Shown: positions 1 through 64,000 of the stretch, one piece after another
Layout of the letters: each line of letters begins with the position of its first letter
Position numbering within the stretch: the stretch's first letter is position 1
From: Streptomyces sp. NBC_01298
Lineage (GTDB): Bacteria; Actinomycetota; Actinomycetes; Streptomycetales; Streptomycetaceae
DNA: 64,000 bases
Assembly: GCF_035978755.1 (NCBI RefSeq)
Contig: NZ_CP108414.1
Location: forward strand, 3,968,001 to 4,032,000
Direction: 5' to 3'
The notes under the pieces: model-generated
The model's database searches: none
The model's input: only the letters and a program-made list of their open reading frames with translations
What the model was told of the DNA's origin: nothing
Position numbers and translations under genes: made by a program

Positions 1-34
1 CGGAGGCGTGGTTCGAATCCTTCTGGGTGTTCAT
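1..34 (-). CDS. nuoD: NADH-quinone oxidoreductase subunit D, N-terminal fragment
   Basis: Only the first eleven codons ([11 protein letters not shown]) are inside the window; the gene runs off the left edge. The ATG at 34 overlaps the nuoC stop by one base (TGATG), the usual translational coupling inside the nuo operon. The identity as nuoD rests on operon order (A-B-C-D) and not on visible motifs. The GGTTCGAATCC string here is coding sequence, not a tRNA arm. Confidence 0.6.
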   Translation of the reverse strand, partial: MNTQKDSNHAS

Positions 35-774
35 CAGCTGTACGACCTCCGCTGGTCGGGAGCCGGGATCTGGGCGCCCTTGTACTCGATGGCGATGCCG
101 CCGAGCGGGTAGTCCTTGCGCTGCGGGAAGCCCTGCCAGTCGTCCGGCATCATGATCCGCGTGAGGGCCGGGTGCCCGTCGAAGACCAGGCCGAAGAAGT
201 CGTACGTCTCGCGCTCGTGCCAGTCGTTGGTCGGGTAGACCGAGACGATCGAGGGCACGTGCGGGTCGGCGTCCGGGGCGGTCACCTCCAGCCGCAGGAT
301 CCGGCCGTGGGTGAGCGAGCGCAGGTGGTAGACGGCGTGCAGCTCGCGGCCCTTGTCGTCCGGGAAGTGCACCCCGCTCACTCCGGTGCAGAGCTCGAAG
401 CGCAGGGCCGGGTCGTCGCGGAGGGTCTTCGCCACGAGGAGCAGGTGCTCGCGCGCGATGTGGAGGGTCAGCTCCGCCCGGTCGACGACGACCTTCTCGA
501 TGGCGTTCTCGGGGAGCAGGTCCTGCTCCTCCAGCGCCCCTTCGAGCTCGTCGACGACCTCGTCGAAGTACGAGCCGTACGGGCGGGCGCTCGCGCCGGG
601 CAGGGCCACGGTGCGCACGAGGCCGCCGTAGCCGCTGGTGTCGCCGCCACCGCCGGCGCCGAACATGCCCTTGCGGACGCCGATCACCTCGGGACCGGCC
701 GCTCCGCGGGGCGCGGGCACGTTGTCGCCGTCGCCGGCATGGGGGCCGCTGTGCACGGCCGGGTCCTCGCTCAC
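34..774 (-). CDS. nuoC: NADH-quinone oxidoreductase subunit C
   Basis: This is the 30-kDa-type hydrophilic subunit of respiratory complex I, in the peripheral arm that carries electrons from NADH towards menaquinone. The 246-residue product has the family signature ERETYDFFG at about 187-195, followed by a conserved RIMMPDDW and a C-terminal [11 protein letters not shown]. The first 50 residues are a Gly/Pro-rich extension typical of actinobacterial NuoC. The start is GTG at 774, which overlaps the nuoB stop as GTGA; the stop overlaps the nuoD ATG. It is the third gene of the nuoABCD run. Confidence 0.95.
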
Positions 775-1325
775 CGCAGGAGCCCCTTCATCTCAATGGT
801 GGGGAGCGCCTTGAGGGCCGCCTCCTCCGCCTCGCGGGCCGCCTCTTCCCGGTTCACGCCGAGCTTGCCGCCCTGGATCTTCTGGTGGAGCTTGAGGATC
901 GCGTCGAGCAGCATCTCGGGGCGGGGCGGGCAGCCGGGCAGGTAGATGTCCACGGGGACGATGTGGTCGACGCCCTGGACGATCGCGTAGTTGTTGAACA
1001 TTCCGCCCGAAGACGCACAAACACCCATAGAGATGACCCACTTGGGAGCGGGCATCTGGTCGTACACCTGCCGCAGCACCGGCGCCATCTTCTGGCTGAC
1101 CCGGCCGGCCACGATCATCAGGTCGGCCTGGCGCGGGGATCCGCGGAAGACCTCCATGCCGAAGCGGGCCAGGTCGTACCGGCCCGCTCCCGTGGTCATC
1201 ATCTCGATCGCGCAGCAGGCCAGGCCGAAGGTGGCCGGGAAGACGGACGCCTTGCGCACCCATCCCGCGGCCTGTTCGACGGTGGTCAGCAGAAAGCCGC
1301 TCGGCAGCTTCTCTTCCAGTCCCAT
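771..1325 (-). CDS. nuoB: NADH-quinone oxidoreductase subunit B
   Basis: This complex I subunit holds the terminal [4Fe-4S] cluster N2 that passes electrons to quinone. The 184-residue protein has the expected cysteines: the adjacent pair C37-C38 in [10 protein letters not shown]103 in [12 protein letters not shown], and C132 in LPGCPPRPE. The ATG at 1325 follows nuoA by 15 bases, and the stop overlaps the nuoC GTG. The Ala/Glu-rich C-terminal tail after residue 160 is variable in actinobacteria. Confidence 0.97.
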
Positions 1326-1340
1326 GGAAAATTCAGCCCC

Positions 1341-1700
1341 TCAGTCCCATTCCAGGCCGCCGCGGCGCCATACGTAGGCGTAGGCGACGAAGACGGTGAG
1401 CACGAAGAGGAGCATCTCGACGAGCCCGAAGATCCCCAGCGAGTCGAAGGTGACCGCCCAGGGGTAGAGGAAGACAACCTCGATGTCGAAGACGATGAAG
1501 AGCATCGCCGTCAGGTAGTACTTGATGGGGAAGCGTCCGCCACCGGCGGGCATGGGAGTGGGCTCGATGCCGCACTCGTACGCTTCAAGTTTTGCCCGGT
1601 TGTACCGTTTTGGACCGATCAGCGTGGCCATGACCACGGAGAAGATCGCAAACCCTGCGCCGAGGGCGCCGAGCACGAGGATGGGCGCGTACGCATTCAC
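1341..1700 (-). CDS. nuoA: NADH-quinone oxidoreductase subunit A
   Basis: This small membrane subunit of complex I is the first gene of the nuo operon. The 119 residues contain three predicted membrane helices, at roughly 4-27, 66-86 and 92-112, and the conserved loop segments LEAYECGIEPTP and FDIEVVFLYPW. The GTG start at 1700 has an AAGGAG ribosome site about seven bases upstream. A Rex-like palindrome lies in the promoter region 68-83 bases upstream of the start. Confidence 0.95.
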   Translation of the reverse strand: MNAYAPILVLGALGAGFAIFSVVMATLIGPKRYNRAKLEAYECGIEPTPMPAGGGRFPIKYYLTAMLFIVFDIEVVFLYPWAVTFDSLGIFGLVEMLLFVLTVFVAYAYVWRRGGLEWD

Positions 1701-1767
1701 GCTCCTCGCTCCTTCCAGTCGTCCTTGACCGTTGGACCGCTGCCGGCGCCGCGCGCCCCGCCTCGCA

Positions 1768-1783
1768 TGTGAGGCAGTTCACA
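1768..1783. promoter_or_regulatory. Rex-like operator (ROP) upstream of nuoA
   Basis: The 16-mer TGTGAGGCAGTTCACA keeps both half sites (TGTGA / TCACA) and matches 12 of 16 bases of the redox-repressor Rex consensus TGTGAACGCGTTCACA. It lies just downstream of a TAAGAT -10-like box (1800-1805, minus strand), where a bound repressor would block nuoA transcription. Rex control of nuo and cyd genes by the NADH/NAD+ ratio is established in Streptomyces; binding at this site is inferred. Confidence 0.65.
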
Positions 1784-2037
1784 AGCCGGACTGGTGCGCA
1801 TCTTATGCCCGCCCATCTGTGATCTGCGACACGGGTTACAACAACGAGTTTGTGATCTCCACCACCTGACGAACGATCATGAAGCCCAATGAGTGGTGAT
1901 CTTCATACGTGAAGCTTCCACATGATCACCAAAGGTGACATCCGCACCTGTCGTCGCAGGTGGAAGGCCTGTCGCACTATCAAATCGTGGCCTCTGCACG
2001 CAAATTGGCGAGGGGAAGCGCGTGATGATAAAGGGAT

Positions 2038-2063
2038 CGGCGTCCCCCGGTCGGGGGACGCCG
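2038..2063. repeat. perfect 12-base inverted repeat (hairpin)
   Basis: The left arm CGGCGTCCCCCG is followed by two bases and its exact reverse complement. The hairpin sits in the divergent nuoA/NlpC intergenic region. On the minus strand it is followed by a weak T-rich stretch (CCCTTTATC), so it could be a terminator protecting nuo from upstream read-through or a structured leader. No gene ends next to it. Confidence 0.6.
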
Positions 2064-2445
2064 CGCGTACGGGAGTGGACGCGTGCATGCGTTCACGAAG
2101 TCGGGGCAGAGGTCGGAGTAGAGGTCACCCCGAGACGCCCCGGGATCGATCGCGGCCCGGCTCCGAGCCCTCGGCGCGTTCACGGTTCGATCACAGGAGG
2201 GCCACAGCGTCCGCATCGCGTGACACTCCTGTGACCTGTGCCACTCGGAATTCGGGGTACCGAAAGGGGGCTTGGCCATCTGTGCGGGTGGATGGTAGGC
2301 CCGGGATCAATTCGGACTTATTACGGATACCCCATGATCACAGCCCTGCGAACGGCTGTCCGATTCGCCCGTTACGGCGTCAATAAGAGGTCCGACGCGC
2401 CCGGTTAGCCCGCTTCGCGCACAACTGTGGCGCAGACCACGTTTC

Positions 2446-2475
2446 TTGAAGGGAACCGGCGTGCCCTGATAGCGG
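2446..2475 (+). promoter_or_regulatory. promoter for a probably leaderless NlpC/P60 mRNA
   Basis: A TTGAAG -35 box (2446-2451) and a TAGCGG -10 box (2470-2475) are separated by 18 bases. The ATG of the following gene begins nine bases after the -10 box and has no ribosome site. This is the geometry of a leaderless Streptomyces transcript. Confidence 0.5.
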
Positions 2476-2483
2476 TTGTACCC

Positions 2484-3362
2484 ATGTCCCTCACCGCTCA
2501 CATACCCAGCCACCGGAAGCCCCGCCGCAGCGCCTCGAAGCTCGCGGTCCGCGCCGGAGTTGCCGGTGGCGTCCTCAGCACCCTGGCCATGGCCGGCACG
2601 GCGAGCGCCACCCCCTCCGCCGAGCCCGTGCACGAGACCACCCTCGAAATGCCGGTCCTCGACCTGGACCTGGCCGCCGAGGTGTCCTCGTCCGTCACCA
2701 AGGCCGCGGAGAACACCCGCGCCGCCGCCGTCGACGGCGAGCTCAACGCCCTGGAGGAGACCGCCCGCACGGGCGCCGCCGCCGAGGCCAAGCAGCTGAA
2801 GGCCGACGCCCAGCAGAAGGCCGACGCCGAGGCCGAGGCGAAGGCCAAGGCCGAGGCGGACCGCAAGGCCGAGGCCGAGCGCGCCAGCCGCAGCACGGAA
2901 CGCACCTCGATCCAGAGCAACTCCGGGTCCTCCTCGTCCTCCGCCCCGAAGGGGAACTCCTCCGCGGGCTCCTCGCAGGGCAAGGGCACCGTCACGGCCC
3001 CCGCGACCGGCTCCGCCGCCGCCATCGTCAACTTCGCCCGCGCGCAGGTCGGCAAGGCCTACGTCATGGGCGGCACCGGCCCGTCCTCGTTCGACTGCTC
3101 GGGCCTCGTCCAGGCCGCGTACCGCCAGGCCGGCATCAGCCTGCCGCGCATGTCGCAGGCGCAGTCCTCGGCCGGCACCTCGGTCTCCCTGAGCGCCCTT
3201 CAGCCGGGCGACATCCTGTACTGGGGCTCCAAGGGCAGCGCGTACCACGTCGCCGTCTACGTCGGCGGCGGCAAGTTCGTCGGCGCGCAGAACCCCAGCA
3301 CCGGCATCGTCGAGCGCTCCCTGAGCTACGACAGGCCGACGGGCGCCGTTCGCGTCCTCTGA
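2484..3362 (+). CDS. secreted NlpC/P60 family peptidoglycan endopeptidase
   Basis: The 292-residue exported wall hydrolase begins with a basic N-region and a hydrophobic signal segment ending near ASA (about residue 42). A long Ala/Glu/Lys-rich coiled-coil stretch (about 65-135) and a Ser-rich linker (about 140-170) follow, and then the NlpC/P60 domain (about 175-292). The catalytic Cys is C205 in FDCSGLVQAAY and the catalytic His is H255 in SAYHVAVYVGGG. I chose the internal ATG at 2484 over the GTG at 2427 because translation from the ATG gives a normal signal peptide and a promoter abuts it. It probably cleaves stem peptides during growth. Confidence 0.88.
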   Translation: MSLTAHIPSHRKPRRSASKLAVRAGVAGGVLSTLAMAGTASATPSAEPVHETTLEMPVLDLDLAAEVSSSVTKAAENTRAAAVDGELNALEETARTGAAAEAKQLKADAQQKADAEAEAKAKAEADRKAEAERASRSTERTSIQSNSGSSSSSAPKGNSSAGSSQGKGTVTAPATGSAAAIVNFARAQVGKAYVMGGTGPSSFDCSGLVQAAYRQAGISLPRMSQAQSSAGTSVSLSALQPGDILYWGSKGSAYHVAVYVGGGKFVGAQNPSTGIVERSLSYDRPTGAVRVL

Positions 3363-3399
3363 CATCTCCCCGCAGTCCCGGGCCGCTCCCGGTGACGCA

Positions 3400-3446
3400 C
3401 GAAAGGCCGGTACTCCCCCGCTCGGGGGTGGAGTACCGGCCTTTCG
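3400..3446. terminator. bidirectional terminator after the NlpC/P60 gene
   Basis: A long perfect stem has a 16-base outer arm (CGAAAGGCCGGTACTC and its complement) and an inner CCCCCG/CGGGGG segment. It lies between a plus-strand gene ending at 3362 and a minus-strand gene ending at 3533, so it can serve both. Confidence 0.8.
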
Positions 3447-3532
3447 GCGTCCTGAAGGCTCCCTGGGGGCACCCGGAGGCTCCGGGGGAGGTCCCGGAGC
3501 CTCGGAGGGGGTCGAGCGCCGCCTTGGCCCCG

Positions 3533-3946
3533 TCAGTCGAGGAACGTGGCCGAGGTGATCTTGTTCTTGAAGTTGACGCTGGCGTTGCCCACGTAGCCCG
3601 GGGGGAGCGAACCGATGAGACCGGTGAGGTTCACCTCGGTGGCCACCTTCCAGGTGTACGTGTCGCGGTTCCGGTAGGACGCGGTGTCGTCGTTCGTCAC
3701 CCGGTTCCGGCCCTCGCAGTTCTCCGGCCCGACGAAGAGGTTGTTGTAGAAGTTCCAGTCCGAGGACATCAGGTCGAAGACACAACCGCCTTGGTTGGAG
3801 TTGTAGTAAAGCCCGAACTCGCTGGTTTCCAGATAGCCGTTGCGTTCCGTGTTGGCGGCGGCCGGAGCGGCCGAAGCCAGCAGAACGGCGCCGACGGATA
3901 CCGCGGCGGCGCAGCCCGCGGCTATTTTGTTAAGAGTCTTACTCAT
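3533..3946 (-). CDS. small secreted protein, possibly peptidase-inhibitor-I36-like
   Basis: The 137-residue precursor has a clear signal peptide (MSKTLNKIAAG through ASAAPAAA, cleavage about residue 29). The mature part is about 108 residues, rich in Asn and Tyr, with two Cys (GGCVFDL and ENCEGRN) that may form a disulfide. The compact aromatic pattern GLYYNSNQGGCVFDL resembles secreted I36-type inhibitor or crystallin-like proteins, but this is only a resemblance. The start at 3946 has a GGAG site nine bases upstream; the longer upstream frame lacks one. Its codon use is less GC-biased than that of its neighbours. Confidence 0.75.
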   Translation of the reverse strand: MSKTLNKIAAGCAAAVSVGAVLLASAAPAAANTERNGYLETSEFGLYYNSNQGGCVFDLMSSDWNFYNNLFVGPENCEGRNRVTNDDTASYRNRDTYTWKVATEVNLTGLIGSLPPGYVGNASVNFKNKITSATFLD

Positions 3947-4213
3947 GGGTGATTTCTCCATCTTCAGGAAATTGATTCCGGCCGGGATTAAACCTTCCGG
4001 AGCACGGCAGGGCAAGGGGCTTCTCGGCTGTTCAGGCCACAACCAGCATGGCGGGTAACGGACTTGTCCGCTTTCCGGGCACCCGATTACGCTCTCCCGC
4101 GGCCTTCCGCCCCTTTTCCGCCGCTATCCAGTCGCCATCCGGTCGCCATCCGGCCTCTCCCTCCCGCACCAACGCGCGCCCTTCCACTCCGCCGACCGCA
4201 AGGGAAACACCTC

Positions 4214-4705
4214 GTGCGTGTACGCGAAATATCCTCGGCACTCCTTTTATGCCTCGTACTGACCGGATGCGCGGGCGGGGAAGCCGCGGGAAATTCCGGA
4301 ACCGGAAAGTCCGGAGTTGCGGCCGGGCCCACCGCCTCACCCTCGATCGCGGCGGCGGACGTGCCGTTCTACACGTGCATGCGGCAGCACGGGATGACCG
4401 TCTCCTACGGGACCGACGGGGCTCCGCACTTCGTGGAGAAGGACAGCCCGCGGTACCCCCCGGCGCAGCAGGCCTGCCTGTCGCTGCTCCCGTCCCCCGT
4501 CCCCGTACAGGCGAGCCCGCAGGACCTCGCCTCCGCGCGCAAGTCCTCCGCGTGCATGCGGGAGAAGGGCATCTCCTGGTATCCGGACCCGGATCCGGTC
4601 ACCGGCGAGGTGCAGCAGAAGGACGGCGGCACCTCCGAGCAGTGGCAGGCCCTCAAGCGGGACCACCGCGACGCGTACCGCGACTGCCTGCCCCGGCCCT
4701 CCTGA
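4214..4705 (+). CDS. putative lipoprotein of unknown function
   Basis: The 163-residue product begins at GTG 4214 with an AAGGG site upstream. A short signal ends in the lipobox LTGC near residue 19, followed by Gly-rich sequence, so it should be diacylated and anchored outside the membrane. The mature domain has four spaced Cys (YTCMRQHGM, QQACLSLL, SSACMREKG and RDCLPRPS), which suggests two disulfides. The repeated C-M-R-x-x-G pattern recalls the convergent lipoprotein gene next door, so the two may be related. Function not recognised. Confidence 0.75.
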   Translation: MRVREISSALLLCLVLTGCAGGEAAGNSGTGKSGVAAGPTASPSIAAADVPFYTCMRQHGMTVSYGTDGAPHFVEKDSPRYPPAQQACLSLLPSPVPVQASPQDLASARKSSACMREKGISWYPDPDPVTGEVQQKDGGTSEQWQALKRDHRDAYRDCLPRPS

Positions 4706-4718
4706 CGGGCCCCGCGGC

Positions 4719-5759
4719 TCAGATGACCCCCGCCGCCAGCTTGTAGCGGGCCTCGCGCTGCTTCTTGTACAGCGCGAGGGTCTCGGCCTGCTCCTCCACC
4801 AGCCGCTGCTGGTACGCCTTCTCCACCGCGGCCCAGATGCCCACGAGGTTCACCTCGCGCTTGCAGGCGACGTCGGCCTTGGCCGCGACGACGGCCTTGG
4901 GGCCGCCCGGATCGGCTTCCAGGCCGAGCTTCTGGACGACCTCGTAGGGATCCTTCAGGCCCGTGTACCCCGACTTCTCCATGCACGCGGACCAGTTCCT
5001 CAGCACCGCGACCACCCGCGAGTCCCCCTTGGAGCGTTCGTGCGCCTCCGAGGCCAGCCCGAACGGGAACAGCAGGTCCACGCTGCCCTTCGTCGGCGCG
5101 TACAGCTTGCGGTACGCCTCCCGGATGCACCCGCCGGCCGGCACCTTCTGGCCCGAGACGTCGATGCCGCTGTCCACCTGCGCGGCCTCCTCCTCGGTCG
5201 CGGCGTCCGGGGGCTGCTCGGCGCCCTGCCGCCCGCCCGGCCGCTCGCCGTGCATGACCAGGGTGGCGCTCTCGCTCAGCGGTGCCGCCGGTCGCTTGAC
5301 CGGCTGCCCCTTGCCCGCGGTCGTGTCGTAGCCGTGGGCCGCCGCGAACTCCGCGTCGGCCACCCCGAAGAGCGCCCGGTGCCGCCCCTCGGGCCCCTGG
5401 GCGCCGGCCGCGCCGGAGGGCCTGACCTCCTCGTACGGGAACCCGTACCGGGCCATGCACCGGGAGAGCAGCCGCTGCTGCACCTGTCCCATGCGGGCCG
5501 TCTCGGCGTCGGTGTCCGTGTACGCGTCCAGGGGCAGCGAGATCGAGGCGGTGGGCGGGGCGAGCGCCACCTCTCCGAGCTTCGGCTCCCCCTGCGCGCT
5601 GCCGCCGCCGCTGCCGCCGCCGTCGGAATCCGAACAGCCGGCCAGGACCAGCGCCAGCAGGACGGCGGCCGGGAGGGCGGGGCGAAGGGCGGCACGGAGG
5701 GCGGGGCGGGGCGCGGCGCGGCCGAGCGGACGCGGGCGTATGCCGGAAGACCTGTTCAT
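4719..5759 (-). CDS. putative lipoprotein of unknown function
   Basis: This 346-residue product has an Arg-rich N-terminus, a hydrophobic stretch and the lipobox LAGC around residue 42, followed by a Ser/Gly-rich linker. Conserved-looking Cys positions occur in SRCMARYGFPYEEV, GGCIREAYRKL, SACMEKSGY and VACKREVNLV. The C-terminal half is helical and charged. It converges on the smaller Cys-rich lipoprotein gene (stops 13 bases apart) and shares its C-M-x-x-x-G pattern. Function not recognised. The ATG at 5759 has only a weak ribosome site. Confidence 0.75.
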   Translation of the reverse strand: MNRSSGIRPRPLGRAAPRPALRAALRPALPAAVLLALVLAGCSDSDGGGSGGGSAQGEPKLGEVALAPPTASISLPLDAYTDTDAETARMGQVQQRLLSRCMARYGFPYEEVRPSGAAGAQGPEGRHRALFGVADAEFAAAHGYDTTAGKGQPVKRPAAPLSESATLVMHGERPGGRQGAEQPPDAATEEEAAQVDSGIDVSGQKVPAGGCIREAYRKLYAPTKGSVDLLFPFGLASEAHERSKGDSRVVAVLRNWSACMEKSGYTGLKDPYEVVQKLGLEADPGGPKAVVAAKADVACKREVNLVGIWAAVEKAYQQRLVEEQAETLALYKKQREARYKLAAGVI

Positions 5760-5947
5760 TCTCGGGAATTGAACAGCCCGGCCGGTACCGGGACAAGGCC
5801 TTCTCACCTGCTGGTCAGCCAAACTTCTTGCCTGGAAACCGACTTGCCGCCCCGTCCCGCCCGGCGGACATCCGGTGCCGAACGGGCCGGGCCCTGCGAA
5901 GATGGCCGGGGCGAGCACGCCCGAGTCGCCCCAGGAAGCGGTGATCC

Positions 5948-6292
5948 GTGACGACCAGCCCATCCGGCGAAGCCCCGTGTTCCGGTCCGGGCACCGCCCC
6001 GGCCGCCGCCGGGCTCGGCATGCTGTCCCTCGGCGGCTGGCTGCTGACCACCACCCGCCCCTGGCAGAAGCCCGGCTCCCCGCTCGCGCTCAGCCTGGAG
6101 TGGACGGCGTCGGGGACCCTGATGCTCTGCGGCCTGGTCCTGCTGGCCCGCTGCGTCCGCCAGGTCCACGGCGCGCCCGAGCCCGAGCGGGAGGCCCCGG
6201 ACGGAGCCCCGGACGGGATCGCGTACGGGGCCCCGCGGGTCGGGATCAGGGGCAGGATCAGGCCTTGGGAGCGACCTTCGAAAGGCCGTTGA
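5948..6292 (+). CDS. small hypothetical membrane protein
   Basis: The 114 residues start at GTG 5948 with an AGGAAG site. Two hydrophobic segments (about 20-35 and 52-70) are separated by a short loop containing TTTRPWQKPGSP. The C-terminus is charged and Pro-rich and overlaps the 3' end of the convergent reductase gene by 35 bases. Start signals and two plausible helices support coding, but no family was recognised. Confidence 0.55.
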   Translation: MTTSPSGEAPCSGPGTAPAAAGLGMLSLGGWLLTTTRPWQKPGSPLALSLEWTASGTLMLCGLVLLARCVRQVHGAPEPEREAPDGAPDGIAYGAPRVGIRGRIRPWERPSKGR

Positions 6293-7541
6293 TGACGCGG
6301 TCCATCGCGTCGCCGCCCGTCGGGTCGGTCAGGTTGGCCAGCATCTTCAGGGTGAACTTCATCAGCACCGGGTGGCTCAGTCCGCGCTGGGCGGCGATCT
6401 TCATGATCTTCGGGTTGCCGATGAGCTTCACGAAGGCGCGGCCCAGGGTGTAGTAGCCGCCGTAGGTCTCCTTCAGGACCTTCGGGTAGCTGTGCAGGGT
6501 GAGTTCGCGCAGGGCCGGGGTGGCGCGGGAGTGGGCCTGGACGATGACGTCGGCGGCGATCTGGCCCGACTCCATCGCGTAGGCGATGCCCTCGCCGTTG
6601 AACGGGTTGACGAGCCCGCCCGCGTCACCGACGAGCAGCAGCCCCTTGGTGTAGTGCGGCTGGCGGTTGAAGGCCATCGGCAGCGCCGCGCCCCGGATGG
6701 GCTGGGTCATGTTCTCGGGGGTGTAGCCCCAGTCCTCCGGCATCGAGGCGCACCAGGCCTTGAGGACCTCGCGCCAGTCCAGCTCCTTGAAGGCGGAGGA
6801 GGAGTTGAGGATGCCGAGGCCGACGTTGGAGGTGCCGTCGCCCATGCCGAAGATCCAGCCGTAGCCGGGCAGCAGCCGGTCCTCGGCACCGCGCCGGTCC
6901 CAGAGCTCCAGCCAGGACTCCAGGTAGTCGTCGTCGTGGCGCGGCGAGGTGAAGTACGTCCGCACGGCCACGCCCATCGGACGGTCCTCGCGCCGGTGCA
7001 GGCCCATCGCCAGGGAGAGCCGGGAGGAGTTGCCGTCGGCCGCGACCACCAGCGGGGCGCTGAAGGTGACCGGGGTCTTCTCCTCGCCGAGCTTCGCCGT
7101 CACGCCGGTGATGTGGCCGGTACGGGGATCGCGTACGGGCTCGCCCACGTTGCAGCGCTCGTACAGCCGGGCACCGGCCTTCTGCGCCTGGCGGGCCAGG
7201 GTCTCGTCGAAGTCGTCGCGCTTGCGGACGAGTCCGTAGTCGGGGAAGGAGGCCAGCTCCGGCCAGTCCAGCTGGAGCCGCTGGCCGCCGCCGATGATGC
7301 GCAGGCCCTTGTTGCGCAGCCAGCCGGCCTCTTCGGAAATGTCGATGCCCATCGACACGAGCTGCTTCGTGGCGCGCGGCGTCAGGCCGTCGCCGCAGAC
7401 CTTCTCGCGCGGGAACGCGGTCTTCTCCAGCAGCAGGACGTCAAGTCCGGCCTTGGCCAGGTAATAAGCAGTGGTCGAGCCGGCGGGACCGGCCCCGACG
7501 ACGATCACGTCCGCGGAGTGCTCGGAGAGGGGCTCGGTCAC
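6258..7541 (-). CDS. geranylgeranyl reductase family FAD protein (probable menaquinone side-chain reductase)
   Basis: The 427-residue flavoprotein has an N-terminal Rossmann FAD motif VIVVGAGPAGS (about 10-20), the substrate-region motif EKVCGDGLTPRA, and the second FAD motif LLVGDAGGLVNPFNGEGI. This family saturates isoprenoid double bonds. With nuo on one side and menG on the other, the likely job is partial hydrogenation of the menaquinone tail, as MenJ does in mycobacteria; other prenyl substrates are possible. The GTG at 7541 has a GGGAGA site seven bases upstream and was preferred to the ATG at 7578. Confidence 0.85.
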   Translation of the reverse strand: MTEPLSEHSADVIVVGAGPAGSTTAYYLAKAGLDVLLLEKTAFPREKVCGDGLTPRATKQLVSMGIDISEEAGWLRNKGLRIIGGGQRLQLDWPELASFPDYGLVRKRDDFDETLARQAQKAGARLYERCNVGEPVRDPRTGHITGVTAKLGEEKTPVTFSAPLVVAADGNSSRLSLAMGLHRREDRPMGVAVRTYFTSPRHDDDYLESWLELWDRRGAEDRLLPGYGWIFGMGDGTSNVGLGILNSSSAFKELDWREVLKAWCASMPEDWGYTPENMTQPIRGAALPMAFNRQPHYTKGLLLVGDAGGLVNPFNGEGIAYAMESGQIAADVIVQAHSRATPALRELTLHSYPKVLKETYGGYYTLGRAFVKLIGNPKIMKIAAQRGLSHPVLMKFTLKMLANLTDPTGGDAMDRVINGLSKVAPKA

Positions 7542-7638
7542 GGCGGGTCTCCCGAAGGCTCGATAAAGGGTGCCCATTGGCACAAGACCTGTGCAGTCTA
7601 TGCAGCGAGAGAGATCGCGATCCGAAGGGCTGCCCCCT

Positions 7639-8169
7639 GTGACCACCTCGCCGACCCGGCCGCTCCCCGTCGTCCAGCTCCGTGTGCCCACGGACGAGGA
7701 CGCGCACGCCTGGCACCGGGTCTTCCACGACCCCGACGTCATGGAGTTCCTCGGCGGCCCCGCCGAGCTCTCCTTCTACGAGGAGATCACCGCCCGGCAG
7801 CGGATGCACGACGCCCGGCTCGGCTTCTGCCTGTGGACCCTGCTGGACGGGGACGGTGAGGTCATCGGCTTCACCGGCGCGCAGCCGTGGCCGGAGTCGA
7901 AGGCGTGGGGGCCGGTGGGCGAGATCGAGATCGGGTGGCGGCTCGGTCGCTCCGCGTGGGGGCGGGGCTATGCCTACGCGGCCGCGCTGGCGACGCTCGA
8001 TCGGGTGCGGGGGGCCGGGGTTTCGGATGTGGTGGCGATGATCGACGATGCGAATGTCCGCTCGATCGCGGTGGCGGAGCGCCTGGGCATGACCCTGGCG
8101 GCCCGCCACCCCATCCCGGGCGGCCCCCGCACCGCCCGCCGCTACGAGCTGACCCTCCCCCCGTCCTGA
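7639..8169 (+). CDS. GNAT family N-acetyltransferase (RimJ/RimL type)
   Basis: The 176-residue acetyltransferase carries the family pattern: substrate-loop region DPDVMEFLGG, a central strand EVIGFTGAQPW, the acetyl-CoA segment IGWRLGRSAWGRGYAYAAA (about 98-116), and the C-terminal NVRSIAVAERLGM. The start is GTG 7639 with GAAGGG nine bases upstream. It is divergent from the reductase gene. The acceptor substrate cannot be read from sequence. Confidence 0.85.
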   Translation: MTTSPTRPLPVVQLRVPTDEDAHAWHRVFHDPDVMEFLGGPAELSFYEEITARQRMHDARLGFCLWTLLDGDGEVIGFTGAQPWPESKAWGPVGEIEIGWRLGRSAWGRGYAYAAALATLDRVRGAGVSDVVAMIDDANVRSIAVAERLGMTLAARHPIPGGPRTARRYELTLPPS

Positions 8170-8205
8170 CCCCCGCTGCGACCCTTTGCCGCTGCGCGGG
8201 GCGAA

Positions 8206-8461
8206 GTCCCCTACCCGCCCTTCGCCCGTTCCCCGGGCGCTGCCCGGACCCCGGTCCTCAAACGCCGGACGGGCTGAAGAGCAGGGGTACCGGGCTGCGC
8301 CCGGACCCCCTGGGGCTCCGCCCCGGACCCCCGCTCCTCAAACGCCGGCGAGGCTGGGTATATCCAGCCCCTCCGGCGTTTGAGGAGCGGGGGTCCGGGG
8401 GCTGGCCCCCGGAACGGGTCCGGGCAGCGCCCGGGGAACGGGCGAAGGGCGGGTAGGGGAC
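8206..8461. repeat. nested palindromic intergenic repeat complex
   Basis: Two perfect 46-base arms (8206-8251 and 8416-8461) are exact reverse complements. Inside them lies a second perfect inverted repeat with 28-base arms (8321-8348 and 8373-8400) closing on a smaller palindrome around GTATAT. The core CTCAAACGCCGG occurs at 8257 and 8337 and inverted at 8373, and again at about 38501. No coding frame here is credible. It fills the gap between convergent acetyltransferase and glutaminase genes and resembles dispersed Streptomyces intergenic palindromes. Confidence 0.85.
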
Positions 8462-8622
8462 CCAGCCCCGCAGGGCCGACCCAGCCGCACCCGCCCACCG
8501 GCCCCAAGCCGGGACGACAGTGGCGCCAGCCCCGCCCGGCCACCGCCGGACGGAGTCCGGCGCAGCGGCGCGAAGCCGGGGAGGCCCGCCAGGGCCGAGC
8601 CGTGCGAGGGGCGCGTCAAAAG

Positions 8623-9534
8623 CTAGAAAACGCTCAGGCCCGTCAGGGTCGTGAAGCGGTCCAGGGCGGCGACCGCGGCGACGGAGTTGCCCTGGGCGTC
8701 CAGGCCGGGGCTCCACGCGGCCAGCGTGCACGCGCCGGGGACCACTGCCACGATGCCGCCGCCCACGCCGCTCTTGCCCGGCAGGCCGACCCGGTAGGCG
8801 AACTCCCCCGCCGCGTCGTACGTCCCGCAGGTCAGCATCACCGCGTTGACCTGCTTGGCCTCGCTGCGCGTGAGGAGGCGGGAGCCGTCCGCGCGCAGGC
8901 CGTGCCGGGCCAGGAAGCGGCCGGCCCGGGCCAGGTCGGCGCAGCTCATCTCGATGGAGCACTGCCAGAAGTAGTGCTCCAGCAGCATCGGCACCGGGTT
9001 GTCGATGTTCCCGTAGGCGGCCATGAAGTGGGCCAGGGCCGCGTTGCGGTCTCCGTGTTCCTGTTCGGAGGCGGCGACCTCCGCGTCGAAGCCGACCTCC
9101 GGGTTCTGGCTCTCCTCCCGGAGGAAGCGCAGCAGTTCGCTGCTCGCGTCGCCCGTCAGCGTCTGGAGCCGGTCGGTGACGACGAGCGCGCCCGCGTTGA
9201 TGAAGGGGTTGCGCGGGATGCCGTTCTCGTACTCCAGCTGCACGAGGGAGTTGAAGGGGTTGCCGGAGGGTTCCCGGCCGACCCGCTCCCACAGGCTGAC
9301 GCCGCCCTCGGCGAGCGCGAGGGCCAGCGCGAAGACCTTGGTGATGGACTGCGTGGAGAAGGGGGTCTGCCAGTCCCCCACCCCGTACACGTTGCCGTCG
9401 AGGTCGGCGACGGCCATCCCGAACTGCCGGGGGTCCACGGACGCCAGCGCCGGGATGTACTCGGCGGTGGTGCCGCTGCCGATCAGCGGGGCGATGTCGG
9501 TGGCGACCTGCTCCAGCAGGGCCTGGTAGTCCAT
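8623..9534 (-). CDS. glsA: glutaminase
   Basis: This converts glutamine to glutamate and ammonia in the cytoplasm. The 303-residue protein has the serine-dependent beta-lactamase-like fold signature S63-x-x-K66 in STQSITK and the glutaminase blocks NPFNSLVQLEYENG, NPFINAGALVVTD, YGNIDNP and GKSGVGGGIVAVVPG. Length is normal for bacterial GlsA. It follows menG by 15 bases on the same strand and may be co-transcribed, though it has no known role in quinone synthesis. Confidence 0.93.
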   Translation of the reverse strand: MDYQALLEQVATDIAPLIGSGTTAEYIPALASVDPRQFGMAVADLDGNVYGVGDWQTPFSTQSITKVFALALALAEGGVSLWERVGREPSGNPFNSLVQLEYENGIPRNPFINAGALVVTDRLQTLTGDASSELLRFLREESQNPEVGFDAEVAASEQEHGDRNAALAHFMAAYGNIDNPVPMLLEHYFWQCSIEMSCADLARAGRFLARHGLRADGSRLLTRSEAKQVNAVMLTCGTYDAAGEFAYRVGLPGKSGVGGGIVAVVPGACTLAAWSPGLDAQGNSVAAVAALDRFTTLTGLSVF

Positions 9535-9549
9535 CTCCGCGGTCCCGTA

Positions 9550-10245
9550 CTACGCGTGCTTGGTGCCGCGGTGCAGGGCCACGATGCCGCCGCTGAGGTT
9601 GCGCCAGGCCACCTTGGACCAGCCGGCCTTCTGCAGCAGTCCGGCCAGCGCCGGCTGGTCGGGCCAGGCGCGGATGGAGTCGGCGAGGTAGACGTAGGCG
9701 TCGGGGTTGGAGGAGACCGCGCGGGCCACGGGCGGCATCGCGCGCATCAGGTACTCGGTGTACACGGTCCGGAAGGGGGCCCAGGTGGGCTGCGAGAACT
9801 CGCAGATCACGACCTGGCCGCCGGGCTTCGTGACCCGGTGCAGCTCGCGCAGGGCGGCGTCGGTGTCCTGGACGTTGCGCAGGCCGAAGGAGATGGTGAC
9901 GGTGTCGAAGGCGTCGTCCTTGAAGGGGAGCTTCGTCGCGTCGCCGGCGGTCAGCGGGAGCCAGGGGTTGCGCTTCTTGCCCTCGCGGAGCATGCCGAGG
10001 GAGAAGTCGCAGGGCACGACGTACGCGCCGGCCGCCGCGAAGGGCAGCGAGGAGGTGGCCGTGCCGGCGGCCAGGTCGAGGACCAGCTGCCCGGGGCGCG
10101 CGCCGACCGCCTTGGCGACCTCCTTGCGCCACAGGCGGGCCTGCCCGAGGGAGAGGACGTCGTTGGTGAGGTCGTAGTTCGCCGCCACGCCGTCGAACAT
10201 GGAGGCGACTTCGTGCGGCTGCTTGTCCAGGGAAGCGGTGGTCAC
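9550..10245 (-). CDS. menG: demethylmenaquinone methyltransferase
   Basis: This SAM-dependent enzyme (UbiE/MenG) methylates demethylmenaquinone in the last step of menaquinone synthesis. The 231 residues show the N-terminal [20 protein letters not shown] signature, SAM motif [13 protein letters not shown] (about 55-66), [16 protein letters not shown] and [11 protein letters not shown]. The start is GTG 10245. The futalosine-pathway genes mqnC, mqnA, mqnE, ubiX, ubiA and ubiD lie elsewhere in the window, so this completes the methylation step for that route. Confidence 0.93.
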
Positions 10246-10416
10246 TGGCGTGGGCCCCTCGGGTGTGGTGCGAGTGGTTCGGCAGGTCCTGTGGACCCCA
10301 CGTCATTCTCGCAGGCCCCCGTCCCCGGCACCCGGCCGCCCGTATTGGCCCATCAGGGGAGGTTGCGTGGCTTATTGTGCGATAGGCATAAAAGTTTAGA
10401 GATAAGTGGGTACGTC

Positions 10417-11298
10417 ATGGTTGAGCCGACGGACGACGGTCCGGTCACGTCCCGAATACCCTTCTTCGACCGGCCGACCCTGGGCAAGACCGTCCTGGTG
10501 ATCGTCGGGTACCTGGCGTACTACCTGCTGGTCGGGCGTGCCATCGACGCCGTTTTCGGCGACGAGATCGACAAGGACGACGTGCTGGCGACGGGTGCCG
10601 GCGTCTTCTTCGCCTTCGTCCTGCCGATCGCGATCGGCGCCGTGACGCTCCTCGGCTTCGCGGCCGCCATCGGCCGGCTCCGCTCGATCTTCGCCAGGCG
10701 GACGCCCGCGGGCCGGCCCTGGATGTGGATCGGGCCCGCGCTCGCGCTCACCGCCGTCGTCGGCCATGTCGCGGCCACCGACTGGAACAGCTGGCGGCCG
10801 GAGCAGCTCCTCCTCATCGCCCTTCTCGGCATCTGCGTGGGACTCGCCGAGGAGCTCGCGACGCGCGGCCTCGCGGTCGATCTGCTCCGCGGCGCCGGGC
10901 ATTGCGAGCGGTTCGTGATGGTGGTCTCGTCGCTGCTGTTCGCCCTCATGCACGTGAGCAACCTGCTGTCCGGGATGAAGCCGGGCACGGTGCTCCTCAC
11001 CGTCGTCTACACCTTCGGCTTCGGCGTGTGCATGTACCTCGTCATGCGTCTCACCGGCACCATCTGGTCCGCGATCGCCCTCCACGCCGTCACGGACCCG
11101 ACGACCATGTTCGCCAGCGGTGGCGTCGACGAAGCCGTCGCGCACCACGCCGGCGGCTGGTCCGTCCTCGCCTCGACGGCCACCGTCCTCATGGTCGTCT
11201 TCGCGTTCGTGGCCGTCTTCCTGGTCCGCGAGGACCGCCGCGGGACGGCGGACCCCGCCGCGCTCAGCGGCGGCGGTGGAGCAGCCTGCCGCCGATGA
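10417..11298 (+). CDS. CPBP family intramembrane metalloprotease
   Basis: The 293-residue polytopic membrane protein contains the Abi/CPBP signature: E145-E146-x-x-x-R150 in LAEELATRG, F-x-x-x-H179 in FALMHVSN, and the third motif H223-x-x-x-D in HAVTDPT. Eight or so hydrophobic helices surround these residues. The family includes CAAX prenyl endopeptidase relatives and bacteriocin-immunity proteins; the substrate here is unknown. The chosen ATG at 10417 gives a short charged cytoplasmic N-terminus before the first helix; the long open frame upstream of it is antisense to menG and glsA. Its 3' end overlaps the convergent gene by 35 bases. Confidence 0.85.
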   Translation: MVEPTDDGPVTSRIPFFDRPTLGKTVLVIVGYLAYYLLVGRAIDAVFGDEIDKDDVLATGAGVFFAFVLPIAIGAVTLLGFAAAIGRLRSIFARRTPAGRPWMWIGPALALTAVVGHVAATDWNSWRPEQLLLIALLGICVGLAEELATRGLAVDLLRGAGHCERFVMVVSSLLFALMHVSNLLSGMKPGTVLLTVVYTFGFGVCMYLVMRLTGTIWSAIALHAVTDPTTMFASGGVDEAVAHHAGGWSVLASTATVLMVVFAFVAVFLVREDRRGTADPAALSGGGGAACRR

Positions 11299-11926
11299 CC
11301 GTGGCCACGCAGGTCGTCGGGCCCTCCACCAGCAGCTCCGTCGGCCCGGGTACCGCGAAGACCGCGAACCGGGCCGGGGCGCCCGGCTCCAGGACCCCGT
11401 GGAAGGCCTCCTCGGCGGTGGTCCGGCCGGCGAGCGGGTCCAGGGAGGCGGGGCCCTCGTAGGGGGCGGGCGGGACGACGGTGAGTCCGGAGCGGACCAC
11501 GGCCGTCCGGACGGCCGGGCTGGTGAACCGGCCGGCCACCGCGACCACTCCGCGGGCGAGCAGCTTCTGGGTGCCGCGCCGCGCGCTGTTGCCCCAGCGC
11601 GGCTCGGTCATCTTCAGGTCCGCCAACGCCTCGGCGCCGCTGATCGGTTCGGCCCCGAGCTCGGTGATCTCGTAGGGGTCGTCCGGGTAGTACGTGCGCT
11701 CCAGCAGCTCGTCGCCGCCGCGCACCAGCAGCCCCGGGGTCAGTACCCCGGGCCAGCTGCGGGCGCGCGCGTGCGGGTGGGCCGCGGCGAGCTCCTCGTA
11801 CGGGCCCACCCGGGCGATGCGGTCGCCCTCGACCAGGACCGCGCCGCCGGGCAGCGGCGCGGGCCCCTGACCGGGTCCGTTGGCGGCCCCGGTCACGAGG
11901 AGTTCGGCGGTGTGGATCGTCAGCAC
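11264..11926 (-). CDS. imidazolonepropionase-like amidohydrolase-domain protein, lacking a catalytic barrel
   Basis: The 220-residue product begins like an amidohydrolase N-terminal beta-sandwich (LLVTGAANGPG, then AVLVEGDRIARVGPYEEL and WPGVLTPGLLVRGG), and its end (PGAPARFAVFAVPG then TCVATVIGGRLLHRR) matches the closing half of that sandwich. The intervening TIM barrel with its HxH metal site, Lys, His and Asp ligands is largely absent. It begins seven bases after the mqnC stop at GTG 11926, so it is probably in the mqnC operon. It may be a degenerate deaminase or a structural or regulatory protein. Confidence 0.7.
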   Translation of the reverse strand: MLTIHTAELLVTGAANGPGQGPAPLPGGAVLVEGDRIARVGPYEELAAAHPHARARSWPGVLTPGLLVRGGDELLERTYYPDDPYEITELGAEPISGAEALADLKMTEPRWGNSARRGTQKLLARGVVAVAGRFTSPAVRTAVVRSGLTVVPPAPYEGPASLDPLAGRTTAEEAFHGVLEPGAPARFAVFAVPGPTELLVEGPTTCVATVIGGRLLHRRR

Positions 11927-11933
11927 GGGCGCG

Positions 11934-13133
11934 TCAGTTCGTGGAGATGAGCTTCAGCTCGGGGTGGGCGGTGCCGCCCTCGATGGCGGTGGAGGAGATG
12001 TGCGAGACGACGCGGTCGTCGACCGGGTCGTTGGCCGGGTCGTCGTGCACGAGGAGGTGCTCGTACGTCGTGGCGCGCTGCGCCGGGGTGCGGCCCGCCT
12101 TGCGGATCAGGTCGATGATCTCCATGCGGTTGGAGCGGTGCTTGGCACCGGCCGAGGAGACGACGTTCTCCTCCAGCATGATCGAACCGAGGTCGTCGGC
12201 GCCGTAGTGCAGGGAGAGCTGGCCCGCCTCCTTGCCGACGGTGAGCCAGGAGCCCTGGATGTGGGCGATGTTGTCGAGGAAGAGCCGCGCGATGGCGATC
12301 ATGCGCAGGTACTCGAAGACGGTCGCCTGGGTCCGGCCCTTGAGGTGGTTGTTCTCGGGCTGGTAGGTGTACGGGATGAAGGCGCGGAAGCCGCCCGTAC
12401 GGTCCTGCGTGTCGCGGATCATCGCGATGTGCTCGATGCGTTCGGCGTTGGTCTCGCCGGTGCCCATCAGCATGGTGGAGGTGGACTCCACGCCCAGCGT
12501 GTGGGCGATCTCCATGATCTCCAGCCAGCGCTCGCCGGACTCCTTGAGCGGGGCGATCGCCTTGCGCGGGCGCTCCGGGAGCAGCTCGGCGCCGGCGCCC
12601 GCGAAGGAGTCGAGACCGGCGGCGTGGATGCGCCGGATCGCTTCCTCGGCCGACACCTTGGAGATCCGGGCCATGTGCTCGACCTCGGACGCGCCGAGGG
12701 AGTGGATGACCAGCTGCGGGTAGGCCTGCTTGATGGCGGAGAAGTGGTGCTCGTAGTACTCGACGCCGTAGTCCGGGTGGTGGCCGCCCTGGAACATGAT
12801 CTGCGTGCCGCCCAGCTCGACGGTCTCCGCGCAGCGGCGCAGGATGTCTTCGAGGTCGCGGGACCAGCCCTTCTTCGTGTCCTTGGGGGCCGCGTAGAAG
12901 GCGCAGAACTTGCATGCGGTGACGCACACGTTGGTGTAGTTGATGTTGCGCTCGATGATGTACGTCGCGATGTGCTCGGTACCGGCGTAGCGCAGCCGGC
13001 GGGCCGCGTCGGCGGCCTGGCCCAGCGCGTGCAGGGGCGCGTGGCGGTAGAGGTCGAGCGCCTCTTCCTGGGTGATCCGGCCCCCAGTGGCGGCTCGGTC
13101 GAGGACTGACGGGAGAGCGGCCTGGTCGGTCAC
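11934..13133 (-). CDS. mqnC: cyclic dehypoxanthine futalosine synthase
   Basis: This radical SAM enzyme of the futalosine menaquinone pathway cyclises dehypoxanthine futalosine. The 399-residue protein has the cluster motif C70-x3-C74-x2-C77 (VCVTACKFCAFY), the glycine-rich FQGGHHPDYG block, and the family segments HSLGASEVEHMARIS and YTYQPENNHLKG. Start is GTG 13133. It shares ancestry with MqnE, the other radical SAM enzyme of this pathway in the window. The amidohydrolase-like gene follows immediately. Confidence 0.95.
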   Translation of the reverse strand: MTDQAALPSVLDRAATGGRITQEEALDLYRHAPLHALGQAADAARRLRYAGTEHIATYIIERNINYTNVCVTACKFCAFYAAPKDTKKGWSRDLEDILRRCAETVELGGTQIMFQGGHHPDYGVEYYEHHFSAIKQAYPQLVIHSLGASEVEHMARISKVSAEEAIRRIHAAGLDSFAGAGAELLPERPRKAIAPLKESGERWLEIMEIAHTLGVESTSTMLMGTGETNAERIEHIAMIRDTQDRTGGFRAFIPYTYQPENNHLKGRTQATVFEYLRMIAIARLFLDNIAHIQGSWLTVGKEAGQLSLHYGADDLGSIMLEENVVSSAGAKHRSNRMEIIDLIRKAGRTPAQRATTYEHLLVHDDPANDPVDDRVVSHISSTAIEGGTAHPELKLISTN

Positions 13134-13252
13134 CGGTGCGTCACCTTTCGGCTGTGTCGTTCGGCTGGCGCCCGGCTGCGGTCAAGATTCCCCGGACCGA
13201 TCCAGCCTACGCCAGCCCGTCCGGCTCCCGGGCTGGCCCCCTGCGGGATGCC

Positions 13253-14233
13253 TCACGGCCCCGGTCCCGCGCCCAGGACCGGACCGGACCCCAGGTCGAG
13301 TCCCATGCCCAGGCCCAGGCCCGCGTAGATCACGCCCGCGAGGGCGCCGCCCGCCATGAACGGGCCGAAGGCCATCGACGTCCCGCGCTCCACCCGGCGC
13401 AGCGCGACCTGGGCGTACCCGTGCACGGCCGCCGCGACGAAGGCGGCGAGGGTGCCCGCGAACAGCACGAACCACCCGTACCAGCCCAGGACCTGCCCCA
13501 CGGTCAGAGCCAGGGTGACGTCGCCGAAGCCCATGCCGGGCGGGTAGACCAGGTGCAGGACGAGGTACACGGACCCGAGGGTGAGCCCCCCGAGCAGCGC
13601 GCGGGTCCAGGATCCGCCGGTACCGGTGAACAGGGCGGCCACGCCGAGGGCGACGGCCGCGGTGGCGGCGAGCGGCAGGGTCAGTACGTCGGGCAGCCGG
13701 TGCACGGCCTGGTCGACGAAGCAGAGCAGGACGGTGAACGGCGCCAGCAGCAGCCAGGCCACCAGCTCGGGCCGCGCCCCGACCCCGGTCCCGAGCGCGA
13801 GACACACCAGGACGGTCGCAAGGGCGGCCCCTCCGACGGGCGCGTAGCCACCCCGCCCCCGTGCCCGGTACCGCTGCCGGCGGCCAGGCCCGCCGTCAGG
13901 GGCCGGGGCCGGAGCCGGGGTCGGAGCCGTGGCCGGGTCCGGAGCCCGGGCGGCGTCCCGAGCCGGGGCCGCGTCCGAAGCCGGGTCCGGAGCCGGAGCC
14001 GGGTCCGGAGCCACGTCCGGAGCCAGGGCAACGTCCGGAGCCGGGGCGCATCGGGGGCAGAGGGGTAAGCCCAGCCAGCCTCCCGCCGGGCCGGTCAGGG
14101 GGTGGCCGGCCGGGCAGGACGAGCGCCAGGGCAGGCCCACCTCGACGGAGAGCCGGTAGGCGGCCCGGGGCAGGAGGAGTCCCGCCGCCGCGCCCCACAG
14201 CGTGACCCCGGCCACGAACAGCGTGATGCCCAT
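13253..14233 (-). CDS. A24 family prepilin peptidase with an Ala/Pro/Asp-rich insert
   Basis: This membrane aspartyl protease family processes type IV pilin-like prepilins. The 326-residue protein has the first aspartate in LLCFVDQAVHRLPDVLT and the second in the signature GMGFGDVTLAL, with hydrophobic helices throughout the C-terminal two thirds. Between the N-terminal domain and the membrane core is a 60-residue low-complexity insert of D-P/A-P units. The usual zinc CxxC pairs are degenerate (SSCPAGHP then LCPRCAP). No pilin genes are nearby, so its substrate is encoded elsewhere. Confidence 0.8.
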   Translation of the reverse strand: MGITLFVAGVTLWGAAAGLLLPRAAYRLSVEVGLPWRSSCPAGHPLTGPAGGWLGLPLCPRCAPAPDVALAPDVAPDPAPAPDPASDAAPARDAARAPDPATAPTPAPAPAPDGGPGRRQRYRARGRGGYAPVGGAALATVLVCLALGTGVGARPELVAWLLLAPFTVLLCFVDQAVHRLPDVLTLPLAATAAVALGVAALFTGTGGSWTRALLGGLTLGSVYLVLHLVYPPGMGFGDVTLALTVGQVLGWYGWFVLFAGTLAAFVAAAVHGYAQVALRRVERGTSMAFGPFMAGGALAGVIYAGLGLGMGLDLGSGPVLGAGPGP

Positions 14234-14574
14234 CTCAGCCCGCCCCCGCGGCTCCGCGGCCCGGTGCGGCCGCCCGTTCCCGGAACCTCATCACATGCCC
14301 CCGCCCCACACCCCGTGACTTGGCGACGCACGCTAGCAGCGCCACCGGGCGCCCTCAAGAACCGGCGGAGCCCGCCGCACCTCAGGCGGCAGCGGCGGCG
14401 GCGCTCGGTTCGAACCCGGCCAGCGTCTGTTCCAGGGCCCGCACGCCCGGCCCCGCTGCGAGCCGGGAGGTGAAAGGAGAACGCATTCGCGGTAAACGGC
14501 AGGCGGGCGGGGCGGGCATTCGCCTTTCCGCTCCATTCCGCTCTGCGGAAAGGCGAATACCCTCATAAGCCGCG
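14234..14574. other. intergenic region between prepilin peptidase and mqnA
   Basis: I found no supportable gene in these 341 bases. The only clear element is the hairpin at 14518-14558. A GGTTCGAACCC string near 14407 resembles a tRNA T-arm, but no cloverleaf can be built around it. Confidence 0.5.
14518..14558 (-). terminator. hairpin downstream of mqnA
   Basis: A perfect 14-base stem, ATTCGCCTTTCCGC and its reverse complement with a 13-base loop, lies 17 bases beyond the mqnA stop. There is no strong T-run, which is common for terminators in this genus. Confidence 0.65.
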
Positions 14575-15447
<873 letters not shown>

Positions 15448-15538
15448 CTAGCCCCCGCGTCTCCGTCAGCCGTCTGGCGGGTCTCAAACGTCCGAGTGAC
15501 GTGATCTTTCCCTCTGGTCTCGGCCGGGAGGTGCGTGC

Positions 15539-15544
15539 TAGGCT
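15539..15544 (+). promoter_or_regulatory. -10 box of the cold-shock gene promoter
   Basis: TAGGCT at 15539-15544 has a weak TGGTCT -35-like box 18 bases upstream. It would give a leader of about 125 bases before the cold-shock ATG. Confidence 0.4.
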
Positions 15545-15582
15545 CGACGCAAGTTGCAGTTTGGTTTCCCTTGCAGTACGAG

Positions 15583-15620
15583 GCCTGCGGAGAATGTGAC
15601 CCGCAGGCTTTTGTAGTTTT
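15583..15620 (+). promoter_or_regulatory. hairpin plus T-rich tract in the cold-shock leader (attenuator or RNA thermosensor candidate)
   Basis: The stem GCCTGCGG (15583-15590) pairs perfectly with CCGCAGGC (15601-15608) and is followed by TTTTGTAGTTTT. It has the form of an intrinsic terminator but lies inside the 5' leader, 56-93 bases before the ATG. Long structured leaders that refold at low temperature are known for csp genes in other bacteria. Confidence 0.6.
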
Positions 15621-15675
15621 CAGACTTCTTAGCAGGTTCTGGAGCAGGGCGACCCTTTGGCCCATAGGAGGGCTC

Positions 15676-15879
15676 ATGGCTACCGGAACCGTCAAGTGGT
15701 TCAACGCTGAAAAGGGCTTCGGCTTCATCGCCCAGGACGGCGGCGGCCCGGATGTCTTCGTCCACTACTCCGCGATCAACGCCGCCGGCTTCCGCTCCCT
15801 TGAGGAGAACCAGCTGGTGAACTTCGACGTCACCCAGGGTCCGAAGGGCCCGCAGGCGGAGAACGTCACCCCGGCCTAG
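15676..15879 (+). CDS. cold-shock protein (CspA family)
   Basis: The 67-residue single-domain nucleic-acid chaperone has the RNP1-like KGFGFIAQD and RNP2-like DVFVHYSAI motifs and begins [13 protein letters not shown] after the Met. It binds single-stranded RNA or DNA and melts secondary structure. The ATG at 15676 follows AGGAGGG by only three bases. The gene has its own promoter, a structured leader and a strong terminator, so it is a stand-alone unit. GC content of the leader is noticeably lower than its surroundings. Confidence 0.96.
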
Positions 15880-15920
15880 TCGCCTGGGCCAACCAATCGC
15901 GGTTGGATATGCAGTACCCA

Positions 15921-15972
15921 AGGAGCCCTGTCTTCTCTGTGCGAGCAGAGTCGACGGGGCTCCTGCCTTTTG
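15921..15972 (+). terminator. terminator of the cold-shock gene
   Basis: The outer stem AGGAGCCC(T)GTC pairs with GACGGGGCTCCT, an inner CTCTG/CAGAG stem stacks on it, and a CCTTTT tract follows. It starts 41 bases after the stop. Confidence 0.85.
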
Positions 15973-16000
15973 CCCGCCGCCCCGCCCCGCCCCGCCCCGC

Positions 16001-16165
16001 CCGATCAGCCGGCCATCTTGGCCGCGATCCGGGTGAGCAGCCTGTCGCGCAGGGACGGCCACTCGTCCGCGAGCACGCTGTAGTACAGCGAGTCCCGGCG
16101 CGTGCCGTCCCGCCGCACCATGTGGCTGCGGAGCGTCCCCTCGTGGACCAGGCCCAAGCGGGAGC
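16001..16165 (-). pseudogene. C-terminal remnant of a GNAT acetyltransferase
   Basis: Read on the minus strand, this stretch encodes SRLGLVHEGTLRSHMVRRDG, then TRRDSLYYSVLADEWPSLRD and RLLTRIAAKMAG with a stop. That is the closing third of a RimJ/RimL-type acetyltransferase. The upstream acetyl-CoA-binding part is missing; sequence beyond 16165 shows no related frame. It is a broken gene left at the junction after the cold-shock unit. Confidence 0.7.
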
Positions 16166-16289
16166 CGAGGGTCATCACGGCACCGTAGACGGGTGGTCGC
16201 GAACCCGCGGCCGGAACGGTGATTTACGCCGGTTCGCCCCGCTCCGCGGCTGTCGTCCCGGCCGGTCACCGGGTGGTGAAGGAGCCCAT

Positions 16290-16523
16290 GTGCGGTGCGC
16301 CCGCGTCCCCGCTGCCGCGGCATCGCCTTCCGGCGCCTGGCGGACGAGGGGCCGCTCCGTGTCGACGACGCCGAACCGGCCCGCCAACCACTTCTCCGGC
16401 CTGCTGCTGGGGATCCCGGTGAACGAGGCCATGTTCGCCGGCCGTTCCCAGTGCACCGATGCCGACCTCGACCGGCACGCCGCCGCCGGCACCCGCGTCT
16501 TCCTCGCCGCCCATCGGGATTGA
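16290..16523 (+). pseudogene. frameshifted C-terminal remnant of a TetR family regulator
   Basis: One frame gives FRRLADEGPLRVDDAEPAR. The next frame continues with NHFSGLLLGIPVNEAMFAG and then CTDADLDRHAAAGTRVFLAA before the stop at 16523. Together these look like the ligand-domain end of a TetR protein carrying a single-base shift near 16380. No DNA-binding N-terminus is present. It sits back to back with the acetyltransferase remnant. Confidence 0.6.
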
Positions 16524-16556
16524 GGCCGAGATTGAGATCGAGATCGAGACCGGAAC

Positions 16557-16610
16557 TAGGGTTCCTAGGGTTGTGCCTAGTGATCAAAGTTGTAGCCTAG
16601 GACCCTTAGG
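16557..16610. promoter_or_regulatory. CCTAG-repeat promoter/operator of the TetR-hydrolase operon
   Basis: Several CCTAG/CTAGG elements occur within 54 bases (near 16562, 16576, 16597 and 16605) around a TTGTGC -35 (16571-16576) and TAGCCT -10 (16593-16598) with 16-base spacing. CTAG is rare in this DNA, so the clustering is notable. The likely ligand is the TetR protein encoded next, acting on its own promoter. Confidence 0.5.
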
Positions 16611-16628
16611 GACAACGGGGAGGATGTC

Positions 16629-17228
16629 GTGGTGGGCGTACGCATGGGGCTGACGGCCGAGAAGGTGACCGTCGTGGGGGCCGAGGTGGCGGATGACGTC
16701 GGGCTGCACCGGTTGACCATGGCGCAGGTCGCGCGGCGGCTCGGGGTGCAGGACGCGAGCCTCTACGCGCACGTCCGCAGCCTGGAGGACCTCCGCGGGC
16801 GGATCGCGCTGCTGGCGGCGGACGAGAAGACGCTGCTCATCGCGGAGGCGACGGCGGGGCTCGCCGGTAAGGACGCGCTCTTCGCGTTCGCCAACGCCTG
16901 GCGGGAGTACGCCCACAAGCACCCCGGGCGTTACGCGGCCACCCAGGCCCCGGGCAGGATCGACCCCGAGCTGGCCGCGAAGGCCGCCGGGCCGGGCCGC
17001 GCGATCGCGCTGACGTACGGCATGCTGCGCGGCTACGGGCTGGCGGAGCCCGATCTGACCGACGCGGCCCGGCTGTTGCGCAGCACGTTCCACGGGTTCG
17101 TGGCCCTGGAGGCCTCGGGCGGTTTCGCCCACGCGCGGGAGCCGCAGGCCTCCTGGCTCTGGTCCCTCGACGCCCTGCACCACCTGCTGAGGCAGCGCGG
17201 CATCGCCCGCCGGGGAGACTGCGCGTGA
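16629..17228 (+). CDS. TetR/AcrR family transcriptional regulator (WHG-type C-terminal domain)
   Basis: The 199-residue regulator has an N-terminal helix-turn-helix (LTMAQVARRLGVQDASLYAH, about 30-49) and a C-terminal ligand domain with the WHG-family features LRSTFHGFVALEASGGF. Start GTG 16629 has GGGGAGG five bases upstream. The stop overlaps the hydrolase start as GTGA, so the two are co-translated; the hydrolase may destroy or modify the regulator's ligand. The promoter region carries repeated CCTAG elements. Confidence 0.88.
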   Translation: MVGVRMGLTAEKVTVVGAEVADDVGLHRLTMAQVARRLGVQDASLYAHVRSLEDLRGRIALLAADEKTLLIAEATAGLAGKDALFAFANAWREYAHKHPGRYAATQAPGRIDPELAAKAAGPGRAIALTYGMLRGYGLAEPDLTDAARLLRSTFHGFVALEASGGFAHAREPQASWLWSLDALHHLLRQRGIARRGDCA

Positions 17229-18127
17229 GCGCCGTGAGCGCCCCGACCGTCGGCCGCCTGCGCGTGCCGGGCGCGACCCTGCGCTACGAGGTGCGCGGCC
17301 GGGGCCCGCTCCTGCTGCTGATCCCCGGCGGGACCGGCGGCGCGGCCGCCTTCGACGGAGTCGCCGAGGCCTTGGCCGCCGAGTACACCGTCGCGTCCTA
17401 CGATCCGCGCGGCCTGTCCCGCAGCCCGCTGGACGCACCGGAGGCCGGGCAGAGCGTGGCCGAGCACGCCGAGGACGCGCTGCGGCTGCTGGATCTGCTG
17501 TCGCCCGGCGAGCCCGCCCGGGTCTTCGCCTCCAGTTCGGGCGCGATCGCGGCCCTGCACCTGCTGGCGGCCCGGCCCGAACGCTTCGTACGGCTCGTGG
17601 CGCACGAGCCGCCGTTGGTGGAGGTGCTCCCGGACGCCCCCGCGCACCGCGCCTTCCTCGCCCGCGTACGGGACACCCTGGACGCGGAGGGGCTGATGCC
17701 GGCGATCGGGGTGTTCGCGGCGGGGCTGAAGGGCGGGCCGGACGGGGACGCCCCCGTTCCCGAGCTACCCGCGCCGGCCGCCCCGCCGCCGCACGCGGCC
17801 GCCCGGGCCGCGCGGACGATGGCCGACCTGCCCTACTTCCTCGGGCGGATCGTGCCGAGTTTCATGGCCCACTCCCCGGACCTCCGGCGGCTGGAGGCGG
17901 TCTCGGACCGGCTCGTTCTCGCCGGCGGCCGGGATTCGCGGGGCGAGCTGCCCTACCGCCCGGCCGCGTACCTCGCCGAGCGCTTCGGCGGAGAGCTGCT
18001 GCACTTCCCCGGCGGGCACACCGGCCTGACCACGCACCCCGCCGAGTTCGGCGGGGTGCTCCGGCAGGCCTTCCGGGACCAGGCCTTCGGGGACCGGGCC
18101 TTCCGGGACCAGGCCTTCGGGTACTAG
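17225..18127 (+). CDS. alpha/beta-fold hydrolase
   Basis: The 300-residue cytoplasmic hydrolase has the oxyanion region LLLIPGGTGGAA, the YDPRGLSRS segment after strand 4, the nucleophile elbow ASSSG (probable Ser104), and the catalytic His in FPGGHTGLTTHP. It is coupled to the upstream TetR gene. The last 17 residues are an internal duplication (FRDQAFG units) from a DNA repeat. Its TAG stop and the stop of the convergent transglycosylase gene use the same CTAG. Substrate unknown. Confidence 0.88.
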   Translation: MSAVSAPTVGRLRVPGATLRYEVRGRGPLLLLIPGGTGGAAAFDGVAEALAAEYTVASYDPRGLSRSPLDAPEAGQSVAEHAEDALRLLDLLSPGEPARVFASSSGAIAALHLLAARPERFVRLVAHEPPLVEVLPDAPAHRAFLARVRDTLDAEGLMPAIGVFAAGLKGGPDGDAPVPELPAPAAPPPHAAARAARTMADLPYFLGRIVPSFMAHSPDLRRLEAVSDRLVLAGGRDSRGELPYRPAAYLAERFGGELLHFPGGHTGLTTHPAEFGGVLRQAFRDQAFGDRAFRDQAFGY

Positions 18128-19860
18128 GCCTTGCGGGTCCGGCGCTCGGTCGTCGCCGACTTCGTCGTCGCCGGCTTGTCGGTGGCCGGCGGGTCGGTCG
18201 GCTCGGTCGGGTCGGTGACCGGGGGCGCGGTGACGGTGATCTCCAGGAAGAGCACCACCTGGTCCGAGATCCGCACGCGGAGCGTGTACGTACCCGCGGC
18301 GACGCCCGTGGTGGACAGTTCCGGCAGGGCGGTCTTGCCGTCCGCGCCGGTCGCCGGGAGCGCCAGCTCCGTCAGCTTCTTGCCGTCCTTGTCCAGGAAG
18401 TACGGGGTCTCCCCCGCCTTGGCCGGGTCCGCCGGGACCCACTTCCCGTCCTTGTCCTTGGCGCCGAGCCCGGCCGTGGCCTTGGCCCCGGCGACCGGCT
18501 TGTCCTTCGCCGTCGCCAGGAACTGCACGCCCTTGATCCCGGTGCCGGCCACCGCGGTCAGCGGCTTGCCCGCGTTCTCGTCGCTGCGGATCAGCTGGTC
18601 CGCCTCGGGGACGGGGACCGGCGTGGCCGGGGTGACCGTGCCCGCGATCCTCACGGAGACCTCGGACGAAGCGTAGGCCGAGGCGCGCAGGGTGAAGTCG
18701 CCCGCCTTGCGGCCCGCCTTCAGCTTCGGGACCCGGATCAGGCCCTTTGCGTCGGTGTTCAGGACGGCGAATTCCTTGCCGTCGGCCGCGAACACGGTGC
18801 GGCCGGTGGTGTCGTCGTCGATCGAGACCACGATCCGCTGGCCGACGGCCGGCATGCCGTCGCTCAGCACCGCCTTGATGAGCGGAGTGCGCGCGAACTC
18901 GGTCCCGGCCTCGGCCGTGAGCTCCCGCGTGCCGATCCTGACCAGCTTGTCCAGGGTCGGGGTGGGCTTCGGGGTCGGCGTCGGAGTGGGAGTCGGCGTC
19001 GGCGTGGGGGTCGGCGTAGGCGTCGGCGTCGGAGTGGGGGTCGGCGTCGGCGTAGGCGTTGGCGTGGGGTTGTTGCCGGCCGGCGGGTTCGTGACCGGGG
19101 TCGTGCCCTGGCCGGCCTGGTACTGCCGCATGTAGCCGAGCACGGTGTTCACGTAATCGCGCGACCTGTTGTAGCTGAGGACCGCCTCGTCCAGGTCACC
19201 CGCCTTGGTGAGGTCGCGCTGCCCCGCGCAGAGGTAGAGGCCGGCGCCCAGCGCCGCGTCGTAGATGTTGTTCGGGTCGCGCTTGGCGTCGGCGTTGCCG
19301 TCGGCGCCCCAGGTGGACCAGGTGGAGGGGATGAACTGCATCGGGCCGACCGCGCGGTCGTACTGCGGGTCCGCGTCCCACTCGCCCTTGTCGGTGTCCT
19401 TGACCTCGGCGAAGCCGTTGCCGTCCAGGCGGGGCCCGCGGATCGGCTTCTCGGTGTACCCGTCGGCCTTGAGCCCGTAGCCGGAGGCGTGTACGGACTC
19501 CACCCGGCCTATGCCCGCGAGCAGTTGCCAGGGCAGGTGGCAGCCGGGGAGGGCCGCGGCCACCGAGATCCCGGCGCGCTTGTAGGCGTCGAGGGCGGTC
19601 GCGGGTATGCCCGCGGTGGCTCCGTCGGGGCTGGCGGCGCCGGGGATCGCCGGCGGCGGGTCGGCGACCAGGTCCGGAAGCTCCAGGCGGGCGTCACCGC
19701 GATCGGTCGCCTGGGGGCTGTCGGGGGTCGGCTCGGCTTCCCCCGCGCCCGCGATCGGCGTGTTGGTCACGACGGCGGCGGTGGTCAGGCTGGCCGCGAG
19801 GGCGGCCGTGCACACGACTTTGCGCGAGGTGTTGACGAGGTGACGGTGAAGTGGCTTCAC
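18124..19860 (-). CDS. secreted lytic transglycosylase-like protein with a Pro-Thr stalk
   Basis: The 578-residue exported protein starts at GTG 19860 (GGGGGG upstream) with a signal sequence ending around IAGAG. The catalytic soluble-lytic-transglycosylase domain holds the glutamate in GIGRVESVHASG and the GPMQFIPSTW motif. A (PT)n stalk of about 40 residues follows. The C-terminal half is built from Ig-like or carboxypeptidase-regulatory-like beta modules (IVVSIDDDTTGRTVF; GVAAGTYTLRVRIS). It should cleave peptidoglycan glycan strands outside the cell, with the stalk spanning the wall. Confidence 0.88.
   Translation of the reverse strand: MKPLHRHLVNTSRKVVCTAALAASLTTAAVVTNTPIAGAGEAEPTPDSPQATDRGDARLELPDLVADPPPAIPGAASPDGATAGIPATALDAYKRAGISVAAALPGCHLPWQLLAGIGRVESVHASGYGLKADGYTEKPIRGPRLDGNGFAEVKDTDKGEWDADPQYDRAVGPMQFIPSTWSTWGADGNADAKRDPNNIYDAALGAGLYLCAGQRDLTKAGDLDEAVLSYNRSRDYVNTVLGYMRQYQAGQGTTPVTNPPAGNNPTPTPTPTPTPTPTPTPTPTPTPTPTPTPTPTPKPTPTLDKLVRIGTRELTAEAGTEFARTPLIKAVLSDGMPAVGQRIVVSIDDDTTGRTVFAADGKEFAVLNTDAKGLIRVPKLKAGRKAGDFTLRASAYASSEVSVRIAGTVTPATPVPVPEADQLIRSDENAGKPLTAVAGTGIKGVQFLATAKDKPVAGAKATAGLGAKDKDGKWVPADPAKAGETPYFLDKDGKKLTELALPATGADGKTALPELSTTGVAAGTYTLRVRISDQVVLFLEITVTAPPVTDPTEPTDPPATDKPATTKSATTERRTRKA
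18957..19072. repeat. 6-base microsatellite encoding the Pro-Thr stalk
   Basis: About 19 near-identical 6-base units (GTCGGC and GTGGGG variants on the plus strand) encode alternating Pro-Thr on the minus strand. Changes in copy number stay in frame and only alter the length of the wall-spanning stalk. Confidence 0.85.
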
Positions 19861-20067
19861 AGTGCGGCGATCCCCCCAGAGCGGAGGCCGGTCCGGGCCC
19901 CCGTAAAACGTAAATAACTCACATGTCGCTCCGCGCACCCCATACTGCTTCGCGCGGACGGCCGAACGGGGCCGTGGAGGTTAACTGTCTATCAGTTCTT
20001 CGCCCAAGACTCACCGGCACCCCTGGAGATGTGGCCCACCCTTCGCCTTCCCTTCACCGGATTTCTC

Positions 20068-20660
20068 CAAGGACGCCCCGGCCTTCAGGCCGGGAGCAAT
20101 GGGTCCTCGGGTCGGAGGTGTGTCGTCCACCGCTCTCGGCCTGCTCCTAGCTGAGTGGGACCCGTGCCGGCGGATCTGGAACGAGCGCTGCGCGAAGTCG
20201 AAGCAGACGCACCTTTGGAACAAGCGCCGGCCCGATGGCATGGACAAGCGGATGTGTGGTCCGGGGCAGCTCGACAAGATGCTGACCGAGGCCCGCAAGG
20301 CCGCCGACGCGGCGATCTGCGCGACGAAGGCGGCTCTGGTCGAGATGGGCCGAAGGCGCGGGCGGACCGTGCACCTGGTACACCCCGCGCACACCACCAT
20401 GGACTGTGCGCAGTGCGGAGCGAGAACCAAGCACGCGCTACCCCTCTCGGAACGAACGTATACCTGCACCGCGTACGGAGCCGTGTCCCCCAGGGACAAG
20501 AACTCCGCCCGCGTGATGCTGGTCCGGGCTGGTCTCAATCCGGCTGGTGCTGAGGGCACAAGACCACCCGGGGCGCCGCCCCAAGTGGCCGCCTGAGCCA
20601 GAAATCCCCGATCAGCCCTGGAGGGCGAGGAATCCCCTCCCTTCAGGGAGGGGAGGATTC
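20068..20660 (+). mobile_element. degraded IS200/IS605-type (TnpB) element
   Basis: The element is bounded by two hairpins with identical TTCA loops. The left stem is CCCGGCC/GGCCGGG (20077-20094). The right stem is TCCCCTCCC/GGGAGGGGA (20633-20654), followed by GGATTCAA. The right hairpin looks like the right end, and omega-RNA region, of Streptomyces TnpB elements. It encloses an internally deleted tnpB frame, and there is no tnpA. Confidence 0.7.
20099..20596 (+). pseudogene. internally deleted TnpB (RNA-guided nuclease) remnant
   Basis: The 165-codon frame joins an N-terminal TnpB-like piece (AEWDPCRRIWNERCAKSKQT through QLDKMLTEARK) directly to the C-terminal piece with the zinc finger (HTTMDCAQCGARTKHALPL) and the last RuvC region (VSPRDKNSARVMLVRAG). 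Full TnpB is about 350-400 residues, so the middle, including the first RuvC acidic residues, is gone. The zinc finger is damaged too: the expected second CxxC reads CTAY. It cannot be an active nuclease, though the right-end RNA might persist. Confidence 0.75.
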
Positions 20661-20758
20661 AAAGGACCTTGCCCGGATGTGGACGAGGGACTTAGGTCCC
20701 TGCCCGATTCGCACCAATGGCACCTACTTGAGCGCTCTACGATCTTTATCCTTGGGGA

Positions 20759-21559
20759 ATGGCAACCAGCAAGAAGGACCAGCGGCGCGAGGCCCGGACG
20801 CGGATGCGCGAGGAGCGCGAGGCGCAGGCCCGGCGCGAGAAGCTGCGCGGGCGCGTGCTGATCGGCGGCGCGCTGGTCGCCGTACTGGCCCTGGCCGTGG
20901 GCATCGGCCTGTACACGGCGAATTCCTCGGACTCCGGTGACGAGGCGGCCGGCAAGCCCTTCGTCCAGCCGGCCAACACCACCGGCAAGGACGGGATCGT
21001 CATCCCGTACGGCAAGGCCGACGCGAAGAACGTCCTCTCCGTGTGGCTCGACCCGCGCTGCCCCTACTGCGCGGGCGTGGAGATCGGCCTCGGCAAGACC
21101 CTCAAGGAGCAGGCCGACGCGGGCACCTACCGCGTCGAGTACCACTTCGCCACGTTCCTGGACAAGGCTCTGGGCGGCGGCAAGGGCTCCAAGCGGGCGG
21201 TCAACGCGCTGGGCGCGGCGGCGAACGAGAGCCCGGAGAAGTTCATGGAGTACCTCCAGGTGCTCTACGCGAACCACCCGGAGAAGGAAACGGACGACAA
21301 GTTCGGCTCCACGGCCACCCTGCTGGACCTCGCGGACCAGGTCCCGGGGCTGCGCACGCCCGCCTTCAACAAGGCGGTCAAGGAACTCACCTACATGCCG
21401 TGGGTCGAGAAGGTCGGCCAGGCCTTCTACGACCAGAACATGCAGGGCACGCCGGACGTCTCCATCAACGGCAAGAAGCTCACCGTGAACTCGGGCCAGG
21501 GCATCGACTCGATCACCCCGGACGCCTTCAAGAAGCTGATCACCGAGAACCTGAAGTAA
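20759..21559 (+). CDS. DsbA-family thioredoxin-like membrane-anchored oxidoreductase
   Basis: The 266-residue protein has a charged cytoplasmic N-terminus (1-32), one membrane helix (about 33-52), and an extracellular thioredoxin-fold domain with the redox motif C101-P-Y-C104. The helical insertion typical of DsbA-like proteins follows, and a cis-Pro segment QGTPDVSINGKKL lies near the end. It should oxidise or isomerise disulfides in secreted proteins, which fits the many Cys-containing exported proteins in this window. The ATG at 20759 lacks a well-spaced ribosome site. Confidence 0.88.
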   Translation: MATSKKDQRREARTRMREEREAQARREKLRGRVLIGGALVAVLALAVGIGLYTANSSDSGDEAAGKPFVQPANTTGKDGIVIPYGKADAKNVLSVWLDPRCPYCAGVEIGLGKTLKEQADAGTYRVEYHFATFLDKALGGGKGSKRAVNALGAAANESPEKFMEYLQVLYANHPEKETDDKFGSTATLLDLADQVPGLRTPAFNKAVKELTYMPWVEKVGQAFYDQNMQGTPDVSINGKKLTVNSGQGIDSITPDAFKKLITENLK

Positions 21560-21582
21560 CGGGCCGGGCGGCGGCGGTCGAG

Positions 21583-22101
21583 TCAGCCCTGCCCCGGCGC
21601 CGCCTTGGCCTTCTCGTCGAGCTGGTCCCCGTACCCGCCGGCCGTCCAGACGTGGTGGCGGAACCGCTCCGGGCTCGCCACGCCCTCCCACGGACCGCCC
21701 GACGCGAAGAACACCCCGTCGCACGCGGAGCAGAACCGGGCCCCCGCGGCGGCCGCGGCCGCCCGGTCGGCGCCGGCCTCCACGCGCCGCTTGTCCTTGC
21801 CCTCGCTCCGGATGACGGCGACCGTCCCCCACATCACGAGCAGCGCGGCGACGATCCCCACCGGCAGGAGCCACGGCCAGTCCCGGTCGTCGGCGTAGTA
21901 CGCGGCCGCGGCGACGGCCAGCCCGGCGATGACGGTGCCCTCGATGAAGTTCGAGCAGCCGTCGCCGAACGTGTTCGGCGCCGGAGCGAGCCGTATCCGG
22001 TCCTTGCCTCGCCGCACGTCGCCGACCGGGACGGTGTCCCCCGTCCCGCAGCCGGGGCACATCACCGGCCCGCCGTACACTTCCCCGCTGTTGTCCGTCA
22101 T
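21583..22101 (-). CDS. membrane protein with zinc-ribbon motifs, unknown function
   Basis: The 172-residue product starts MTDNSGEV, although the in-frame ATG at 22110 is equally possible. It has an N-terminal CPGCG half-ribbon (about 15-19), two adjacent membrane helices (about 53-90), and a second CSAC element in FCSACDGVFFASGG. The two Cys pairs on either side of the membrane hairpin may form one zinc site. The end (ERFRHHVWTAGGYGDQLD) is conserved-looking. It is divergent from the STAND operon. Function not recognised. Confidence 0.72.
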   Translation of the reverse strand: MTDNSGEVYGGPVMCPGCGTGDTVPVGDVRRGKDRIRLAPAPNTFGDGCSNFIEGTVIAGLAVAAAAYYADDRDWPWLLPVGIVAALLVMWGTVAVIRSEGKDKRRVEAGADRAAAAAAGARFCSACDGVFFASGGPWEGVASPERFRHHVWTAGGYGDQLDEKAKAAPGQG

Positions 22102-22198
22102 AGGCTCCATGATGACGGTGGTCCCGGAACCAACGGCCGCAGCCCGGCGTTTCCTTGGTCGTACGTACGGGATCCGGGAACACGGGGGTGGGCACGAG

Positions 22199-22668
22199 AT
22201 GCTGGCCGAATCATTGGCGGCGTTGGCCGCGGCGGGGGGCGCCGCGGTCGTGCAGGCCGCGACGACGGACGCGTGGACGGAACTGCGCGACCGGGTCGCG
22301 CGGTGGTTCGGGCGGGGCGACGGCGAGCTGGAGCGGGTGCAGCTGGAACGGCTGGACCGGAGCGCGGCAGAACTCACGGCGGGGGCCGGGTCGGAGCAGG
22401 CACAGACCCTCCAGGCGACGGTGTGGCGGACCCGCATCGAAGACCTCCTCGAGGGTCTGGACGATACGGAGCGCGAGCAGGCGGCCGCAGAACTGCGCGC
22501 CCTGCTGGCGGACACGAATACGGCCGGCGCGGTCTCGGCCGGAGCCGGTGGCGTGGCCGCCGGGCGGGACGTCAGCGTGAAGGCCGAGGGCGGATCGATC
22601 GCGGCGGCCGTGCTGCACGGGGGCGCGCACATCGGCCCCCTCCGGTGCCGGATCCGGCCCAGGGCTGA
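22199..22668 (+). CDS. small coiled-coil/Gly-rich protein upstream of the STAND ATPase, with probable frameshift
   Basis: From ATG 22199 the frame encodes about 146 residues. An Ala-rich start (MLAESLAALAAAGGAAVVQA) is followed by charged helices (about 20-110) and a Gly/Val strand-rich tail (GGVAAGRDVSVKAEGGSIAA, AVLHGGAHIGP). The tail resembles the G-N/G-D repeats seen at the ends of proteins paired with bacterial STAND ATPases. At the C5 run 22636-22640 the natural ending (PPVPDPAQG then TGA at 22666-22668) lies in the next frame, so one base seems to be missing. Without the shift the frame runs on uselessly. Confidence 0.6.
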
Positions 22669-22817
22669 CCGGACCGGCGTTCCCAAGCCTCCCCACACCG
22701 CCGGTCGGTGGCATTCAGGTCCACGCTGCGCAGGGCAGCCTGGCGGCGCACCACATCGACCAGGTCACCTACCAGGCAGCTCCCCGGCCTGCCGTCTCCT
22801 GGCCGCACCAGGTCGGG

Positions 22818-25112
22818 GTGATCCCCCGCCGGGCCGGTTCGTTCCAGGACCGGGCCGAGGTGCGGCAGCTGAGCTCCGCCGTGGAGGGCGGCGGCACGGC
22901 GGTGCTCTGTCAGGTCCTGGCCGGGATGGGCGGGGTGGGCAAGACCCAGCTCGCGGCCGACCACGCCCGCCGCGCCTGGGCCACCGGGCAGGTCGACCTC
23001 CTGGTCTGGGTCACCGCCGCCACCCGCCAGGCCGTCATCGACGCCTACTCCCGGGCCGCCGCCGACATCCTGCACACGGACCCCGCCGACCCCGAGCGGG
23101 CCGCGCAGGCGTTCCTGGCCTGGCTCGAACCCAAGCCCGTACCCGGACCCCGCTGGCTGATCGTCCTGGACGACGTCGCCGACCCGGCCGACCTGCGCGA
23201 CCTGTGGCCGCCCGTCCACGCGGTCGGCCGGACCCTGGTCACCACCCGGCGCCGCGACGCCGCCCTCGCCACCCACGGCCGTCTGGTCCCGGTGGGCCTG
23301 TTCACTCCCGCCGAGGCCACGGCCCACCTCCGGCAGGCCCTGGCCGCCCAGGGGCGCGACGAACCCGAGGCGAACCTCGCCGCCCTGGCCGAGGACCTGG
23401 GCCACCTCCCCCTCGCCCTGTCCCAGGCCGCCGCCTACCTCGTCGACACCCACATCACGGTCGCCCGCTACCGCGCCCGCCTCGCCGACCGCGCGCGCCA
23501 CCTGGCCGACCTGCTCCCCGAGCCCGACGCCCTGCCCGACGACCAGGCCACCCCCGCGACGGCCGCCTGGTCCCTGTCCGTGGACCGCGCGGACGAGCTC
23601 CGCCCGGCGGGCCTGGCGCGGCCGATGCTCCAGCTCGCGGCGATGCTCGACCCGAACGGGATCCCGCACCGGGTCCTGGCCGGTGAAGCGGCCCTCAGGT
23701 ACCTCACGGGGCACCGCGCGTTCCTGCACCGCCACAGCCCCGCCCCGGAACCCCCCGCGGTCACCGAGGAGGAGGCGACCGGAGCGCTGCGGGCGCTCCA
23801 CCGCATGAGCCTGATCGACCACTCGCCCGACGAGGCCCACCAGGCCGTACGCGTTCACCAGCTCGTCCAGCGGGCCGTACGCGACCCGCTCTCCCCCGAT
23901 CACCTGGACCTGCTCGCGCGCATCGCGGCCGCCGCTCTGAACAACACCTGGCCCGAGACGGAACGCGACGCCGTTCTGGCCGGCGCCCTGCGCGCCAACA
24001 CCACGGCTCTGAACGCGTGCGCCGAAGGTTCGCTGCACCAGCCCGCCGTCCACCGGGTGCTGTACCGCCTCGGAGACAGCCTCGGACGGGGCGGGCAAGT
24101 GGCCGCCGCCGTCCAGCACTTCCAGCACCTCACGGACACCGCCACCCGCTACTTGGGCCCGGACCACCCCAGCACCCTCACCAGCCGGGCCAGCCTCGCC
24201 ACCTGGCACGGGCAGGCGGGGGACGCCGTTGGGGCCGTGGAGACCATCACCCTCCTGGTGGAGGACCACCTTCGCGTACTGGGCCCGGACCACCCCAACA
24301 CCCTGACCGCCCGTTCCAACCTGGCCACCTTGCAGGGAAGGGCGGGGAATCCGGCCGGGGCGGTCGCCGCACTCGGTGCCCTGCTGGAGGACTGCGTGCG
24401 GGTCCTGGGCCCGGACCACCCGGACACCCTCACCACCCGGAACAACCTCGCCTCCTGCCTCGGCGAGGCGGGGGACCCGGCCGGGGCCGTGGCCGCGTTC
24501 ACCGACCTGGTGGAGGACTACCTGCGGGTGCTGGGCCCGGACCACCCCAACACGCTCGCGACCCGGAACAACCTGGCGGGCTGGCGCGGGAACGCGGGCG
24601 ATCCGGCCGGGGCCGCAGCCGCGTTCACCGCGCTGCTGGAGGACCAACTGCGGGTCCTGGGGCCGGACGATCCCACCACCCTCACCACCCGCTTCAACCT
24701 CATCCATCTGCGGGGCGAGGCCGGCGATCCGGCCGGGGCCGCGGACGCGGCCGCCGCCCTGCTGGAGGACCGCCTGCGGGTGCTGGGCCCGGACCACCCC
24801 GACACCCTCATCACCCGGCACAAGCTCGCCTACTTGCGGGGCCGGGCGGGGAATCCGGCCGGGGCGGTCACCGCACTCACCGCCCTGCTGGAGGACCGCC
24901 TGCGGGTGCTGGGCCCGGACCACCCCGACACCCTCACCACCCGCTTCAGCCTCGCCGCCTGGCAGGGCAAGGCAGGAGATCCGAGCGGGGCGGCCAGGAG
25001 CACCGCCGCCCTGATGGGGGACTTCCTGCGCCTACTGGGCCATCGGCCGTCCCACACCGTCACCACCCGGGCGCACCTCACCCACTGGCGCCGGGAGGCC
25101 GAGGAGGAATGA
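22818..25112 (+). CDS. NB-ARC/TPR STAND-type ATPase
   Basis: The 764 residues counted from GTG 22818 hold a Walker A GMGGVGKTQLA (36-46), Walker B WLIVLDDVAD (112-121), a TTRR sensor segment, and a GLPLAL-like GHLPLALSQAAAY. A winged-helix region follows, and then eight 42-residue TPR-like repeats (LGPDHPxTLTTRxNLA). Such proteins are NLR-like signalling or defence ATPases. The same frame is clearly coding back to a CTG at 22665 (QVHAAQGSLAAHHIDQV precedes the GTG) but has no ATG, GTG or TTG there. I list the GTG as the first canonical start; the true start is probably the CTG overlapping the upstream TGA. No effector domain is seen. Confidence 0.8.
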   Translation: MIPRRAGSFQDRAEVRQLSSAVEGGGTAVLCQVLAGMGGVGKTQLAADHARRAWATGQVDLLVWVTAATRQAVIDAYSRAAADILHTDPADPERAAQAFLAWLEPKPVPGPRWLIVLDDVADPADLRDLWPPVHAVGRTLVTTRRRDAALATHGRLVPVGLFTPAEATAHLRQALAAQGRDEPEANLAALAEDLGHLPLALSQAAAYLVDTHITVARYRARLADRARHLADLLPEPDALPDDQATPATAAWSLSVDRADELRPAGLARPMLQLAAMLDPNGIPHRVLAGEAALRYLTGHRAFLHRHSPAPEPPAVTEEEATGALRALHRMSLIDHSPDEAHQAVRVHQLVQRAVRDPLSPDHLDLLARIAAAALNNTWPETERDAVLAGALRANTTALNACAEGSLHQPAVHRVLYRLGDSLGRGGQVAAAVQHFQHLTDTATRYLGPDHPSTLTSRASLATWHGQAGDAVGAVETITLLVEDHLRVLGPDHPNTLTARSNLATLQGRAGNPAGAVAALGALLEDCVRVLGPDHPDTLTTRNNLASCLGEAGDPAGAVAAFTDLVEDYLRVLGPDHPNTLATRNNLAGWRGNAGDPAGAAAAFTALLEDQLRVLGPDDPTTLTTRFNLIHLRGEAGDPAGAADAAAALLEDRLRVLGPDHPDTLITRHKLAYLRGRAGNPAGAVTALTALLEDRLRVLGPDHPDTLTTRFSLAAWQGKAGDPSGAARSTAALMGDFLRLLGHRPSHTVTTRAHLTHWRREAEEE
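24150..25085 (+). repeat. 126-base tandem repeats encoding TPR units
   Basis: Seven full units and one partial unit recur with a 126-base period, each starting with CTGGGCCCGGACCACCC or a close variant (near 24281, 24407, 24533, 24785 and 24911, among others). Neighbouring units are more alike in DNA than the protein motif requires, which implies recent duplication or gene conversion. Confidence 0.85.
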
Positions 25113-25129
25113 CGCTCCCGGGGCGCCCT

Positions 25130-25558
25130 TCACAAGCACGCCCACACCGTCTTCCCCGGCCCGCCCGACGCCCTCGGCACGACGCCCCACTCCCGCGCCA
25201 GGGCCCGGACGAGCACCAGCCCGCGCCCGCCCTCCGCCGACCAGGGGTCCACGGCCTCCTCCACCTCGGGCGGCAGCCGTTCCCCCCGGGCGTCGCTCAC
25301 CTCCACCCGGACCCGTAGGCCGTCGTAGCCGAGCCGCACCTCGAAGTCCCGTCCGGGCACCTGCCCGTGCAGCACGGCGTTCGCGGCCAGCTCCCCCACC
25401 ACCAGCTCGACATCGTCCGCGAGCGCGCAGCCGTGCGGAATCCCCCAGGCGGCGAGCTGCACCCCGACCAGCCGCCGGGCCAGCCGGGCCCCGCGCGGGG
25501 TGGCGGAGAGGTGCTGCCGGAACTCCACGGGCGCCATGTCACTCAATTCGGTCGTCAC
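25130..25558 (-). CDS. HATPase_c (anti-sigma/SpoIIAB-like) ATP-binding protein
   Basis: The 142-residue GHKL ATPase domain has the N-box ELAANAVLHG (about 55-64) and the G-box EGGRGLVLVRAL (about 108-119). Stand-alone proteins of this kind in Streptomyces are anti-sigma-like kinases or partners of WhiJ-type regulators. It is divergent from an XRE/DUF397 pair, the standard trio arrangement. Start GTG 25558; the ATG at 25537 is an alternative. Confidence 0.85.
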   Translation of the reverse strand: MTTELSDMAPVEFRQHLSATPRGARLARRLVGVQLAAWGIPHGCALADDVELVVGELAANAVLHGQVPGRDFEVRLGYDGLRVRVEVSDARGERLPPEVEEAVDPWSAEGGRGLVLVRALAREWGVVPRASGGPGKTVWACL

Positions 25559-25822
25559 CTCACCGAGCCTGGCCGGTGCGGGGCCCGGTTTCCATGGCCG
25601 GCGGCGCTACCGCGGCACCCCGTAGGACCGCCGCCCCGCGCCCGTACGGCCCGTACGGACACACCTCCCGCGCCCGGTGCCATGTCACCCTTTTCGGCCG
25701 TCCCCTCACCCAGCGTGGCCGCCGCGCCGTAGGCTTTCCGGGAACGGCGGCGCTCGGGCGAATCCCCGTAGGGCCGACGCCTGTTGCGTGTACGGCCTGT
25801 ACGGACGAGGGCGGTTCAGCAG

Positions 25823-26692
25823 ATGAACGACCTGTCGGAGCGCGAGGAAGAGCCGGAACGACCGGTGGAGGTCGACGGCACCGCGTACCTCTTCAAGGCG
25901 CTCGGCAAAATGATCAAGGTGCTACGGGAACGGGCGGGCCTCCAGCAGAAGGAACTCGCGGCGCTCGTGCACGTGGGAGAGGACCTGGTGTCCTCGATCG
26001 AGCGGGGCGTACGGACACCCCAGCCCGACTTCCTGACGAACGTCGACCGAGCGCTGGGCGCCGGGGGCGTCCTGAACGCGGCGATCCCGGACGTGAGGGA
26101 GGCACTGAAGCGGGCCCGGACCCGGCACCCGGATTGGTTCCGGGACTACGCGAAGGCGGAGGCCGCCTCCAACGCCATCCACGACTACAGCCACCAGGGC
26201 GTGATGGGTCTCCTTCAGACGGAGGGGCACGCGCGCGCCGTCTTCGAGAAGCGGCGCCCGCTGCTGAACGAGGCGACCATCGAGAAGCGGCTCGCCGACC
26301 GACTGGACCGTCAGCAGATCTTCGAGCGGTGGCCGTCACCCACCTTCAGCTTCGTCCTGGACGAGAGCCTGTTGCTGCGCGCGGTGGGCGGCCGGGTCGT
26401 CCACGAGGGCCAGCTCCGACGGTTCCTGGAGATCGGACGGCTACGCACCGTGGAACTTCAGGTGATGCCGTTCAGTAGGGGTGAACACACAGCCATGGGC
26501 GGGTCGTTCAGCCTTCTCCACCCCAAGGGGCGTCAACAGATTGCCTACACGGAGGTCTACGGCCGCCCGAACCTGGTCACCGATCCCGAACAGGTCCGGA
26601 TCTACAGCGAGCGCTATGGGATCATCCGGGCACAGGCACTCACGCCCCACGAGTCACTGGCCCTGATCGAGAAGATGCTGGGAGAACGGTAA
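25823..26692 (+). CDS. XRE family regulator with DUF5753 domain (WhiJ-like)
   Basis: The 289-residue regulator has an N-terminal helix-turn-helix (IKVLRERAGLQQKELAALVH, with VSSIERGVRTP as the end of the recognition region) and a long C-terminal DUF5753 domain (MGLLQTEGHARAVFEKRR; ELQVMPFSRGEHTAMGGSFS). Together with the DUF397 gene overlapping its stop (TAATG) and the divergent HATPase, it forms a WhiJ-type cassette. Such cassettes act in developmental control. The ATG at 25823 is chosen because it begins the charged family-like N-terminus. Confidence 0.9.
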   Translation: MNDLSEREEEPERPVEVDGTAYLFKALGKMIKVLRERAGLQQKELAALVHVGEDLVSSIERGVRTPQPDFLTNVDRALGAGGVLNAAIPDVREALKRARTRHPDWFRDYAKAEAASNAIHDYSHQGVMGLLQTEGHARAVFEKRRPLLNEATIEKRLADRLDRQQIFERWPSPTFSFVLDESLLLRAVGGRVVHEGQLRRFLEIGRLRTVELQVMPFSRGEHTAMGGSFSLLHPKGRQQIAYTEVYGRPNLVTDPEQVRIYSERYGIIRAQALTPHESLALIEKMLGER

Positions 26693-26940
26693 TGAACACC
26701 ACGGACCTGGCCTGGTTCAAGAGCAGCTACAGCTCCGGCGAGGGCGGCGAGTGCCTCGAAGTCGCCTTCGACTGGCGGAAGTCGAGCTATAGCGACGGCG
26801 AGGGCGGCCAGTGCGTAGAGGTCGCCGGCTGCGCCGACTCCGTCCACATCCGGGACTCCAAGGTCCAGGCCGGCCCCCAGCTGGCCATCGCCCCCGGGGC
26901 CTGGGCCGCGTTCCTCGGTGGGGTCACGGAAGAGGCGTAA
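26692..26940 (+). CDS. DUF397 domain protein with a duplicated N-terminal motif
   Basis: The 82-residue small partner protein of the XRE regulator contains the DUF397 hallmark twice: WFKSSYSSGEGGECLEVA (8-25) and WRKSSYSDGEGGQCVEVA (28-45). The usual VHIRDSK and a C-terminal W-x-x-F-L segment follow. Typical family members are about 60-70 residues with one copy. It is translationally coupled to the regulator gene. Confidence 0.92.
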   Translation: MNTTDLAWFKSSYSSGEGGECLEVAFDWRKSSYSDGEGGQCVEVAGCADSVHIRDSKVQAGPQLAIAPGAWAAFLGGVTEEA

Positions 26941-26945
26941 GACAA

Positions 26946-26970
26946 AGGGGGCCAATGCCCGTGGCCCCCT
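26946..26970. terminator. bidirectional terminator between DUF397 and Spo0M-like genes
   Basis: A nine-base perfect stem, AGGGGGCCA/TGGCCCCCT with a seven-base loop, lies six bases after the DUF397 stop. On the minus strand a TTTGTC run follows it, serving the convergent gene. Confidence 0.75.
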
Positions 26971-26982
26971 CGCCTTCCGTTT

Positions 26983-27741
26983 TCAGCGGGACGGCCAGTG
27001 GCCGAGCACGTGCTTCTCCAGCTTCTGCGTCCAGGCCGACTGGTTCAGCCTCGCGTAGACGAAGGTGGCCGCCGGGAGCCCGCCCGGGTGGGCGTCGAGG
27101 GAGTCTTCACGGGCGACGAAGACCGTCTCCAGCTCCTGCCGCCCCGGCTTCCAGGACTCCGGGAAGATGAAGTCGATCTCCTGCCAGCACTCCAGCGTTT
27201 GCCGGGACTCCATCCGCGGGGCCATCTCCGGCAGGAACCCGATCTTGACCTCGGCCTCGCGCAGCTCGAATCCCAGGTCCGTGAAGGCCTGGAGGACGGC
27301 GTCCTGCGCAGGCAGGGCGTGCACCTCGATCTCGTCGAAGTCGCCCTGGTCCACGGACTTGTCGACCGCCAGCTCGGTGCGGATCGCGGCCCGTCCGCCC
27401 GCGAGGGGCGCGCCCAGCGCATGCGTGAGCGGCATCTCCCACGGCAGCACGACCTCACCGCGGACCGTCACCGTCTCACCGGCGGGCAGTCGGAAGCCTT
27501 CGAGATCGACCGTCGCCACCGCGTAGGGGTGCTTCCAGGAGGCCTTGCCGCCGAGTTCGAGGTCCTCTGCCCGTACGACCACCTCCAGCCGCACCCGCTC
27601 GATGTCCACATCGGCGCCGCCGCCCACGGCGGTGACCACGACGCGCACGGTCCCGCCCGGGCTGACCTTCGGGTTCTCGACGACCGTCTCCACGCTCGGC
27701 GCGTTGACGCCGAGAGCGCTCAGGAACGTGCGGCATGCCAT
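26983..27741 (-). CDS. Spo0M-like sporulation protein (arrestin fold)
   Basis: The 252-residue cytoplasmic protein has the SpoOM beta-sandwich blocks VSPGGTVRVVVTAVGGG, FRLPAGETVTVRGEVVLPWE and TELAVDKSVDQGDFDEIEVH. Spo0M homologues modulate the start of sporulation; the molecular activity is unclear. The ATG at 27741 has a GGGGAGAG site. Its place beside a WhiJ-type cassette fits a developmental role, but this is only proximity. Confidence 0.88.
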   Translation of the reverse strand: MACRTFLSALGVNAPSVETVVENPKVSPGGTVRVVVTAVGGGADVDIERVRLEVVVRAEDLELGGKASWKHPYAVATVDLEGFRLPAGETVTVRGEVVLPWEMPLTHALGAPLAGGRAAIRTELAVDKSVDQGDFDEIEVHALPAQDAVLQAFTDLGFELREAEVKIGFLPEMAPRMESRQTLECWQEIDFIFPESWKPGRQELETVFVAREDSLDAHPGGLPAATFVYARLNQSAWTQKLEKHVLGHWPSR

Positions 27742-28297
27742 GACTCTCCCCGTTCACTGACCGGCTCCCCCGCCGGTCGATGGGGGTCACTCCAAGCAGC
27801 GGTCCCGGCAGGAGAGTCGAGGACCATCGCCAAGCCCCAGACGGCGGCCAGTCGCCAAGCCGAGTGGGAGTGTGTAGCGATCTGTCGCGCCCACCGACCC
27901 TGAGGCGCATCTCGCCCCCTCCCGCTCGTGGTGGCGGGCGACCGTCACGGGAAGGGTGTCCAGACGCCCGGCCCTGGATGCTCTGATCGCCCCGCGCGTC
28001 CGTCCTCGCTGAGCTCACTGTCCTGCCGGGGCCGTGTCCTGATGCCCCCGGCCTCAGGGGGCTGCGAATGTCCGACTCGGCCGCTCCTCCCCCTCCTCCC
28101 TCCCGGCCGTTCCCCGGGGGGGATCCCGGAAGTCTTGTGGCGTTTCGGGGTGGGTCGGTCGGTCAAGGGTGGCCGAAGGCCATCGCGAAGCGACGCGACC
28201 GAAGGGAGCGCCCTTGAGGGACCGGCCCGCACCGAAAGGACACTGGACTGCCGGGCTCCCCCCGGAACCACCGCAGCCAAGGGCAACCCTCACCCCC
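27742..28297. other. 556-base intergenic region without supportable genes
   Basis: Overlapping open frames here lack ribosome sites and family features. The GAAGGCCATCGCGAAGCGAC and CGACCGAAGGGAGCGCCC stretches near 28180-28215 look like structured dispersed intergenic sequence, not coding sequence. Nothing else is seen. Confidence 0.5.
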
Positions 28298-30151
28298 TCA
28301 CCCCCCGTACAGCTCCTCGATCTCCCCCGCGTACCGCTCCGCCACCGCCCTCCGCCGGAGTTTCAGCGTCGGAGTCAGCGTCCCCGCCTCCACGGTGAAC
28401 TCCCCCGGCAGGACCCGGAAGGCGCGGACGCGGGCCGGGCGGGAGACCGTGGCGTTGGCCGCCTCGACCGCTTCCGCGACGAGGGCCCGTACGGCCGGGT
28501 GGTCGCCGGGGGCGGCGGGGTCCAGGGTCACCGACTCGCGTACGGCCCAGGCGGCGATCTCCTCCGCGTCCAGGGTGATCAGGGCCACCGGGTGCGGGCG
28601 GCGGTCGCCGATCATGACGGCGCGGGAGACGTAGCGGGAGCGCTGCACGGCGAACTCCAGCTCGGTCGGGGTGATGTTCTTGCCCGCCGAGGTGATGATC
28701 AGCTCCTTCTTGCGGCCGGTGATGTGGAGGTAGCCGTCGCCGTCCACCTCCCCCAGGTCGCCCGTGTGCAGCCAGCCCTCCCCGTCCAGCGCCTCCGCCG
28801 TCGCGGTGTCGTTCGCGTGGTACCCGGGGAAGATCATCGGCCCCCGGGCCAGGACCTCCCCGTCCTCCGCGATGCGGACCTCGCACCCGGCGATCGGGCG
28901 GCCCACCGACCCGTAGCTGACCCCGTCCGGGTGGTTGAGGCTGATGACCCCGCCCGACTCCGTCATGCCGTAGCCCTCGAAGACCGCGATCCCGCAGGCC
29001 CGCAGGAAGTCGAGGGTGGCCGGGGCGATCGGGGCCCCGCCCGTCAGCGCCCATTTCAGGCGGCCTCCGAAGGCGCCCCTGACCAGGGAGTACAGAGATC
29101 CCTCGGCAGCCTCGTACGCGGCGCGGTCCTCCACCGGCAACTGCCCCTCCGCCGCCAGCAGCCCCAGCCGGACCGCCTCCGCGAAGCGGGCGGCGCCGCC
29201 TTCCTGGGACTCCGCGAGGGACAGGACCACCGAGTGCAGCTTCTCGAACAGGCGCGGTACGGACGGAAGATGCGTCGGGCGGGCCTCGGCGAGCTCCCCG
29301 ATGACGTCCTCGATCCGGCCGCCGAAGTAGCAGAGCTCCCCGCCCTCCAGGAGGGTGGTGAACTGGATGAGCTGGGCCAGCAGGTGGGCGAGCGGAAGGT
29401 AGAGGTACGTGGAGTCCCCCGGCCCGCCCTTGACCAGCGGCAGCGTCGCGTCCTGGATCGCGCCGAGGTTGGCGTGCGTGAGGCGGCAGCCCTTGGGCAG
29501 GCCGGTGGTGCCCGAGGTGTAGACGATGGAGGCGTCGGCGGCGGGGTCCACCGCGGCGGCGCGGGCCAGGAGTTCGGCCTCGGGCGCCGCGCCGGGGAGG
29601 GCGCGCAGCCCGTCCATCTCCACCACCGCGCGCAGCGCCGGGAGCTTCGGGCGCAGCGCCTCCACCCGGGCCGCCTGCGCGGGGTCGTCGCAGACGACGA
29701 CCACGGCCTCGGAGTCCGACAGCACCCAGGCGAGCTCCTCCTCCCCGGCCGTCGGGTACACCGGCACGAGGACGGCGCCGGCGGCCAGGACCCCGAAGTG
29801 GGTGTACGTCCACTCCGGCCGGGTCTCCGCGAGGACCGCGACGCGCTCGCCGGGGGCTACCCCCAGGCCGAGCAGGGCGCGCCCGGACTCCCTTACTCGG
29901 GCGCGGAGTTGCTCGTAGGAGACGCCCTCCCAGCGCCCTTCCCCGCGGCCCTCCCCGCAGCCCTCCCCGCGGCCCTCCGCGCCCTTGTGCCGCAGCGCGG
30001 TCTCGGCCGCGTACCGCTCGCCCGTCCACTCCGTGAACAGCGCCAGCGTGCGCGGCCGCACGGCGCCGTCCGTCTCGCTCCCCCTCATCGGGCTCACCGG
30101 GCTCACCGGGCTCATCGGGCTCATCGGGTCCATCGGGCTCCTCGCGCTCAT
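28298..30151 (-). CDS. long-chain acyl-CoA synthetase (AMP-binding, FadD15-like)
   Basis: The 617-residue enzyme activates fatty acids with ATP and CoA. It shows the P-loop motif IVYTSGTTGLPKG, the GYGMTESGGVISLN motif, TGDLGEVDGDGYLHITGRKK and the terminal catalytic-lysine region. The start at 30151 has a good GGGGGAGG site, so an unusual N-terminal tail of M/V-S-P triplets, encoded by a 9-base repeat, is translated. A second low-complexity insert (GEGRGEG) sits near residue 55. It is divergent from an AraC regulator. A paralogue lies at 38530-40419. Confidence 0.9.
   Translation of the reverse strand: MSARSPMDPMSPMSPVSPVSPMRGSETDGAVRPRTLALFTEWTGERYAAETALRHKGAEGRGEGCGEGRGEGRWEGVSYEQLRARVRESGRALLGLGVAPGERVAVLAETRPEWTYTHFGVLAAGAVLVPVYPTAGEEELAWVLSDSEAVVVVCDDPAQAARVEALRPKLPALRAVVEMDGLRALPGAAPEAELLARAAAVDPAADASIVYTSGTTGLPKGCRLTHANLGAIQDATLPLVKGGPGDSTYLYLPLAHLLAQLIQFTTLLEGGELCYFGGRIEDVIGELAEARPTHLPSVPRLFEKLHSVVLSLAESQEGGAARFAEAVRLGLLAAEGQLPVEDRAAYEAAEGSLYSLVRGAFGGRLKWALTGGAPIAPATLDFLRACGIAVFEGYGMTESGGVISLNHPDGVSYGSVGRPIAGCEVRIAEDGEVLARGPMIFPGYHANDTATAEALDGEGWLHTGDLGEVDGDGYLHITGRKKELIITSAGKNITPTELEFAVQRSRYVSRAVMIGDRRPHPVALITLDAEEIAAWAVRESVTLDPAAPGDHPAVRALVAEAVEAANATVSRPARVRAFRVLPGEFTVEAGTLTPTLKLRRRAVAERYAGEIEELYGG
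30085..30151 (-). repeat. 9-base tandem repeats in the acyl-CoA synthetase start
   Basis: About seven copies of a GGGCTCATC/GGGCTCACC unit (plus strand) encode the first 20 residues as Met/Val-Ser-Pro triplets. Slippage keeps the frame but adds or removes possible start codons. Confidence 0.7.
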
Positions 30152-30271
30152 CGTGGCTCGCCTCCCCCTCGGGTCGTACCGATGACGCTAGGCACCGCGG
30201 TGGCGTCCGCGGCATGACCGGAAGCGTCACCCCCGCTGACCTCAGCGCTCATTGCGGCTACCGTCGGACCC

Positions 30272-31294
30272 ATGGGGAGGCGGACGGTCACCGTGCACCA
30301 CGTGCGTGCCGTGCTCGCGGGGGCGCGCGGCCGCGGGCTCGACGTCGTGCCGCTGCTCCAGGAGGCGCAGATTCCGCCGCTGCTGCTGGGCGACGACCGG
30401 GCGCGGGTGACACCGGCGCAGTTCGCGCGGCTGTTCCGGGCGCTGTACCGGACCACGCAGGACGAGTTCCTGGGCCTGTCGGCCGTCCCCAGCCGGCCCG
30501 GCACCTTCGCGATGATGTGCAGGGCCTCGCTCGGCTGCCGGGATCTCGGTGCGGCGGTGGAACGCTCCGCCACCTTCTACGGGCTGTTCCCGGGCGGGCC
30601 GGAGCTGGCGCTCGAAGTCGAGGACGGGCAGGCGTGGTTCGCGGTGCGCAACGAGTTCGCGCGGGACGAGGAGCGGTTCCTCACCGAGTGCGTGCTCGCC
30701 ATCTGGCACCGGCTGAGCAGCTGGCTGATCGGCCGGCGCATCCCCCTGGCCCACGCCTCCTTCGCGTATCCGGCGCCGGGCCACGAGGAGGAGTACGAGC
30801 TGCTCTTCGACTGCCCGGTCCGCTTCGGCGGGACGCGCACGGGTGCGGGCGCGGCCGTGGCCTTCGACGCGCACTGGCTGACGGCCCCGCTGGTACGGGA
30901 CGAGCCCGCGCTCGACGCGATGCTGCGGCGGGCCCCCTTCGACCTGCTCTCCCGGCCGGCGTACGGGACCACGGTCGCGGAGCAGGTCCGCCGGACCCTG
31001 ACCCAGGCCCTGCGCGGCTCGCCGCGCCTGCCCGAACTGGGTGAGGTGGCGGCGCGCCTGGCGGTGTCACCGGCGACGCTGCGGCGACGGCTCCAGCAGG
31101 AGGGCACGTCCTTCCAGCAGCTGAAGGACCACGTCCGGCGCGATGCGGCGATCGCCGGACTGGCGGAGGGCCGCGAGCCCATCGCGGAGCTGGCGGCCCG
31201 GCTGGGCTTCTCGGAGGACACGGCCTTCCACCGCGCCTTCCGCCGCTGGACGGGCACCACCCCGGGGGCGTACCGGATCGCTTCGGGAGGGTAG
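30272..31294 (+). CDS. AraC family transcriptional regulator
   Basis: The 340-residue regulator has an N-terminal arabinose-binding-like domain of the OruR/ArgR-type AraC proteins (about 5-195) and a C-terminal double helix-turn-helix. Helix motifs are LGEVAARLAVSPATLRRRLQ and IAELAARLGFSEDTAFHRAF, ending RWTGTTPGAYR. It is divergent from the acyl-CoA synthetase gene, whose expression it may control in response to a lipid or acyl metabolite. No ribosome site is visible; TACCGT seven bases before the ATG may indicate a leaderless message. Confidence 0.9.
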   Translation: MGRRTVTVHHVRAVLAGARGRGLDVVPLLQEAQIPPLLLGDDRARVTPAQFARLFRALYRTTQDEFLGLSAVPSRPGTFAMMCRASLGCRDLGAAVERSATFYGLFPGGPELALEVEDGQAWFAVRNEFARDEERFLTECVLAIWHRLSSWLIGRRIPLAHASFAYPAPGHEEEYELLFDCPVRFGGTRTGAGAAVAFDAHWLTAPLVRDEPALDAMLRRAPFDLLSRPAYGTTVAEQVRRTLTQALRGSPRLPELGEVAARLAVSPATLRRRLQQEGTSFQQLKDHVRRDAAIAGLAEGREPIAELAARLGFSEDTAFHRAFRRWTGTTPGAYRIASGG

Positions 31295-31377
31295 GGGGCC
31301 TGCCGTCGGGGCAGGGAGCCGGGGGTGGGGGCGGGACCCCGGTGGATGACCCGACGCGTGCACCTATCCGACCTCGG

Positions 31378-31752
31378 CTAGGCCAAGCCCAAGAGCTCCA
31401 GCACCCGGCCCACCGCCTCGATGATCGACCGCCCGGCCTCTCCCCCCACGAAGGTCGCGACGCCCAGTACGGCCATCAGGGCCCCGTGCCGCGCCTCCGG
31501 GTCGCTCTCCTCGGAGACGATCACCGGCAGGTTGCGGTCGATGGTGCCGGCCCCCGCCGGTGTGACCTGGGCGCGCAGCTCCAGGAGCAGCCGCTCCAAC
31601 TGCTGGATCGCCTCCTGCGGGGGGTTCGGCGCCGCCTGCCGGGCGTCGATGGTCGGGGACTGGTTCTTGACGATGCCGATGTTGCCCGAGCCGTTCACGG
31701 TGACCTTGTCCCCGTAGTGGTAGGAACCGCCACTGCCGCTTTCCCTCGTCAT
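31378..31752 (-). CDS. small NING-motif protein, third gene of the DUF6232-like operon
   Basis: The 124-residue product opens with the motif YHYGDKVTVNGSGNIGIVKN (about 11-30), which also ends both upstream proteins. A Pro/Gln-rich link, a charged helix (AIQQLERLLLELRAQV) and an Ala/Gly-rich hydrophobic C-terminus (MAVLGVATFVGGEAGRSIIE) follow. The ATG overlaps the upstream stop (ATGA). No known domain is recognised. Sharing a motif at opposite ends of neighbouring proteins suggests they bind each other through it. Confidence 0.75.
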   Translation of the reverse strand: MTRESGSGGSYHYGDKVTVNGSGNIGIVKNQSPTIDARQAAPNPPQEAIQQLERLLLELRAQVTPAGAGTIDRNLPVIVSEESDPEARHGALMAVLGVATFVGGEAGRSIIEAVGRVLELLGLA

Positions 31753-32405
31753 TTCTTCACCACTCCGATGTTTCCCGAGCCGTTGATGTTCGCGGTGTCC
31801 CCGATGTGGACGTAGTGCCCGATGTTCACCGTCGGCTGGGCGACGTAGAGGGAGAACTCCGTCTCCGGGTGCTCGATGGCGTCGACGATCCGCGCCACCA
31901 GCCTCCGCAGCTCGGCCCGGTCCCCGAGGGTCACCACCGCGCTGGGACCACCGGAGGTCTCCACGCCCATGACGTACAGGTCCGGCCGGGTCAGCCGGCG
32001 CACGAAGAACCAGGCGAGGAAGGCCACCGGAGCGGCCGTGGCGAGCATGCCCAGCGCGTTGCCGTCCACGGTCTGCGCCGCGAAGAACACCAGCACGAGG
32101 ACCAGCCACGGCACGAAGTCGGCGGCGGCCTTCTTGCGGTCGGGACTGAGCACGTAGGTCTGCACCCGGACGATGTTGTGCAGCGGATAGACCGCCTCCC
32201 CCACCCAGAGCAGGCGGTTGCTGACCCGCAGCACGAGGTCGGGCGCCTCGAACTCCTCCCGCCGGGCCGCCTTCACCGGCTGAGTCGGCGCGGGCACCCA
32301 CAACGGCACCAGCGGAGGCGACTGCGAGGGGGGCTGAGGAGACGGCGGAGACTGCAGAGGCTGAGACGACGGCGGGGGCTGCGGCGGCTGCGGCGGCACC
32401 GTCAC
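31749..32405 (-). CDS. DUF6232-like membrane protein with C-terminal NING motif
   Basis: The 218-residue protein has a Pro/Gln/Ser-rich N-terminus (about 1-45), then a beta-rich domain RVSNRLLWVGEAVYPLHNIV followed by RVQTYVLSPDRKK. Two membrane helices (about 95-140), a second soluble segment (RPDLYVMGVETSGGPSAVVT and IEHPETEFSLYV), and the final motif HIGDTANINGSGNIGVVKK complete it. Its GTG overlaps the upstream stop (GTGA) and its stop overlaps the downstream ATG. It is a clear paralogue of the preceding gene. Function unknown. Confidence 0.78.
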   Translation of the reverse strand: MTVPPQPPQPPPSSQPLQSPPSPQPPSQSPPLVPLWVPAPTQPVKAARREEFEAPDLVLRVSNRLLWVGEAVYPLHNIVRVQTYVLSPDRKKAAADFVPWLVLVLVFFAAQTVDGNALGMLATAAPVAFLAWFFVRRLTRPDLYVMGVETSGGPSAVVTLGDRAELRRLVARIVDAIEHPETEFSLYVAQPTVNIGHYVHIGDTANINGSGNIGVVKK

Positions 32406-33070
32406 GTCCTCACCACCCCCGAGTTGCCCACCCCGCCGTTGATGTTCACGCTGTCGCCGAAGTGGTAGTTCTTCAGGTTCACTTCCACCCGGTCCATCCG
32501 GATCGAGATCTCCGCCTCCGGGTGGTCGATGGCGTGGACCACGTGCTGGACGACCACGTCCAGCTGGCTTTCGTCGGGCAGCGACACCAGCGCGAGGGAC
32601 CCGCTGGCGACCTCCACGGCCATGACGTGCAGGTCCGGCCGGCTCAGCCGGTGGACGAGCAGCCCCACGAGGAACATCCCCGCGAGGGCCCCGACGCCCC
32701 ACAGCGCCTCGACGGTGGAGTCCGTGCTTTCCTCGTAGCCGTAGTCGCCGTACAAGTAGTCCGTGTTGTCCTCCGCGTACCACGCGAGCAGGAAGTAGGC
32801 GGCGGTCAGCACCGCCGCCCACCGCAGGAACCGGATGAGGGCCCTCACCCGGTCCGGCGTCAGTACGACGGTCTGCACCCGGACGATGTTGTGCAGCGGA
32901 TAGGCGGCCTGCCCCACCCACAGCAGCCGTCGGCTGATCCGCAGCTGCACGCCGCGCGCCGCCCCCGTGCCCGGCGGCAGGGGCGGCAGATGCTGTCCCT
33001 GCGGCGACGGCGAGGCCGAAGGCGGCCGCGTCGGCGGTGGTGGCGGTGGCGTGGCCCCGTTGAATTCCAT
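32402..33070 (-). CDS. DUF6232-like membrane protein with C-terminal NING motif, first gene of the operon
   Basis: The 222-residue protein repeats the design of its downstream paralogue: a Pro-rich N-terminus, RISRRLLWVGQAAYPLHNIV followed by RVQTVVLTPDR, two helices flanking an acidic Tyr-rich loop (EDNTDYLYGDYGYEES), RPDLHVMAVEVASGSLALVS, and the end FGDSVNINGGVGNSGVVRT. The ATG at 33070 follows GGGGGG by four bases. The two membrane proteins and the third small protein form a tightly coupled unit. The DUF6232 assignment is from memory. Confidence 0.78.
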   Translation of the reverse strand: MEFNGATPPPPPPTRPPSASPSPQGQHLPPLPPGTGAARGVQLRISRRLLWVGQAAYPLHNIVRVQTVVLTPDRVRALIRFLRWAAVLTAAYFLLAWYAEDNTDYLYGDYGYEESTDSTVEALWGVGALAGMFLVGLLVHRLSRPDLHVMAVEVASGSLALVSLPDESQLDVVVQHVVHAIDHPEAEISIRMDRVEVNLKNYHFGDSVNINGGVGNSGVVRT

Positions 33071-33223
33071 GGATCCCCCCGAATCGAACGCGCAGTTGAC
33101 TGCGCGGGGAACCATTAAGCACCCGGACTCCCGACTGTGTAAGCGTCAATTACTCGCCAACTAGCAAGCAGCCAAGGGCTTTTGGAGCCAAAGGGGGGGG
33201 CAGGACCGGGACCCCCAGGACCC

Positions 33224-33517
33224 TCAGGGCCGCCTACGCGCCCGCACCAGCCCCAGCGCGGCGACCTCGTGCCAGTACGGCGTGCCGGTCCGGACCTGCC
33301 CATCGGAGGTCCACCGGGTGCCCTCGCACGTCGTGAGCGCGCTCGTCCGGTGCGTCTCACAGCTGCCCGGGAGCCGGACATCGCTGACCGGGTCGCCGAA
33401 GGTGAAGGCCAGACCCCAGCCGGTGGGCAGCTGGGGGGCCAATCCGAAGAAGAAGAGCGCGCCGATACCGATCCCCATGAGGGCCGGCCCCGAATGGCGC
33501 GTCCGCGCCACGCCCAC
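33224..33517 (-). CDS. small membrane/secreted protein of unknown function
   Basis: The 97-residue frame has a hydrophobic segment ALMGIGIGALFFFGLAP (about 13-28), followed by an external part with two Cys (GSCETHRT and TTCEGTRW) and a C-terminus WHEVAALGLVRARRR. The composition and Cys pair look like a genuine exported protein. The GTG at 33517 is uncertain; ATG at 33478 is an alternative. It precedes no obvious operon. Confidence 0.5.
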   Translation of the reverse strand: MGVARTRHSGPALMGIGIGALFFFGLAPQLPTGWGLAFTFGDPVSDVRLPGSCETHRTSALTTCEGTRWTSDGQVRTGTPYWHEVAALGLVRARRRP

Positions 33518-33720
33518 TGGTCCGCATGGCTGAATTCCACCCCGAGTACCGCGTGGCCGTGCCGCACCCGCGGCCGTGCCGACAAGGTGGGCGGGGCCGG
33601 CGGGGCGGCTGCGGTCCCGGGCCAGGAAAGCTGAGCTGTGCGGTCAGCGACGTTCCTACCGGTCGGTCACTACCTTCTCCTCACCTACCACCCCCACCGG
33701 ACCCTTGGGAGAGCCGCCCC

Positions 33721-34890
33721 ATGCGCATCCGAAGCTCAGCACTCGCCGCAGTGGCCGCCCTGGCCCTCTCGGCCGCGATCCCCACCGCCGCCACCGCCGC
33801 CGCCACCGCCCAGGCGGAGGAGGCCGCCGCCGCCCGCCCCGGCGACATCGTCAGCAGCGCGCCGTCCGCCTTCCACCCGCTGCCCGGCCAGCCCACCAAC
33901 ACCAAGGCCTGGAAGATCCACTACAACTCGACGACCGCCGACGGAGCCCCGAACGTCGTCTCCGGCACCGTCGTCGTCCCGCAGGACGGCCGCACCGGCC
34001 CGCGCCCGCTGATCACCTACGCCGTCGGCACCGTCGGCATGGGCGACTCCTGCGCGCCGAGCAACAACCTCCCGTACGGCACCGCCATGGAGGCCAACCT
34101 CATCCAGCAGCTCACCCTGCGCGGCTGGGCCGTCGTCGTCACCGACTACGAGGGCCTCGGCACCCCCGGCACGCACACCTACACCGTCGGCCCCTCCGCC
34201 GGCCACGCCGTCCTCGACGCCGCCCGCGCGGCCACCCGCCTCCCCGAGGCCGGACTGTCCGCCACGACGCCCGTCGGCATCATGGGGTACTCCCAGGGCG
34301 GCCAGGCCAGCAGCTGGGCCGCCGAGCTGCAGGGCTCGTACGCACCGGAGTTGCAGGTCAAGGGCACCGCGACGGGTGGGGTTCCGGCCGACCTGCTGAA
34401 GGTCGCCGACTTCAACAACGGCTCCTACGGCTCCGGCCTCATCTTCATGGCCGCCGCCGGCCAGGACGCGGCCTTCCCGGAGCTGAAGCTCGACTCCTAC
34501 CTCAACCCGGCCGGAAAGGTCCTGGTCGGCGCCATGAAGGACAACTGCGTCGCGATCGACTCCATCGCCGGCTCCTTCAAGCGGATCTCCGACCTGACCA
34601 CCCGCAACCCGCTCGCGCAGCCGGACTGGCAGGCCCGCCTGAACCAGAGCAGGCTCGGGCGCACCGCCCCGGCCGCGCCCGTGTACCAGTACCACGCGCT
34701 CGGCGACGAGCTCATCCCGTACGCCGTCGGCAGCCGGCTGCGCTCCGACTGGTGCGCGCGGGGCACGAACCTCGAATTCGACACCATCTGGATCGGTGAG
34801 CACGTCAGCGGGGTCATCACGCAGTCCCTGGCGGCGGGCAACTGGCTCGCGGACCGTTTCGCAGGGCGCTCCACGCACCCGAACTGCTGA
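33721..34890 (+). CDS. secreted lipase / alpha-beta hydrolase (LIP family)
   Basis: The 389-residue exported enzyme has a signal peptide (MRIRSSALAAVAALALSAAI, cleavage near ATAQA) and a hydrolase domain. The nucleophile elbow is GYSQGG, the aspartate probably lies in HALGDELIP, and the His is in IWIGEHVSG. The family covers triacylglycerol lipases such as the Candida LIP type. The ATG at 33721 has GGGAGAG upstream. It ends in a strong hairpin terminator. Confidence 0.9.
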   Translation: MRIRSSALAAVAALALSAAIPTAATAAATAQAEEAAAARPGDIVSSAPSAFHPLPGQPTNTKAWKIHYNSTTADGAPNVVSGTVVVPQDGRTGPRPLITYAVGTVGMGDSCAPSNNLPYGTAMEANLIQQLTLRGWAVVVTDYEGLGTPGTHTYTVGPSAGHAVLDAARAATRLPEAGLSATTPVGIMGYSQGGQASSWAAELQGSYAPELQVKGTATGGVPADLLKVADFNNGSYGSGLIFMAAAGQDAAFPELKLDSYLNPAGKVLVGAMKDNCVAIDSIAGSFKRISDLTTRNPLAQPDWQARLNQSRLGRTAPAAPVYQYHALGDELIPYAVGSRLRSDWCARGTNLEFDTIWIGEHVSGVITQSLAAGNWLADRFAGRSTHPNC

Positions 34891-34918
34891 CCTGACAGGG
34901 GTATCGCGAGCACGGAGA

Positions 34919-34946
34919 CGGCCCGGCTGCCACAGCAGCCGGGCCG
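34919..34946. terminator. bidirectional terminator after the secreted lipase
   Basis: A perfect 12-base stem, CGGCCCGGCTGC/GCAGCCGGGCCG with a CACA loop, lies between the plus-strand lipase and the minus-strand gene ending at 35000. Short GGCGCCTC tandem units follow at about 34974-35000. Confidence 0.8.
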
Positions 34947-34999
34947 TATCGCCGTCGCCCCGTCTCGGCGCCTCGGCGCCTCGGCGCCTCGTCGCCTCG

Positions 35000-36622
35000 T
35001 CAGCCGGTGACTTCGACGTAGTCCTCGCGACTGCTGCTCGCGAAGTGAGTGGTGCCGTCGTCGTGGAACCGGGCCTGCCAGGTGCCGTCCTTCGTGGCGG
35101 TGAACCTCCGGCTGAAGCTGCCGTCGGCGGCGCTCGTGGTCGAACCCACGTAGGCGTAGGAGGTTCCGGTCCCGGCGGGCTTGAAGTAGAAGCGCACGAT
35201 CTGGGCCGCGTACGGCCGCCAGGTCGTGGCGGACGCGGCCCGCTGCTCGAGCGCGCCGGTGAGCGTGAGGTACTGGCCCTTGCGGACCGGCTCGGGCTTC
35301 GCGTTGAAGTCCGCGACGGCGGTCACGGTCCGGGTCAGACGAACGGGCTTCGAGGTCGACCCGTGGAGTTCGGGCGTGCCCGCGTACCGCAGTCGCCAGT
35401 AGCCGTCGACCGGCGCGTTCTCCAGCGTGGGCACCTTGAAGTACCGGTTGACGATCGCGTCCACGGTCGTGCGGGTGGACCAGCCGGTGCGGCCGTCGGC
35501 CGAGTACTGGACTTCGACCTTGGCGGAACCCGGCGCCGCCGAGGTGGCGTGCTGGACGAGAACTGCCTGCCCGGACACCTTGCGGTCCCTGTCCACCTTC
35601 ATGGTGACGGAGTCGATGGAGGTTCCCGCCGTCACCGTGGCACTGACGTCGGCGCCGTTGGAAATGACGTACCACGGCTGGTTGTACGCGGTGCCCACCT
35701 TCCAGGTCGAGGACTCCAGGACCTTCGCGGACTTGGTGAACCGACCCGCGGCATCGCTCGTGAACGCGGAAGTCGTGAACCGGTTGTTCGCGGCGTTGGG
35801 GATCGTCAGCAGCATCGACGTGGCGACCGGCTTCCGCGTGCCGTCCGGGGCGGCTCGCGTGATCGTTCCGCGGATGGTGGCGTCGTGGTCGTACGGGGCC
35901 GTCACCGAACGGGAGCCCTCGTCCAGGGTGATCTTCACCGGCAGACGCTCGACCCGGGGGTCGATGGTCGTGAACTCGCCGCGGTGGTCGGCGGAGTCGT
36001 GCGCGAGGGTGCCACCGAGATGCTTCTCCGTACCCGTGTAGGTCACCGGCGTGGAGAAATGTCCGGCGGCGTCGGTGGAAACCGCCAGGGACTGGCCTTC
36101 GAGGGCAACGGTCACCTTCCTGCCGGCGAGCGGGGTGCCCACCCCGTTACGGGGGTCATAGGCGATCAGGTCGGCGGAGAGCGTGGTGTCCAGGCTGTCG
36201 AGGGACACCTTCTTGGACGTGGCTTTGTTCTCGAACCTGGCGAGCGCACGGTAGTCGAGTTCCGCCACGGCCTTGCGGAGGATCCGCTCGCCCTTGGTGC
36301 CCTTGTACTCGACGTCCACGGAGTAGAGGCCGAGGTCGGCGAATCTCAACCCGTCGGACTGGTACACCTCCAGGCAGCCGGCGCAGCCGGGGGCGGTGTG
36401 CCTGAATTCCTTGACGGTCTGGATCCGGGTCTCGCTGCCCTTCTTGCGGATGTGGGCGACGAAGGCGGGCATGGGCTTCTCGGTCATGACACCGATGCCG
36501 TCGGGCCGCGCATAGGCGCTGATGGTGCCGACGGGATCGGCGGCCTGCGCGGTTCCGGATGCGAGCAGGGTGCCGAGAACGGCGGTGGCCGCGACGAGCG
36601 CCGCCGAGGTGAATCTCTTCAA
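35000..36622 (-). CDS. secreted protein built of Ig-like/carboxypeptidase-regulatory-like repeats
   Basis: From TTG 36622 (GGGGG five bases upstream) the 540-residue product begins MKRFTSAALVAATAVLGTLL with cleavage near AQAAD. The rest is beta-rich: a CxxC in PGCAGCLEV near residue 80, then repeated modules ending in D-A-A/D-G-S-F/H-F-S/T (STDAAGHFSTPVTY; TSDAAGRFTKSAK; SAADGSFSRRFTATKDG). The last one is the common Streptomyces outer-surface repeat ending in W-x-A-x-F/Y. No catalytic motif is seen; a structural or adhesive role is likely. Confidence 0.8.
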   Translation of the reverse strand: MKRFTSAALVAATAVLGTLLASGTAQAADPVGTISAYARPDGIGVMTEKPMPAFVAHIRKKGSETRIQTVKEFRHTAPGCAGCLEVYQSDGLRFADLGLYSVDVEYKGTKGERILRKAVAELDYRALARFENKATSKKVSLDSLDTTLSADLIAYDPRNGVGTPLAGRKVTVALEGQSLAVSTDAAGHFSTPVTYTGTEKHLGGTLAHDSADHRGEFTTIDPRVERLPVKITLDEGSRSVTAPYDHDATIRGTITRAAPDGTRKPVATSMLLTIPNAANNRFTTSAFTSDAAGRFTKSAKVLESSTWKVGTAYNQPWYVISNGADVSATVTAGTSIDSVTMKVDRDRKVSGQAVLVQHATSAAPGSAKVEVQYSADGRTGWSTRTTVDAIVNRYFKVPTLENAPVDGYWRLRYAGTPELHGSTSKPVRLTRTVTAVADFNAKPEPVRKGQYLTLTGALEQRAASATTWRPYAAQIVRFYFKPAGTGTSYAYVGSTTSAADGSFSRRFTATKDGTWQARFHDDGTTHFASSSREDYVEVTG

Positions 36623-36670
36623 GACGTCCCCCAGGAAGTCACAAGAAGGCACAGGAAATCAGTGGCCTTC

Positions 36671-36719
36671 CCCAGGTGTGACACCTGGGCAGACGTTCTG
36701 GTTGTACGCACGTGCGTAC
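36671..36719. promoter_or_regulatory. two perfect palindromes between secreted protein genes
   Basis: CCCAGGTGTGACACCTGGG (36671-36689) and GTACGCACGTGCGTAC (36704-36719) lie 15 bases apart. They are upstream of the TTG gene and downstream of the peptidase gene on the same strand. The first may be a terminator or operator; the second looks like a dimeric regulator site. Confidence 0.5.
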
Positions 36720-36769
36720 GAACTCGCGGGTGTTCCTTGCCAGATGGCCAGCACGCGCCCGGTGCGCTC

Positions 36770-38368
36770 TCACTCCCCGGCGGGGCAGGAGCGCGTCCCC
36801 GACGGCAGCCGGCCGTCGATCAGGAAGTGGTCCACGTACCCCTGCACACAGCGCGAGGCGACGTACCCGGTGTGCCCGTCGCCCTTGTAGTCCACGACCA
36901 CGGTGTTGCCGAGCCGCTTCGCCGTCTCCTCCGTCCACTCGTACGGGGTCGCCGGGTCTCCGCGCGTCCCGACGAGCAGGATGCGCGGGATGCCCGCGGG
37001 GCGGTCGATCCCGCGGATGAAACCGGTGCCCGCGGGGCGCCCGTAGCAGGCCAGGACCGTCATCAGCTGGCGCGGCCCGAAGATCGGCGAGGCGGCCAGG
37101 AACACCGGCTGGAGCGCCTCCAGCTCCCGCGCGACGTCCGCCGGGGAGGCCTTGGCGTCGCCGCGGTCCGGGTCGTCGGCGCAGTTCACGGCGACGAGCG
37201 CCGCGGCGGCGTTGTCGGCGGGCACGGCGGCGGCGCCCGTGCCGGGCCCGTCGGTGGGGTCCTCGGTCGGCGGTGGCGGTTCCTCCGGGCCGCCGAGCTG
37301 CATCAGCCCCACGGGGTCGCCGCGCCGCTCGACGAGGGCGAGCGCGTCCGCGAGGGCGGGCCAGGCCTTCCGCGAGTACAGGGCGATCCCGATGGCGTCG
37401 GCCACGTCCTGGCCGGTGAAGCGCAGTCCGCCCTCGCCGGTCAGCGGCGTCGCGTCCAGTCGGGTGACGAGGGCCTGGACCTTCTCCTTGGCGGTACGGG
37501 TGTTCGTGCCGTAGACGCAGTCCTGCCGGTGGGCGCACCACACGAGGAAGCCGTCCAGCGCCCGCTGCTGGCCGACCGCCGACAGCAGGGCCTGCTCGCC
37601 GAGCGGCTCGGTGAGGGTGTCCACCCCGTCGAGGACCATGCGGCCGGTGCGGCGCGGGAACAGCGCGGCGTAGACCGCGCCGAGGCGCGTCCCGTAGGAG
37701 AAGCCGAGGTAGTCGAGCTTGTCCTCCCCGAGGGCCCGGCGCAGCAGGTCCATGTCGCGGGCCACGCTGACGGTACCGACGTACGGGAGCACCGGGCCCG
37801 AGTCGAGCGCGCAGCGCTTGGCTTCGGCCCGCAGGGCGGCGAGCTCGGCGGCGGGCCCGGTGGGGGCCGCGCCGGCTCCTGTCTGCGTGATCCCTCCGCA
37901 GGTGACGGGGGCGCTGTGGCCGACGCCCCGGGGGTCGAAGGCGACCAGGTCGTAGCGCTTGTTGAGCTCCGCGAAGGCGTTGGGGTCGGCGGCGAGGGTG
38001 GAGACGCCGGGGGCGCCGGGGCCGCCGAAGTTCAGCACGAGGGAGCCGATCCGCTTGCCGGCGGGCCCGGTGGCGGGCAGCCGCGCGACGGCGAGCCGAA
38101 CCGTGCCCTTGGCTTTGCCCTCGTGGTCGATCGGCACGGTGAGGGTGCCGCAGCGCATGTCCGCGGGCGCGGGCCGCTCGGGGCAGGCGCCCCACTGGAT
38201 CGGCGCGGGCGCGGAGGTCCGCGCAGCAGCCGGACCTGGGACGCGGCCGGATCCGGGACCGGGCACGGCCGCGAGCAGGGCGCCGGCCAGGGCGGTGCCG
38301 ACGAATCCGACGGCTATTCGGGTACGGGCCCGTGAAGCCGAGCCGGCTGCGGGACGGGAACGGTGCAC
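36770..38368 (-). CDS. secreted tripeptidyl aminopeptidase-like alpha/beta hydrolase (TAP family)
   Basis: The 532-residue exported serine peptidase has an N-terminal signal (IAVGFVGTALAGALLAAVPG). The hydrolase core holds the oxyanion region VLNFGGPGAPGVS, FDPRGVGHSAPV, the nucleophile GFSYGTRLG, the aspartate in LLVGTRGDPATPYEW and the histidine in KGDGHTGYVASRC. The C-terminal TAP-like domain with conserved Cys ends RSCPAGE. The GTG at 38368 has AGGAGG five bases upstream. It removes N-terminal peptides from extracellular substrates. Confidence 0.9.
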   Translation of the reverse strand: MHRSRPAAGSASRARTRIAVGFVGTALAGALLAAVPGPGSGRVPGPAAARTSAPAPIQWGACPERPAPADMRCGTLTVPIDHEGKAKGTVRLAVARLPATGPAGKRIGSLVLNFGGPGAPGVSTLAADPNAFAELNKRYDLVAFDPRGVGHSAPVTCGGITQTGAGAAPTGPAAELAALRAEAKRCALDSGPVLPYVGTVSVARDMDLLRRALGEDKLDYLGFSYGTRLGAVYAALFPRRTGRMVLDGVDTLTEPLGEQALLSAVGQQRALDGFLVWCAHRQDCVYGTNTRTAKEKVQALVTRLDATPLTGEGGLRFTGQDVADAIGIALYSRKAWPALADALALVERRGDPVGLMQLGGPEEPPPPTEDPTDGPGTGAAAVPADNAAAALVAVNCADDPDRGDAKASPADVARELEALQPVFLAASPIFGPRQLMTVLACYGRPAGTGFIRGIDRPAGIPRILLVGTRGDPATPYEWTEETAKRLGNTVVVDYKGDGHTGYVASRCVQGYVDHFLIDGRLPSGTRSCPAGE

Positions 38369-38466
38369 TGCACCCTCCTGGAGCGGCCCCCCGGACCAGA
38401 GAGCCCCACACTAAGCGCGCCCTGCGCACCCCGCTCCGCGAGCCCATCACCCGTCCGGCCCCTTGA

Positions 38467-38520
38467 CGCGCCCCTGGGGCTCCGCCCCAGACCCCGCTCC
38501 TCAAACGCCGGAGGGGCTCG
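38467..38520. repeat. second copy of the dispersed CTCAAACGCCGG intergenic repeat
   Basis: The same modules as at 8308-8348 recur here: CTGGGGCTCCGCCCC followed by CCGCTCCTCAAACGCCGGAG. They lie between the peptidase promoter and the acyl-CoA synthetase stop codon, again in a non-coding gap. Confidence 0.75.
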
Positions 38521-38529
38521 AATCGCCCG

Positions 38530-40419
38530 TCAGGAGGACCGGTACAGGGCTTCGATCTCCCGCGCGAAATCCCGGGCGACCGAGCCCCTCTTCAGCTTCA
38601 GCGAAGGCGTCAGGTGCCCGCGCTCCTCCGTGAAGTCCCCTTCCAGCACCGCGAAGCGCCGGATCGACTCCGCCCGCGACACCAGCCGGTTCGCCTCGTC
38701 CACCGCCCGCTGGAGGTCCGCCCGCAGTTCCTCGTCGGACACCAGCTGCCTGATCGGCACGCCCACCTTCTTGCGCATCTGGCGCCAGTGCTGGAGCCCC
38801 TCCGGTTCCAGGGTGATCAGCGCGGTGACATAGGGCCGGTTGTCGCCGACCACCATGCACTGGCCCACCAGCGGGTGGGCCCGTAGCCAGTCCTCCAGGG
38901 GTGCGGGGGCCACGTTCTTGCCGCCCGAGGTGATGATGATGTCCTTCTTCCGCCCGGTGATCGTCAGGTACCCGTCCGCGTCGAGCTCCCCGATGTCCCC
39001 CGTGGACAGCCACTGCTCCCCGCCCACCGCCACGCCGCTGTTCCAGTACCCCGCGAACACGTGCGGCCCCCGCAACAGCACCTCCCCGTCGTCCGCGATG
39101 CGTACCGCCGTCCCCGGCAGCGGCCACCCCACCGTGCCCAGCCGGGGCCGCAGCGGCGGGGTGACGGTCGCGGCCGCGGTCGTCTCCGTGAGCCCGTAGC
39201 CCTCGAAGACCTCGATGCCCGCTCCCGTGTAGAAGGCGGCGAGGCGCCGGCCGAGCGGGGAGCCGCCGCTCAGGATGTACCGGACGCGCCCGCCCAGCGC
39301 CGCCCGGATCCGCCGGTAGACGAGCGGTTCGTACAGCGCCCGGCCCAGCCGCAGGCCCAGCCCCGGCCGCTTGCCCTCCACGACCGCCACCTCCCCGAAG
39401 CTGCGCGCGATCCGCGCCGCCCGGTCGAAGGAGGAGGCCCGGCCCATCTTCTCGGCCGTCGCCCGCGCGGTGTTGTAGACCTTCTCCAGGACGTACGGGA
39501 TCGCCAGCAGGAAGGTCGGCCGGAAGCCCGCCAGGTCGGACAGCAGGTCCTCGCCGCGGATGCTGGGCGCGTGGCCGAGCTTCACCCGCGCCCGCATGCA
39601 CCCGACGGCCACCATCCGCCCGAAGACGTGCGACAGCGGCAGGAAGAGGAGGGTCGAGGCCGGGTCCTTGCTGACCGATTTGAAGACGGGGTGCAGCAGC
39701 TCCACCGAATTGTCCACCTCGGCGAAGAAGTTGGCGTGCGTCAGCACGCACCCCTTGGGCTGGCCCGTGGTCCCGGAGGTGTAGATCAGCGTCGCGACGG
39801 ACTCCGGCGCGCACCCGGCCCGCCGGGCGGCGACGACCTCGTCGGGCACGTGCTCCCCGGCCTTGACCAGCCGGGCCAGGGCCCCCGTGTCGAACTCCCA
39901 GAGGTGGCGCAGCCAGGGCAGGTTGGCCCGCTCCGCGCTGATGATCCGCGCCTGCGCCGTGTCCTCCACCGCGCAGGCCACGGCGCCCGAGTCCTGGATG
40001 ATCCAGCGCGCCTGGATCGCGGAGGAGGTCGGGTAGACCGGTACGGTGATCAGCCCGGCCGCCCAGCCCGCGAAGTCCAGCAGGGTCCACTCGTAGGTGG
40101 TCCGCGCCATGATGGCCAGCCGGTCACCGGGGCGCAGCCCTTCGGCGATCAGCCCCTTCGCGACGGCGAGCACCTCGGCGGCGAACTCGGCGGCCGTGAC
40201 GTCCCGCCAGGTCCCGTCCCGCTCCTTGCGGGCGAGTACGGCTTCCCGTGGAGCCTCGCGGGCATTGTCGAAGGGGATGTCCCCGAGGGACCCGCTGACC
40301 GGCACCGGGGCCAGCGGGGGCACCCACACCTGGCGCACGCGCCCCTCGATCACGGTCTTGACGGGCTCGACGGGCTTCGGGGAACTGACGACCCTCACCA
40401 GGCTGGATTCGGCGGTCAC
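38530..40419 (-). CDS. long-chain acyl-CoA synthetase (AMP-binding)
   Basis: The 629-residue enzyme shows IYTSGTTGQPKGCVLTH (P-loop), FEGYGLTETTAAATVT, STGDIGELDADGYLTITGRK and a C-terminal SLKLKRGSVARDF. Its length and spacing match bacterial FadD15-like ligases that activate fatty acids for degradation or lipid synthesis. The GTG at 40419 has GAGAGG six bases upstream. A strong palindrome lies 26-55 bases upstream of the start, pointing to TetR/FadR-type control. It is a paralogue of the gene at 28298-30151. Confidence 0.92.
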   Translation of the reverse strand: MTAESSLVRVVSSPKPVEPVKTVIEGRVRQVWVPPLAPVPVSGSLGDIPFDNAREAPREAVLARKERDGTWRDVTAAEFAAEVLAVAKGLIAEGLRPGDRLAIMARTTYEWTLLDFAGWAAGLITVPVYPTSSAIQARWIIQDSGAVACAVEDTAQARIISAERANLPWLRHLWEFDTGALARLVKAGEHVPDEVVAARRAGCAPESVATLIYTSGTTGQPKGCVLTHANFFAEVDNSVELLHPVFKSVSKDPASTLLFLPLSHVFGRMVAVGCMRARVKLGHAPSIRGEDLLSDLAGFRPTFLLAIPYVLEKVYNTARATAEKMGRASSFDRAARIARSFGEVAVVEGKRPGLGLRLGRALYEPLVYRRIRAALGGRVRYILSGGSPLGRRLAAFYTGAGIEVFEGYGLTETTAAATVTPPLRPRLGTVGWPLPGTAVRIADDGEVLLRGPHVFAGYWNSGVAVGGEQWLSTGDIGELDADGYLTITGRKKDIIITSGGKNVAPAPLEDWLRAHPLVGQCMVVGDNRPYVTALITLEPEGLQHWRQMRKKVGVPIRQLVSDEELRADLQRAVDEANRLVSRAESIRRFAVLEGDFTEERGHLTPSLKLKRGSVARDFAREIEALYRSS

Positions 40420-40444
40420 GGCGTGCCTCTCTGGCCGGCGGAGT

Positions 40445-40474
40445 GTTACCGCCGGTAATTTACTTAGCGGTAAC
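40445..40474. promoter_or_regulatory. operator upstream of the acyl-CoA synthetase gene
   Basis: The arms GTTACCGC (40445-40452) and GCGGTAAC (40467-40474) are perfect complements. The palindrome TTACCGCCGGTAA (40446-40458) overlaps the first arm. AT-rich promoter-like sequence lies between them. This is the form of a TetR- or FadR-type fatty-acid-responsive operator. Confidence 0.6.
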
Positions 40475-40604
40475 CACCCCTGAACACCCCTGTGCCCGGC
40501 TTTTCACCGATGCTCCACGCCACGCTGCCCACACCCCCACCTCACGCGCACGCCGACGCCCAGGCTCACCACTGCCGCACAAACCCGGTGACCGAAGATC
40601 ATCG

Positions 40605-41210
40605 ATGCACCAGACTTCCCTCATGCCCTCTCCCGACCCGAACCCCAAGGCCGAGCTGCTCTTCTACCTCCGGTCGGCCCGCGAAGCCCTCCTCTGGAAG
40701 CTCGAAGGCCTCTCGGAATACGACGCCCGCCGCCCCCTCACCCCCACCGGCACGAACCTCCTGGGCCTGGTGAAGCACGCGGCCACCACGGAGCTCGGCT
40801 ACCTCGGCGACACCTTCGGCCGCCCCTCCGGGGAGCCGCTCCCCTGGGTCGCGGAGGACGCCGAACCCAACGCGGACATGTGGGCCACCCCCGACCAGTC
40901 GCGCGCGGACGTCATCGGCCTCTACCACCGCGCGTGGGCCCACTCGGACGCCACGCTCGAGGCCCTCCCCCTGGACACGGTCGGCACGGTCCCGTGGTGG
41001 CCGAGCCACGACAACCAGGTCTCCCTGCACCACGCCGTGGTCCGCGTCGTCTCCGACACCCACCGGCACGCCGGCCACGCCGACATCCTCCGCGAACTCC
41101 TGGACGGCACGGTGGGCATGCAGCCCACCAACCCCGGCGTCCCGTCCGCCGACACCACCTGGTGGCAGGCCCACCACGCCCGCCTGGAACGGGCGGCCCG
41201 CGAGGCCTGA
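40605..41210 (+). CDS. DinB family protein (DUF664 type)
   Basis: The 201-residue four-helix-bundle protein has the putative metal-binding histidines of the DinB superfamily: VKHAATTELGY in the second helix and DTHRHAGHADILRE in the fourth. Members include thiol-dependent S-transferases that use mycothiol or bacillithiol; the exact role of this one is unknown. ATG 40605 and 40623 are both possible starts, neither with a strong ribosome site. Confidence 0.82.
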   Translation: MHQTSLMPSPDPNPKAELLFYLRSAREALLWKLEGLSEYDARRPLTPTGTNLLGLVKHAATTELGYLGDTFGRPSGEPLPWVAEDAEPNADMWATPDQSRADVIGLYHRAWAHSDATLEALPLDTVGTVPWWPSHDNQVSLHHAVVRVVSDTHRHAGHADILRELLDGTVGMQPTNPGVPSADTTWWQAHHARLERAAREA

Positions 41211-41377
41211 GCACCGGACGGGGCCCGTACGGGCCAGCCGCGGCGAAAGCGCTGCCGTCGGGCCGGCGCGACCAGATGGTCATCACGCAGTACCCGCCGG
41301 ACACGCCGGTGACGTCCACGAGCGGGATCAGCCGCCATGCCCAGAGGTTCCGGACGGCCAGGGCGTCGCCCCGGATC

Positions 41378-42361
41378 TCACTCCGCGGGCGGGCAGTCCC
41401 GGCAGCGGGCGCCCGGCACCGGCGACCTGAAGCCCCGTTCGCAGCCGTCGCAGTTCCGCATCGGGTGCGGGCGCTCGACGGGCCGTACGGGCTCCGGCGC
41501 GGGCAGGTGCGGCGGGATCCACGCCTTGAGCCGGTGCTCGACGAGGCCCGCCGGGTGGCGGAGATCGGCGGGCAGTCCGGAGGCGAGCATGACCCGTACG
41601 GCCACGGGATCCGCTCCGCGCTCCAGCCACTGCGCGACCAGGGGCGCCAACTTGCGCACGTCGCGGTCGGCGAGCAGCAGCCGCGGATCGTCCCCCCGCA
41701 GCCGCGCGAGCAACGCGGGGGCCTCCGGCGGCGGTACGGGACCGGGCGCCGAGCCCGGCACGAACACCGGGGCGGTCTGGGACCGGGGCACCGAGCCCGG
41801 CTCCGTTCCCGGCTCGGGCTCCGGCGTCGGCTCGGGCTCGGGCTCCGGCTGGAGGTCCGGCCCCGGGCCCGGCGAGGCCTCCAGGCCGGGTTCCGGTTCC
41901 GGGGCGGGCTCCGGGTCGGGTTCCGGTTCCGGGGCCGGCTCCGGGTCGGGTTCCGGCGCGGGTTCCGGCCTCGCCGCGGGGACCGGGCCGCACTTCGCGG
42001 CCGGGTGGTTGTAGGACACCGTGCGCGTGATCACCTGTCCGTTCGCCAGCCGGACCCGGCTGCGCTCCAGGTACCCGTACTCCTCCAGCTCCCGCAGCGC
42101 GCGCGAGATCCGGTCCTCCCCCTCCGGGAACCGCTCCGCGAGCCGCTTGATGCCGATGCGGGCCCCGGCGGGCAGCGACTGGATGTAGGCACCGAGGGCG
42201 ATCGCGGTCAGCGACAGCTCGCGGTGCTGGATCAGGTGGTTGCCGATCACGGTGAAGTGGCCGGAGTGCCGGATGTTGACGTGGTCGACACCTGATCGGG
42301 GGGTCCCGGCGGGAACACGGGACGATGCGCGCGAGGGCGCGCTAAGCTGCGAAAGAGCCAT
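41378..42361 (-). CDS. helix-turn-helix protein with an EP-repeat linker and zinc-ribbon end
   Basis: The 327-residue protein has an N-terminal winged-helix domain ([40 protein letters not shown] and [13 protein letters not shown]). A 70-residue Glu/Pro/Asp repeat linker ([13 protein letters not shown]) follows, then a helical domain ([20 protein letters not shown]) and a C-terminal CDGCERGF...CRDC zinc ribbon. It resembles Streptomyces replication-initiator-like or transcription-related helix-turn-helix proteins. It is a likely DNA-binding regulator of unknown targets. Confidence 0.8.
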
Positions 42362-42599
42362 GGGGAAGGTTGTGCTTCCTGTTTGGTCAGACCCTCGTTC
42401 GGGATGCCAGTCCCGGCGGGGGTCGTCTCATGTCTGAGGTGGTGTGGGGCGAGCATATGCCCGGCAACCATCCACAAATCCAGCTGAGTTGGCACAGTTC
42501 ACCCGTGCGGGTGACGAGGCCCGGCGAGGCCCCGGCGGGGAGCCGGAGGGGTGGGTCTGGTTGGTTTCACCTGGTCTTTTCAAGGGGTTGCGTCCGGCC

Positions 42600-43646
42600 C
42601 TACCGGGTCCCGGCTCGCCACGACCCGGTCCGCAGGCCACGTACCCCGGGCAGCCGGATCAGGGTGTGCTCGAAGGCCTCCCGGTGAGGTACCAGCGGAT
42701 ACCAGGGGTCGGGCGGCAGCACGGGGTAGTCGTCGCGCAGAACACCCTCCGGGAGCACCCCGGTCGCGGGCATCGGCGAGGTCTCGCGCGGGTGGACGAG
42801 GTACGCCCAGACCCCGCTGTCCAGCGGCGCGACCACGGCCCCCTCGTCGCCGGGCGGGCGCCAGGGCTCGCCCGTGAGGGGGTGGCGGGGGACGAGGAGG
42901 ACGTCGGGACGGGGCCGGGGCGTGCGGATCCCCGGCCCGGCCGGCCCCACCGACCGGCCGCCGGGCCCGACGGGGAGGTACGGGCGGACTGCCTGGCCGA
43001 GCAACTCGCCGAAGGGGCCCGGGGGAAGACGCACCGGATGCCCCTCCGTGGCCACCACGAGGTGGGCCAGCGCCACCCCGAGGGCCGCCTCCCAACGCCG
43101 GCTCCACGAACCGCCGTTCTCGACGGGCGGGACACGGTGCTCGGCGCGCTCCAGGTCGTCCCAGCCGGGAGGCGGGCCGGCGGGGAGCCCCGAGGGGCAC
43201 CGTACGACCGCCTCCGGCTCCAGCCAGACGGTCTGCCACGATCCGCAGTCGTCCACGCGGGTCGCCACGGCCCGCCCGCAGCCCTCGCACGCCAGGTTGG
43301 GGCCGGCCCGGCCGTCCACGCCCCGGCAGTAGCCCTCGCACTTCTCGGGTATCAGGGCCATGGACCGGGAGTCCCCGGGGGCGATGACGATCCTGTTCCG
43401 CGCGCCGAAGGAGACGGAGTGCGCCGGCGCGTACACGCCCTGCCGGGCGGCCGCGTCCTCTCCGACCTCCTCCCACAGCCGCCACGGCGGTCCGGTGGGC
43501 AGGGGGTCGACGGCGTACGTCGAGGGCTCCATCAGGGGAGGATGCAGCTCCTCCCACGCCCCGTGGTGGGTGTGCACGGGGAGCGCGACCCGCGACACCG
43601 GCGCCGTCAGCTCCGTACCGCACCCCGCGCACGCGAACACGTCCAA
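42600..43646 (-). CDS. conserved hypothetical protein with N-terminal Cys motifs
   Basis: The 348-residue product starts at TTG 43646 (GGGGAG just upstream) as MDVFACAGCGTELTAPVSRV. A CAGC pair near the start, EKCEGYCRGVDGRAGPNLAC and EGCGRAVATRVDDC around 110-150 suggest one or two zinc sites. The C-terminus (WYPLVPHREAFEHTLIRLPG) is Pro/Arg-rich. I recognise it as a recurrent Streptomyces protein without assigned function. The upstream open frame to 43976 is antisense to the acetyltransferase gene and is not used. Confidence 0.75.
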   Translation of the reverse strand: MDVFACAGCGTELTAPVSRVALPVHTHHGAWEELHPPLMEPSTYAVDPLPTGPPWRLWEEVGEDAAARQGVYAPAHSVSFGARNRIVIAPGDSRSMALIPEKCEGYCRGVDGRAGPNLACEGCGRAVATRVDDCGSWQTVWLEPEAVVRCPSGLPAGPPPGWDDLERAEHRVPPVENGGSWSRRWEAALGVALAHLVVATEGHPVRLPPGPFGELLGQAVRPYLPVGPGGRSVGPAGPGIRTPRPRPDVLLVPRHPLTGEPWRPPGDEGAVVAPLDSGVWAYLVHPRETSPMPATGVLPEGVLRDDYPVLPPDPWYPLVPHREAFEHTLIRLPGVRGLRTGSWRAGTR

Positions 43647-43781
43647 CCGACTCCCCCTCGCCCTGCCCTGCCCTGCCCCGCCCCGCCCGATTCCCCCGGA
43701 TCGTCCCCCGCTCGCGGCCGCGGATCCACCGGATTTCACACCGCCCGGGGGACGGACGGTGCGGTTTGAGATGATCCGGCC

Positions 43782-44375
43782 ATGGACGTCGGGGTGATGG
43801 GGAGCGGGACGCGCGCGAACACCGCCGTGCCCGTACGGGTGGTCACGGCCACGGCGGAGCACGGCGCGGACTGGGCGCTGCGTGCCGCGGTGGCGGCGGA
43901 CGTCGAGGTGATCGCGGAGTTGCGGGCCGTGGTCATGCGGCCGGACCTGGAACGCCTCGGGCGCTACGACGAGCACCGGGTACGGCAGCGGCTGCGGGAC
44001 GCCTTCTCACCGCGGCACACGTCGGTCGTCGTCATCGGCCGCGAGATCGCGGGATGCGTCGCGGTCCGGCCCGCCGAAGACAGGCTGTGGCTGGAGCACT
44101 TCTACCTCGCTCCGCACCATCAGGGCCGTGGGCTCGGCTCCGCCGTACTGGGCGCGGTCCTGGAGCGGACGGACGCGCAGGGCATGACCGTGGGCCTGAA
44201 CGTCCTGCGGGGCAGCGCCGCCCGCAGGCTCTACGAACGCCACGGATTCGTCGTGGAAACCCAGGACCCGGTCGACGTCTTCATGACGCGCCCCCCGGGA
44301 TCGGTACCGAGCCCCCCGCACACGAGCCCGACCTCCGACGGACGCCACCCTCAAGCAAGCTCGACACTGAGCTGA
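43782..44375 (+). CDS. GNAT family N-acetyltransferase
   Basis: The 197-residue acetyltransferase has RAAVAADVEVIAELRAVVMR at the start of the domain, the acetyl-CoA motif LAPHHQGRGLGSAVL (about 110-124) preceded by the strand DRLWLEHFY, and the closing NVLRGSAARRLYERHGF. The C-terminal 30 residues are low complexity and overlap the convergent gene by 25 bases. Substrate unknown. Confidence 0.87.
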   Translation: MDVGVMGSGTRANTAVPVRVVTATAEHGADWALRAAVAADVEVIAELRAVVMRPDLERLGRYDEHRVRQRLRDAFSPRHTSVVVIGREIAGCVAVRPAEDRLWLEHFYLAPHHQGRGLGSAVLGAVLERTDAQGMTVGLNVLRGSAARRLYERHGFVVETQDPVDVFMTRPPGSVPSPPHTSPTSDGRHPQASSTLS

Positions 44376-44888
44376 AATCCCAGTCCCCCGAAGCCCAACC
44401 CGGCGGCGACCCGCCGGGAGGCGGGAGTGCGCGCCCGCCACTGCGGCAGCAACCCGGCGCCGAGAGCGTGGGCGACCGCCGCCGATCCCGCCGCCCGGGC
44501 CAGTCCCCGCCCCCTGGCCCTTGGCGCCGTCAGCACACCGACATGCGCCACCCCTCCCGGCCAGGTCCCGTAGCCGGCGGCGGCGACCACCCGCCCGTGC
44601 CGGTCGCGCACGACGAACGCGGGCGAGGTGACCTCGTCGAGCGCGGCCTCACCCGCGTCCTCGGGGCCTGCCGCCCGCTCCAGTTCCCGTACGTCCGGAT
44701 GAACGGCGGGCAGTCGCTCCACGGTCAACGCACCCACGGTCAACGCCCCTGCCGGCACCGGCCGGGCAGAGCCCGGACCGCGGGGACACCACCACGTCCA
44801 GGCCGCCCTGCGGGGCGAACGACACCGGTACGCGGGCCAGTTCCTCCCACATCTCACGGGCGCGCATCACCAGGGGATCCATCGGCAT
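44351..44888 (-). pseudogene. GNAT acetyltransferase gene broken by deletion/frameshift
   Basis: The 5' part reads MPMDPLVMRAREMWEELARV followed by PVSFAPQGGLDVVVSPRSGLCP in one frame. After about 44755 the coding signal moves to another frame: TVERLPAVHPDVRELERAAG, then GEAALDEVTSPAFVV, HVGVLTAPRARGRGLARAAG and GAGLLPQWRARTPASRRVA. Related intact proteins, as I remember them, have about 60 more residues between these parts, so an internal deletion that changed frame is likely. A 15-base tandem duplication (GALTV-GALTV) lies at the join. Confidence 0.65.
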
Positions 44889-45089
44889 GCCCCGATCCTG
44901 CCAACCAGAGGGGAGCTCCGCACCGGGAATGCCCTGTCACACGCCTGTGACGCGGACCGGACCATTCCACCCGCACAAGATCACTAATTTTCTGTCTGTA
45001 GCCAGCAGCCCGAACTCGACGGCCTCCACCGGAAGAGACCACGGCATACGGCTCTCCTTATACCCACAGCACAGCTTCAAGGAGTCGTC

Positions 45090-45965
45090 ATGCGCACCGC
45101 CCTCCGCGCCACCACCGCCGCCCTCGCCCTCTTCGGCGCGGTGATCGCCGTCCCCGCCACGGCGTTCGCGGCCTCTTCCCCGGCCGAGCAGGGTTCCCCC
45201 GCGCGCACCGAGGTGATCGCCGAGAACTGCGTCAAGACCAAGGTGATCCCGTCCGTGTTCGCGGGCCTGACGGTCAAGCTGACCAACAGCGCCCACACCG
45301 GCGCCAAGGCCCAGCTGCGCGACGAGAGCGGCAAGGTGCTGGGCACGGTCGACCAGTCCAAGCCGCTGGACCTGTCCAGCGGCCTGCGGATCGACGGCGT
45401 GCTGTCCACCGCGCCGGTCTTCAAGCAGCGCTCCCAGGGCGGTGACACGCCGTGGACCGCCACCGCGTTCCCGAAGCTGCCCAAGGACTGCGACACCGCC
45501 GGCAGCCTCTTCTCCACGACGAAGTACGGCAGCCTGACCGTCAAGACGTACAAGGCCGGCCCGCAGGTATTCAGCTCGCACATCATCGAGAACGGCAAGC
45601 GCGTCGGCTTCCTGCACCCGGCGACCAACGCCTACCAGGACGTCCGCAAGGTCGGCGACCGCTACATCAGCCTCACCATCGACGGCGGGATCCACAGCTG
45701 GACCGGCGCCACCACCGTCTCCCCGAAGCTCGGCGTCTACAAGGTCGCGGGCGGCACGAAGGTCCGCCTGGTGAAGAAGGACGGTCTGTACGGCGTCCAG
45801 ATGACCTCGCGCGGGGCCTGGAGCAACTGGACCTACTTCGCCAAGGGCAAGTCCGCGATCCTCCAGTCCGACAACACCATCATCGTCCTGAACGCGAACG
45901 GCACGCTCTCCAACTACATCTACGGCCACGCCCCCCAGACCGCACCGGTCTGGATCAAGGCCTGA
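45090..45965 (+). CDS. secreted protein of unknown function
   Basis: The 291-residue exported protein has a signal peptide (MRTALRATTAALALFGAVIA, cleavage near AFA). Two Cys follow (ENCVKTK and KDCDTAGSL, a likely disulfide), and then a beta-rich body with GSLTVKTYKAGPQVFSSHII and an Asn-rich end. The ATG at 45090 has AAGGAG seven bases upstream. The strong terminator after it and the AT-richer promoter suggest high expression. No family recognised. Confidence 0.75.
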   Translation: MRTALRATTAALALFGAVIAVPATAFAASSPAEQGSPARTEVIAENCVKTKVIPSVFAGLTVKLTNSAHTGAKAQLRDESGKVLGTVDQSKPLDLSSGLRIDGVLSTAPVFKQRSQGGDTPWTATAFPKLPKDCDTAGSLFSTTKYGSLTVKTYKAGPQVFSSHIIENGKRVGFLHPATNAYQDVRKVGDRYISLTIDGGIHSWTGATTVSPKLGVYKVAGGTKVRLVKKDGLYGVQMTSRGAWSNWTYFAKGKSAILQSDNTIIVLNANGTLSNYIYGHAPQTAPVWIKA

Positions 45966-45990
45966 CCACACCCGCACCACCCCGACCTGA

Positions 45991-46035
45991 ACAGGGGGCC
46001 GCCCCGGCAGACACGCTGCCGGGGCGGCCCCCTGT
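45991..46035 (+). terminator. strong terminator after the secreted protein gene
   Basis: A perfect 20-base stem has arms at 45991-46010 and 46016-46035 and loop ACACG. The left arm starts ACAGGGGGCC. It lies 25 bases past the stop. Confidence 0.85.
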
Positions 46036-46124
46036 TCGCGTAGCAGCGGATCACCGGGGCGGCGCACGGCCCGACGCCGGAATCCTCCTTGCCCGGGCGG
46101 GCAGGACCCTCGCATGATCTCCGC

Positions 46125-46703
46125 ATGGACGATACGCCGAACCAACTCCCCTCCACCCTGCCCGCGTTGCGCGCCCAGGCGGCCGACGCGGGCTTCACCC
46201 TCTCCTGCGAGGACCGCACGGGCGGCCTCCTGACGGTGCTGGCCGCCGGCCGCCCCGGCGGCCGGATCCTGGAGCTCGGCACCGGTGCGGGCGAGGGCGC
46301 CGCCTGGCTCCTCAGCGGCATGGACGGGGACTCCCGCCTCACCACCGTCGAACTCGACCCCGCCGTGCAGGCCATCGCCCGCGAACACCTGGGCGCCGAC
46401 CCTCGGGTGACCTTCGTGTCCGGGGACGGCGGTAGGTGGCTGGAGGACTTCGACGGCCCGCCCTTCGACCTCGTCTTCGCGGACACCTGGCCGGGCAAGT
46501 TCACCCACCTCGACCGGGCCCTGGCACTGGTGGCTCCCGGCGGGACCTACCTGATCGACGATCTCCTCCCCCAGCCCGGCTGGCCGGACGGCCACAAGGC
46601 CTCCGTCGACCGCCTGCTGGCCGAGCTCGACGGGCGCAAGGACTTCCGGTGCGTCCGCCTGGCCTGGGCGAGCGGCCTCCTGATGGCGGTACGCACGGCC
46701 TGA
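46125..46703 (+). CDS. class I SAM-dependent O-methyltransferase
   Basis: The 192-residue enzyme has the SAM motif I RILELGTGAGEGAAW (about 46-60), LTTVELDP for motif II, SGDGGRWLEDF, and the metal/acid segment FDLVFADTWPGK. It resembles small catechol-type or YrrM-like O-methyltransferases. The ATG at 46125 was chosen because earlier in-frame codons precede family homology. Substrate unknown. Confidence 0.82.
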   Translation: MDDTPNQLPSTLPALRAQAADAGFTLSCEDRTGGLLTVLAAGRPGGRILELGTGAGEGAAWLLSGMDGDSRLTTVELDPAVQAIAREHLGADPRVTFVSGDGGRWLEDFDGPPFDLVFADTWPGKFTHLDRALALVAPGGTYLIDDLLPQPGWPDGHKASVDRLLAELDGRKDFRCVRLAWASGLLMAVRTA

Positions 46704-46727
46704 CGCGGGCTCTGCTTCCGCACCTCA

Positions 46728-46931
46728 TCACCACCCGAGTTGCTCCTCGCCCAGGACCTCGCCGCCGATGCGCGCGGCGAGCTTCCCGGCCCGAGGCAGG
46801 TCGCCCCACTTGCCCACGTGGACGAAGACGGTGTGATGTTCGGCCAGCAGCGCGCACAGGCGCATGGCCTGCGCGTACGCCGCGGTCGCGTCGGTGGTCC
46901 GGAAGACGGGATAGGCCCTGGAGTTGCCCAT
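46728..46931 (-). CDS. small hypothetical protein (possibly a truncated gene)
   Basis: From ATG 46931 the 67 residues read MGNSRAYPVFRTTDATAAYA, then QAMRLCALLAEHHTVFVHVG and KWGDLPRAGKLAARIGGEVL. The alternating helix and strand pattern looks like real protein, not an antisense shadow. It may be a small alpha/beta protein or the C-terminus of a larger lost one. No ribosome site is obvious. Confidence 0.4.
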   Translation of the reverse strand: MGNSRAYPVFRTTDATAAYAQAMRLCALLAEHHTVFVHVGKWGDLPRAGKLAARIGGEVLGEEQLGW

Positions 46932-47023
46932 GGGCCGAACCGTCACACGCTCTCGCAGGCCTCCGCCAGCCCATTTCGCCGGTCCCGTCGCGGCTCTGCG
47001 TACGTCCCCCTGCCCGGGGCACA

Positions 47024-47059
47024 CCGCAGCCCCCGCCCGGACGGGGGCGAGGGCTGCGG
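47024..47059 (-). terminator. terminator of the symporter transcript
   Basis: Arms beginning CCGCAGCCC and ending GGGCTGCGG pair along about 15 bases with one mismatch around a GGAC loop, 18 bases past the symporter stop. Confidence 0.65.
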
Positions 47060-47076
47060 CAGTCGAGCGGCGGGGC

Positions 47077-48483
47077 TCAGGCGGTGACGAGAGCCTTCGC
47101 CGGGTCGGCGTCCGAGGAGTCCGAAGCGTCCGAGGAGTCCGAGGCGTCGGACTGGGCCGGGATCTCGGCCTGGGCCGGCTCGTCCAGGAGGGACGAGGAG
47201 GCGGTGGCGTAGGCCGCCTTGTCGAGGATTCCCTCGCGGGCCGCGACGATGACCGGGACCAGCGCCTGGCCGGCCACGTTGGTGGCGGTGCGCATCATGT
47301 CCAGGATCGGGTCGATCGCCATCAGCAGGCCCACGCCCTCCAGCGGAAGGCCCAGCGTGGAGAGGGTCAGGGTCAGCATGACCGTGGCGCCCGTCAGGCC
47401 GGCCGTGGCGGCGGAGCCGACGACCGAGACGAAGGCGATCAGCAGGTAGTCGGTGATGCCGAGCTGCACGTCGAAGATCTGCGCGATGAAGATCGCGGCG
47501 AGCGCCGGGTAGATCGCGGCGCAGCCGTCCATCTTGGTGGTCGCGCCGAACGGGACGGCGAAGGAGGCGTACTCCTTCGGGACGCCGAGGCGCTCGGTGA
47601 CCTTCTGGGTGACCGGCATGGTGCCGACCGAGGAGCGGGAGACGAACGCCAGCTGGATGGCCGGCCAGGCGCCCTTGAAGAACTGGAGCGGGTTGACCTT
47701 GGCGACGGTCCACAGGAGCAGCGGGTAGACGCCGAACATCACGAGCGCGGAGCCGACGTACACGTCCACCGTGAAGGTGGCGTACTTGCCGAGCAGGTCC
47801 CAGCCGTAGGTGGCGATCGCGGTGCCGATCAGACCGACGGTGCCGATCGGGGCGAGGCGGATGACCCACCACAGGGCCTTCTGGAGCAGTTCCAGCACCG
47901 ACTCGGCGAGGTTCAGCACCGGCTGGGCCTTGGTGCCGAGCTGGAGGGCGGCGATGCCGGCGACGGCGGCGAGGAAGACGATCTGCAGCACGTTCAGTTC
48001 GGTGAACGGCGTGATGATGTCGGTCGGCACGATGCCGGTCAGGAAGTCCAGCCAGGACCCCTCGCGCTTCGGCAGCTTGCCGTCCTGCGGGGTGAGGCCG
48101 GTGCCGGAGCCCGGGTTGGTGAGCAGGCCGATGGCGAGGCCGATGGCCACCGCGATCAGCGATGTGATCATGAACCAGAGCAGCGTGCGGGAGGCGAGCC
48201 GCGCGGCGTTGTTCACCTTCCGGAGGTTGGTGATCGACACCAGGATGGCGAAGAAGACGAGCGGGGCGACGGCCAGCTTCAGGAGCTGGACGAATATGTC
48301 GCCCACCTGCTCCAGGGTCGTACCGAGCCAGCTGATCTCCTGGCTGCGGGAGACCCAGCCGAGCAGAACGCCGAGCACGAGGCCGGTGACGATCTGGGCC
48401 CAGAAGGGGAACGAGAAGGAGGACTTCTTCGCCGGGGCGGTGGCCTCGGCGGCAGGGGTCTGCGGTGACGCGGACACGGACAC
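47077..48483 (-). CDS. dicarboxylate/amino acid:cation symporter (DAACS family), possible cystine or sulfur-compound transporter
   Basis: The 468-residue transporter begins VSVSASPQTP with GGAG upstream. It has about eight helices and the DAACS signatures: hairpin region VSRSSVGTMPVTQ, FGATTKMDGCAAIY, the second hairpin SAATAGLTGATVML, and MAIDPILDMMRTATNVAGQ. The family imports Glu, Asp, C4-dicarboxylates or cystine with Na+ or H+. The cysteine-rich leader peptide upstream hints at cystine or another sulfur substrate. The C-terminus carries Ser/Asp repeats. Confidence 0.9.
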   Translation of the reverse strand: MSVSASPQTPAAEATAPAKKSSFSFPFWAQIVTGLVLGVLLGWVSRSQEISWLGTTLEQVGDIFVQLLKLAVAPLVFFAILVSITNLRKVNNAARLASRTLLWFMITSLIAVAIGLAIGLLTNPGSGTGLTPQDGKLPKREGSWLDFLTGIVPTDIITPFTELNVLQIVFLAAVAGIAALQLGTKAQPVLNLAESVLELLQKALWWVIRLAPIGTVGLIGTAIATYGWDLLGKYATFTVDVYVGSALVMFGVYPLLLWTVAKVNPLQFFKGAWPAIQLAFVSRSSVGTMPVTQKVTERLGVPKEYASFAVPFGATTKMDGCAAIYPALAAIFIAQIFDVQLGITDYLLIAFVSVVGSAATAGLTGATVMLTLTLSTLGLPLEGVGLLMAIDPILDMMRTATNVAGQALVPVIVAAREGILDKAAYATASSSLLDEPAQAEIPAQSDASDSSDASDSSDADPAKALVTA

Positions 48484-48603
48484 TCTCCGGGTGGATCTGC
48501 GGTTTCTGCGGGAGGGGGGGGTGGTGATGCGGTGCGGCAGCACCCGGAAAAGCGAAGAGCCGGGCGGGCGGACCGCTGCTGCGTCAGGGCCGGTCGCGAG
48601 GAC

Positions 48604-48711
48604 TCAGCGACAACAGCAACAGGCCGCGGACACGCGGCGGCAGAGGTCGACGTGCAGGCGCGCCACGAGCGGGACGCTCGGGGTCATCTGGTGCGCGGCT
48701 GTCGTCAACAT
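48604..48711 (-). CDS. cysteine-rich leader peptide (attenuator uORF)
   Basis: The 35-codon ORF (ATG 48711; internal ATG 48687) ends LVARLHVDLCRRVSAACCCC-R-stop, with four consecutive Cys codons just before the last residue. L-V-x-R-x-H-V-D-L-C-R is the hallmark of the actinobacterial putative leader peptides found ahead of sulfur and cysteine genes. Ribosome stalling on the Cys codons when charged tRNA-Cys is scarce would change downstream expression. Its stop is 120 bases before the symporter start. A TTGAGG/TAGCGT promoter ends seven bases before the ATG, so the message is probably leaderless. Confidence 0.75.
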   Translation of the reverse strand: MLTTAAHQMTPSVPLVARLHVDLCRRVSAACCCCR

Positions 48712-48716
48712 GTTGA

Positions 48717-48746
48717 ACACGCTAACACTTCACCTTTGAGAACCTC
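48717..48746 (-). promoter_or_regulatory. promoter of the Cys leader-symporter transcript
   Basis: On the minus strand, a TTGAGG -35 box, an 18-base spacer and a TAGCGT -10 box precede the leader ATG by seven bases. Confidence 0.55.
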
Positions 48747-48768
48747 AAAGCCTGCCTTTGAGAAAGGC
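48735..48768. promoter_or_regulatory. two palindromes at the -35 region of the leader promoter
   Basis: TTTGAGAACCTCAAA (48735-48749) overlaps the -35 box, and GCCTTTGAGAAAGGC (48754-48768) lies just upstream. Both are perfect 6-3-6 inverted repeats with a shared TTTGAG core. They are candidate sites for a sulfur regulator. Confidence 0.5.
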
Positions 48769-48942
48769 GGAGTCAGCACGGGCCGGCGCGAGTCGGCGCG
48801 GGCCCGGACACCTCGGCGAACCCCGGCGAATCCCCCGCGAATCCCCGCCGAACCCCCCGGAAAACGCCGAAAGCCCCGGCGTCACGGGCGGCGAGCCCGG
48901 TGCCGAGGCATTTCGGTGTGTGATGAAGCTAACTGCTCCGTA

Positions 48943-49254
48943 CTAGCTGGTGCGCACGGCCTCGTCGACCGCGGCGTCCTCCTGGCTGCGGTTCGCGGCG
49001 AGCTTGTCCTTCGCGCCCGCGACGCGCCCGGAAATGGCCACGGACATCTCGTCGCGCTGCTTGCGCAGCAGCACGAAGGAGAGCGGCGCGGAGAGCACGA
49101 GGGCGAGCAGCACGACCCAGGCGGGGTTGGCGTCACCGAGACCGGAGGGCACCCAGCCCAGCCGGACCAGACCCGCGACGAGGACGAGGCATCCGACGAA
49201 GATCCCCAGGCGCATCGCGGTGTAACGGATCGTCGCGCTCGGCTTGAGGGACAC
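48943..49254 (-). CDS. DUF4229 family membrane protein
   Basis: The 103-residue protein has two membrane helices (about 12-33 and 43-62) and a charged C-terminal tail (RKQRDEMSVAISGRVAGAKD). The start is GTG 49254 with AAGGGG five bases upstream. Small DUF4229 proteins are conserved near futalosine genes in Streptomyces; their function is unknown. Confidence 0.82.
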   Translation of the reverse strand: MSLKPSATIRYTAMRLGIFVGCLVLVAGLVRLGWVPSGLGDANPAWVVLLALVLSAPLSFVLLRKQRDEMSVAISGRVAGAKDKLAANRSQEDAAVDEAVRTS

Positions 49255-49410
49255 GGTGACCCCTTCTCTCTTCGTCGGTCGTCCTACGGCGGCACGTGCC
49301 CGTCCAGTGAAGCACGCCCGGGCCACGGACAAGGGCGCCGGGGGGCTTCGGCGGGCAGCGGCCGCAGAGCGGCCGGGCGTCACGCGAAGCCGGTCCCCGG
49401 GCCCGTGCCG

Positions 49411-51612
49411 TCAGGAGATGCGGATGTTCGACCAGTTCGTGGCCTTGCCGACCTGCGTCCGGTTGCCGAAGCCGCCCTTGCCGTTGCCCCGGTTCAGCCA
49501 GGCGCGGCCTTCCTTGTCGAGCGAGATCAGGTCGGCCCGGCCGTCCCCGGACAGGTCGAGCCCGCCGACCACGTCCTTGTAGGTGGTGCCCCAGTCCTTG
49601 AAGACCAGGGACCGGGCCTTGAAGGTGCCGGTGCCGGTCCCGCCGAACCGCCACAGCTCGTTCGACGCGTCGAGGGCCAGCAGGTCGTTCTCGCCGTCGC
49701 CGTCGATGTCCCCGGCGGCGATCAGCTTCTCGTACGCACCGAAGCCGGACCCGCCGAGCGTGCGGGCCTTGAAGCCGACCGCACCGGTGTTCGCGTACAC
49801 GTAGAGCTTCCCGGTCGAGGTTGACCGGGCCACCAGGTCGGCCCGGCCGTCGCCGGTCACGTCGCCGGGCGAGAGGACCTGGTCGTACGCGCTCCAGTCC
49901 GAGGAGACCCTGACGTAGGCCGACTGCAGGTCGGGCAGCCCGCCGCAGGCCGTCAGGTAGACGCGGGCCTCGCCCTTCGGGAAGCGGGCGAACACGTCGT
50001 TGCAGCCATCGCCGTCGAGGTCGCCGAAGGGCAGCACCTGCGTGTCCACCGACGGCCAGGTGATCGCGCGCTTCCCTGCGGTCAGCTTCGTCGCGTCGCC
50101 CGCGTACACCTTGAGCCCGGTGCCGTCCCGGCCGAACAGGTCGGCCTTGCCGTCGTCCGTGTGGTCACGCCACTTGGGCAGCGCGCGGCTGGTGGTGGTG
50201 GCCTGGTAGACGCCGGTCAGGACGACGCTGTTCGTCTCGGACCACTTGTACTCGTCCCACAGGACGACGGGCCGGCCGAGCGCGTCGGCGGTGATCCGGG
50301 GCGCCCCGGCCCAGCTGGTGCCCGTCGAACTCAGCCGCCGCGGGGCGGACCAGGTACCGCCCTTGAAGACGGAGGCCATCACGTACTGCGCTTGCGCATA
50401 CCCCTCCCGCCAGGTCAGCGTGACGGTGCCGCCCGACGTGGCGGCCGCGGAGACCGCGCTGACCGCCTTGTGCGTGGAGAAGGGCTGCGTGTACGGCAGC
50501 CAGTCCCCGGTGGACGCCGAGCGCACCGCGTACGAGAGCTTCCCCTGGGTGAAGGGGTCGATGGCGACGAAGAGGTCGCCGCCCGGCAGGTAGACGGGGT
50601 CCCCCGCCATCTCGTACGTGTTGCCGCTGGGGAGCGCGGCATGCGGGGTGCTCCACTCCCCGACGGCCGGGGACCAGCGCGTGTTCATGAGGGGCCCGAC
50701 GCCGCCGTAGAACACGTCGAAGCCGCCCTGCGGATGGGCGACCACCTTCGGCAGCGCGTTGACCACGCCCGGGACCGGGAAGTTCTGGACCGCGGTCCAC
50801 CCGGCCGCGCCCGGGGCCTTCTGCAGGGCGACGACGGCCTTGCTCGCCTTCCACTGCCACACCAGCAGGGCGGTGCCGTTGCCGGCGACCGCCAGGTCCA
50901 TGGAGACGATGTCCCGGCTGCCGGACGGCGGCTGCTCGTTGAGGGCGGCCGGAGCCGTCCAGGCGGCCTTCGGGCCGGCCTTCTCGGCGGCCTTCACGAC
51001 GCCGGAGACCGACCACACCGCGACCAGCCGGCCGTCGGGGGCCGCCGCCAGGTGCTGGTAGCCCTTCTCGGGGACCGCGGCGACGTACTCGGGCTCGGAG
51101 AAGGCGGTCGCGCCGGGCGCGAGGGTGGCCACCTTCAGCCAGTAGTTGTTCTGGTCGTCGGCCCGCTTGGCCCGCCAGACCAGGCACACCGAGCCGTCGC
51201 CGAGCGCGACCAGCTCGGTGTTGTACCCGCCGGCGTCCGGCCAGGACTTCGGGGCGAGCCAGGTGGTGCTGCCGGCGGGCCGGATCCGGGTGGAACGGCT
51301 GAGCCCGTCGCCGGTGAGGGAGACGAGGGTGCCGTTCCCCGCCGACACCAGGGCGTTCAACCCGCCCGAGGAGGAGGCGGGGTCGGGGTTCGGAGCGTGC
51401 AGGACGCTGGTGCCCCACGGGCCCGGCGCACGCGTCGCGGCGGCCGCCGGAGCCGCGTCGGTCGCCGGAGCGGTGCCGGTCGCCGTAGCGGTGGCGTTGC
51501 CGGTGCCGGTCGCCGTAGCGGTGCCGGCGGCGGCAGAAGCCGCGGCCGCCAGGACGAGGACGGGAGTGAGCGCGATGCCCAGCAACGCGCGGGAATACGA
51601 GGTCGAAGTCAT
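49411..51612 (-). CDS. large secreted FG-GAP/VCBS repeat protein
   Basis: The 733-residue exported protein has a signal peptide (YSRALLGIALTPVLVLAAAA) and an Ala/Thr/Gly low-complexity start (ATATGTGNATATATGTAPAT). A long beta-propeller-like region with W-S-A-P-type blades follows. The last third has five FG-GAP repeats with calcium-binding D-x-D/N-x-D-G-x-x-D cores (GDLDGDGCNDVFARF; GDVTGDGRADLVARS; GDIDGDGENDLLALD; LDLSGDGRADLISLD). The ATG at 51612 has GGGGGGG upstream. A role in adhesion or extracellular binding is likely; no enzyme motif is seen. Confidence 0.85.
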   Translation of the reverse strand: MTSTSYSRALLGIALTPVLVLAAAASAAAGTATATGTGNATATATGTAPATDAAPAAAATRAPGPWGTSVLHAPNPDPASSSGGLNALVSAGNGTLVSLTGDGLSRSTRIRPAGSTTWLAPKSWPDAGGYNTELVALGDGSVCLVWRAKRADDQNNYWLKVATLAPGATAFSEPEYVAAVPEKGYQHLAAAPDGRLVAVWSVSGVVKAAEKAGPKAAWTAPAALNEQPPSGSRDIVSMDLAVAGNGTALLVWQWKASKAVVALQKAPGAAGWTAVQNFPVPGVVNALPKVVAHPQGGFDVFYGGVGPLMNTRWSPAVGEWSTPHAALPSGNTYEMAGDPVYLPGGDLFVAIDPFTQGKLSYAVRSASTGDWLPYTQPFSTHKAVSAVSAAATSGGTVTLTWREGYAQAQYVMASVFKGGTWSAPRRLSSTGTSWAGAPRITADALGRPVVLWDEYKWSETNSVVLTGVYQATTTSRALPKWRDHTDDGKADLFGRDGTGLKVYAGDATKLTAGKRAITWPSVDTQVLPFGDLDGDGCNDVFARFPKGEARVYLTACGGLPDLQSAYVRVSSDWSAYDQVLSPGDVTGDGRADLVARSTSTGKLYVYANTGAVGFKARTLGGSGFGAYEKLIAAGDIDGDGENDLLALDASNELWRFGGTGTGTFKARSLVFKDWGTTYKDVVGGLDLSGDGRADLISLDKEGRAWLNRGNGKGGFGNRTQVGKATNWSNIRIS

Positions 51613-51726
51613 GGAATGCCCCCCCGGGCAAGGCGATCCGGTGGCCCGGATACGCCGGACTGTTCGAACAGATCGTGCGCAGCGTATATCAGCCAAGATC
51701 GTCCCGAGCAGGGGTTTCCCCGCCCG

Positions 51727-52251
51727 CTAGTGCAGCGGCAGCAGCATCGTGATGTCGTCGCGGTCGTCGCCCGGGGCCACCCGGATCGCGCCGGGGACGC
51801 GGCCGACCTCCTTGTAGCCGCAGGCGGCGTAGAAGTGCTCCAGGCCCAGCCCGCCCCGGCAGCCGAGGCGGATCGCCTCGATGCCCTCCATCGTGCGGGC
51901 GGCGTCCGCGACGGCCTCCATCAGCGCGCGCCCGGCGCCGCCGCCCTGGAGGGCGGGATCGACCATGACGGTGTAGGCCCAGACCCAATGCGTCTGGAGC
52001 CGGTGCTGGTTGAGCGCGATGACGGCGGTGGCGCGTACCCGCCCGGCGGCGTCGCGCCCGACGAGCAGCCGGCTGCGGCCCTCGGAGGCCGCGGCGAGGT
52101 GCGCGTCCAGTCCGGGGCGGACGTCCTCGACGGTGACGGGCGGTACGAAGCCCACCGCGCCGTCGGCGTTGGACACGTCGGTCCAGAGCGCGGCGAACTC
52201 CTCGACCAGGGCGGGGTCGACGACCGGATCGAAGATGAAAGTAAGGGCCAT
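51727..52251 (-). CDS. GNAT family N-acetyltransferase
   Basis: The 174-residue acetyltransferase has the CoA-binding core VMVDPALQGGGAGRALMEAV (about 95-114) preceded by the strand THWVWAYT, and the closing GLEHFYAACGYKEVGRVPGA. No ribosome site precedes the ATG at 52251. It is on the same strand as mqnE but separated by a terminator, so it is its own unit. Confidence 0.85.
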   Translation of the reverse strand: MALTFIFDPVVDPALVEEFAALWTDVSNADGAVGFVPPVTVEDVRPGLDAHLAAASEGRSRLLVGRDAAGRVRATAVIALNQHRLQTHWVWAYTVMVDPALQGGGAGRALMEAVADAARTMEGIEAIRLGCRGGLGLEHFYAACGYKEVGRVPGAIRVAPGDDRDDITMLLPLH

Positions 52252-52289
52252 GCGGCTAGTTTAGCCATTACTCAATCTGGCGCGCAAAA

Positions 52290-52322
52290 GGCCCCGGCAC
52301 CCCGCCAGGGGAACCGGGGCCC
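52290..52322 (-). terminator. intrinsic terminator of the mqnE transcript
   Basis: The stem GGCCCCGG/CCGGGGCC has an inner CCCC/GGGG pairing. On the minus strand a TTTT tract (AAAA at 52286-52289 on plus) follows directly. This is one of the few textbook terminators in the window. Confidence 0.8.
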
Positions 52323-52328
52323 ACAGAG

Positions 52329-52398
52329 CACCAGATGTCAGACGTCAGGCCTCAGACGTCAGGCCTCAGGCGTCAGGCCCGCGGGCCTCAGACGTCAG
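52329..52398. repeat. short tandem repeats beside mqnE
   Basis: About five degenerate 14-base units built from CAGACGTCAGGCCT lie between the terminator and the end of mqnE, with the last units just reaching the mqnE stop codon. Confidence 0.7.
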
Positions 52399-53558
52399 AG
52401 CCGCATCGCCTGCGGCGTCTCGCGGAGTTCCGCGTCCGGGCCGGGGTACTCGCGGATGATCTCGTAGCGCGTGTTGCGCTCGACCGGGCGGAAGCCCGCC
52501 TCGCGGATCAGTTCCAGCAGGTCCTCGCGGCCCAGCTTGTTCGGGGTGCCGTAGTTGTCCGCGTCGTGCGTGATCTTGTACTCGACGACCGAGCCGTCCA
52601 TGTCGTCCGCGCCGTGCTGGAGGGCGAGCTGCGCCGTCTGCACGCCGTGCATGACCCAGAAGACCTTCACGTGCGGGACGTTGTCGAAGAGCAGGCGGGA
52701 GACCGCGAAGGTCTTCAGCGCCTCGGCGCCCGTCGCCATCGTCGTACGCGCCTGGAGCTTGTTGCGTACCTTGCCGTCCTTCATGTCCACGAAGTCGTGC
52801 TGGTAGCGCAGCGGGATGAAGACCTGGAAACCGCCGGTCTCGTCCTGCAGTTCGCGCAGCCGCAGCACGTGGTCCACGCGGTGGCGCGGCTCCTCGATGT
52901 GCCCGTAGAGCATCGTCGCCGGGGTCTTGAGGCCCTTGGAGTGCGCCAGGCGGTGGATGCGCGACCAGTCTTCCCAGTGGGTGTTGTGGTCGACGATGTG
53001 CTGGCGGACCTCCCAGTCGAAGATCTCGGCACCGCCGCCGGTGAGCGACTCCAGACCGGCCTCGATCAGCTCGTCCAGGATGTCGGAGGCCGACATGCCG
53101 GAGATCGTCTCGAAGTGGTGGATCTCGGTCGCCGTGAACGCCTTCAGCGAGACGTTCGGCAGCGCCTCCTTCAGCGCGGAGAGCGAGCGCGGGTAGTACC
53201 GCCAGGGCAGGCTGGGGTGCAGGCCGTTGACGATGTGCAGCTCGGTGAGGTTCTCGCCCTCCATGGTCTTGGCCAGGCGGACGGCTTCCTCGATGCGCAT
53301 CGTGTACGCGTCCTTCTCGCCCGGCTTGCGCTGGAACGAGCAGTACGCGCACGAGGCCGTGCACACGTTCGTCATGTTGAGGTGACGGTTGACGTTGAAG
53401 TGGACGACGTCGCCGTTCTTGCGCATGCGCACCTCGTGGGCGAGGCCGCCGAGCCAGGCCAGGTCGTCCGACTCGTAGAGGGCGATGCCGTCCTCACGGG
53501 TCAGCCGCTCGCCGGAGCGAACCTTGTCCTCCAGCTCACGCTTGAACCCAGCGTCCAT
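52395..53558 (-). CDS. mqnE: aminofutalosine synthase (radical SAM)
   Basis: This adds the adenosyl radical to 3-(1-carboxyvinyl)benzoate to make aminodeoxyfutalosine, the second step of the futalosine menaquinone route. The 387-residue protein has the cluster motif C66-x3-C70-x2-C73 (NVCTASCAYCSF), the family blocks HIVNGLHPSLPWRYYPRSL and TGGGAEIFDWEVR, and IPLRYQHDF. The ATG at 53558 has GGAGAGG seven bases upstream. It lies next to an Lrp regulator and the mqnM/P/L-like genes. Confidence 0.95.
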   Translation of the reverse strand: MDAGFKRELEDKVRSGERLTREDGIALYESDDLAWLGGLAHEVRMRKNGDVVHFNVNRHLNMTNVCTASCAYCSFQRKPGEKDAYTMRIEEAVRLAKTMEGENLTELHIVNGLHPSLPWRYYPRSLSALKEALPNVSLKAFTATEIHHFETISGMSASDILDELIEAGLESLTGGGAEIFDWEVRQHIVDHNTHWEDWSRIHRLAHSKGLKTPATMLYGHIEEPRHRVDHVLRLRELQDETGGFQVFIPLRYQHDFVDMKDGKVRNKLQARTTMATGAEALKTFAVSRLLFDNVPHVKVFWVMHGVQTAQLALQHGADDMDGSVVEYKITHDADNYGTPNKLGREDLLELIREAGFRPVERNTRYEIIREYPGPDAELRETPQAMRL

Positions 53559-53661
53559 GCCGGTCCTCTCCTCTGTCCTCTGTCCCCAGGCCCGCTCTTG
53601 CGCGGTCCGCGGCGCGGTACGTGTGCCCCACAACCGCGCCCCAACCGTACTCTCAGCGACC

Positions 53662-54117
53662 TCAGGCTTCTTCCGGCAGGCCCCCGACCCGGTTCTCCCA
53701 CTTGGTGGAGAGCACGATGGTCGTGCGCGTGCGCGAGACGCCCTTGGTGCTGGAGAGCTTGCGGATGATCCGCTCCAGCCCGTCCACGTCGCCGGCCCGG
53801 ACCTTGAGCATGTACGAGTCGTCGCCGGCGATGAACCAGCAGTCCTCGATCTCGGAGAGGTCGCGCAGCCGGCGGGCCACGTCCTCGTGGTCCGCCGCGT
53901 CGGAGAGCGAGATTCCGATCAGTGCCGTGACGCCGAGGCCGAGCGAGGCCGCGTCCACGGTCGCGCGGTACCCGGTGATGACTCCGGCCGTCTCCAGCCG
54001 GTTGATCCGGTCGGTGACGCTGGGGCCGGAGAGGCCCACGAGCCGGCCCAGCTCGGCGTACGAGGCGCGTCCGTTCTCACGAAGTGCCTGGATGAGCTGC
54101 TTGTCCACCGCGTCCAT
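53662..54117 (-). CDS. Lrp/AsnC family transcriptional regulator
   Basis: The 151-residue regulator has an N-terminal helix-turn-helix (ASYAELGRLVGLSGPSVTDR, about 17-36) and a C-terminal RAM domain (GLGVTALIGISLSDAADHED, then SEIEDCWFIAGDDSYMLKVR). Lrp proteins respond to amino acids or related small ligands. ATG 54117 was chosen; ATG 54135 is possible. Two perfect palindromes upstream (54178-54195 and 54207-54224) may be its autoregulatory sites and may also control the divergent 44-residue gene. Confidence 0.9.
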   Translation of the reverse strand: MDAVDKQLIQALRENGRASYAELGRLVGLSGPSVTDRINRLETAGVITGYRATVDAASLGLGVTALIGISLSDAADHEDVARRLRDLSEIEDCWFIAGDDSYMLKVRAGDVDGLERIIRKLSSTKGVSRTRTTIVLSTKWENRVGGLPEEA

Positions 54118-54177
54118 GTACCTGGAACCTTCCATTATTCGGCATTCCCTCAAGTTTACGTATAGAATCAAAGGCAC

Positions 54178-54224
54178 ACAGGGTCGACACCCTGTGAATC
54201 TTTCAACAGATCAAAGACGATCTG
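54178..54224. promoter_or_regulatory. palindromes in the Lrp/small-protein divergent promoter
   Basis: ACAGGGTCGACACCCTGT (54178-54195) is a perfect 18-base palindrome. CAGATCAAAGACGATCTG (54207-54224) has perfect six-base arms. They sit between the divergent starts, the standard place for Lrp autoregulation. Confidence 0.55.
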
Positions 54225-54247
54225 ACAATTTTCAGGAGTGGTTCACC

Positions 54248-54382
54248 GTGTACACGATCGAGATGGCCTACGCGCACATGCGACAGCTCCAGGAGCTGGC
54301 CAACCGATCCCGCACCGACCAGCCCGTCGCCGCACACCGTGTCGACAAGATGCGCAAGCCGGGGCGCGCCAAGAAGCGCTAA
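54248..54382 (+). CDS. 44-residue basic protein of unknown function
   Basis: The ORF starts GTG 54248 with AGGAG nine bases upstream and encodes an amphipathic helix MYTIEMAYAHMRQLQELANR followed by a basic tail DKMRKPGRAKKR. Codon third positions are mostly G or C as in real genes. It is divergent from the Lrp gene and overlaps the ubiX stop codon by four bases. The basic tail suggests nucleic-acid or membrane contact. I recognise no family; it seems to be a genuine small gene. Confidence 0.7.
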   Translation: MYTIEMAYAHMRQLQELANRSRTDQPVAAHRVDKMRKPGRAKKR

Positions 54383-55068
54383 GCGCCACCGCTCGCCCCC
54401 CGGGGAGGACGGGAGCCTCCGAGCTCCCCTTCCCACCGGCGGTACAGCCCGTGCGGCACCCCTGCCGCGTCGAGCACCCGCCCCGCGACGAAGTCCACCA
54501 GATCCTGGATGTGCGTCGCACCCGCGTAGAACGCCGGAGAGGCGGGCAGCACCACTGCGCCCGCCTCGTCCAGGCTCACCAGATGCTTCAGCGTCTGCCC
54601 GCTCAGCGGGGTCTCCCGCACCGTCACCACCAGCCGGCGCCGCTCCTTGAGCGTCACGCTCGCGACCCGCTGGAGCAGGTCCTTCGACAGCCCGAGCGCC
54701 ACCCCGGCCACGCAGGCCGTGGACGCGGGCACGATCAGCATCCCCTTCACCGGGTACGAGCCGCTGCTCGGTCCGGCCGCCAGGTCCCCCGCCGCCCAGT
54801 GGCGCACGCCGTCCAGGTCCGGGCGCGCGAAGGTGCCGGGCTTGCCGTCGGCGCCCCGCTCCAGCCACTCCCCCAGGTCGTCCTGCCAGTGCGCGTCGCG
54901 GAAGGCGATCCCGGTCTCGTCCAGCAGGGTCAGGCGCGAGGCCCGGCTCACCACCAGGTCCACGCTCTCGCCCGCCGCCAGCAGCCCGCGGATCACGGCG
55001 GCCGCGTACGGCGTCCCGGACGCCCCGGAAACCCCGACCACCCACGGGGTGCGCTTGCCCTCAGTCAT
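54379..55068 (-). CDS. ubiX: UbiX-like flavin prenyltransferase (mqnM-type)
   Basis: This makes prenylated FMN, the cofactor for UbiD-type decarboxylases. The 229-residue protein shows VVGVSGASGTPYAAAVIRGL (about 9-28), VVSRASRLTL, a KGMLIVPASTACVAGVALGL block, LKERRRLVVTVRETPLSGQT and the aromatic end. Its partner ubiD lies at 57830-59287, and ubiA lies between them. The ATG at 55068 has GGAGG immediately upstream. Confidence 0.93.
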   Translation of the reverse strand: MTEGKRTPWVVGVSGASGTPYAAAVIRGLLAAGESVDLVVSRASRLTLLDETGIAFRDAHWQDDLGEWLERGADGKPGTFARPDLDGVRHWAAGDLAAGPSSGSYPVKGMLIVPASTACVAGVALGLSKDLLQRVASVTLKERRRLVVTVRETPLSGQTLKHLVSLDEAGAVVLPASPAFYAGATHIQDLVDFVAGRVLDAAGVPHGLYRRWEGELGGSRPPRGASGGA

Positions 55069-55153
55069 ACCTCCGAGACTATCCGGCCACCGCCGGGGGG
55101 CACTGGCTAAGGTGGCCGCACGTTCAAGGGGTGGACACGGCGGAGGGATCGTC

Positions 55154-55783
55154 ATGAGCGGAAGCAGCACACACCCGGGCGGTACGGGTCGTACGGGCTC
55201 CTTCGCCTGGAGCCGGACCGGCCGGACCGGCCGGGCCGTGGCCGCCGCGAAGCTGATGCTGGGCTGGGTGGCGCTGCTCTGGCTGATCGAGGCCGTCGAC
55301 TACGCCACCGGCCACGCCCTCGACTCCTACGGGATCACCGCGCGGGAGGCCGACGGCCTGAGCGGGATCCCCCTGGCGCCCTTCCTGCACTTCGGCTTCG
55401 ACCACGTGGCCTCCAACAGCGTCCCGCTGCTGGTCCTCGGCTTCGTCACCGCGCTGAGCGGCATAGGCCGCTTCCTGGCCGTCTGCGCGGCCATCGTCCT
55501 GGCCGACGGGTTCGCGGTCTGGCTGATCTCCCCGCCCCACAGCATCACGGCGGGCGCCTCGGGCCTGATTTTCGGCCTCTTCGGCTACCTGCTGGTCCGC
55601 GGCTTCGTGGAGCGCAGCCCCCTCGGCGTGGCGGTCGCCGTGGTCATCGCCGCCGTCTGGGGCACGACCTTCCTGGCCGGAGCCCTCCCGACGGACTCGA
55701 TGGTCAGCTGGCAGGCCCACCTCTTCGGCCTCCTGGCCGGCGCCGCGGTGGCGCGGCCGCGCCCGGAGGTGGCGGCGGTCTAG
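55154..55783 (+). CDS. rhomboid family intramembrane serine protease
   Basis: The 209-residue membrane protein has six hydrophobic helices, the catalytic Ser in TAGASGLIFGLFGYLL, the catalytic His in SWQAHLFGLLAGA, and FLHFGFDHVASNSVPLLVLG for the conserved H/N region. It cleaves membrane-anchored substrates within the bilayer. The ATG at 55154 has GGAGGG upstream. Its stop interlocks with the convergent Uma2 gene on one CTAG. It sits inside the menaquinone cluster but has no obvious functional link. Confidence 0.9.
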   Translation: MSGSSTHPGGTGRTGSFAWSRTGRTGRAVAAAKLMLGWVALLWLIEAVDYATGHALDSYGITAREADGLSGIPLAPFLHFGFDHVASNSVPLLVLGFVTALSGIGRFLAVCAAIVLADGFAVWLISPPHSITAGASGLIFGLFGYLLVRGFVERSPLGVAVAVVIAAVWGTTFLAGALPTDSMVSWQAHLFGLLAGAAVARPRPEVAAV

Positions 55784-56346
55784 GCTCCCGCTCCCGGGTC
55801 CACCGGAAAGTCCGAGGTGTCCACGAGCAGCTTGCCGATCCCGGTCTGCACGACGACGGTCTCCCCGTACGGGATGACGTCCCGGCCCCGGTAGCCGTCG
55901 GAGCCCGGGTTCCACAGAGTCGTGCACTGCGCCCGGTACGGGTCGAAGATCAGGTAGTGCGGGATCCCGCGCCGGGCATAGGCCCGGTCCTTGACCTCGT
56001 AGTCGTTGCGCACGCTGCTCGGGGAGACGACCTCGATCGCGAGCTCGATCAGCTCCGGCGGGTAGGCACTGAGGTTCTTCCGTACCTCCGCCCGCGGGAT
56101 CACGGCGAGGTCCGGGCAGAGCTCGTTGTCCGGATCGAAGGGAACGGCGACGTCGCTGATGAATCCCCACTCTGCCGAAAGCTGACCTTTGAGGGCCGTA
56201 CGGACCTCCCAGATCGTTTCGTTGTGGTGCGGCTTGACCGGACTCATCATGATGTTGCCCTCAACGATCTCCATCCGGTAACCGGGGAACATGTCCTCGA
56301 ACCGGCTGAGCTGTGAGTGCAGGCGGTCGCTCTCCGAAACGGTCAC
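55780..56346 (-). CDS. Uma2 family (DUF820) restriction-endonuclease-like protein
   Basis: The 188-residue protein has the PD-(D/E)XK core of Uma2 proteins: CPDLAVIPR (Asp), ELAIEVVSPSS (Glu) and DYEVKDRAYARRGIPHYLIF (Lys). The GTG at 56346 has AGGGAGG five bases upstream, stronger than the ATG at 56364. The family is very common in Streptomyces and cyanobacteria and its biological role is unsettled. It lies between rhomboid and ubiA genes and is probably transcribed alone. Confidence 0.88.
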   Translation of the reverse strand: MTVSESDRLHSQLSRFEDMFPGYRMEIVEGNIMMSPVKPHHNETIWEVRTALKGQLSAEWGFISDVAVPFDPDNELCPDLAVIPRAEVRKNLSAYPPELIELAIEVVSPSSVRNDYEVKDRAYARRGIPHYLIFDPYRAQCTTLWNPGSDGYRGRDVIPYGETVVVQTGIGKLLVDTSDFPVDPGAGA

Positions 56347-56442
56347 GTCGGCCTCCCTGTCCATGCACCCGATGGTAGGCCGCACGCTAGCCACACGGGC
56401 AGGCCGCGAACCGCCGGATAGGGCGGGGCACACACGATCGAG

Positions 56443-57369
56443 TTACAAGGACAGCCCCCGCACCACCAGGTCCGCCAGCGCGCACACGAACAGGGCCATG
56501 CCGATGAAGCCGTTCACCGTGAAGAAGGCGCGGTTCAGGCGGGACAGGTCGTGCGGCGTGACGATGGTGTGCTCGTAGACGAAGGCCGCCACGACGATGA
56601 GGAGGCCCAGCCAGAACAGCCAGCCCGCGTCCGTCGCCACCGCGTACCAGGCCAGCAGGCCCGTGGTCACGACGTGCGCGCCGCGCGCGCCCCACAGGGC
56701 GGCCGGGATGCCGAAGCGGGCCGGGACGGACTTGACGCCCTCCGCGCGGTCCGCGGCCACGTCCTGGCAGGCGAAGATCAGGTCGAAGCCGCCGATCCAC
56801 ACGCCCACCGCGAGGCCGAGGATCACCGCGTCCCAGGACCACTCGCCGGTGATCGCGATCCAGGCCCCGACCGGGCCCATCGCCTGGGCGATGCCGAGGA
56901 TCGCGTGCGGGAAGTTCGTGAACCGCTTCCCGTACGGGTACACCACCATCGGTACGACGGCGATCGGCGCCAGCAGCAGGCAGAGCGGGTTCAGCAGCGC
57001 CGCCGAGCCGAGGAAGACGGCCAGGGCGATGCCGGCCCCGGTCCAGGCGGAGCGGACCGAGACGGCGCCCGTCACCAGCTCGCGCCCGGCGGTCCGCGGG
57101 TTCCGCGCGTCGATCTCCCGGTCGATGATCCGGTTGGCGGCCATCGCGAAGGTCCGCAGCCCCACCATGCAGACGGTGACGAGCAGCAGCTTCGTCCAGT
57201 GCATCCGCTCGTCGAGCGTGTACATGGCGGTGAGCGCGGCGATGTAGGCGAAGGGCAGCGCGAAGACCGAGTGCTCGATCATCACGAGCCGCAGGAACGC
57301 CTTGACCTTGCCGACCGGCTGCGGCGCCGGGCCGGACGAGCCGAGCAGTTCGTCGGCGGTCGTCATCAT
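56443..57369 (-). CDS. mqnP: UbiA-like prenyltransferase (mqnP-type)
   Basis: This attaches the polyprenyl tail to the bicyclic precursor in the futalosine pathway. The 308-residue integral membrane protein has the two Asp-rich prenyl diphosphate sites NRIIDREIDARN (about 77-88) and DVAADRAEG (about 200-208) among about eight helices. The ATG at 57369 overlaps the upstream stop (ATGA) and has a GGAGAAG site. It follows ubiD and a small coupled gene in one operon. Confidence 0.92.
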   Translation of the reverse strand: MMTTADELLGSSGPAPQPVGKVKAFLRLVMIEHSVFALPFAYIAALTAMYTLDERMHWTKLLLVTVCMVGLRTFAMAANRIIDREIDARNPRTAGRELVTGAVSVRSAWTGAGIALAVFLGSAALLNPLCLLLAPIAVVPMVVYPYGKRFTNFPHAILGIAQAMGPVGAWIAITGEWSWDAVILGLAVGVWIGGFDLIFACQDVAADRAEGVKSVPARFGIPAALWGARGAHVVTTGLLAWYAVATDAGWLFWLGLLIVVAAFVYEHTIVTPHDLSRLNRAFFTVNGFIGMALFVCALADLVVRGLSL

Positions 57370-57833
57370 GCGAGGCTTCTCCGGAAGTCTTCGAGGTCGG
57401 CCAGCAGGTCGGCCGTGGGGAGCGTGCCGAGCTCCAGGGTCCACGGGCCCGCGTCGTGGCCCTCGGGCGGGGTGACGTGGGCGGTCAGCTGCCAGGTGGT
57501 GGGGGTCGGGCGCGCCTCCAGGCGCAGGAAGTTCCCCGCCTCCGCCGTGAACGGCTCGCCCGCGACCAGGTCGCGCTGGAGCTGCTCCGCGAAGTCGTCC
57601 GCCTCGATGTCCCGCGCGCCGGGCAGCTCGAAGCCGTCGCCCTCGCCGTCCTGGTCGAGCATCAGCGCCCAGACGTTGCCGGGGCCCGCGAACTCCTCGG
57701 GCGAGACGCCCGCCTGCTCGGCGGCGAGCCGGACACCCGGGTCCGCCGGGTCGAGCTCCGGACGGACCAAGGCCACGTAGACCTCGTCGGTACCGATGAA
57801 GAGGGCGGGGCCGCCCATGGCTACAGGGCTCAC
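57366..57833 (-). CDS. hypothetical protein coupled between ubiD and ubiA
   Basis: The 155-residue cytoplasmic protein starts at GTG 57833 inside the ubiD stop (GTGA), and its stop overlaps the ubiA ATG. Acidic sequence (LDQDGEGDGFELPGARDIEA) and a C-terminal helix (ADLLADLEDFRRSL) are visible; there are no catalytic motifs or membrane segments. Tight coupling on both sides suggests a role tied to the decarboxylase or prenyltransferase, perhaps assembly, but the family is not recognised. Confidence 0.8.
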   Translation of the reverse strand: MSPVAMGGPALFIGTDEVYVALVRPELDPADPGVRLAAEQAGVSPEEFAGPGNVWALMLDQDGEGDGFELPGARDIEADDFAEQLQRDLVAGEPFTAEAGNFLRLEARPTPTTWQLTAHVTPPEGHDAGPWTLELGTLPTADLLADLEDFRRSLA

Positions 57834-59287
57834 AAGCCGTATTCCTTCCAGCGGCTGTCGACCAGGGCCGCGGTCGCGGGGTCGGACTCGACCATGTCAG
57901 GCCAGCCGCCGTCCCGGGTGTAACCCTCCGTCGGCAGCTTCTTCGTGGCGTCGATGCCCGCCTTGCCGCCCCAGAACTGCTGGTACGAGGCGTGGTCCAG
58001 GTGGTCCACCGGGCCCTCCACGACGGTGAGGTCGCGGGAGTAGTCCGTATTGCCGAGCGCGCGCCAGGAGACCTCGTGGAGGTCGTGCACGTCGCAGTCC
58101 TTGTCCACCACGATGATCAGCTTGGTCAGCGACATCATGTGCGCGCCCCAGATGGCGTGCATGACCTTCTGCGCGTGCTTCGGGTACTTCTTGTCGATCG
58201 AGACGATCGCGCAGTTGTGGAAGCCGCCCGACTCGGGGAGGTGGTAGTCCACGATGTCCGGGACGATGATCTTGAGGAGCGGCAGGAAGAAGCGTTCCGT
58301 CGCCCGGCCCAGCGGACCGTCCTCCGTCGGCGGCCGGCCCACCACGATCGACTGGATCAGCGGACGCTTGCGCATCGTCACGCAGTCGATCTTCAGTGCG
58401 GGGAAGGGCTCCTGCGGGGTGTAGAAGCCGGTGTGGTCGCCGAAGGGGCCCTCGGGGAGGGTCTCCCCGGGCTCCAGCCAGCCCTCGATGACCACCTCGG
58501 CGTGGGCCGGGACCTGGAGCGGGACCGTCTTGCAGTCCACCATCTCGATCCGCTTGCCCGCCACGAACCCGGCGAAGAGGTACTCGTCGATGTCCCCCGG
58601 CAGCGGCGCGGTCGACGCGTACGTCACGGCCGGCGGGCAGCCGAAGGCGATCGCGACGGGCAGCCGCTCACCGCGGGCCGCGGCCACCGCGTAGTGGTTG
58701 CGGCTGTCCTTGTGGATCTGCCAGTGCATGCCGATGGTGCGCTTGTCGTGGCGCTGGAGGCGGTACAGGCCGAGGTTGCGCACGCCCGTCTCCGGGTGCT
58801 TGGTGTGCGTCAGGCCGAGGTTGAAGAAGGAGCCGCCGTCCTTGGGCCAGGTGAAGAGGGCCGGCAGCTGGTCCAGGTCCACGTCGTCGCCGGTCAGGAC
58901 GACCTCCTGGACGGGCGCGGACTCGCCCTTCACCTTCTTCGGCGGCACGTGCACCATCGAGCCGAGCTTGCCGAAGGCCTCGCGGACGCCGATGAAGCCC
59001 TGCGGCAGCTCGGGCTTGAGCAGGCCGCCGATCTTCTCGCTGATCTCGGCGTACGACTTCAGCCCGAGGGCCTTCAGCAGTCGCCGGTCGGTCCCGAAGA
59101 CGTTCATGGCCAGCGGCATCGCCGAGCCCTTGACGTTCTCGAAGAGCAGCGCGGGTCCGCCCGCCTTGTTCACTCTGTCGACGATCTCCCCGACCTCTAG
59201 GTACGGGTCCACTTCGGCCTTGATGCGCTTGAGGTCGCCCTCTCGCTCCAGAGCCCGGAGCAGCGAGCGGAGATCGTCGTAAGCCAT
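57830..59287 (-). CDS. mqnL: UbiD-like menaquinone biosynthesis decarboxylase (mqnL-type)
   Basis: This prenyl-FMN-dependent decarboxylase acts late in the futalosine pathway. The 485-residue protein begins AYDDLRSLLRALEREGDLKR and has the UbiD blocks RNHYAVAAARGERLPVAIA, the catalytic-acid region EGPFGDHTGFY, and HEVSWRALGNTDYSRDL. It needs the cofactor made by the ubiX product encoded nearby. The ATG at 59287 lacks a strong ribosome site. It heads a three-gene coupled operon (ubiD, small gene, ubiA). Confidence 0.92.
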   Translation of the reverse strand: MAYDDLRSLLRALEREGDLKRIKAEVDPYLEVGEIVDRVNKAGGPALLFENVKGSAMPLAMNVFGTDRRLLKALGLKSYAEISEKIGGLLKPELPQGFIGVREAFGKLGSMVHVPPKKVKGESAPVQEVVLTGDDVDLDQLPALFTWPKDGGSFFNLGLTHTKHPETGVRNLGLYRLQRHDKRTIGMHWQIHKDSRNHYAVAAARGERLPVAIAFGCPPAVTYASTAPLPGDIDEYLFAGFVAGKRIEMVDCKTVPLQVPAHAEVVIEGWLEPGETLPEGPFGDHTGFYTPQEPFPALKIDCVTMRKRPLIQSIVVGRPPTEDGPLGRATERFFLPLLKIIVPDIVDYHLPESGGFHNCAIVSIDKKYPKHAQKVMHAIWGAHMMSLTKLIIVVDKDCDVHDLHEVSWRALGNTDYSRDLTVVEGPVDHLDHASYQQFWGGKAGIDATKKLPTEGYTRDGGWPDMVESDPATAALVDSRWKEYGL

Positions 59288-59404
59288 GCGGCCAATTGTG
59301 GCATCCCCGCTCAGAGCCCGAAGCGCGGCGGGGCCTCTACCCTGGAAGAGTCCACGGCGGGCCTGCCCGGTCCGCACCGTTCTTCTGGGGGTCGGTCCCA
59401 CACC

Positions 59405-59716
59405 GTGCTGCGCTATCTGCCGTTCCTGCTGATCATCGCGCTGACCATCTACACCTTCATCGACTGCCTGAACACGCCGGAGGAAGAGGTCAAGCACCTC
59501 CCGAAGGTCGTCTGGGTCCTGATCATCCTGCTCTTCTCGATCGTCGGGCCGGTGGTGTGGCTGTTCGCGGGCAAGAAGCGGGTGCCCGGCGGCGCCGGCG
59601 ACCGGCCGCGCCCGGGCCGCCGCACGTGGGTGGCCCCCGACGACAACCCGGAGTTCCTGAAGTCCCTGCGCGAGGAGCAGGACGAGCGGGACGGCAAGGA
59701 GCAGGACAAGGAGTAG
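59405..59716 (+). CDS. PLD nuclease N-terminal-domain membrane protein
   Basis: The 103-residue protein has two helices (about 3-20 and 35-55) with the PLDc_N signature FLLIIALTIYTFIDCLNTPE and IVGPVVWLFAGKKR, followed by a charged Asp/Glu-rich tail. It lacks any HKD phospholipase motif. Such proteins are conserved next to ubiD in Streptomyces; the function is unknown. The start GTG at 59405 follows GGGGGT at some distance. Confidence 0.85.
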   Translation: MLRYLPFLLIIALTIYTFIDCLNTPEEEVKHLPKVVWVLIILLFSIVGPVVWLFAGKKRVPGGAGDRPRPGRRTWVAPDDNPEFLKSLREEQDERDGKEQDKE

Positions 59717-59770
59717 GGCCGGAGCCCCGTAGGACCGGAGTCCGGTAGGGCCGGAGCCTCGTCTGCCCCT

Positions 59771-60682
59771 CTACGGAGCTTCCGCGCCCGTCCGGGCCGC
59801 CGCCCGCTGCGCGGCCTGCGCGAAGGCCCGTACGGCGCCGGTGTCCTCACCCGCGCGCCAGACCAGCCCGTACCCGACCGGCTCCGCGTCGGCCACGGGC
59901 ACGTGGGTGACGCCCGGCCGGGCGTGGTACGCCGCGGCGTGCGCCGAGGTCAGCAGGGCGCCCCGGCCCGCCGCGACCAGCATCAGCGCCTCCTGCAGGT
60001 TCGTCACCTCCGGCCCGCGCCGGATCGGCCGCCCGCCCGGGGTGCGCGCCGGGGCCTGGTGTTCGCGCAGGTACGCGGGCAGGTCCCCGGCCACGGCCAG
60101 CAGCGCGACCCCCGCCAGCTCCTCCAGCGTCACGGAGTTCCGCACGGCCAGCGGATGCCCGGCGGCCACGGCCAGCGCCCGCGCCTCGGTGAACAGGGTC
60201 GGCCCCTCCCCCAGATCGGGTTCGCGGACCGGGAACTCGGCGAAGGCCACGTCGAAGTCCCCGCCGCGCAGTTGCCCGTACGGGTCGGAGAGCGGCACCT
60301 CGCACACCTCGACGCTGAGGCCGGGGTGCGTGGTGCGCAGGGCCTGCGCGGCGCGCAGGACGAGTTCGCCGGCGGGCGGGGTGGTGAAGCCGACGTGCAG
60401 CACCCCGTCCGCGGCGCGGGCCGTCGCCGCGGCCCGGTCCAGGGCGGCGGCGATGCCGCGGTGGTGGGGTTCCAGGTCGGCGCGGAGCTGGGCGCCGAGC
60501 GAGGTGAGGGCGACGCTGCGGCTGGTGCGCAGGAAGAGCCGGGCGCCGACGCGCCGTTCGAGGCGCTGCACGAGCTGGCTGACGCGGGCCCGGGAGAGCA
60601 GCATGCGCTCGGCGGTGCGGCCGAAGTGCAGCTCCTCGGCCAGGATCAGGAAGCAGTCCAGCTCATCGCGATCGGTAAGCAT
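59771..60682 (-). CDS. LysR family transcriptional regulator
   Basis: The 303-residue regulator has the N-terminal winged helix (LDCFLILAEELHFGRTAERM, LLSRARVSQLVQRLERRVG, then ARLFLRTSR) and a LysR substrate-binding domain (VLHVGFTTPPAGELVLRAAQ, GDFDVAFAEFPVREPDLG, AAGHPLA). It is divergent from an MFS exporter gene, the classical arrangement for LysR control of efflux or catabolic genes. No ribosome site precedes the ATG at 60682. Confidence 0.9.
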   Translation of the reverse strand: MLTDRDELDCFLILAEELHFGRTAERMLLSRARVSQLVQRLERRVGARLFLRTSRSVALTSLGAQLRADLEPHHRGIAAALDRAAATARAADGVLHVGFTTPPAGELVLRAAQALRTTHPGLSVEVCEVPLSDPYGQLRGGDFDVAFAEFPVREPDLGEGPTLFTEARALAVAAGHPLAVRNSVTLEELAGVALLAVAGDLPAYLREHQAPARTPGGRPIRRGPEVTNLQEALMLVAAGRGALLTSAHAAAYHARPGVTHVPVADAEPVGYGLVWRAGEDTGAVRAFAQAAQRAAARTGAEAP

Positions 60683-60817
60683 GGCTGAACGAACGTTGAG
60701 ATCTTCGCCGTTGTTCCCGGACGGGCGGCGGGCGAGGGTGGTTGAGCCGGCAACTTCCGCTCTTCCTCTCCTTCTTTCCCTCCCTTCCTTCCTCCCTCGA
60801 TCCTGCGAGGTCTTTCC

Positions 60818-62293
60818 GTGGACTCCAACCCTTCCATCCGCGGGCGCCGGCTCGGCGTCCTGCTCGTCCTGTGCGGCGCCATCTTCCTCGAAGGCATCGA
60901 CGTCGCGATGCTGAACGTGGCCCTGCCGTCCATCCGCGCCGATCTCGGCCTCGAAACCGGCGTGCTCCAGTGGGTGATGAGCGCCTACGTGCTCGGCTAC
61001 GGCGGCTTCATGCTGCTCGGCGGCCGCGCGGCCGACCTCTTCGGACGCCGCCGGATGTTCATCGGCTGGCTGACGGTGTTCCTGCTCTTCTCCGGGCTCG
61101 GCGGGCTCGCCACCGAGGGCTGGCAGTTGATCGCCGCCCGCTTCGTGACCGGGGTCGCCGCCGCCTTCATGACCCCGGCGGGCCTGTCCATCATCACCAC
61201 CGGCTTCGACGAGGGGCCCCAGCGCGAGAAGGCGCTGCTCGTCTACTCGGGCACGGCCGCCGCCGGGTTCTCCGTCGGGCTGGTCGCGGGCGGGCTGCTC
61301 GCCTCGGTGGGCTGGCGCTGGGTGTTCTTCGCTCCCGTGGCGCTGGCCGCGCTGATCCTGGCGGGCGCCCTGGCCTTCGTACCGAAGGCGCCGAAGGAGC
61401 TGTCCGCCTCGCTCCGGGAGCGGGGCCGGATCGACCTGTGGGGCGGGGTGCTCGTGACCGCGGGCGTCGTGCTGCTCGTCCTCGGCGTCGAGGAGCTCGC
61501 GGCGCTGCCCGCGGTGGCGGGGCTGGCGCTGCTCGGGGCGTTCGCCCTCGTCGAGCGGCGCACGGCCGAACCCCTGGTCCGGCTGGGCATCCTGCGCTCC
61601 CCCGGGCTGCTGCGGGCGAACGCGGCGGCGCTGCTGTTCTCCGCCGCGTTCTTCGGCTTCCAGTTCCTGGTGGTGCTCTACCTCCAGGAGGTGCGCGGCT
61701 GGTCCACCCTGCAAACCAGCCTGGCGATGCTGGTGATCGGGATCGACGCGGTCCTCTCGCCGACCGTGGTGCCGAAGCTGGTGGCGCGGTACGGGAACGG
61801 CCGCCTGATCTTCGGCGGACTGCTGCTGGCGGCGCTGGCATACGGGCTGTTCCTGCCGCTGGGCGCCGACTGGTCCTACCTGCTGATGCTGCCGAGCCTG
61901 ATCCTGCTCGGGCTGGCCTTCGCCCTGGTCTACGGGCCGCTGACCATCGTCGCCACCGAGGGGGTCGCGGAGGAGGAGCAGGGCCTGGCGGGCGGGCTGC
62001 TGTACACGGCGTTCCAGTTCGGCGCGGCGCTCGGGCTGGCCGGTGTGACGGGGGTGGCGGCCGGCGCCGCCGATCCCCTGGAGGGGTACCGGGCGGCGCT
62101 GCTCGTCCCCTTCGCGGCCGTCCTGGTGGCCGCGGCCGTCAGCCTGCCGGGGCTCCGGCGGGGCTCACACCGCCCAGGGCAGGGGGCGGGCGCCCTCGGT
62201 GCCGGGGACGGAGACGAGGCCGTCGGCGCGCATGGCGACGTACACCTCGGTGTCCGCCAGAGCGTGGACGTGGCGCAGGACGTCCGGGGGTAG
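60818..62293 (+). CDS. MFS transporter (DHA2-like drug exporter)
   Basis: The 491-residue product has about 12-14 helices and MFS signatures: motif A GGRAADLFGRRRMF, motif C-like AAGFSVGLVAGGLLASVGWRW, and FLEGIDVAMLNVALPSIRADL at the first helix. The GTG start at 60818 follows a GCGAGGT site. The last 40 or so residues after PGLRRGSHRPG are Gly/Asp-rich and antisense to the cupin gene, so the functional protein may effectively end near 62165. Probable proton-driven efflux under the divergent LysR regulator. Confidence 0.88.
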   Translation: MDSNPSIRGRRLGVLLVLCGAIFLEGIDVAMLNVALPSIRADLGLETGVLQWVMSAYVLGYGGFMLLGGRAADLFGRRRMFIGWLTVFLLFSGLGGLATEGWQLIAARFVTGVAAAFMTPAGLSIITTGFDEGPQREKALLVYSGTAAAGFSVGLVAGGLLASVGWRWVFFAPVALAALILAGALAFVPKAPKELSASLRERGRIDLWGGVLVTAGVVLLVLGVEELAALPAVAGLALLGAFALVERRTAEPLVRLGILRSPGLLRANAAALLFSAAFFGFQFLVVLYLQEVRGWSTLQTSLAMLVIGIDAVLSPTVVPKLVARYGNGRLIFGGLLLAALAYGLFLPLGADWSYLLMLPSLILLGLAFALVYGPLTIVATEGVAEEEQGLAGGLLYTAFQFGAALGLAGVTGVAAGAADPLEGYRAALLVPFAAVLVAAAVSLPGLRRGSHRPGQGAGALGAGDGDEAVGAHGDVHLGVRQSVDVAQDVRG

Positions 62294-62536
62294 CACCACG
62301 GCTTCACCTGCGGCGACCTTCTCGGTGCGGCCGCCGCAGGTGACGTCCAGGGCTCCGGCGGTGACCGTCCAGACCTGCTCGCGGCTGACGGAGTGCTCGG
62401 GGCCGGTGATCCCGGCGGGGATGGCGGCGCGCCAGGTGCTCAGCTCGGCGCTGCCCCGGCTGGGGGAGGCGAAGCCGGTCATGGTCGCGTTCGGGGTGGT
62501 GATGACCTGGTCGGGGGACGGGGTGATGACGCGCAC
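62165..62536 (-). CDS. cupin domain protein
   Basis: The 123-residue single-cupin protein has the first conserved motif HSVSREQVWTVTAGALDVT and the second EAVVLPPDVLRHVHALADTE; PEHSVSREQ and RHVHAL supply histidine and glutamate metal ligands. The GTG at 62536 has AAGGAAA upstream. It is divergent from marR across a double palindrome. Its 3' end runs 129 bases antisense into the MFS gene. The role may be a small dioxygenase or an effector-binding protein controlled by MarR. Confidence 0.85.
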   Translation of the reverse strand: MRVITPSPDQVITTPNATMTGFASPSRGSAELSTWRAAIPAGITGPEHSVSREQVWTVTAGALDVTCGGRTEKVAAGEAVVLPPDVLRHVHALADTEVYVAMRADGLVSVPGTEGARPLPWAV

Positions 62537-62559
62537 GGCGTTTCCTTCGCTTCCGGGGA

Positions 62560-62611
62560 CAGGTGAGTAAAGGTGCTTTACTCGAGCGAGTAAAGCACCT
62601 TTACTCACCTG
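62560..62611. promoter_or_regulatory. double MarR operator (25-base arms)
   Basis: The arms at 62560-62584 and 62587-62611 are exact reverse complements. Each arm is itself a palindrome of the form GAGTAAAG-N3-CTTTACTC (62565-62583 and 62588-62606), centred 23 bases apart. It lies between the divergent cupin and marR starts and so can repress both. Confidence 0.8.
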
Positions 62612-62626
62612 TGTCACCATGTTTCC

Positions 62627-63100
62627 GTGACCACCCACCAGAGCGACGACGGCATCGAGCTGGCCTTCCTCCTCGGCCTCGGCTTCCAGCTCCTCCTCGG
62701 CGAGTTCACCCGCCGCCTCGACGAGGCCGGGTACGCCGACGGCCTGCGCCCCCTGCACGGCATGGCCTTCCAGGCCCTGGGGCCCGCCGGCGCCACCGCG
62801 ACCGAGCTCGCCGAGCGGCTCGGGGTGACCAAACAGGCCGCCGGACAGCTCGTCGACGACCTGGAGCGGCGCGGCTACCTGCGCCGCACCCCGCACCCCG
62901 AGGGCGGCCGCCGCAAGCTGGTGGTCCTGACCGAGGCCGCCACCGCCCACCTGGGAGCCGCCGGCCGCGTCCTGCACGAGCTGGAGGCCGAGCTCGGCCG
63001 CGGCAGCGTCGACCTCGGCGCCCTGCGCACCGAACTGGGCCGCCTCGTCCGCACCCTGAACGGGGACGGCCCCCTCCCGCCGCTGCGCCCCTCCTGGTGA
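62627..63100 (+). CDS. MarR family transcriptional regulator
   Basis: The 157-residue winged-helix regulator shows TATELAERLGVTKQAAGQLV (about 57-76) as the recognition region, and the wing RRTPHPEGGRRKLVVLTEAA. GTG 62627 begins shortly after a strong double palindrome. It should bind there and repress itself and the divergent cupin gene until a phenolic or oxidant ligand releases it. Confidence 0.93.
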   Translation: MTTHQSDDGIELAFLLGLGFQLLLGEFTRRLDEAGYADGLRPLHGMAFQALGPAGATATELAERLGVTKQAAGQLVDDLERRGYLRRTPHPEGGRRKLVVLTEAATAHLGAAGRVLHELEAELGRGSVDLGALRTELGRLVRTLNGDGPLPPLRPSW

Positions 63101-63126
63101 CGGGGCGGGAAGGCCGGGAACGCCGG

Positions 63127-63159
63127 AGGGGCCGGGTGCCTTTCGGCTGCCCGGCCCCT
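63127..63159. terminator. terminator between marR and ccsB
   Basis: A ten-base perfect stem, AGGGGCCGGG/CCCGGCCCCT with a 13-base loop, lies 26 bases past the marR stop. It is followed by 8-base CCTGCGGT tandem repeats (63163-63200). It may also serve the convergent ccsB transcript. Confidence 0.7.
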
Positions 63160-63204
63160 CCTGTCCTGCGGTCCTGCGATCCTGCGGTCCTGCGGTCCTA
63201 CGCG

Positions 63205-64000
63205 TCAGACTCCCGCGTACGAGTGCTTTCCGCTCAGCAGGATGTTCACGCCGTAGTAGTTCCAGATCCAGCAGGCGAACGCGAAGAGCGCGAGGTACGC
63301 GGCCTTGCGGCCCTTCCAGCCGGCCGTGGCGCGGGCGTGCAGGTAGCAGGCGTACGCCACCCAGGTCACGAAGGACCAGACCTCCTTGGGGTCCCAGCCC
63401 CAGTAGCGGCCCCACGCGTCGCCGGCCCAGATCGCGCCCGCGATGATCGTGAAGGTCCACAGCGGGAAGACCGCCGCGTTGATGCGGTACGAGAACTTGT
63501 CGAGCGAGGCCGCCGACGGGAAGCGCTCCATGACCGAGGTGGCGAACCTGCCCGGCTTGCCGCCCCGCTCGAGCTTGGCCTCGTAGGAGTCGCGGAAGAG
63601 GTACATGACCGCGCCGGCCGCGCCGATGTAGAAGACCGCACCGCAGATGATCGCGGTGGAGACGTGGATCAGCAGCCAGTACGACTTCAGGGCGGGGACC
63701 AGCTGGTCGCTGTCGGTGTAGAGCACCGTGGTGGCGATGCCCAGGTCGAGCAGGACCGTGGTGACCAGGAACAGGCCGAGCCAGCGGACGTTCTTCTTCA
63801 GCACCAGGAGCAGCAGGTACGCGCCGACGGCCACCGTGGAGAAGGTGATCGAGAACTCGTACATGTTGCCCCAGGGGGCCCGCTCCACCGACAGCGCGCG
63901 GGCGCCGACCCCGCCCGCCGCGAGGAGGAACCCGAGGGTGGTCAGCGAGACCGCGATGCGCCCGTACAGGTCGCCCTGGACGGTGCCGCCGGCCGCGCCG
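63205..64000 (-). CDS. ccsB: cytochrome c biogenesis protein CcsB (5' end outside window)
   Basis: This is part of the CcsBA/ResBC system that exports heme and attaches it to apocytochrome c. The visible 264 residues contain the tryptophan-rich heme-handling motif GDAWGRYWGWDPKEVWSFVT and conserved histidines in SYWLLIHVSTAIICGAVFY and YACYLHARATAGWKG, within about eight helices. The reading frame stays open to the window edge (GRIAVSLTTLGFLLAAGGVG), so the start lies beyond 64000. The neighbouring ccsA/resB genes would be expected upstream. Confidence 0.93.
   Translation of the reverse strand, partial: GAAGGTVQGDLYGRIAVSLTTLGFLLAAGGVGARALSVERAPWGNMYEFSITFSTVAVGAYLLLLVLKKNVRWLGLFLVTTVLLDLGIATTVLYTDSDQLVPALKSYWLLIHVSTAIICGAVFYIGAAGAVMYLFRDSYEAKLERGGKPGRFATSVMERFPSAASLDKFSYRINAAVFPLWTFTIIAGAIWAGDAWGRYWGWDPKEVWSFVTWVAYACYLHARATAGWKGRKAAYLALFAFACWIWNYYGVNILLSGKHSYAGV

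Follow-up and report, generated by a model that had tools for sequence, protein, structure and literature searches.

A candidate cysteine-responsive leader peptide with an invariant UGU codon precedes a DAACS symporter gene in Streptomyces

Introduction

Polycysteine leaderless sORFs of mycobacteria, found ahead of cysteine genes, were reportedly described by Canestrari in 2020 (Ms5788A and Ms4527A; NF042933 and NF042936). A different leader system, the tna operon with its leader peptide TnaC, is controlled by Rho-dependent attenuation. For mycobacterial leaders of the Ms5788A type, PMC9031893 reports regulation of the downstream genes by cysteine-dependent elongation, and PMC13236596 describes translational attenuation for M. 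smegmatis cysteine genes. Outside the actinobacteria, a cysS uORF of the Rhodobacterales (uORFC-8-2) also places Cys codons before a cysteine-related gene; according to PMC8632094, UGC is dominant there and an intrinsic terminator is present.

Here we analyse a leader ORF in a window of 64,000 nucleotides (the whole stretch of DNA under study) from Streptomyces. Like the mycobacterial polycysteine sORFs, it is short, has an RxHVDLxR-like core and carries Cys codons close to its stop. However, it lies ahead of a DAACS symporter gene rather than cysteine genes, its peptide scores below the family cut-offs, and what is conserved is one UGU codon rather than a run of Cys codons. It differs from the Rhodobacterales uORF in that the codon 11 positions past the motif histidine (+11) is UGU and no intrinsic terminator was found. 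As in the tna operon, a stall is proposed near the leader end, ahead of a C-rich interval in which we found no intrinsic terminator; a role for Rho is predicted here, and the amino acid sensed would be Cys. A literature search, which lacked the primary mycobacterial paper, found neither the UGU rule nor a Cys leader before a symporter. We give a probability of about 0.7 to the full explanation developed below, in which scarcity of charged tRNA-Cys would stall the ribosome at this UGU, raise expression of the symporter and so promote import of a sulfur compound.

Results

The leader ORF occupies 48604..48711 on the minus strand (ATG at 48711, stop at 48604-48606) and encodes 35 aa (minus strand 48711..48604: MLTTAAHQMTPSVPLVARLHVDLCRRVSAACCCCR), confirming an earlier sequence-only reading, which had named no strand and had also noted the L-V-x-R-x-H-V-D-L-C-R hallmark that we find in the peptide. 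The core RLHVDLCR (48637..48660, minus), a motif conserved in both genus and class, contains a fifth cysteine, C24, within DLCR. The peptide ends C-C-C-C-R, its four-Cys run being encoded by TGT TGC TGT TGT (48610..48621, minus); the codon at 48619..48621 is the UGU at +11 and is our proposed stall site. Downstream on the same strand lies the DAACS/SDF symporter gene (47077..48477; PF00375, 359.8 bits), which could start at GTG 48477 or GTG 48483. The gap from the leader is accordingly 126 or 120 nt, the latter being the distance originally given. GTG 48477 is the likelier start, since it is better spaced, seven bases past a Shine-Dalgarno-like GGAG (48485..48488, minus) that is invariant in alignment A3 (32 sequences). 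An Rfam search over 47000-49500 returned zero matches.

For comparison within the genus, we took the best 80 of 588 orthologous loci from a genome scan, all 80 of them from Streptomyces, which with the window make 81 sequences. A -10-like TAGCGT (48719..48724, minus) lies 7 nt before the leader ATG, with TGTTA kept in 80/81, and agrees with the TAnnnT -10 element of S. lividans as given in PMC8079986. It is separated by an 18-nt spacer from a -35-like TTGAGG (48743..48748, minus). With this geometry, the mRNA probably has no 5' untranslated region, or only a very short one. The near-leaderless promoter claimed in the sequence-only reading is therefore plausible as a prediction, although the elements have no strict sigma-70 match and a scan of 48380-48900 for the strict consensus gave 0 promoters.

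An operator-like palindrome, CTTTGAG-GTT-CTCAAAG (48734..48750), spans the -35 element and spacer, and its form CTTTG-N4..8-CAAAG recurs in 77/81 sequences. It is accompanied by an extra CTCAAAG half-site (48756..48762, minus), a CAAA[GC] half-site being found no more than 12 nt from the palindrome in 72/81. In Streptomyces, palindrome and half-site (48734-48762) thus overlap the leader promoter, and no copy was seen near the other leaders of our census. We rejected the palindrome as a genome-wide sulfur operator: the copy in the window is the one exact match in the genome, and the places matching with three mismatches do not lie beside any census leader (judged by eye). A second, protein-level control of the symporter through this element is possible.

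The peptide scores 15.1 bits against NF042934 (cut-off 27), a family described as 'putative leader peptide' with which it has the motif in common, and 12.3 bits against NF042936 (cut-off 45). Since its score falls below the cut-off, we do not file it under NF042934. Leaders of the same symporter in three other genomes (G118, G121 and G124) do exceed that cut-off, with 36.4, 34.8 and 31.3 bits, and three of six leaders scanned (L192, L193 and L195) are above the cut-offs of both NF042933 (Ms5788A) and NF042934. We call the window peptide a leader of the NF042933/34/36 kind on the strength of motif and orthology.

NF042934 hits numbered 23 in the genome of the window itself, from which ten weak ones in frames of at least 106 aa (L095-L097 and L099-L105) were dropped. 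Eight of the 12 other leader-like hits precede sulfur-linked families. These downstream genes encode a sulfatase, ThiS with cysteine synthase, a cysteine dioxygenase, a rhodanese and an OAH/OAS sulfhydrylase, together with an SsuC-like permease, a sulfite/nitrite reductase and an alkanesulfonate monooxygenase (the last three with NCBIfam scores below cut-off). The leader before ThiS-cysKM is the nearest in wording to that of the window (LLLVARLHVDLCRLASAIC). Four cases are less clear: an NtaA/DmoA-type monooxygenase, a family-5 binding protein, a 2OG-Fe oxygenase and the leader-like ORF L091, whose first downstream ORF had no Pfam hit. L091 and L088, both leader-like ORFs, lie on opposite strands with about 1.1 kb between them (contig C1, near 7.41 Mb). 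Across the class, the profile found hits in 99/148 genomes, as against 0/14 control genomes, and from the upper part of the hit list we took 89 leaders (64 genomes; 85 distinct 60-nt cores). A script picked a downstream ORF for 85 of the 89, and Pfam annotation of these gave rhodanese (21), NIR_SIR (13), DUF4395 (12), CDO (8), PALP (7), PAPS reductase (6) and luciferase-like (4), besides rarer families, a part of which have names unconnected with sulfur (for example POR, ROK and MarR). Leaders of the RxHVDLxR...C(UGU) design thus precede mostly sulfur genes, in agreement with the earlier statement about actinobacterial Cys leaders.

The pairing of leader and symporter, for which a search of other genomes had been suggested, proved to be widespread. 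Within the genus, an HVDL-type motif lies upstream of the symporter in all 80 of the best 80 of 588 loci. One of these leaders is altered past HVDLC (L029), and two contain a repeated PLV-type segment (L070 and L081). Leaving out L029, we tabulated codons in 79 loci. From codon -5 to +11 (numbered from the motif His), departures from the commonest codon comprised 175 synonymous and 119 amino-acid-changing cases; for 13 codons chosen because their residue is conserved, the figures were 146 and 4. This predominance of synonymous departures favours selection on the leader peptide.

For the class, 246 genomes were drawn and an orthologue of the symporter, at a threshold of E <= 1e-60, was found in 61 of them (own genome included; all at least 430 bits), among them 12 of the 22 same-genus genomes listed. 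We read the 60 non-own orthologues for the motif R[LRWI][HYT][VI]D[LY]xR in a leader ending no more than 400 nt upstream, and found it in 48. It was present in every orthologue from families f1 (11/11), f17 (16/16), f19 (14/14), f37 (2/2), f28 (3/3), f30 (1/1) and f4 (1/1). The 12 without it belonged to f26 (0/5), f36 (0/4, where one sequence ran to no more than 251 nt) and f44, f3 and f33, each represented by one genome (0/1 each). Since the motif occurred in 80/80 and 48/60 loci, as against 0/60 on the antisense strand and 0/3000 shuffled windows, its position before the symporter is not due to chance. From motif to stop, the class leaders have between 1 and 5 Cys codons, and all 14 leaders of f19 have one; the four-Cys run is therefore not the conserved feature. 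The four-Cys ending emphasised at the outset is present, then, but as a local variant whose length differs among species. What is conserved is the RxHVDLxR motif together with a single UGU Cys codon placed 11 codons past the His.

Downstream of the leader, a scan of 48380-48900 for an intrinsic terminator found 0 cases of a hairpin with a U run. The interval between leader stop and symporter start codon (48478..48603, minus) is C-rich and G-poor. Such intervals average 0.48 C and 0.24 G, and C exceeds G by more than 0.1 in 80/81 of them, compared with 7/47 regions upstream of window ORFs, a rough control in which starts were guessed. Behind the 89 other leaders this excess of C is less pronounced (64/89). 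A composition of this sort suits Rho, which has been raised for mycobacterial cys leaders in PMC1262725, a source that rates its own prediction weak. We put the odds that Rho, rather than control at the Shine-Dalgarno sequence, governs the symporter at about even.

The alternative, that leader or interval RNA masks the symporter Shine-Dalgarno sequence until a ribosome stalled on the Cys codons unmasks it, has a precedent in the M. smegmatis cysteine genes (PMC13236596, as above). Consistent with it, an RNAalifold consensus of 32 sequences (the window and 31 of the 80 loci) pairs a leader segment, GGxGCGCCUxC, with the GGAG/start region. However, covariation lends no support, because the pairing segments hardly vary: doubly changed pairs number 2/30 both in this fold and in that of a second set (18 of the 80), and covariation is weak. 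When stalls were simulated in 79 sequences, mean accessibility of the Shine-Dalgarno sequence rose from 0.19 and was highest, at 0.25, for codons +4 to +6, with gains in 37/79 at these codons, 45/79 at +8 and 31/79 at -8; for 80 sequences the means were 0.18 when free, 0.24 at C4 and 0.21 at C11. The rise is thus small and also present at codon -8, and in the window accessibility stays at 0.01 at every simulated stall site. On balance we regard such translational attenuation as unlikely, though it has the most in its favour of the rivals considered here. Direct pairing between the interval and the segment of Cys codons, which by eye seemed promising (CUGUUGCUG with CAGCAGCGG in the window; GCCGCUG with CAGCGGC in other loci), was rejected, as it did not go beyond that of shuffled intervals (median z -0.07 to -0.31 in three clades; window -1.26).

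The symporter itself is named in the sources only as 'dicarboxylate/amino acid:cation symporter' or similar. A counterpart in S. venezuelae (P0025) shows 89% identity to it. It aligns about equally with E. coli TcyP, GltP and DctA, at identity levels of 30, 29 and 29%, with BLASTP scores of 151, 160 and 164 bits. With the TcyP group it shares an extra residue and a GCAxxYPA insertion in TM7 (among the tree tips compared), the [DE]P in TM8 that is common to most TcyP tips, and the SRSS of HP1, which SstT has in part (RSS). Unlike the TcyP/YdjN cystine symporter, it has KMDG in place of QNG and an HP2 one residue shorter. A tree of 28 sequences places the orthologues in a clade of their own (100/100), apart from TcyP (100/100), GltP and DctA; a position inside the TcyP clade is thereby ruled out. 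A gene on a plasmid of Ensifer adhaerens (L184) falls within the actinobacterial symporter clade, and likely reflects transfer.

Since leaders of this kind mostly precede sulfur genes, we consider it probable that the symporter imports a sulfur compound. A carrier of aspartate, glutamate or C4-dicarboxylates, with the leader coupling carbon or nitrogen uptake to cysteine status, would account for the slight preference of BLASTP for DctA and GltP over TcyP, for the best NCBIfam scores (DctA and GltP, both below cut-off), for an aspartate transporter as the best solved chain and for the retention of the Asp and Arg of TM8. The mainly sulfur-related genes behind other such leaders speak against this, as do the TcyP-like insertion and HP1 motif, and the 500 nt before the DctA-like paralogue of this genome contain no leader with the motif; we therefore judge it improbable. 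The most likely substrate is cystine or a different compound that contains sulfur and is acidic or resembles an amino acid. The sulfur part of the original prediction thus remains the best inference, while cystine in particular is not established: because the clade is separate and the TcyP score no better, cysteate, cysteine sulfinate and related compounds are candidates on the same footing.

The clearest regularity concerns the codon at +11. It is TGT in all 79 Streptomyces symporter leaders (from the best 80 of 588 loci) and in all 48 class symporter leaders, a set collected without requiring Cys. The same holds for the 89 profile-found NF042934 leaders (89/89) and for the Ms4527A family of f4, where Cys occupies +11 in 29 of the 30 leaders read and is TGT each time; both of these sets came from searches with protein profiles, which are biased towards the spacing but to which the codon is invisible. 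In the window's genome, 12 of the 13 leader-like NF042934 hits have Cys+11, and all 12 use TGT. L091 has no Cys at +11 and has one at +7 (TGC), while in the Ms4527A-type leader L293 the last Cys, TGT, is at +9 in place of +11. The sampled genomes are related, and these counts accordingly carry no probability.

Background usage runs strongly the other way, with TGC:TGT ratios of 155:1 in 81 symporter genes, 107:9 in 31 window ORFs and 246:31 in the ORFs downstream of the 89 leaders. Other Cys codons of those leaders are likewise mostly TGC (TGC:TGT 42:3 at +4, 36:6 at +9, 4:0 at +10 and 26:8 at +12 to +15), except for only three Cys at -8, every one TGT. Usage is more mixed in the 79 Streptomyces leaders (TGC:TGT 27:37 at +6 and 66:13 at +4) and in the Ms4527A set (14:13 at +7, 7:11 at +9 and 12:9 at +10). 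UGU is thus tolerated, even favoured, elsewhere in some sets; +11 is the position at which no departure from it was seen. We lean towards this codon as the stall site.

Both tRNA-Cys genes found in the genome carry the anticodon GCA, so that, unless there is a further tRNA-Cys, UGU would have to be decoded by wobble; the survey covered 73 Rfam tRNA hits, two of them without an ARAGORN call and one with an odd anticodon. The second tRNA-Cys gene (L355, C1:5722500-5722670) lies apart from the Gly-Cys-Val cluster.

The UGU might instead be kept for a reason of RNA or DNA, such as a protein site or an RNA contact involving the next base, rather than for decoding. Indeed, the base 3' of UGU(+11) in the 89 leaders is C in 72, T in 15, A in 2 and G in none, and by eye is never G in the 48 class symporter leaders either, yet 38% of codons in symporter genes begin with G. 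Against this, none of the other core codon positions tested in the 89 leaders prefers a U ending, and the constraint bears on a single codon that keeps register with the peptide motif, which makes such an explanation doubtful.

The residues at R-2, D+2, L+3 and R+5 are each present in 89/89 of the profile-found leaders, at a fixed spacing to the UGU. With UGU in the A site, they would trail the P-site residue by 5 to 12 residues, similar to the distances in TnaC and SecM, two arrest peptides. This likeness, the invariant residues and the leaders with one Cys codon could also suit an arrest peptide that senses a ligand (cysteine, O-acetylserine or sulfide) while UGU occupies the P or the A site, instead of metering charged tRNA-Cys, but the extra Cys codons of many leaders and the published mycobacterial reading favour the tRNA meter, the 89 come from a profile that itself fixes the spacing and L293 has its last Cys at +9, making this the least credible of the rivals.

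Discussion

The conserved motif, its register with the UGU and the company kept by related leaders make it very probable that we are dealing with an actinobacterial-type leader peptide that responds to cysteine. In the mechanism that we propose, the ribosome would load onto the mRNA at its 5' end and synthesise RxHVDLxR, which would occupy the exit tunnel once the ribosome meets UGU. When Cys-tRNA is scarce, the ribosome would stall there, shielding the approach to the C-rich interval and probably excluding Rho in a TnaC-like manner, such that the symporter is transcribed. When cysteine is ample, four further codons would be read, the ribosome would leave at the stop and expression would drop.

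A bolder and more tentative version, to which we give slightly less than even odds, treats polycysteine leaders in general as single-codon arrest peptides. With RxHVDLxR sitting a constant distance back in the tunnel, the ribosome would be hypersensitive at one UGU, read by tRNA-Cys(GCA) through a G:U wobble, for which UGC would be unfit; the extra Cys codons would then be ornament. One sensor would in this way set sulfur uptake, through the symporter, as well as assimilation and breakdown.

Our reading would place an importer under the actinobacterial cysteine leader system, such that uptake and assimilation would both be tuned by ribosome stalling. For a symporter otherwise named only in vague terms, the leader predicts a sulfur substrate. 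Moreover, the invariance of UGU and of its spacing to a peptide motif amounts to a constraint on a synonymous site. If UGU-specific sensing is true, leader peptides can tell synonymous codons apart, rather than sensing the amino acid alone, despite there being one anticodon for both codons.
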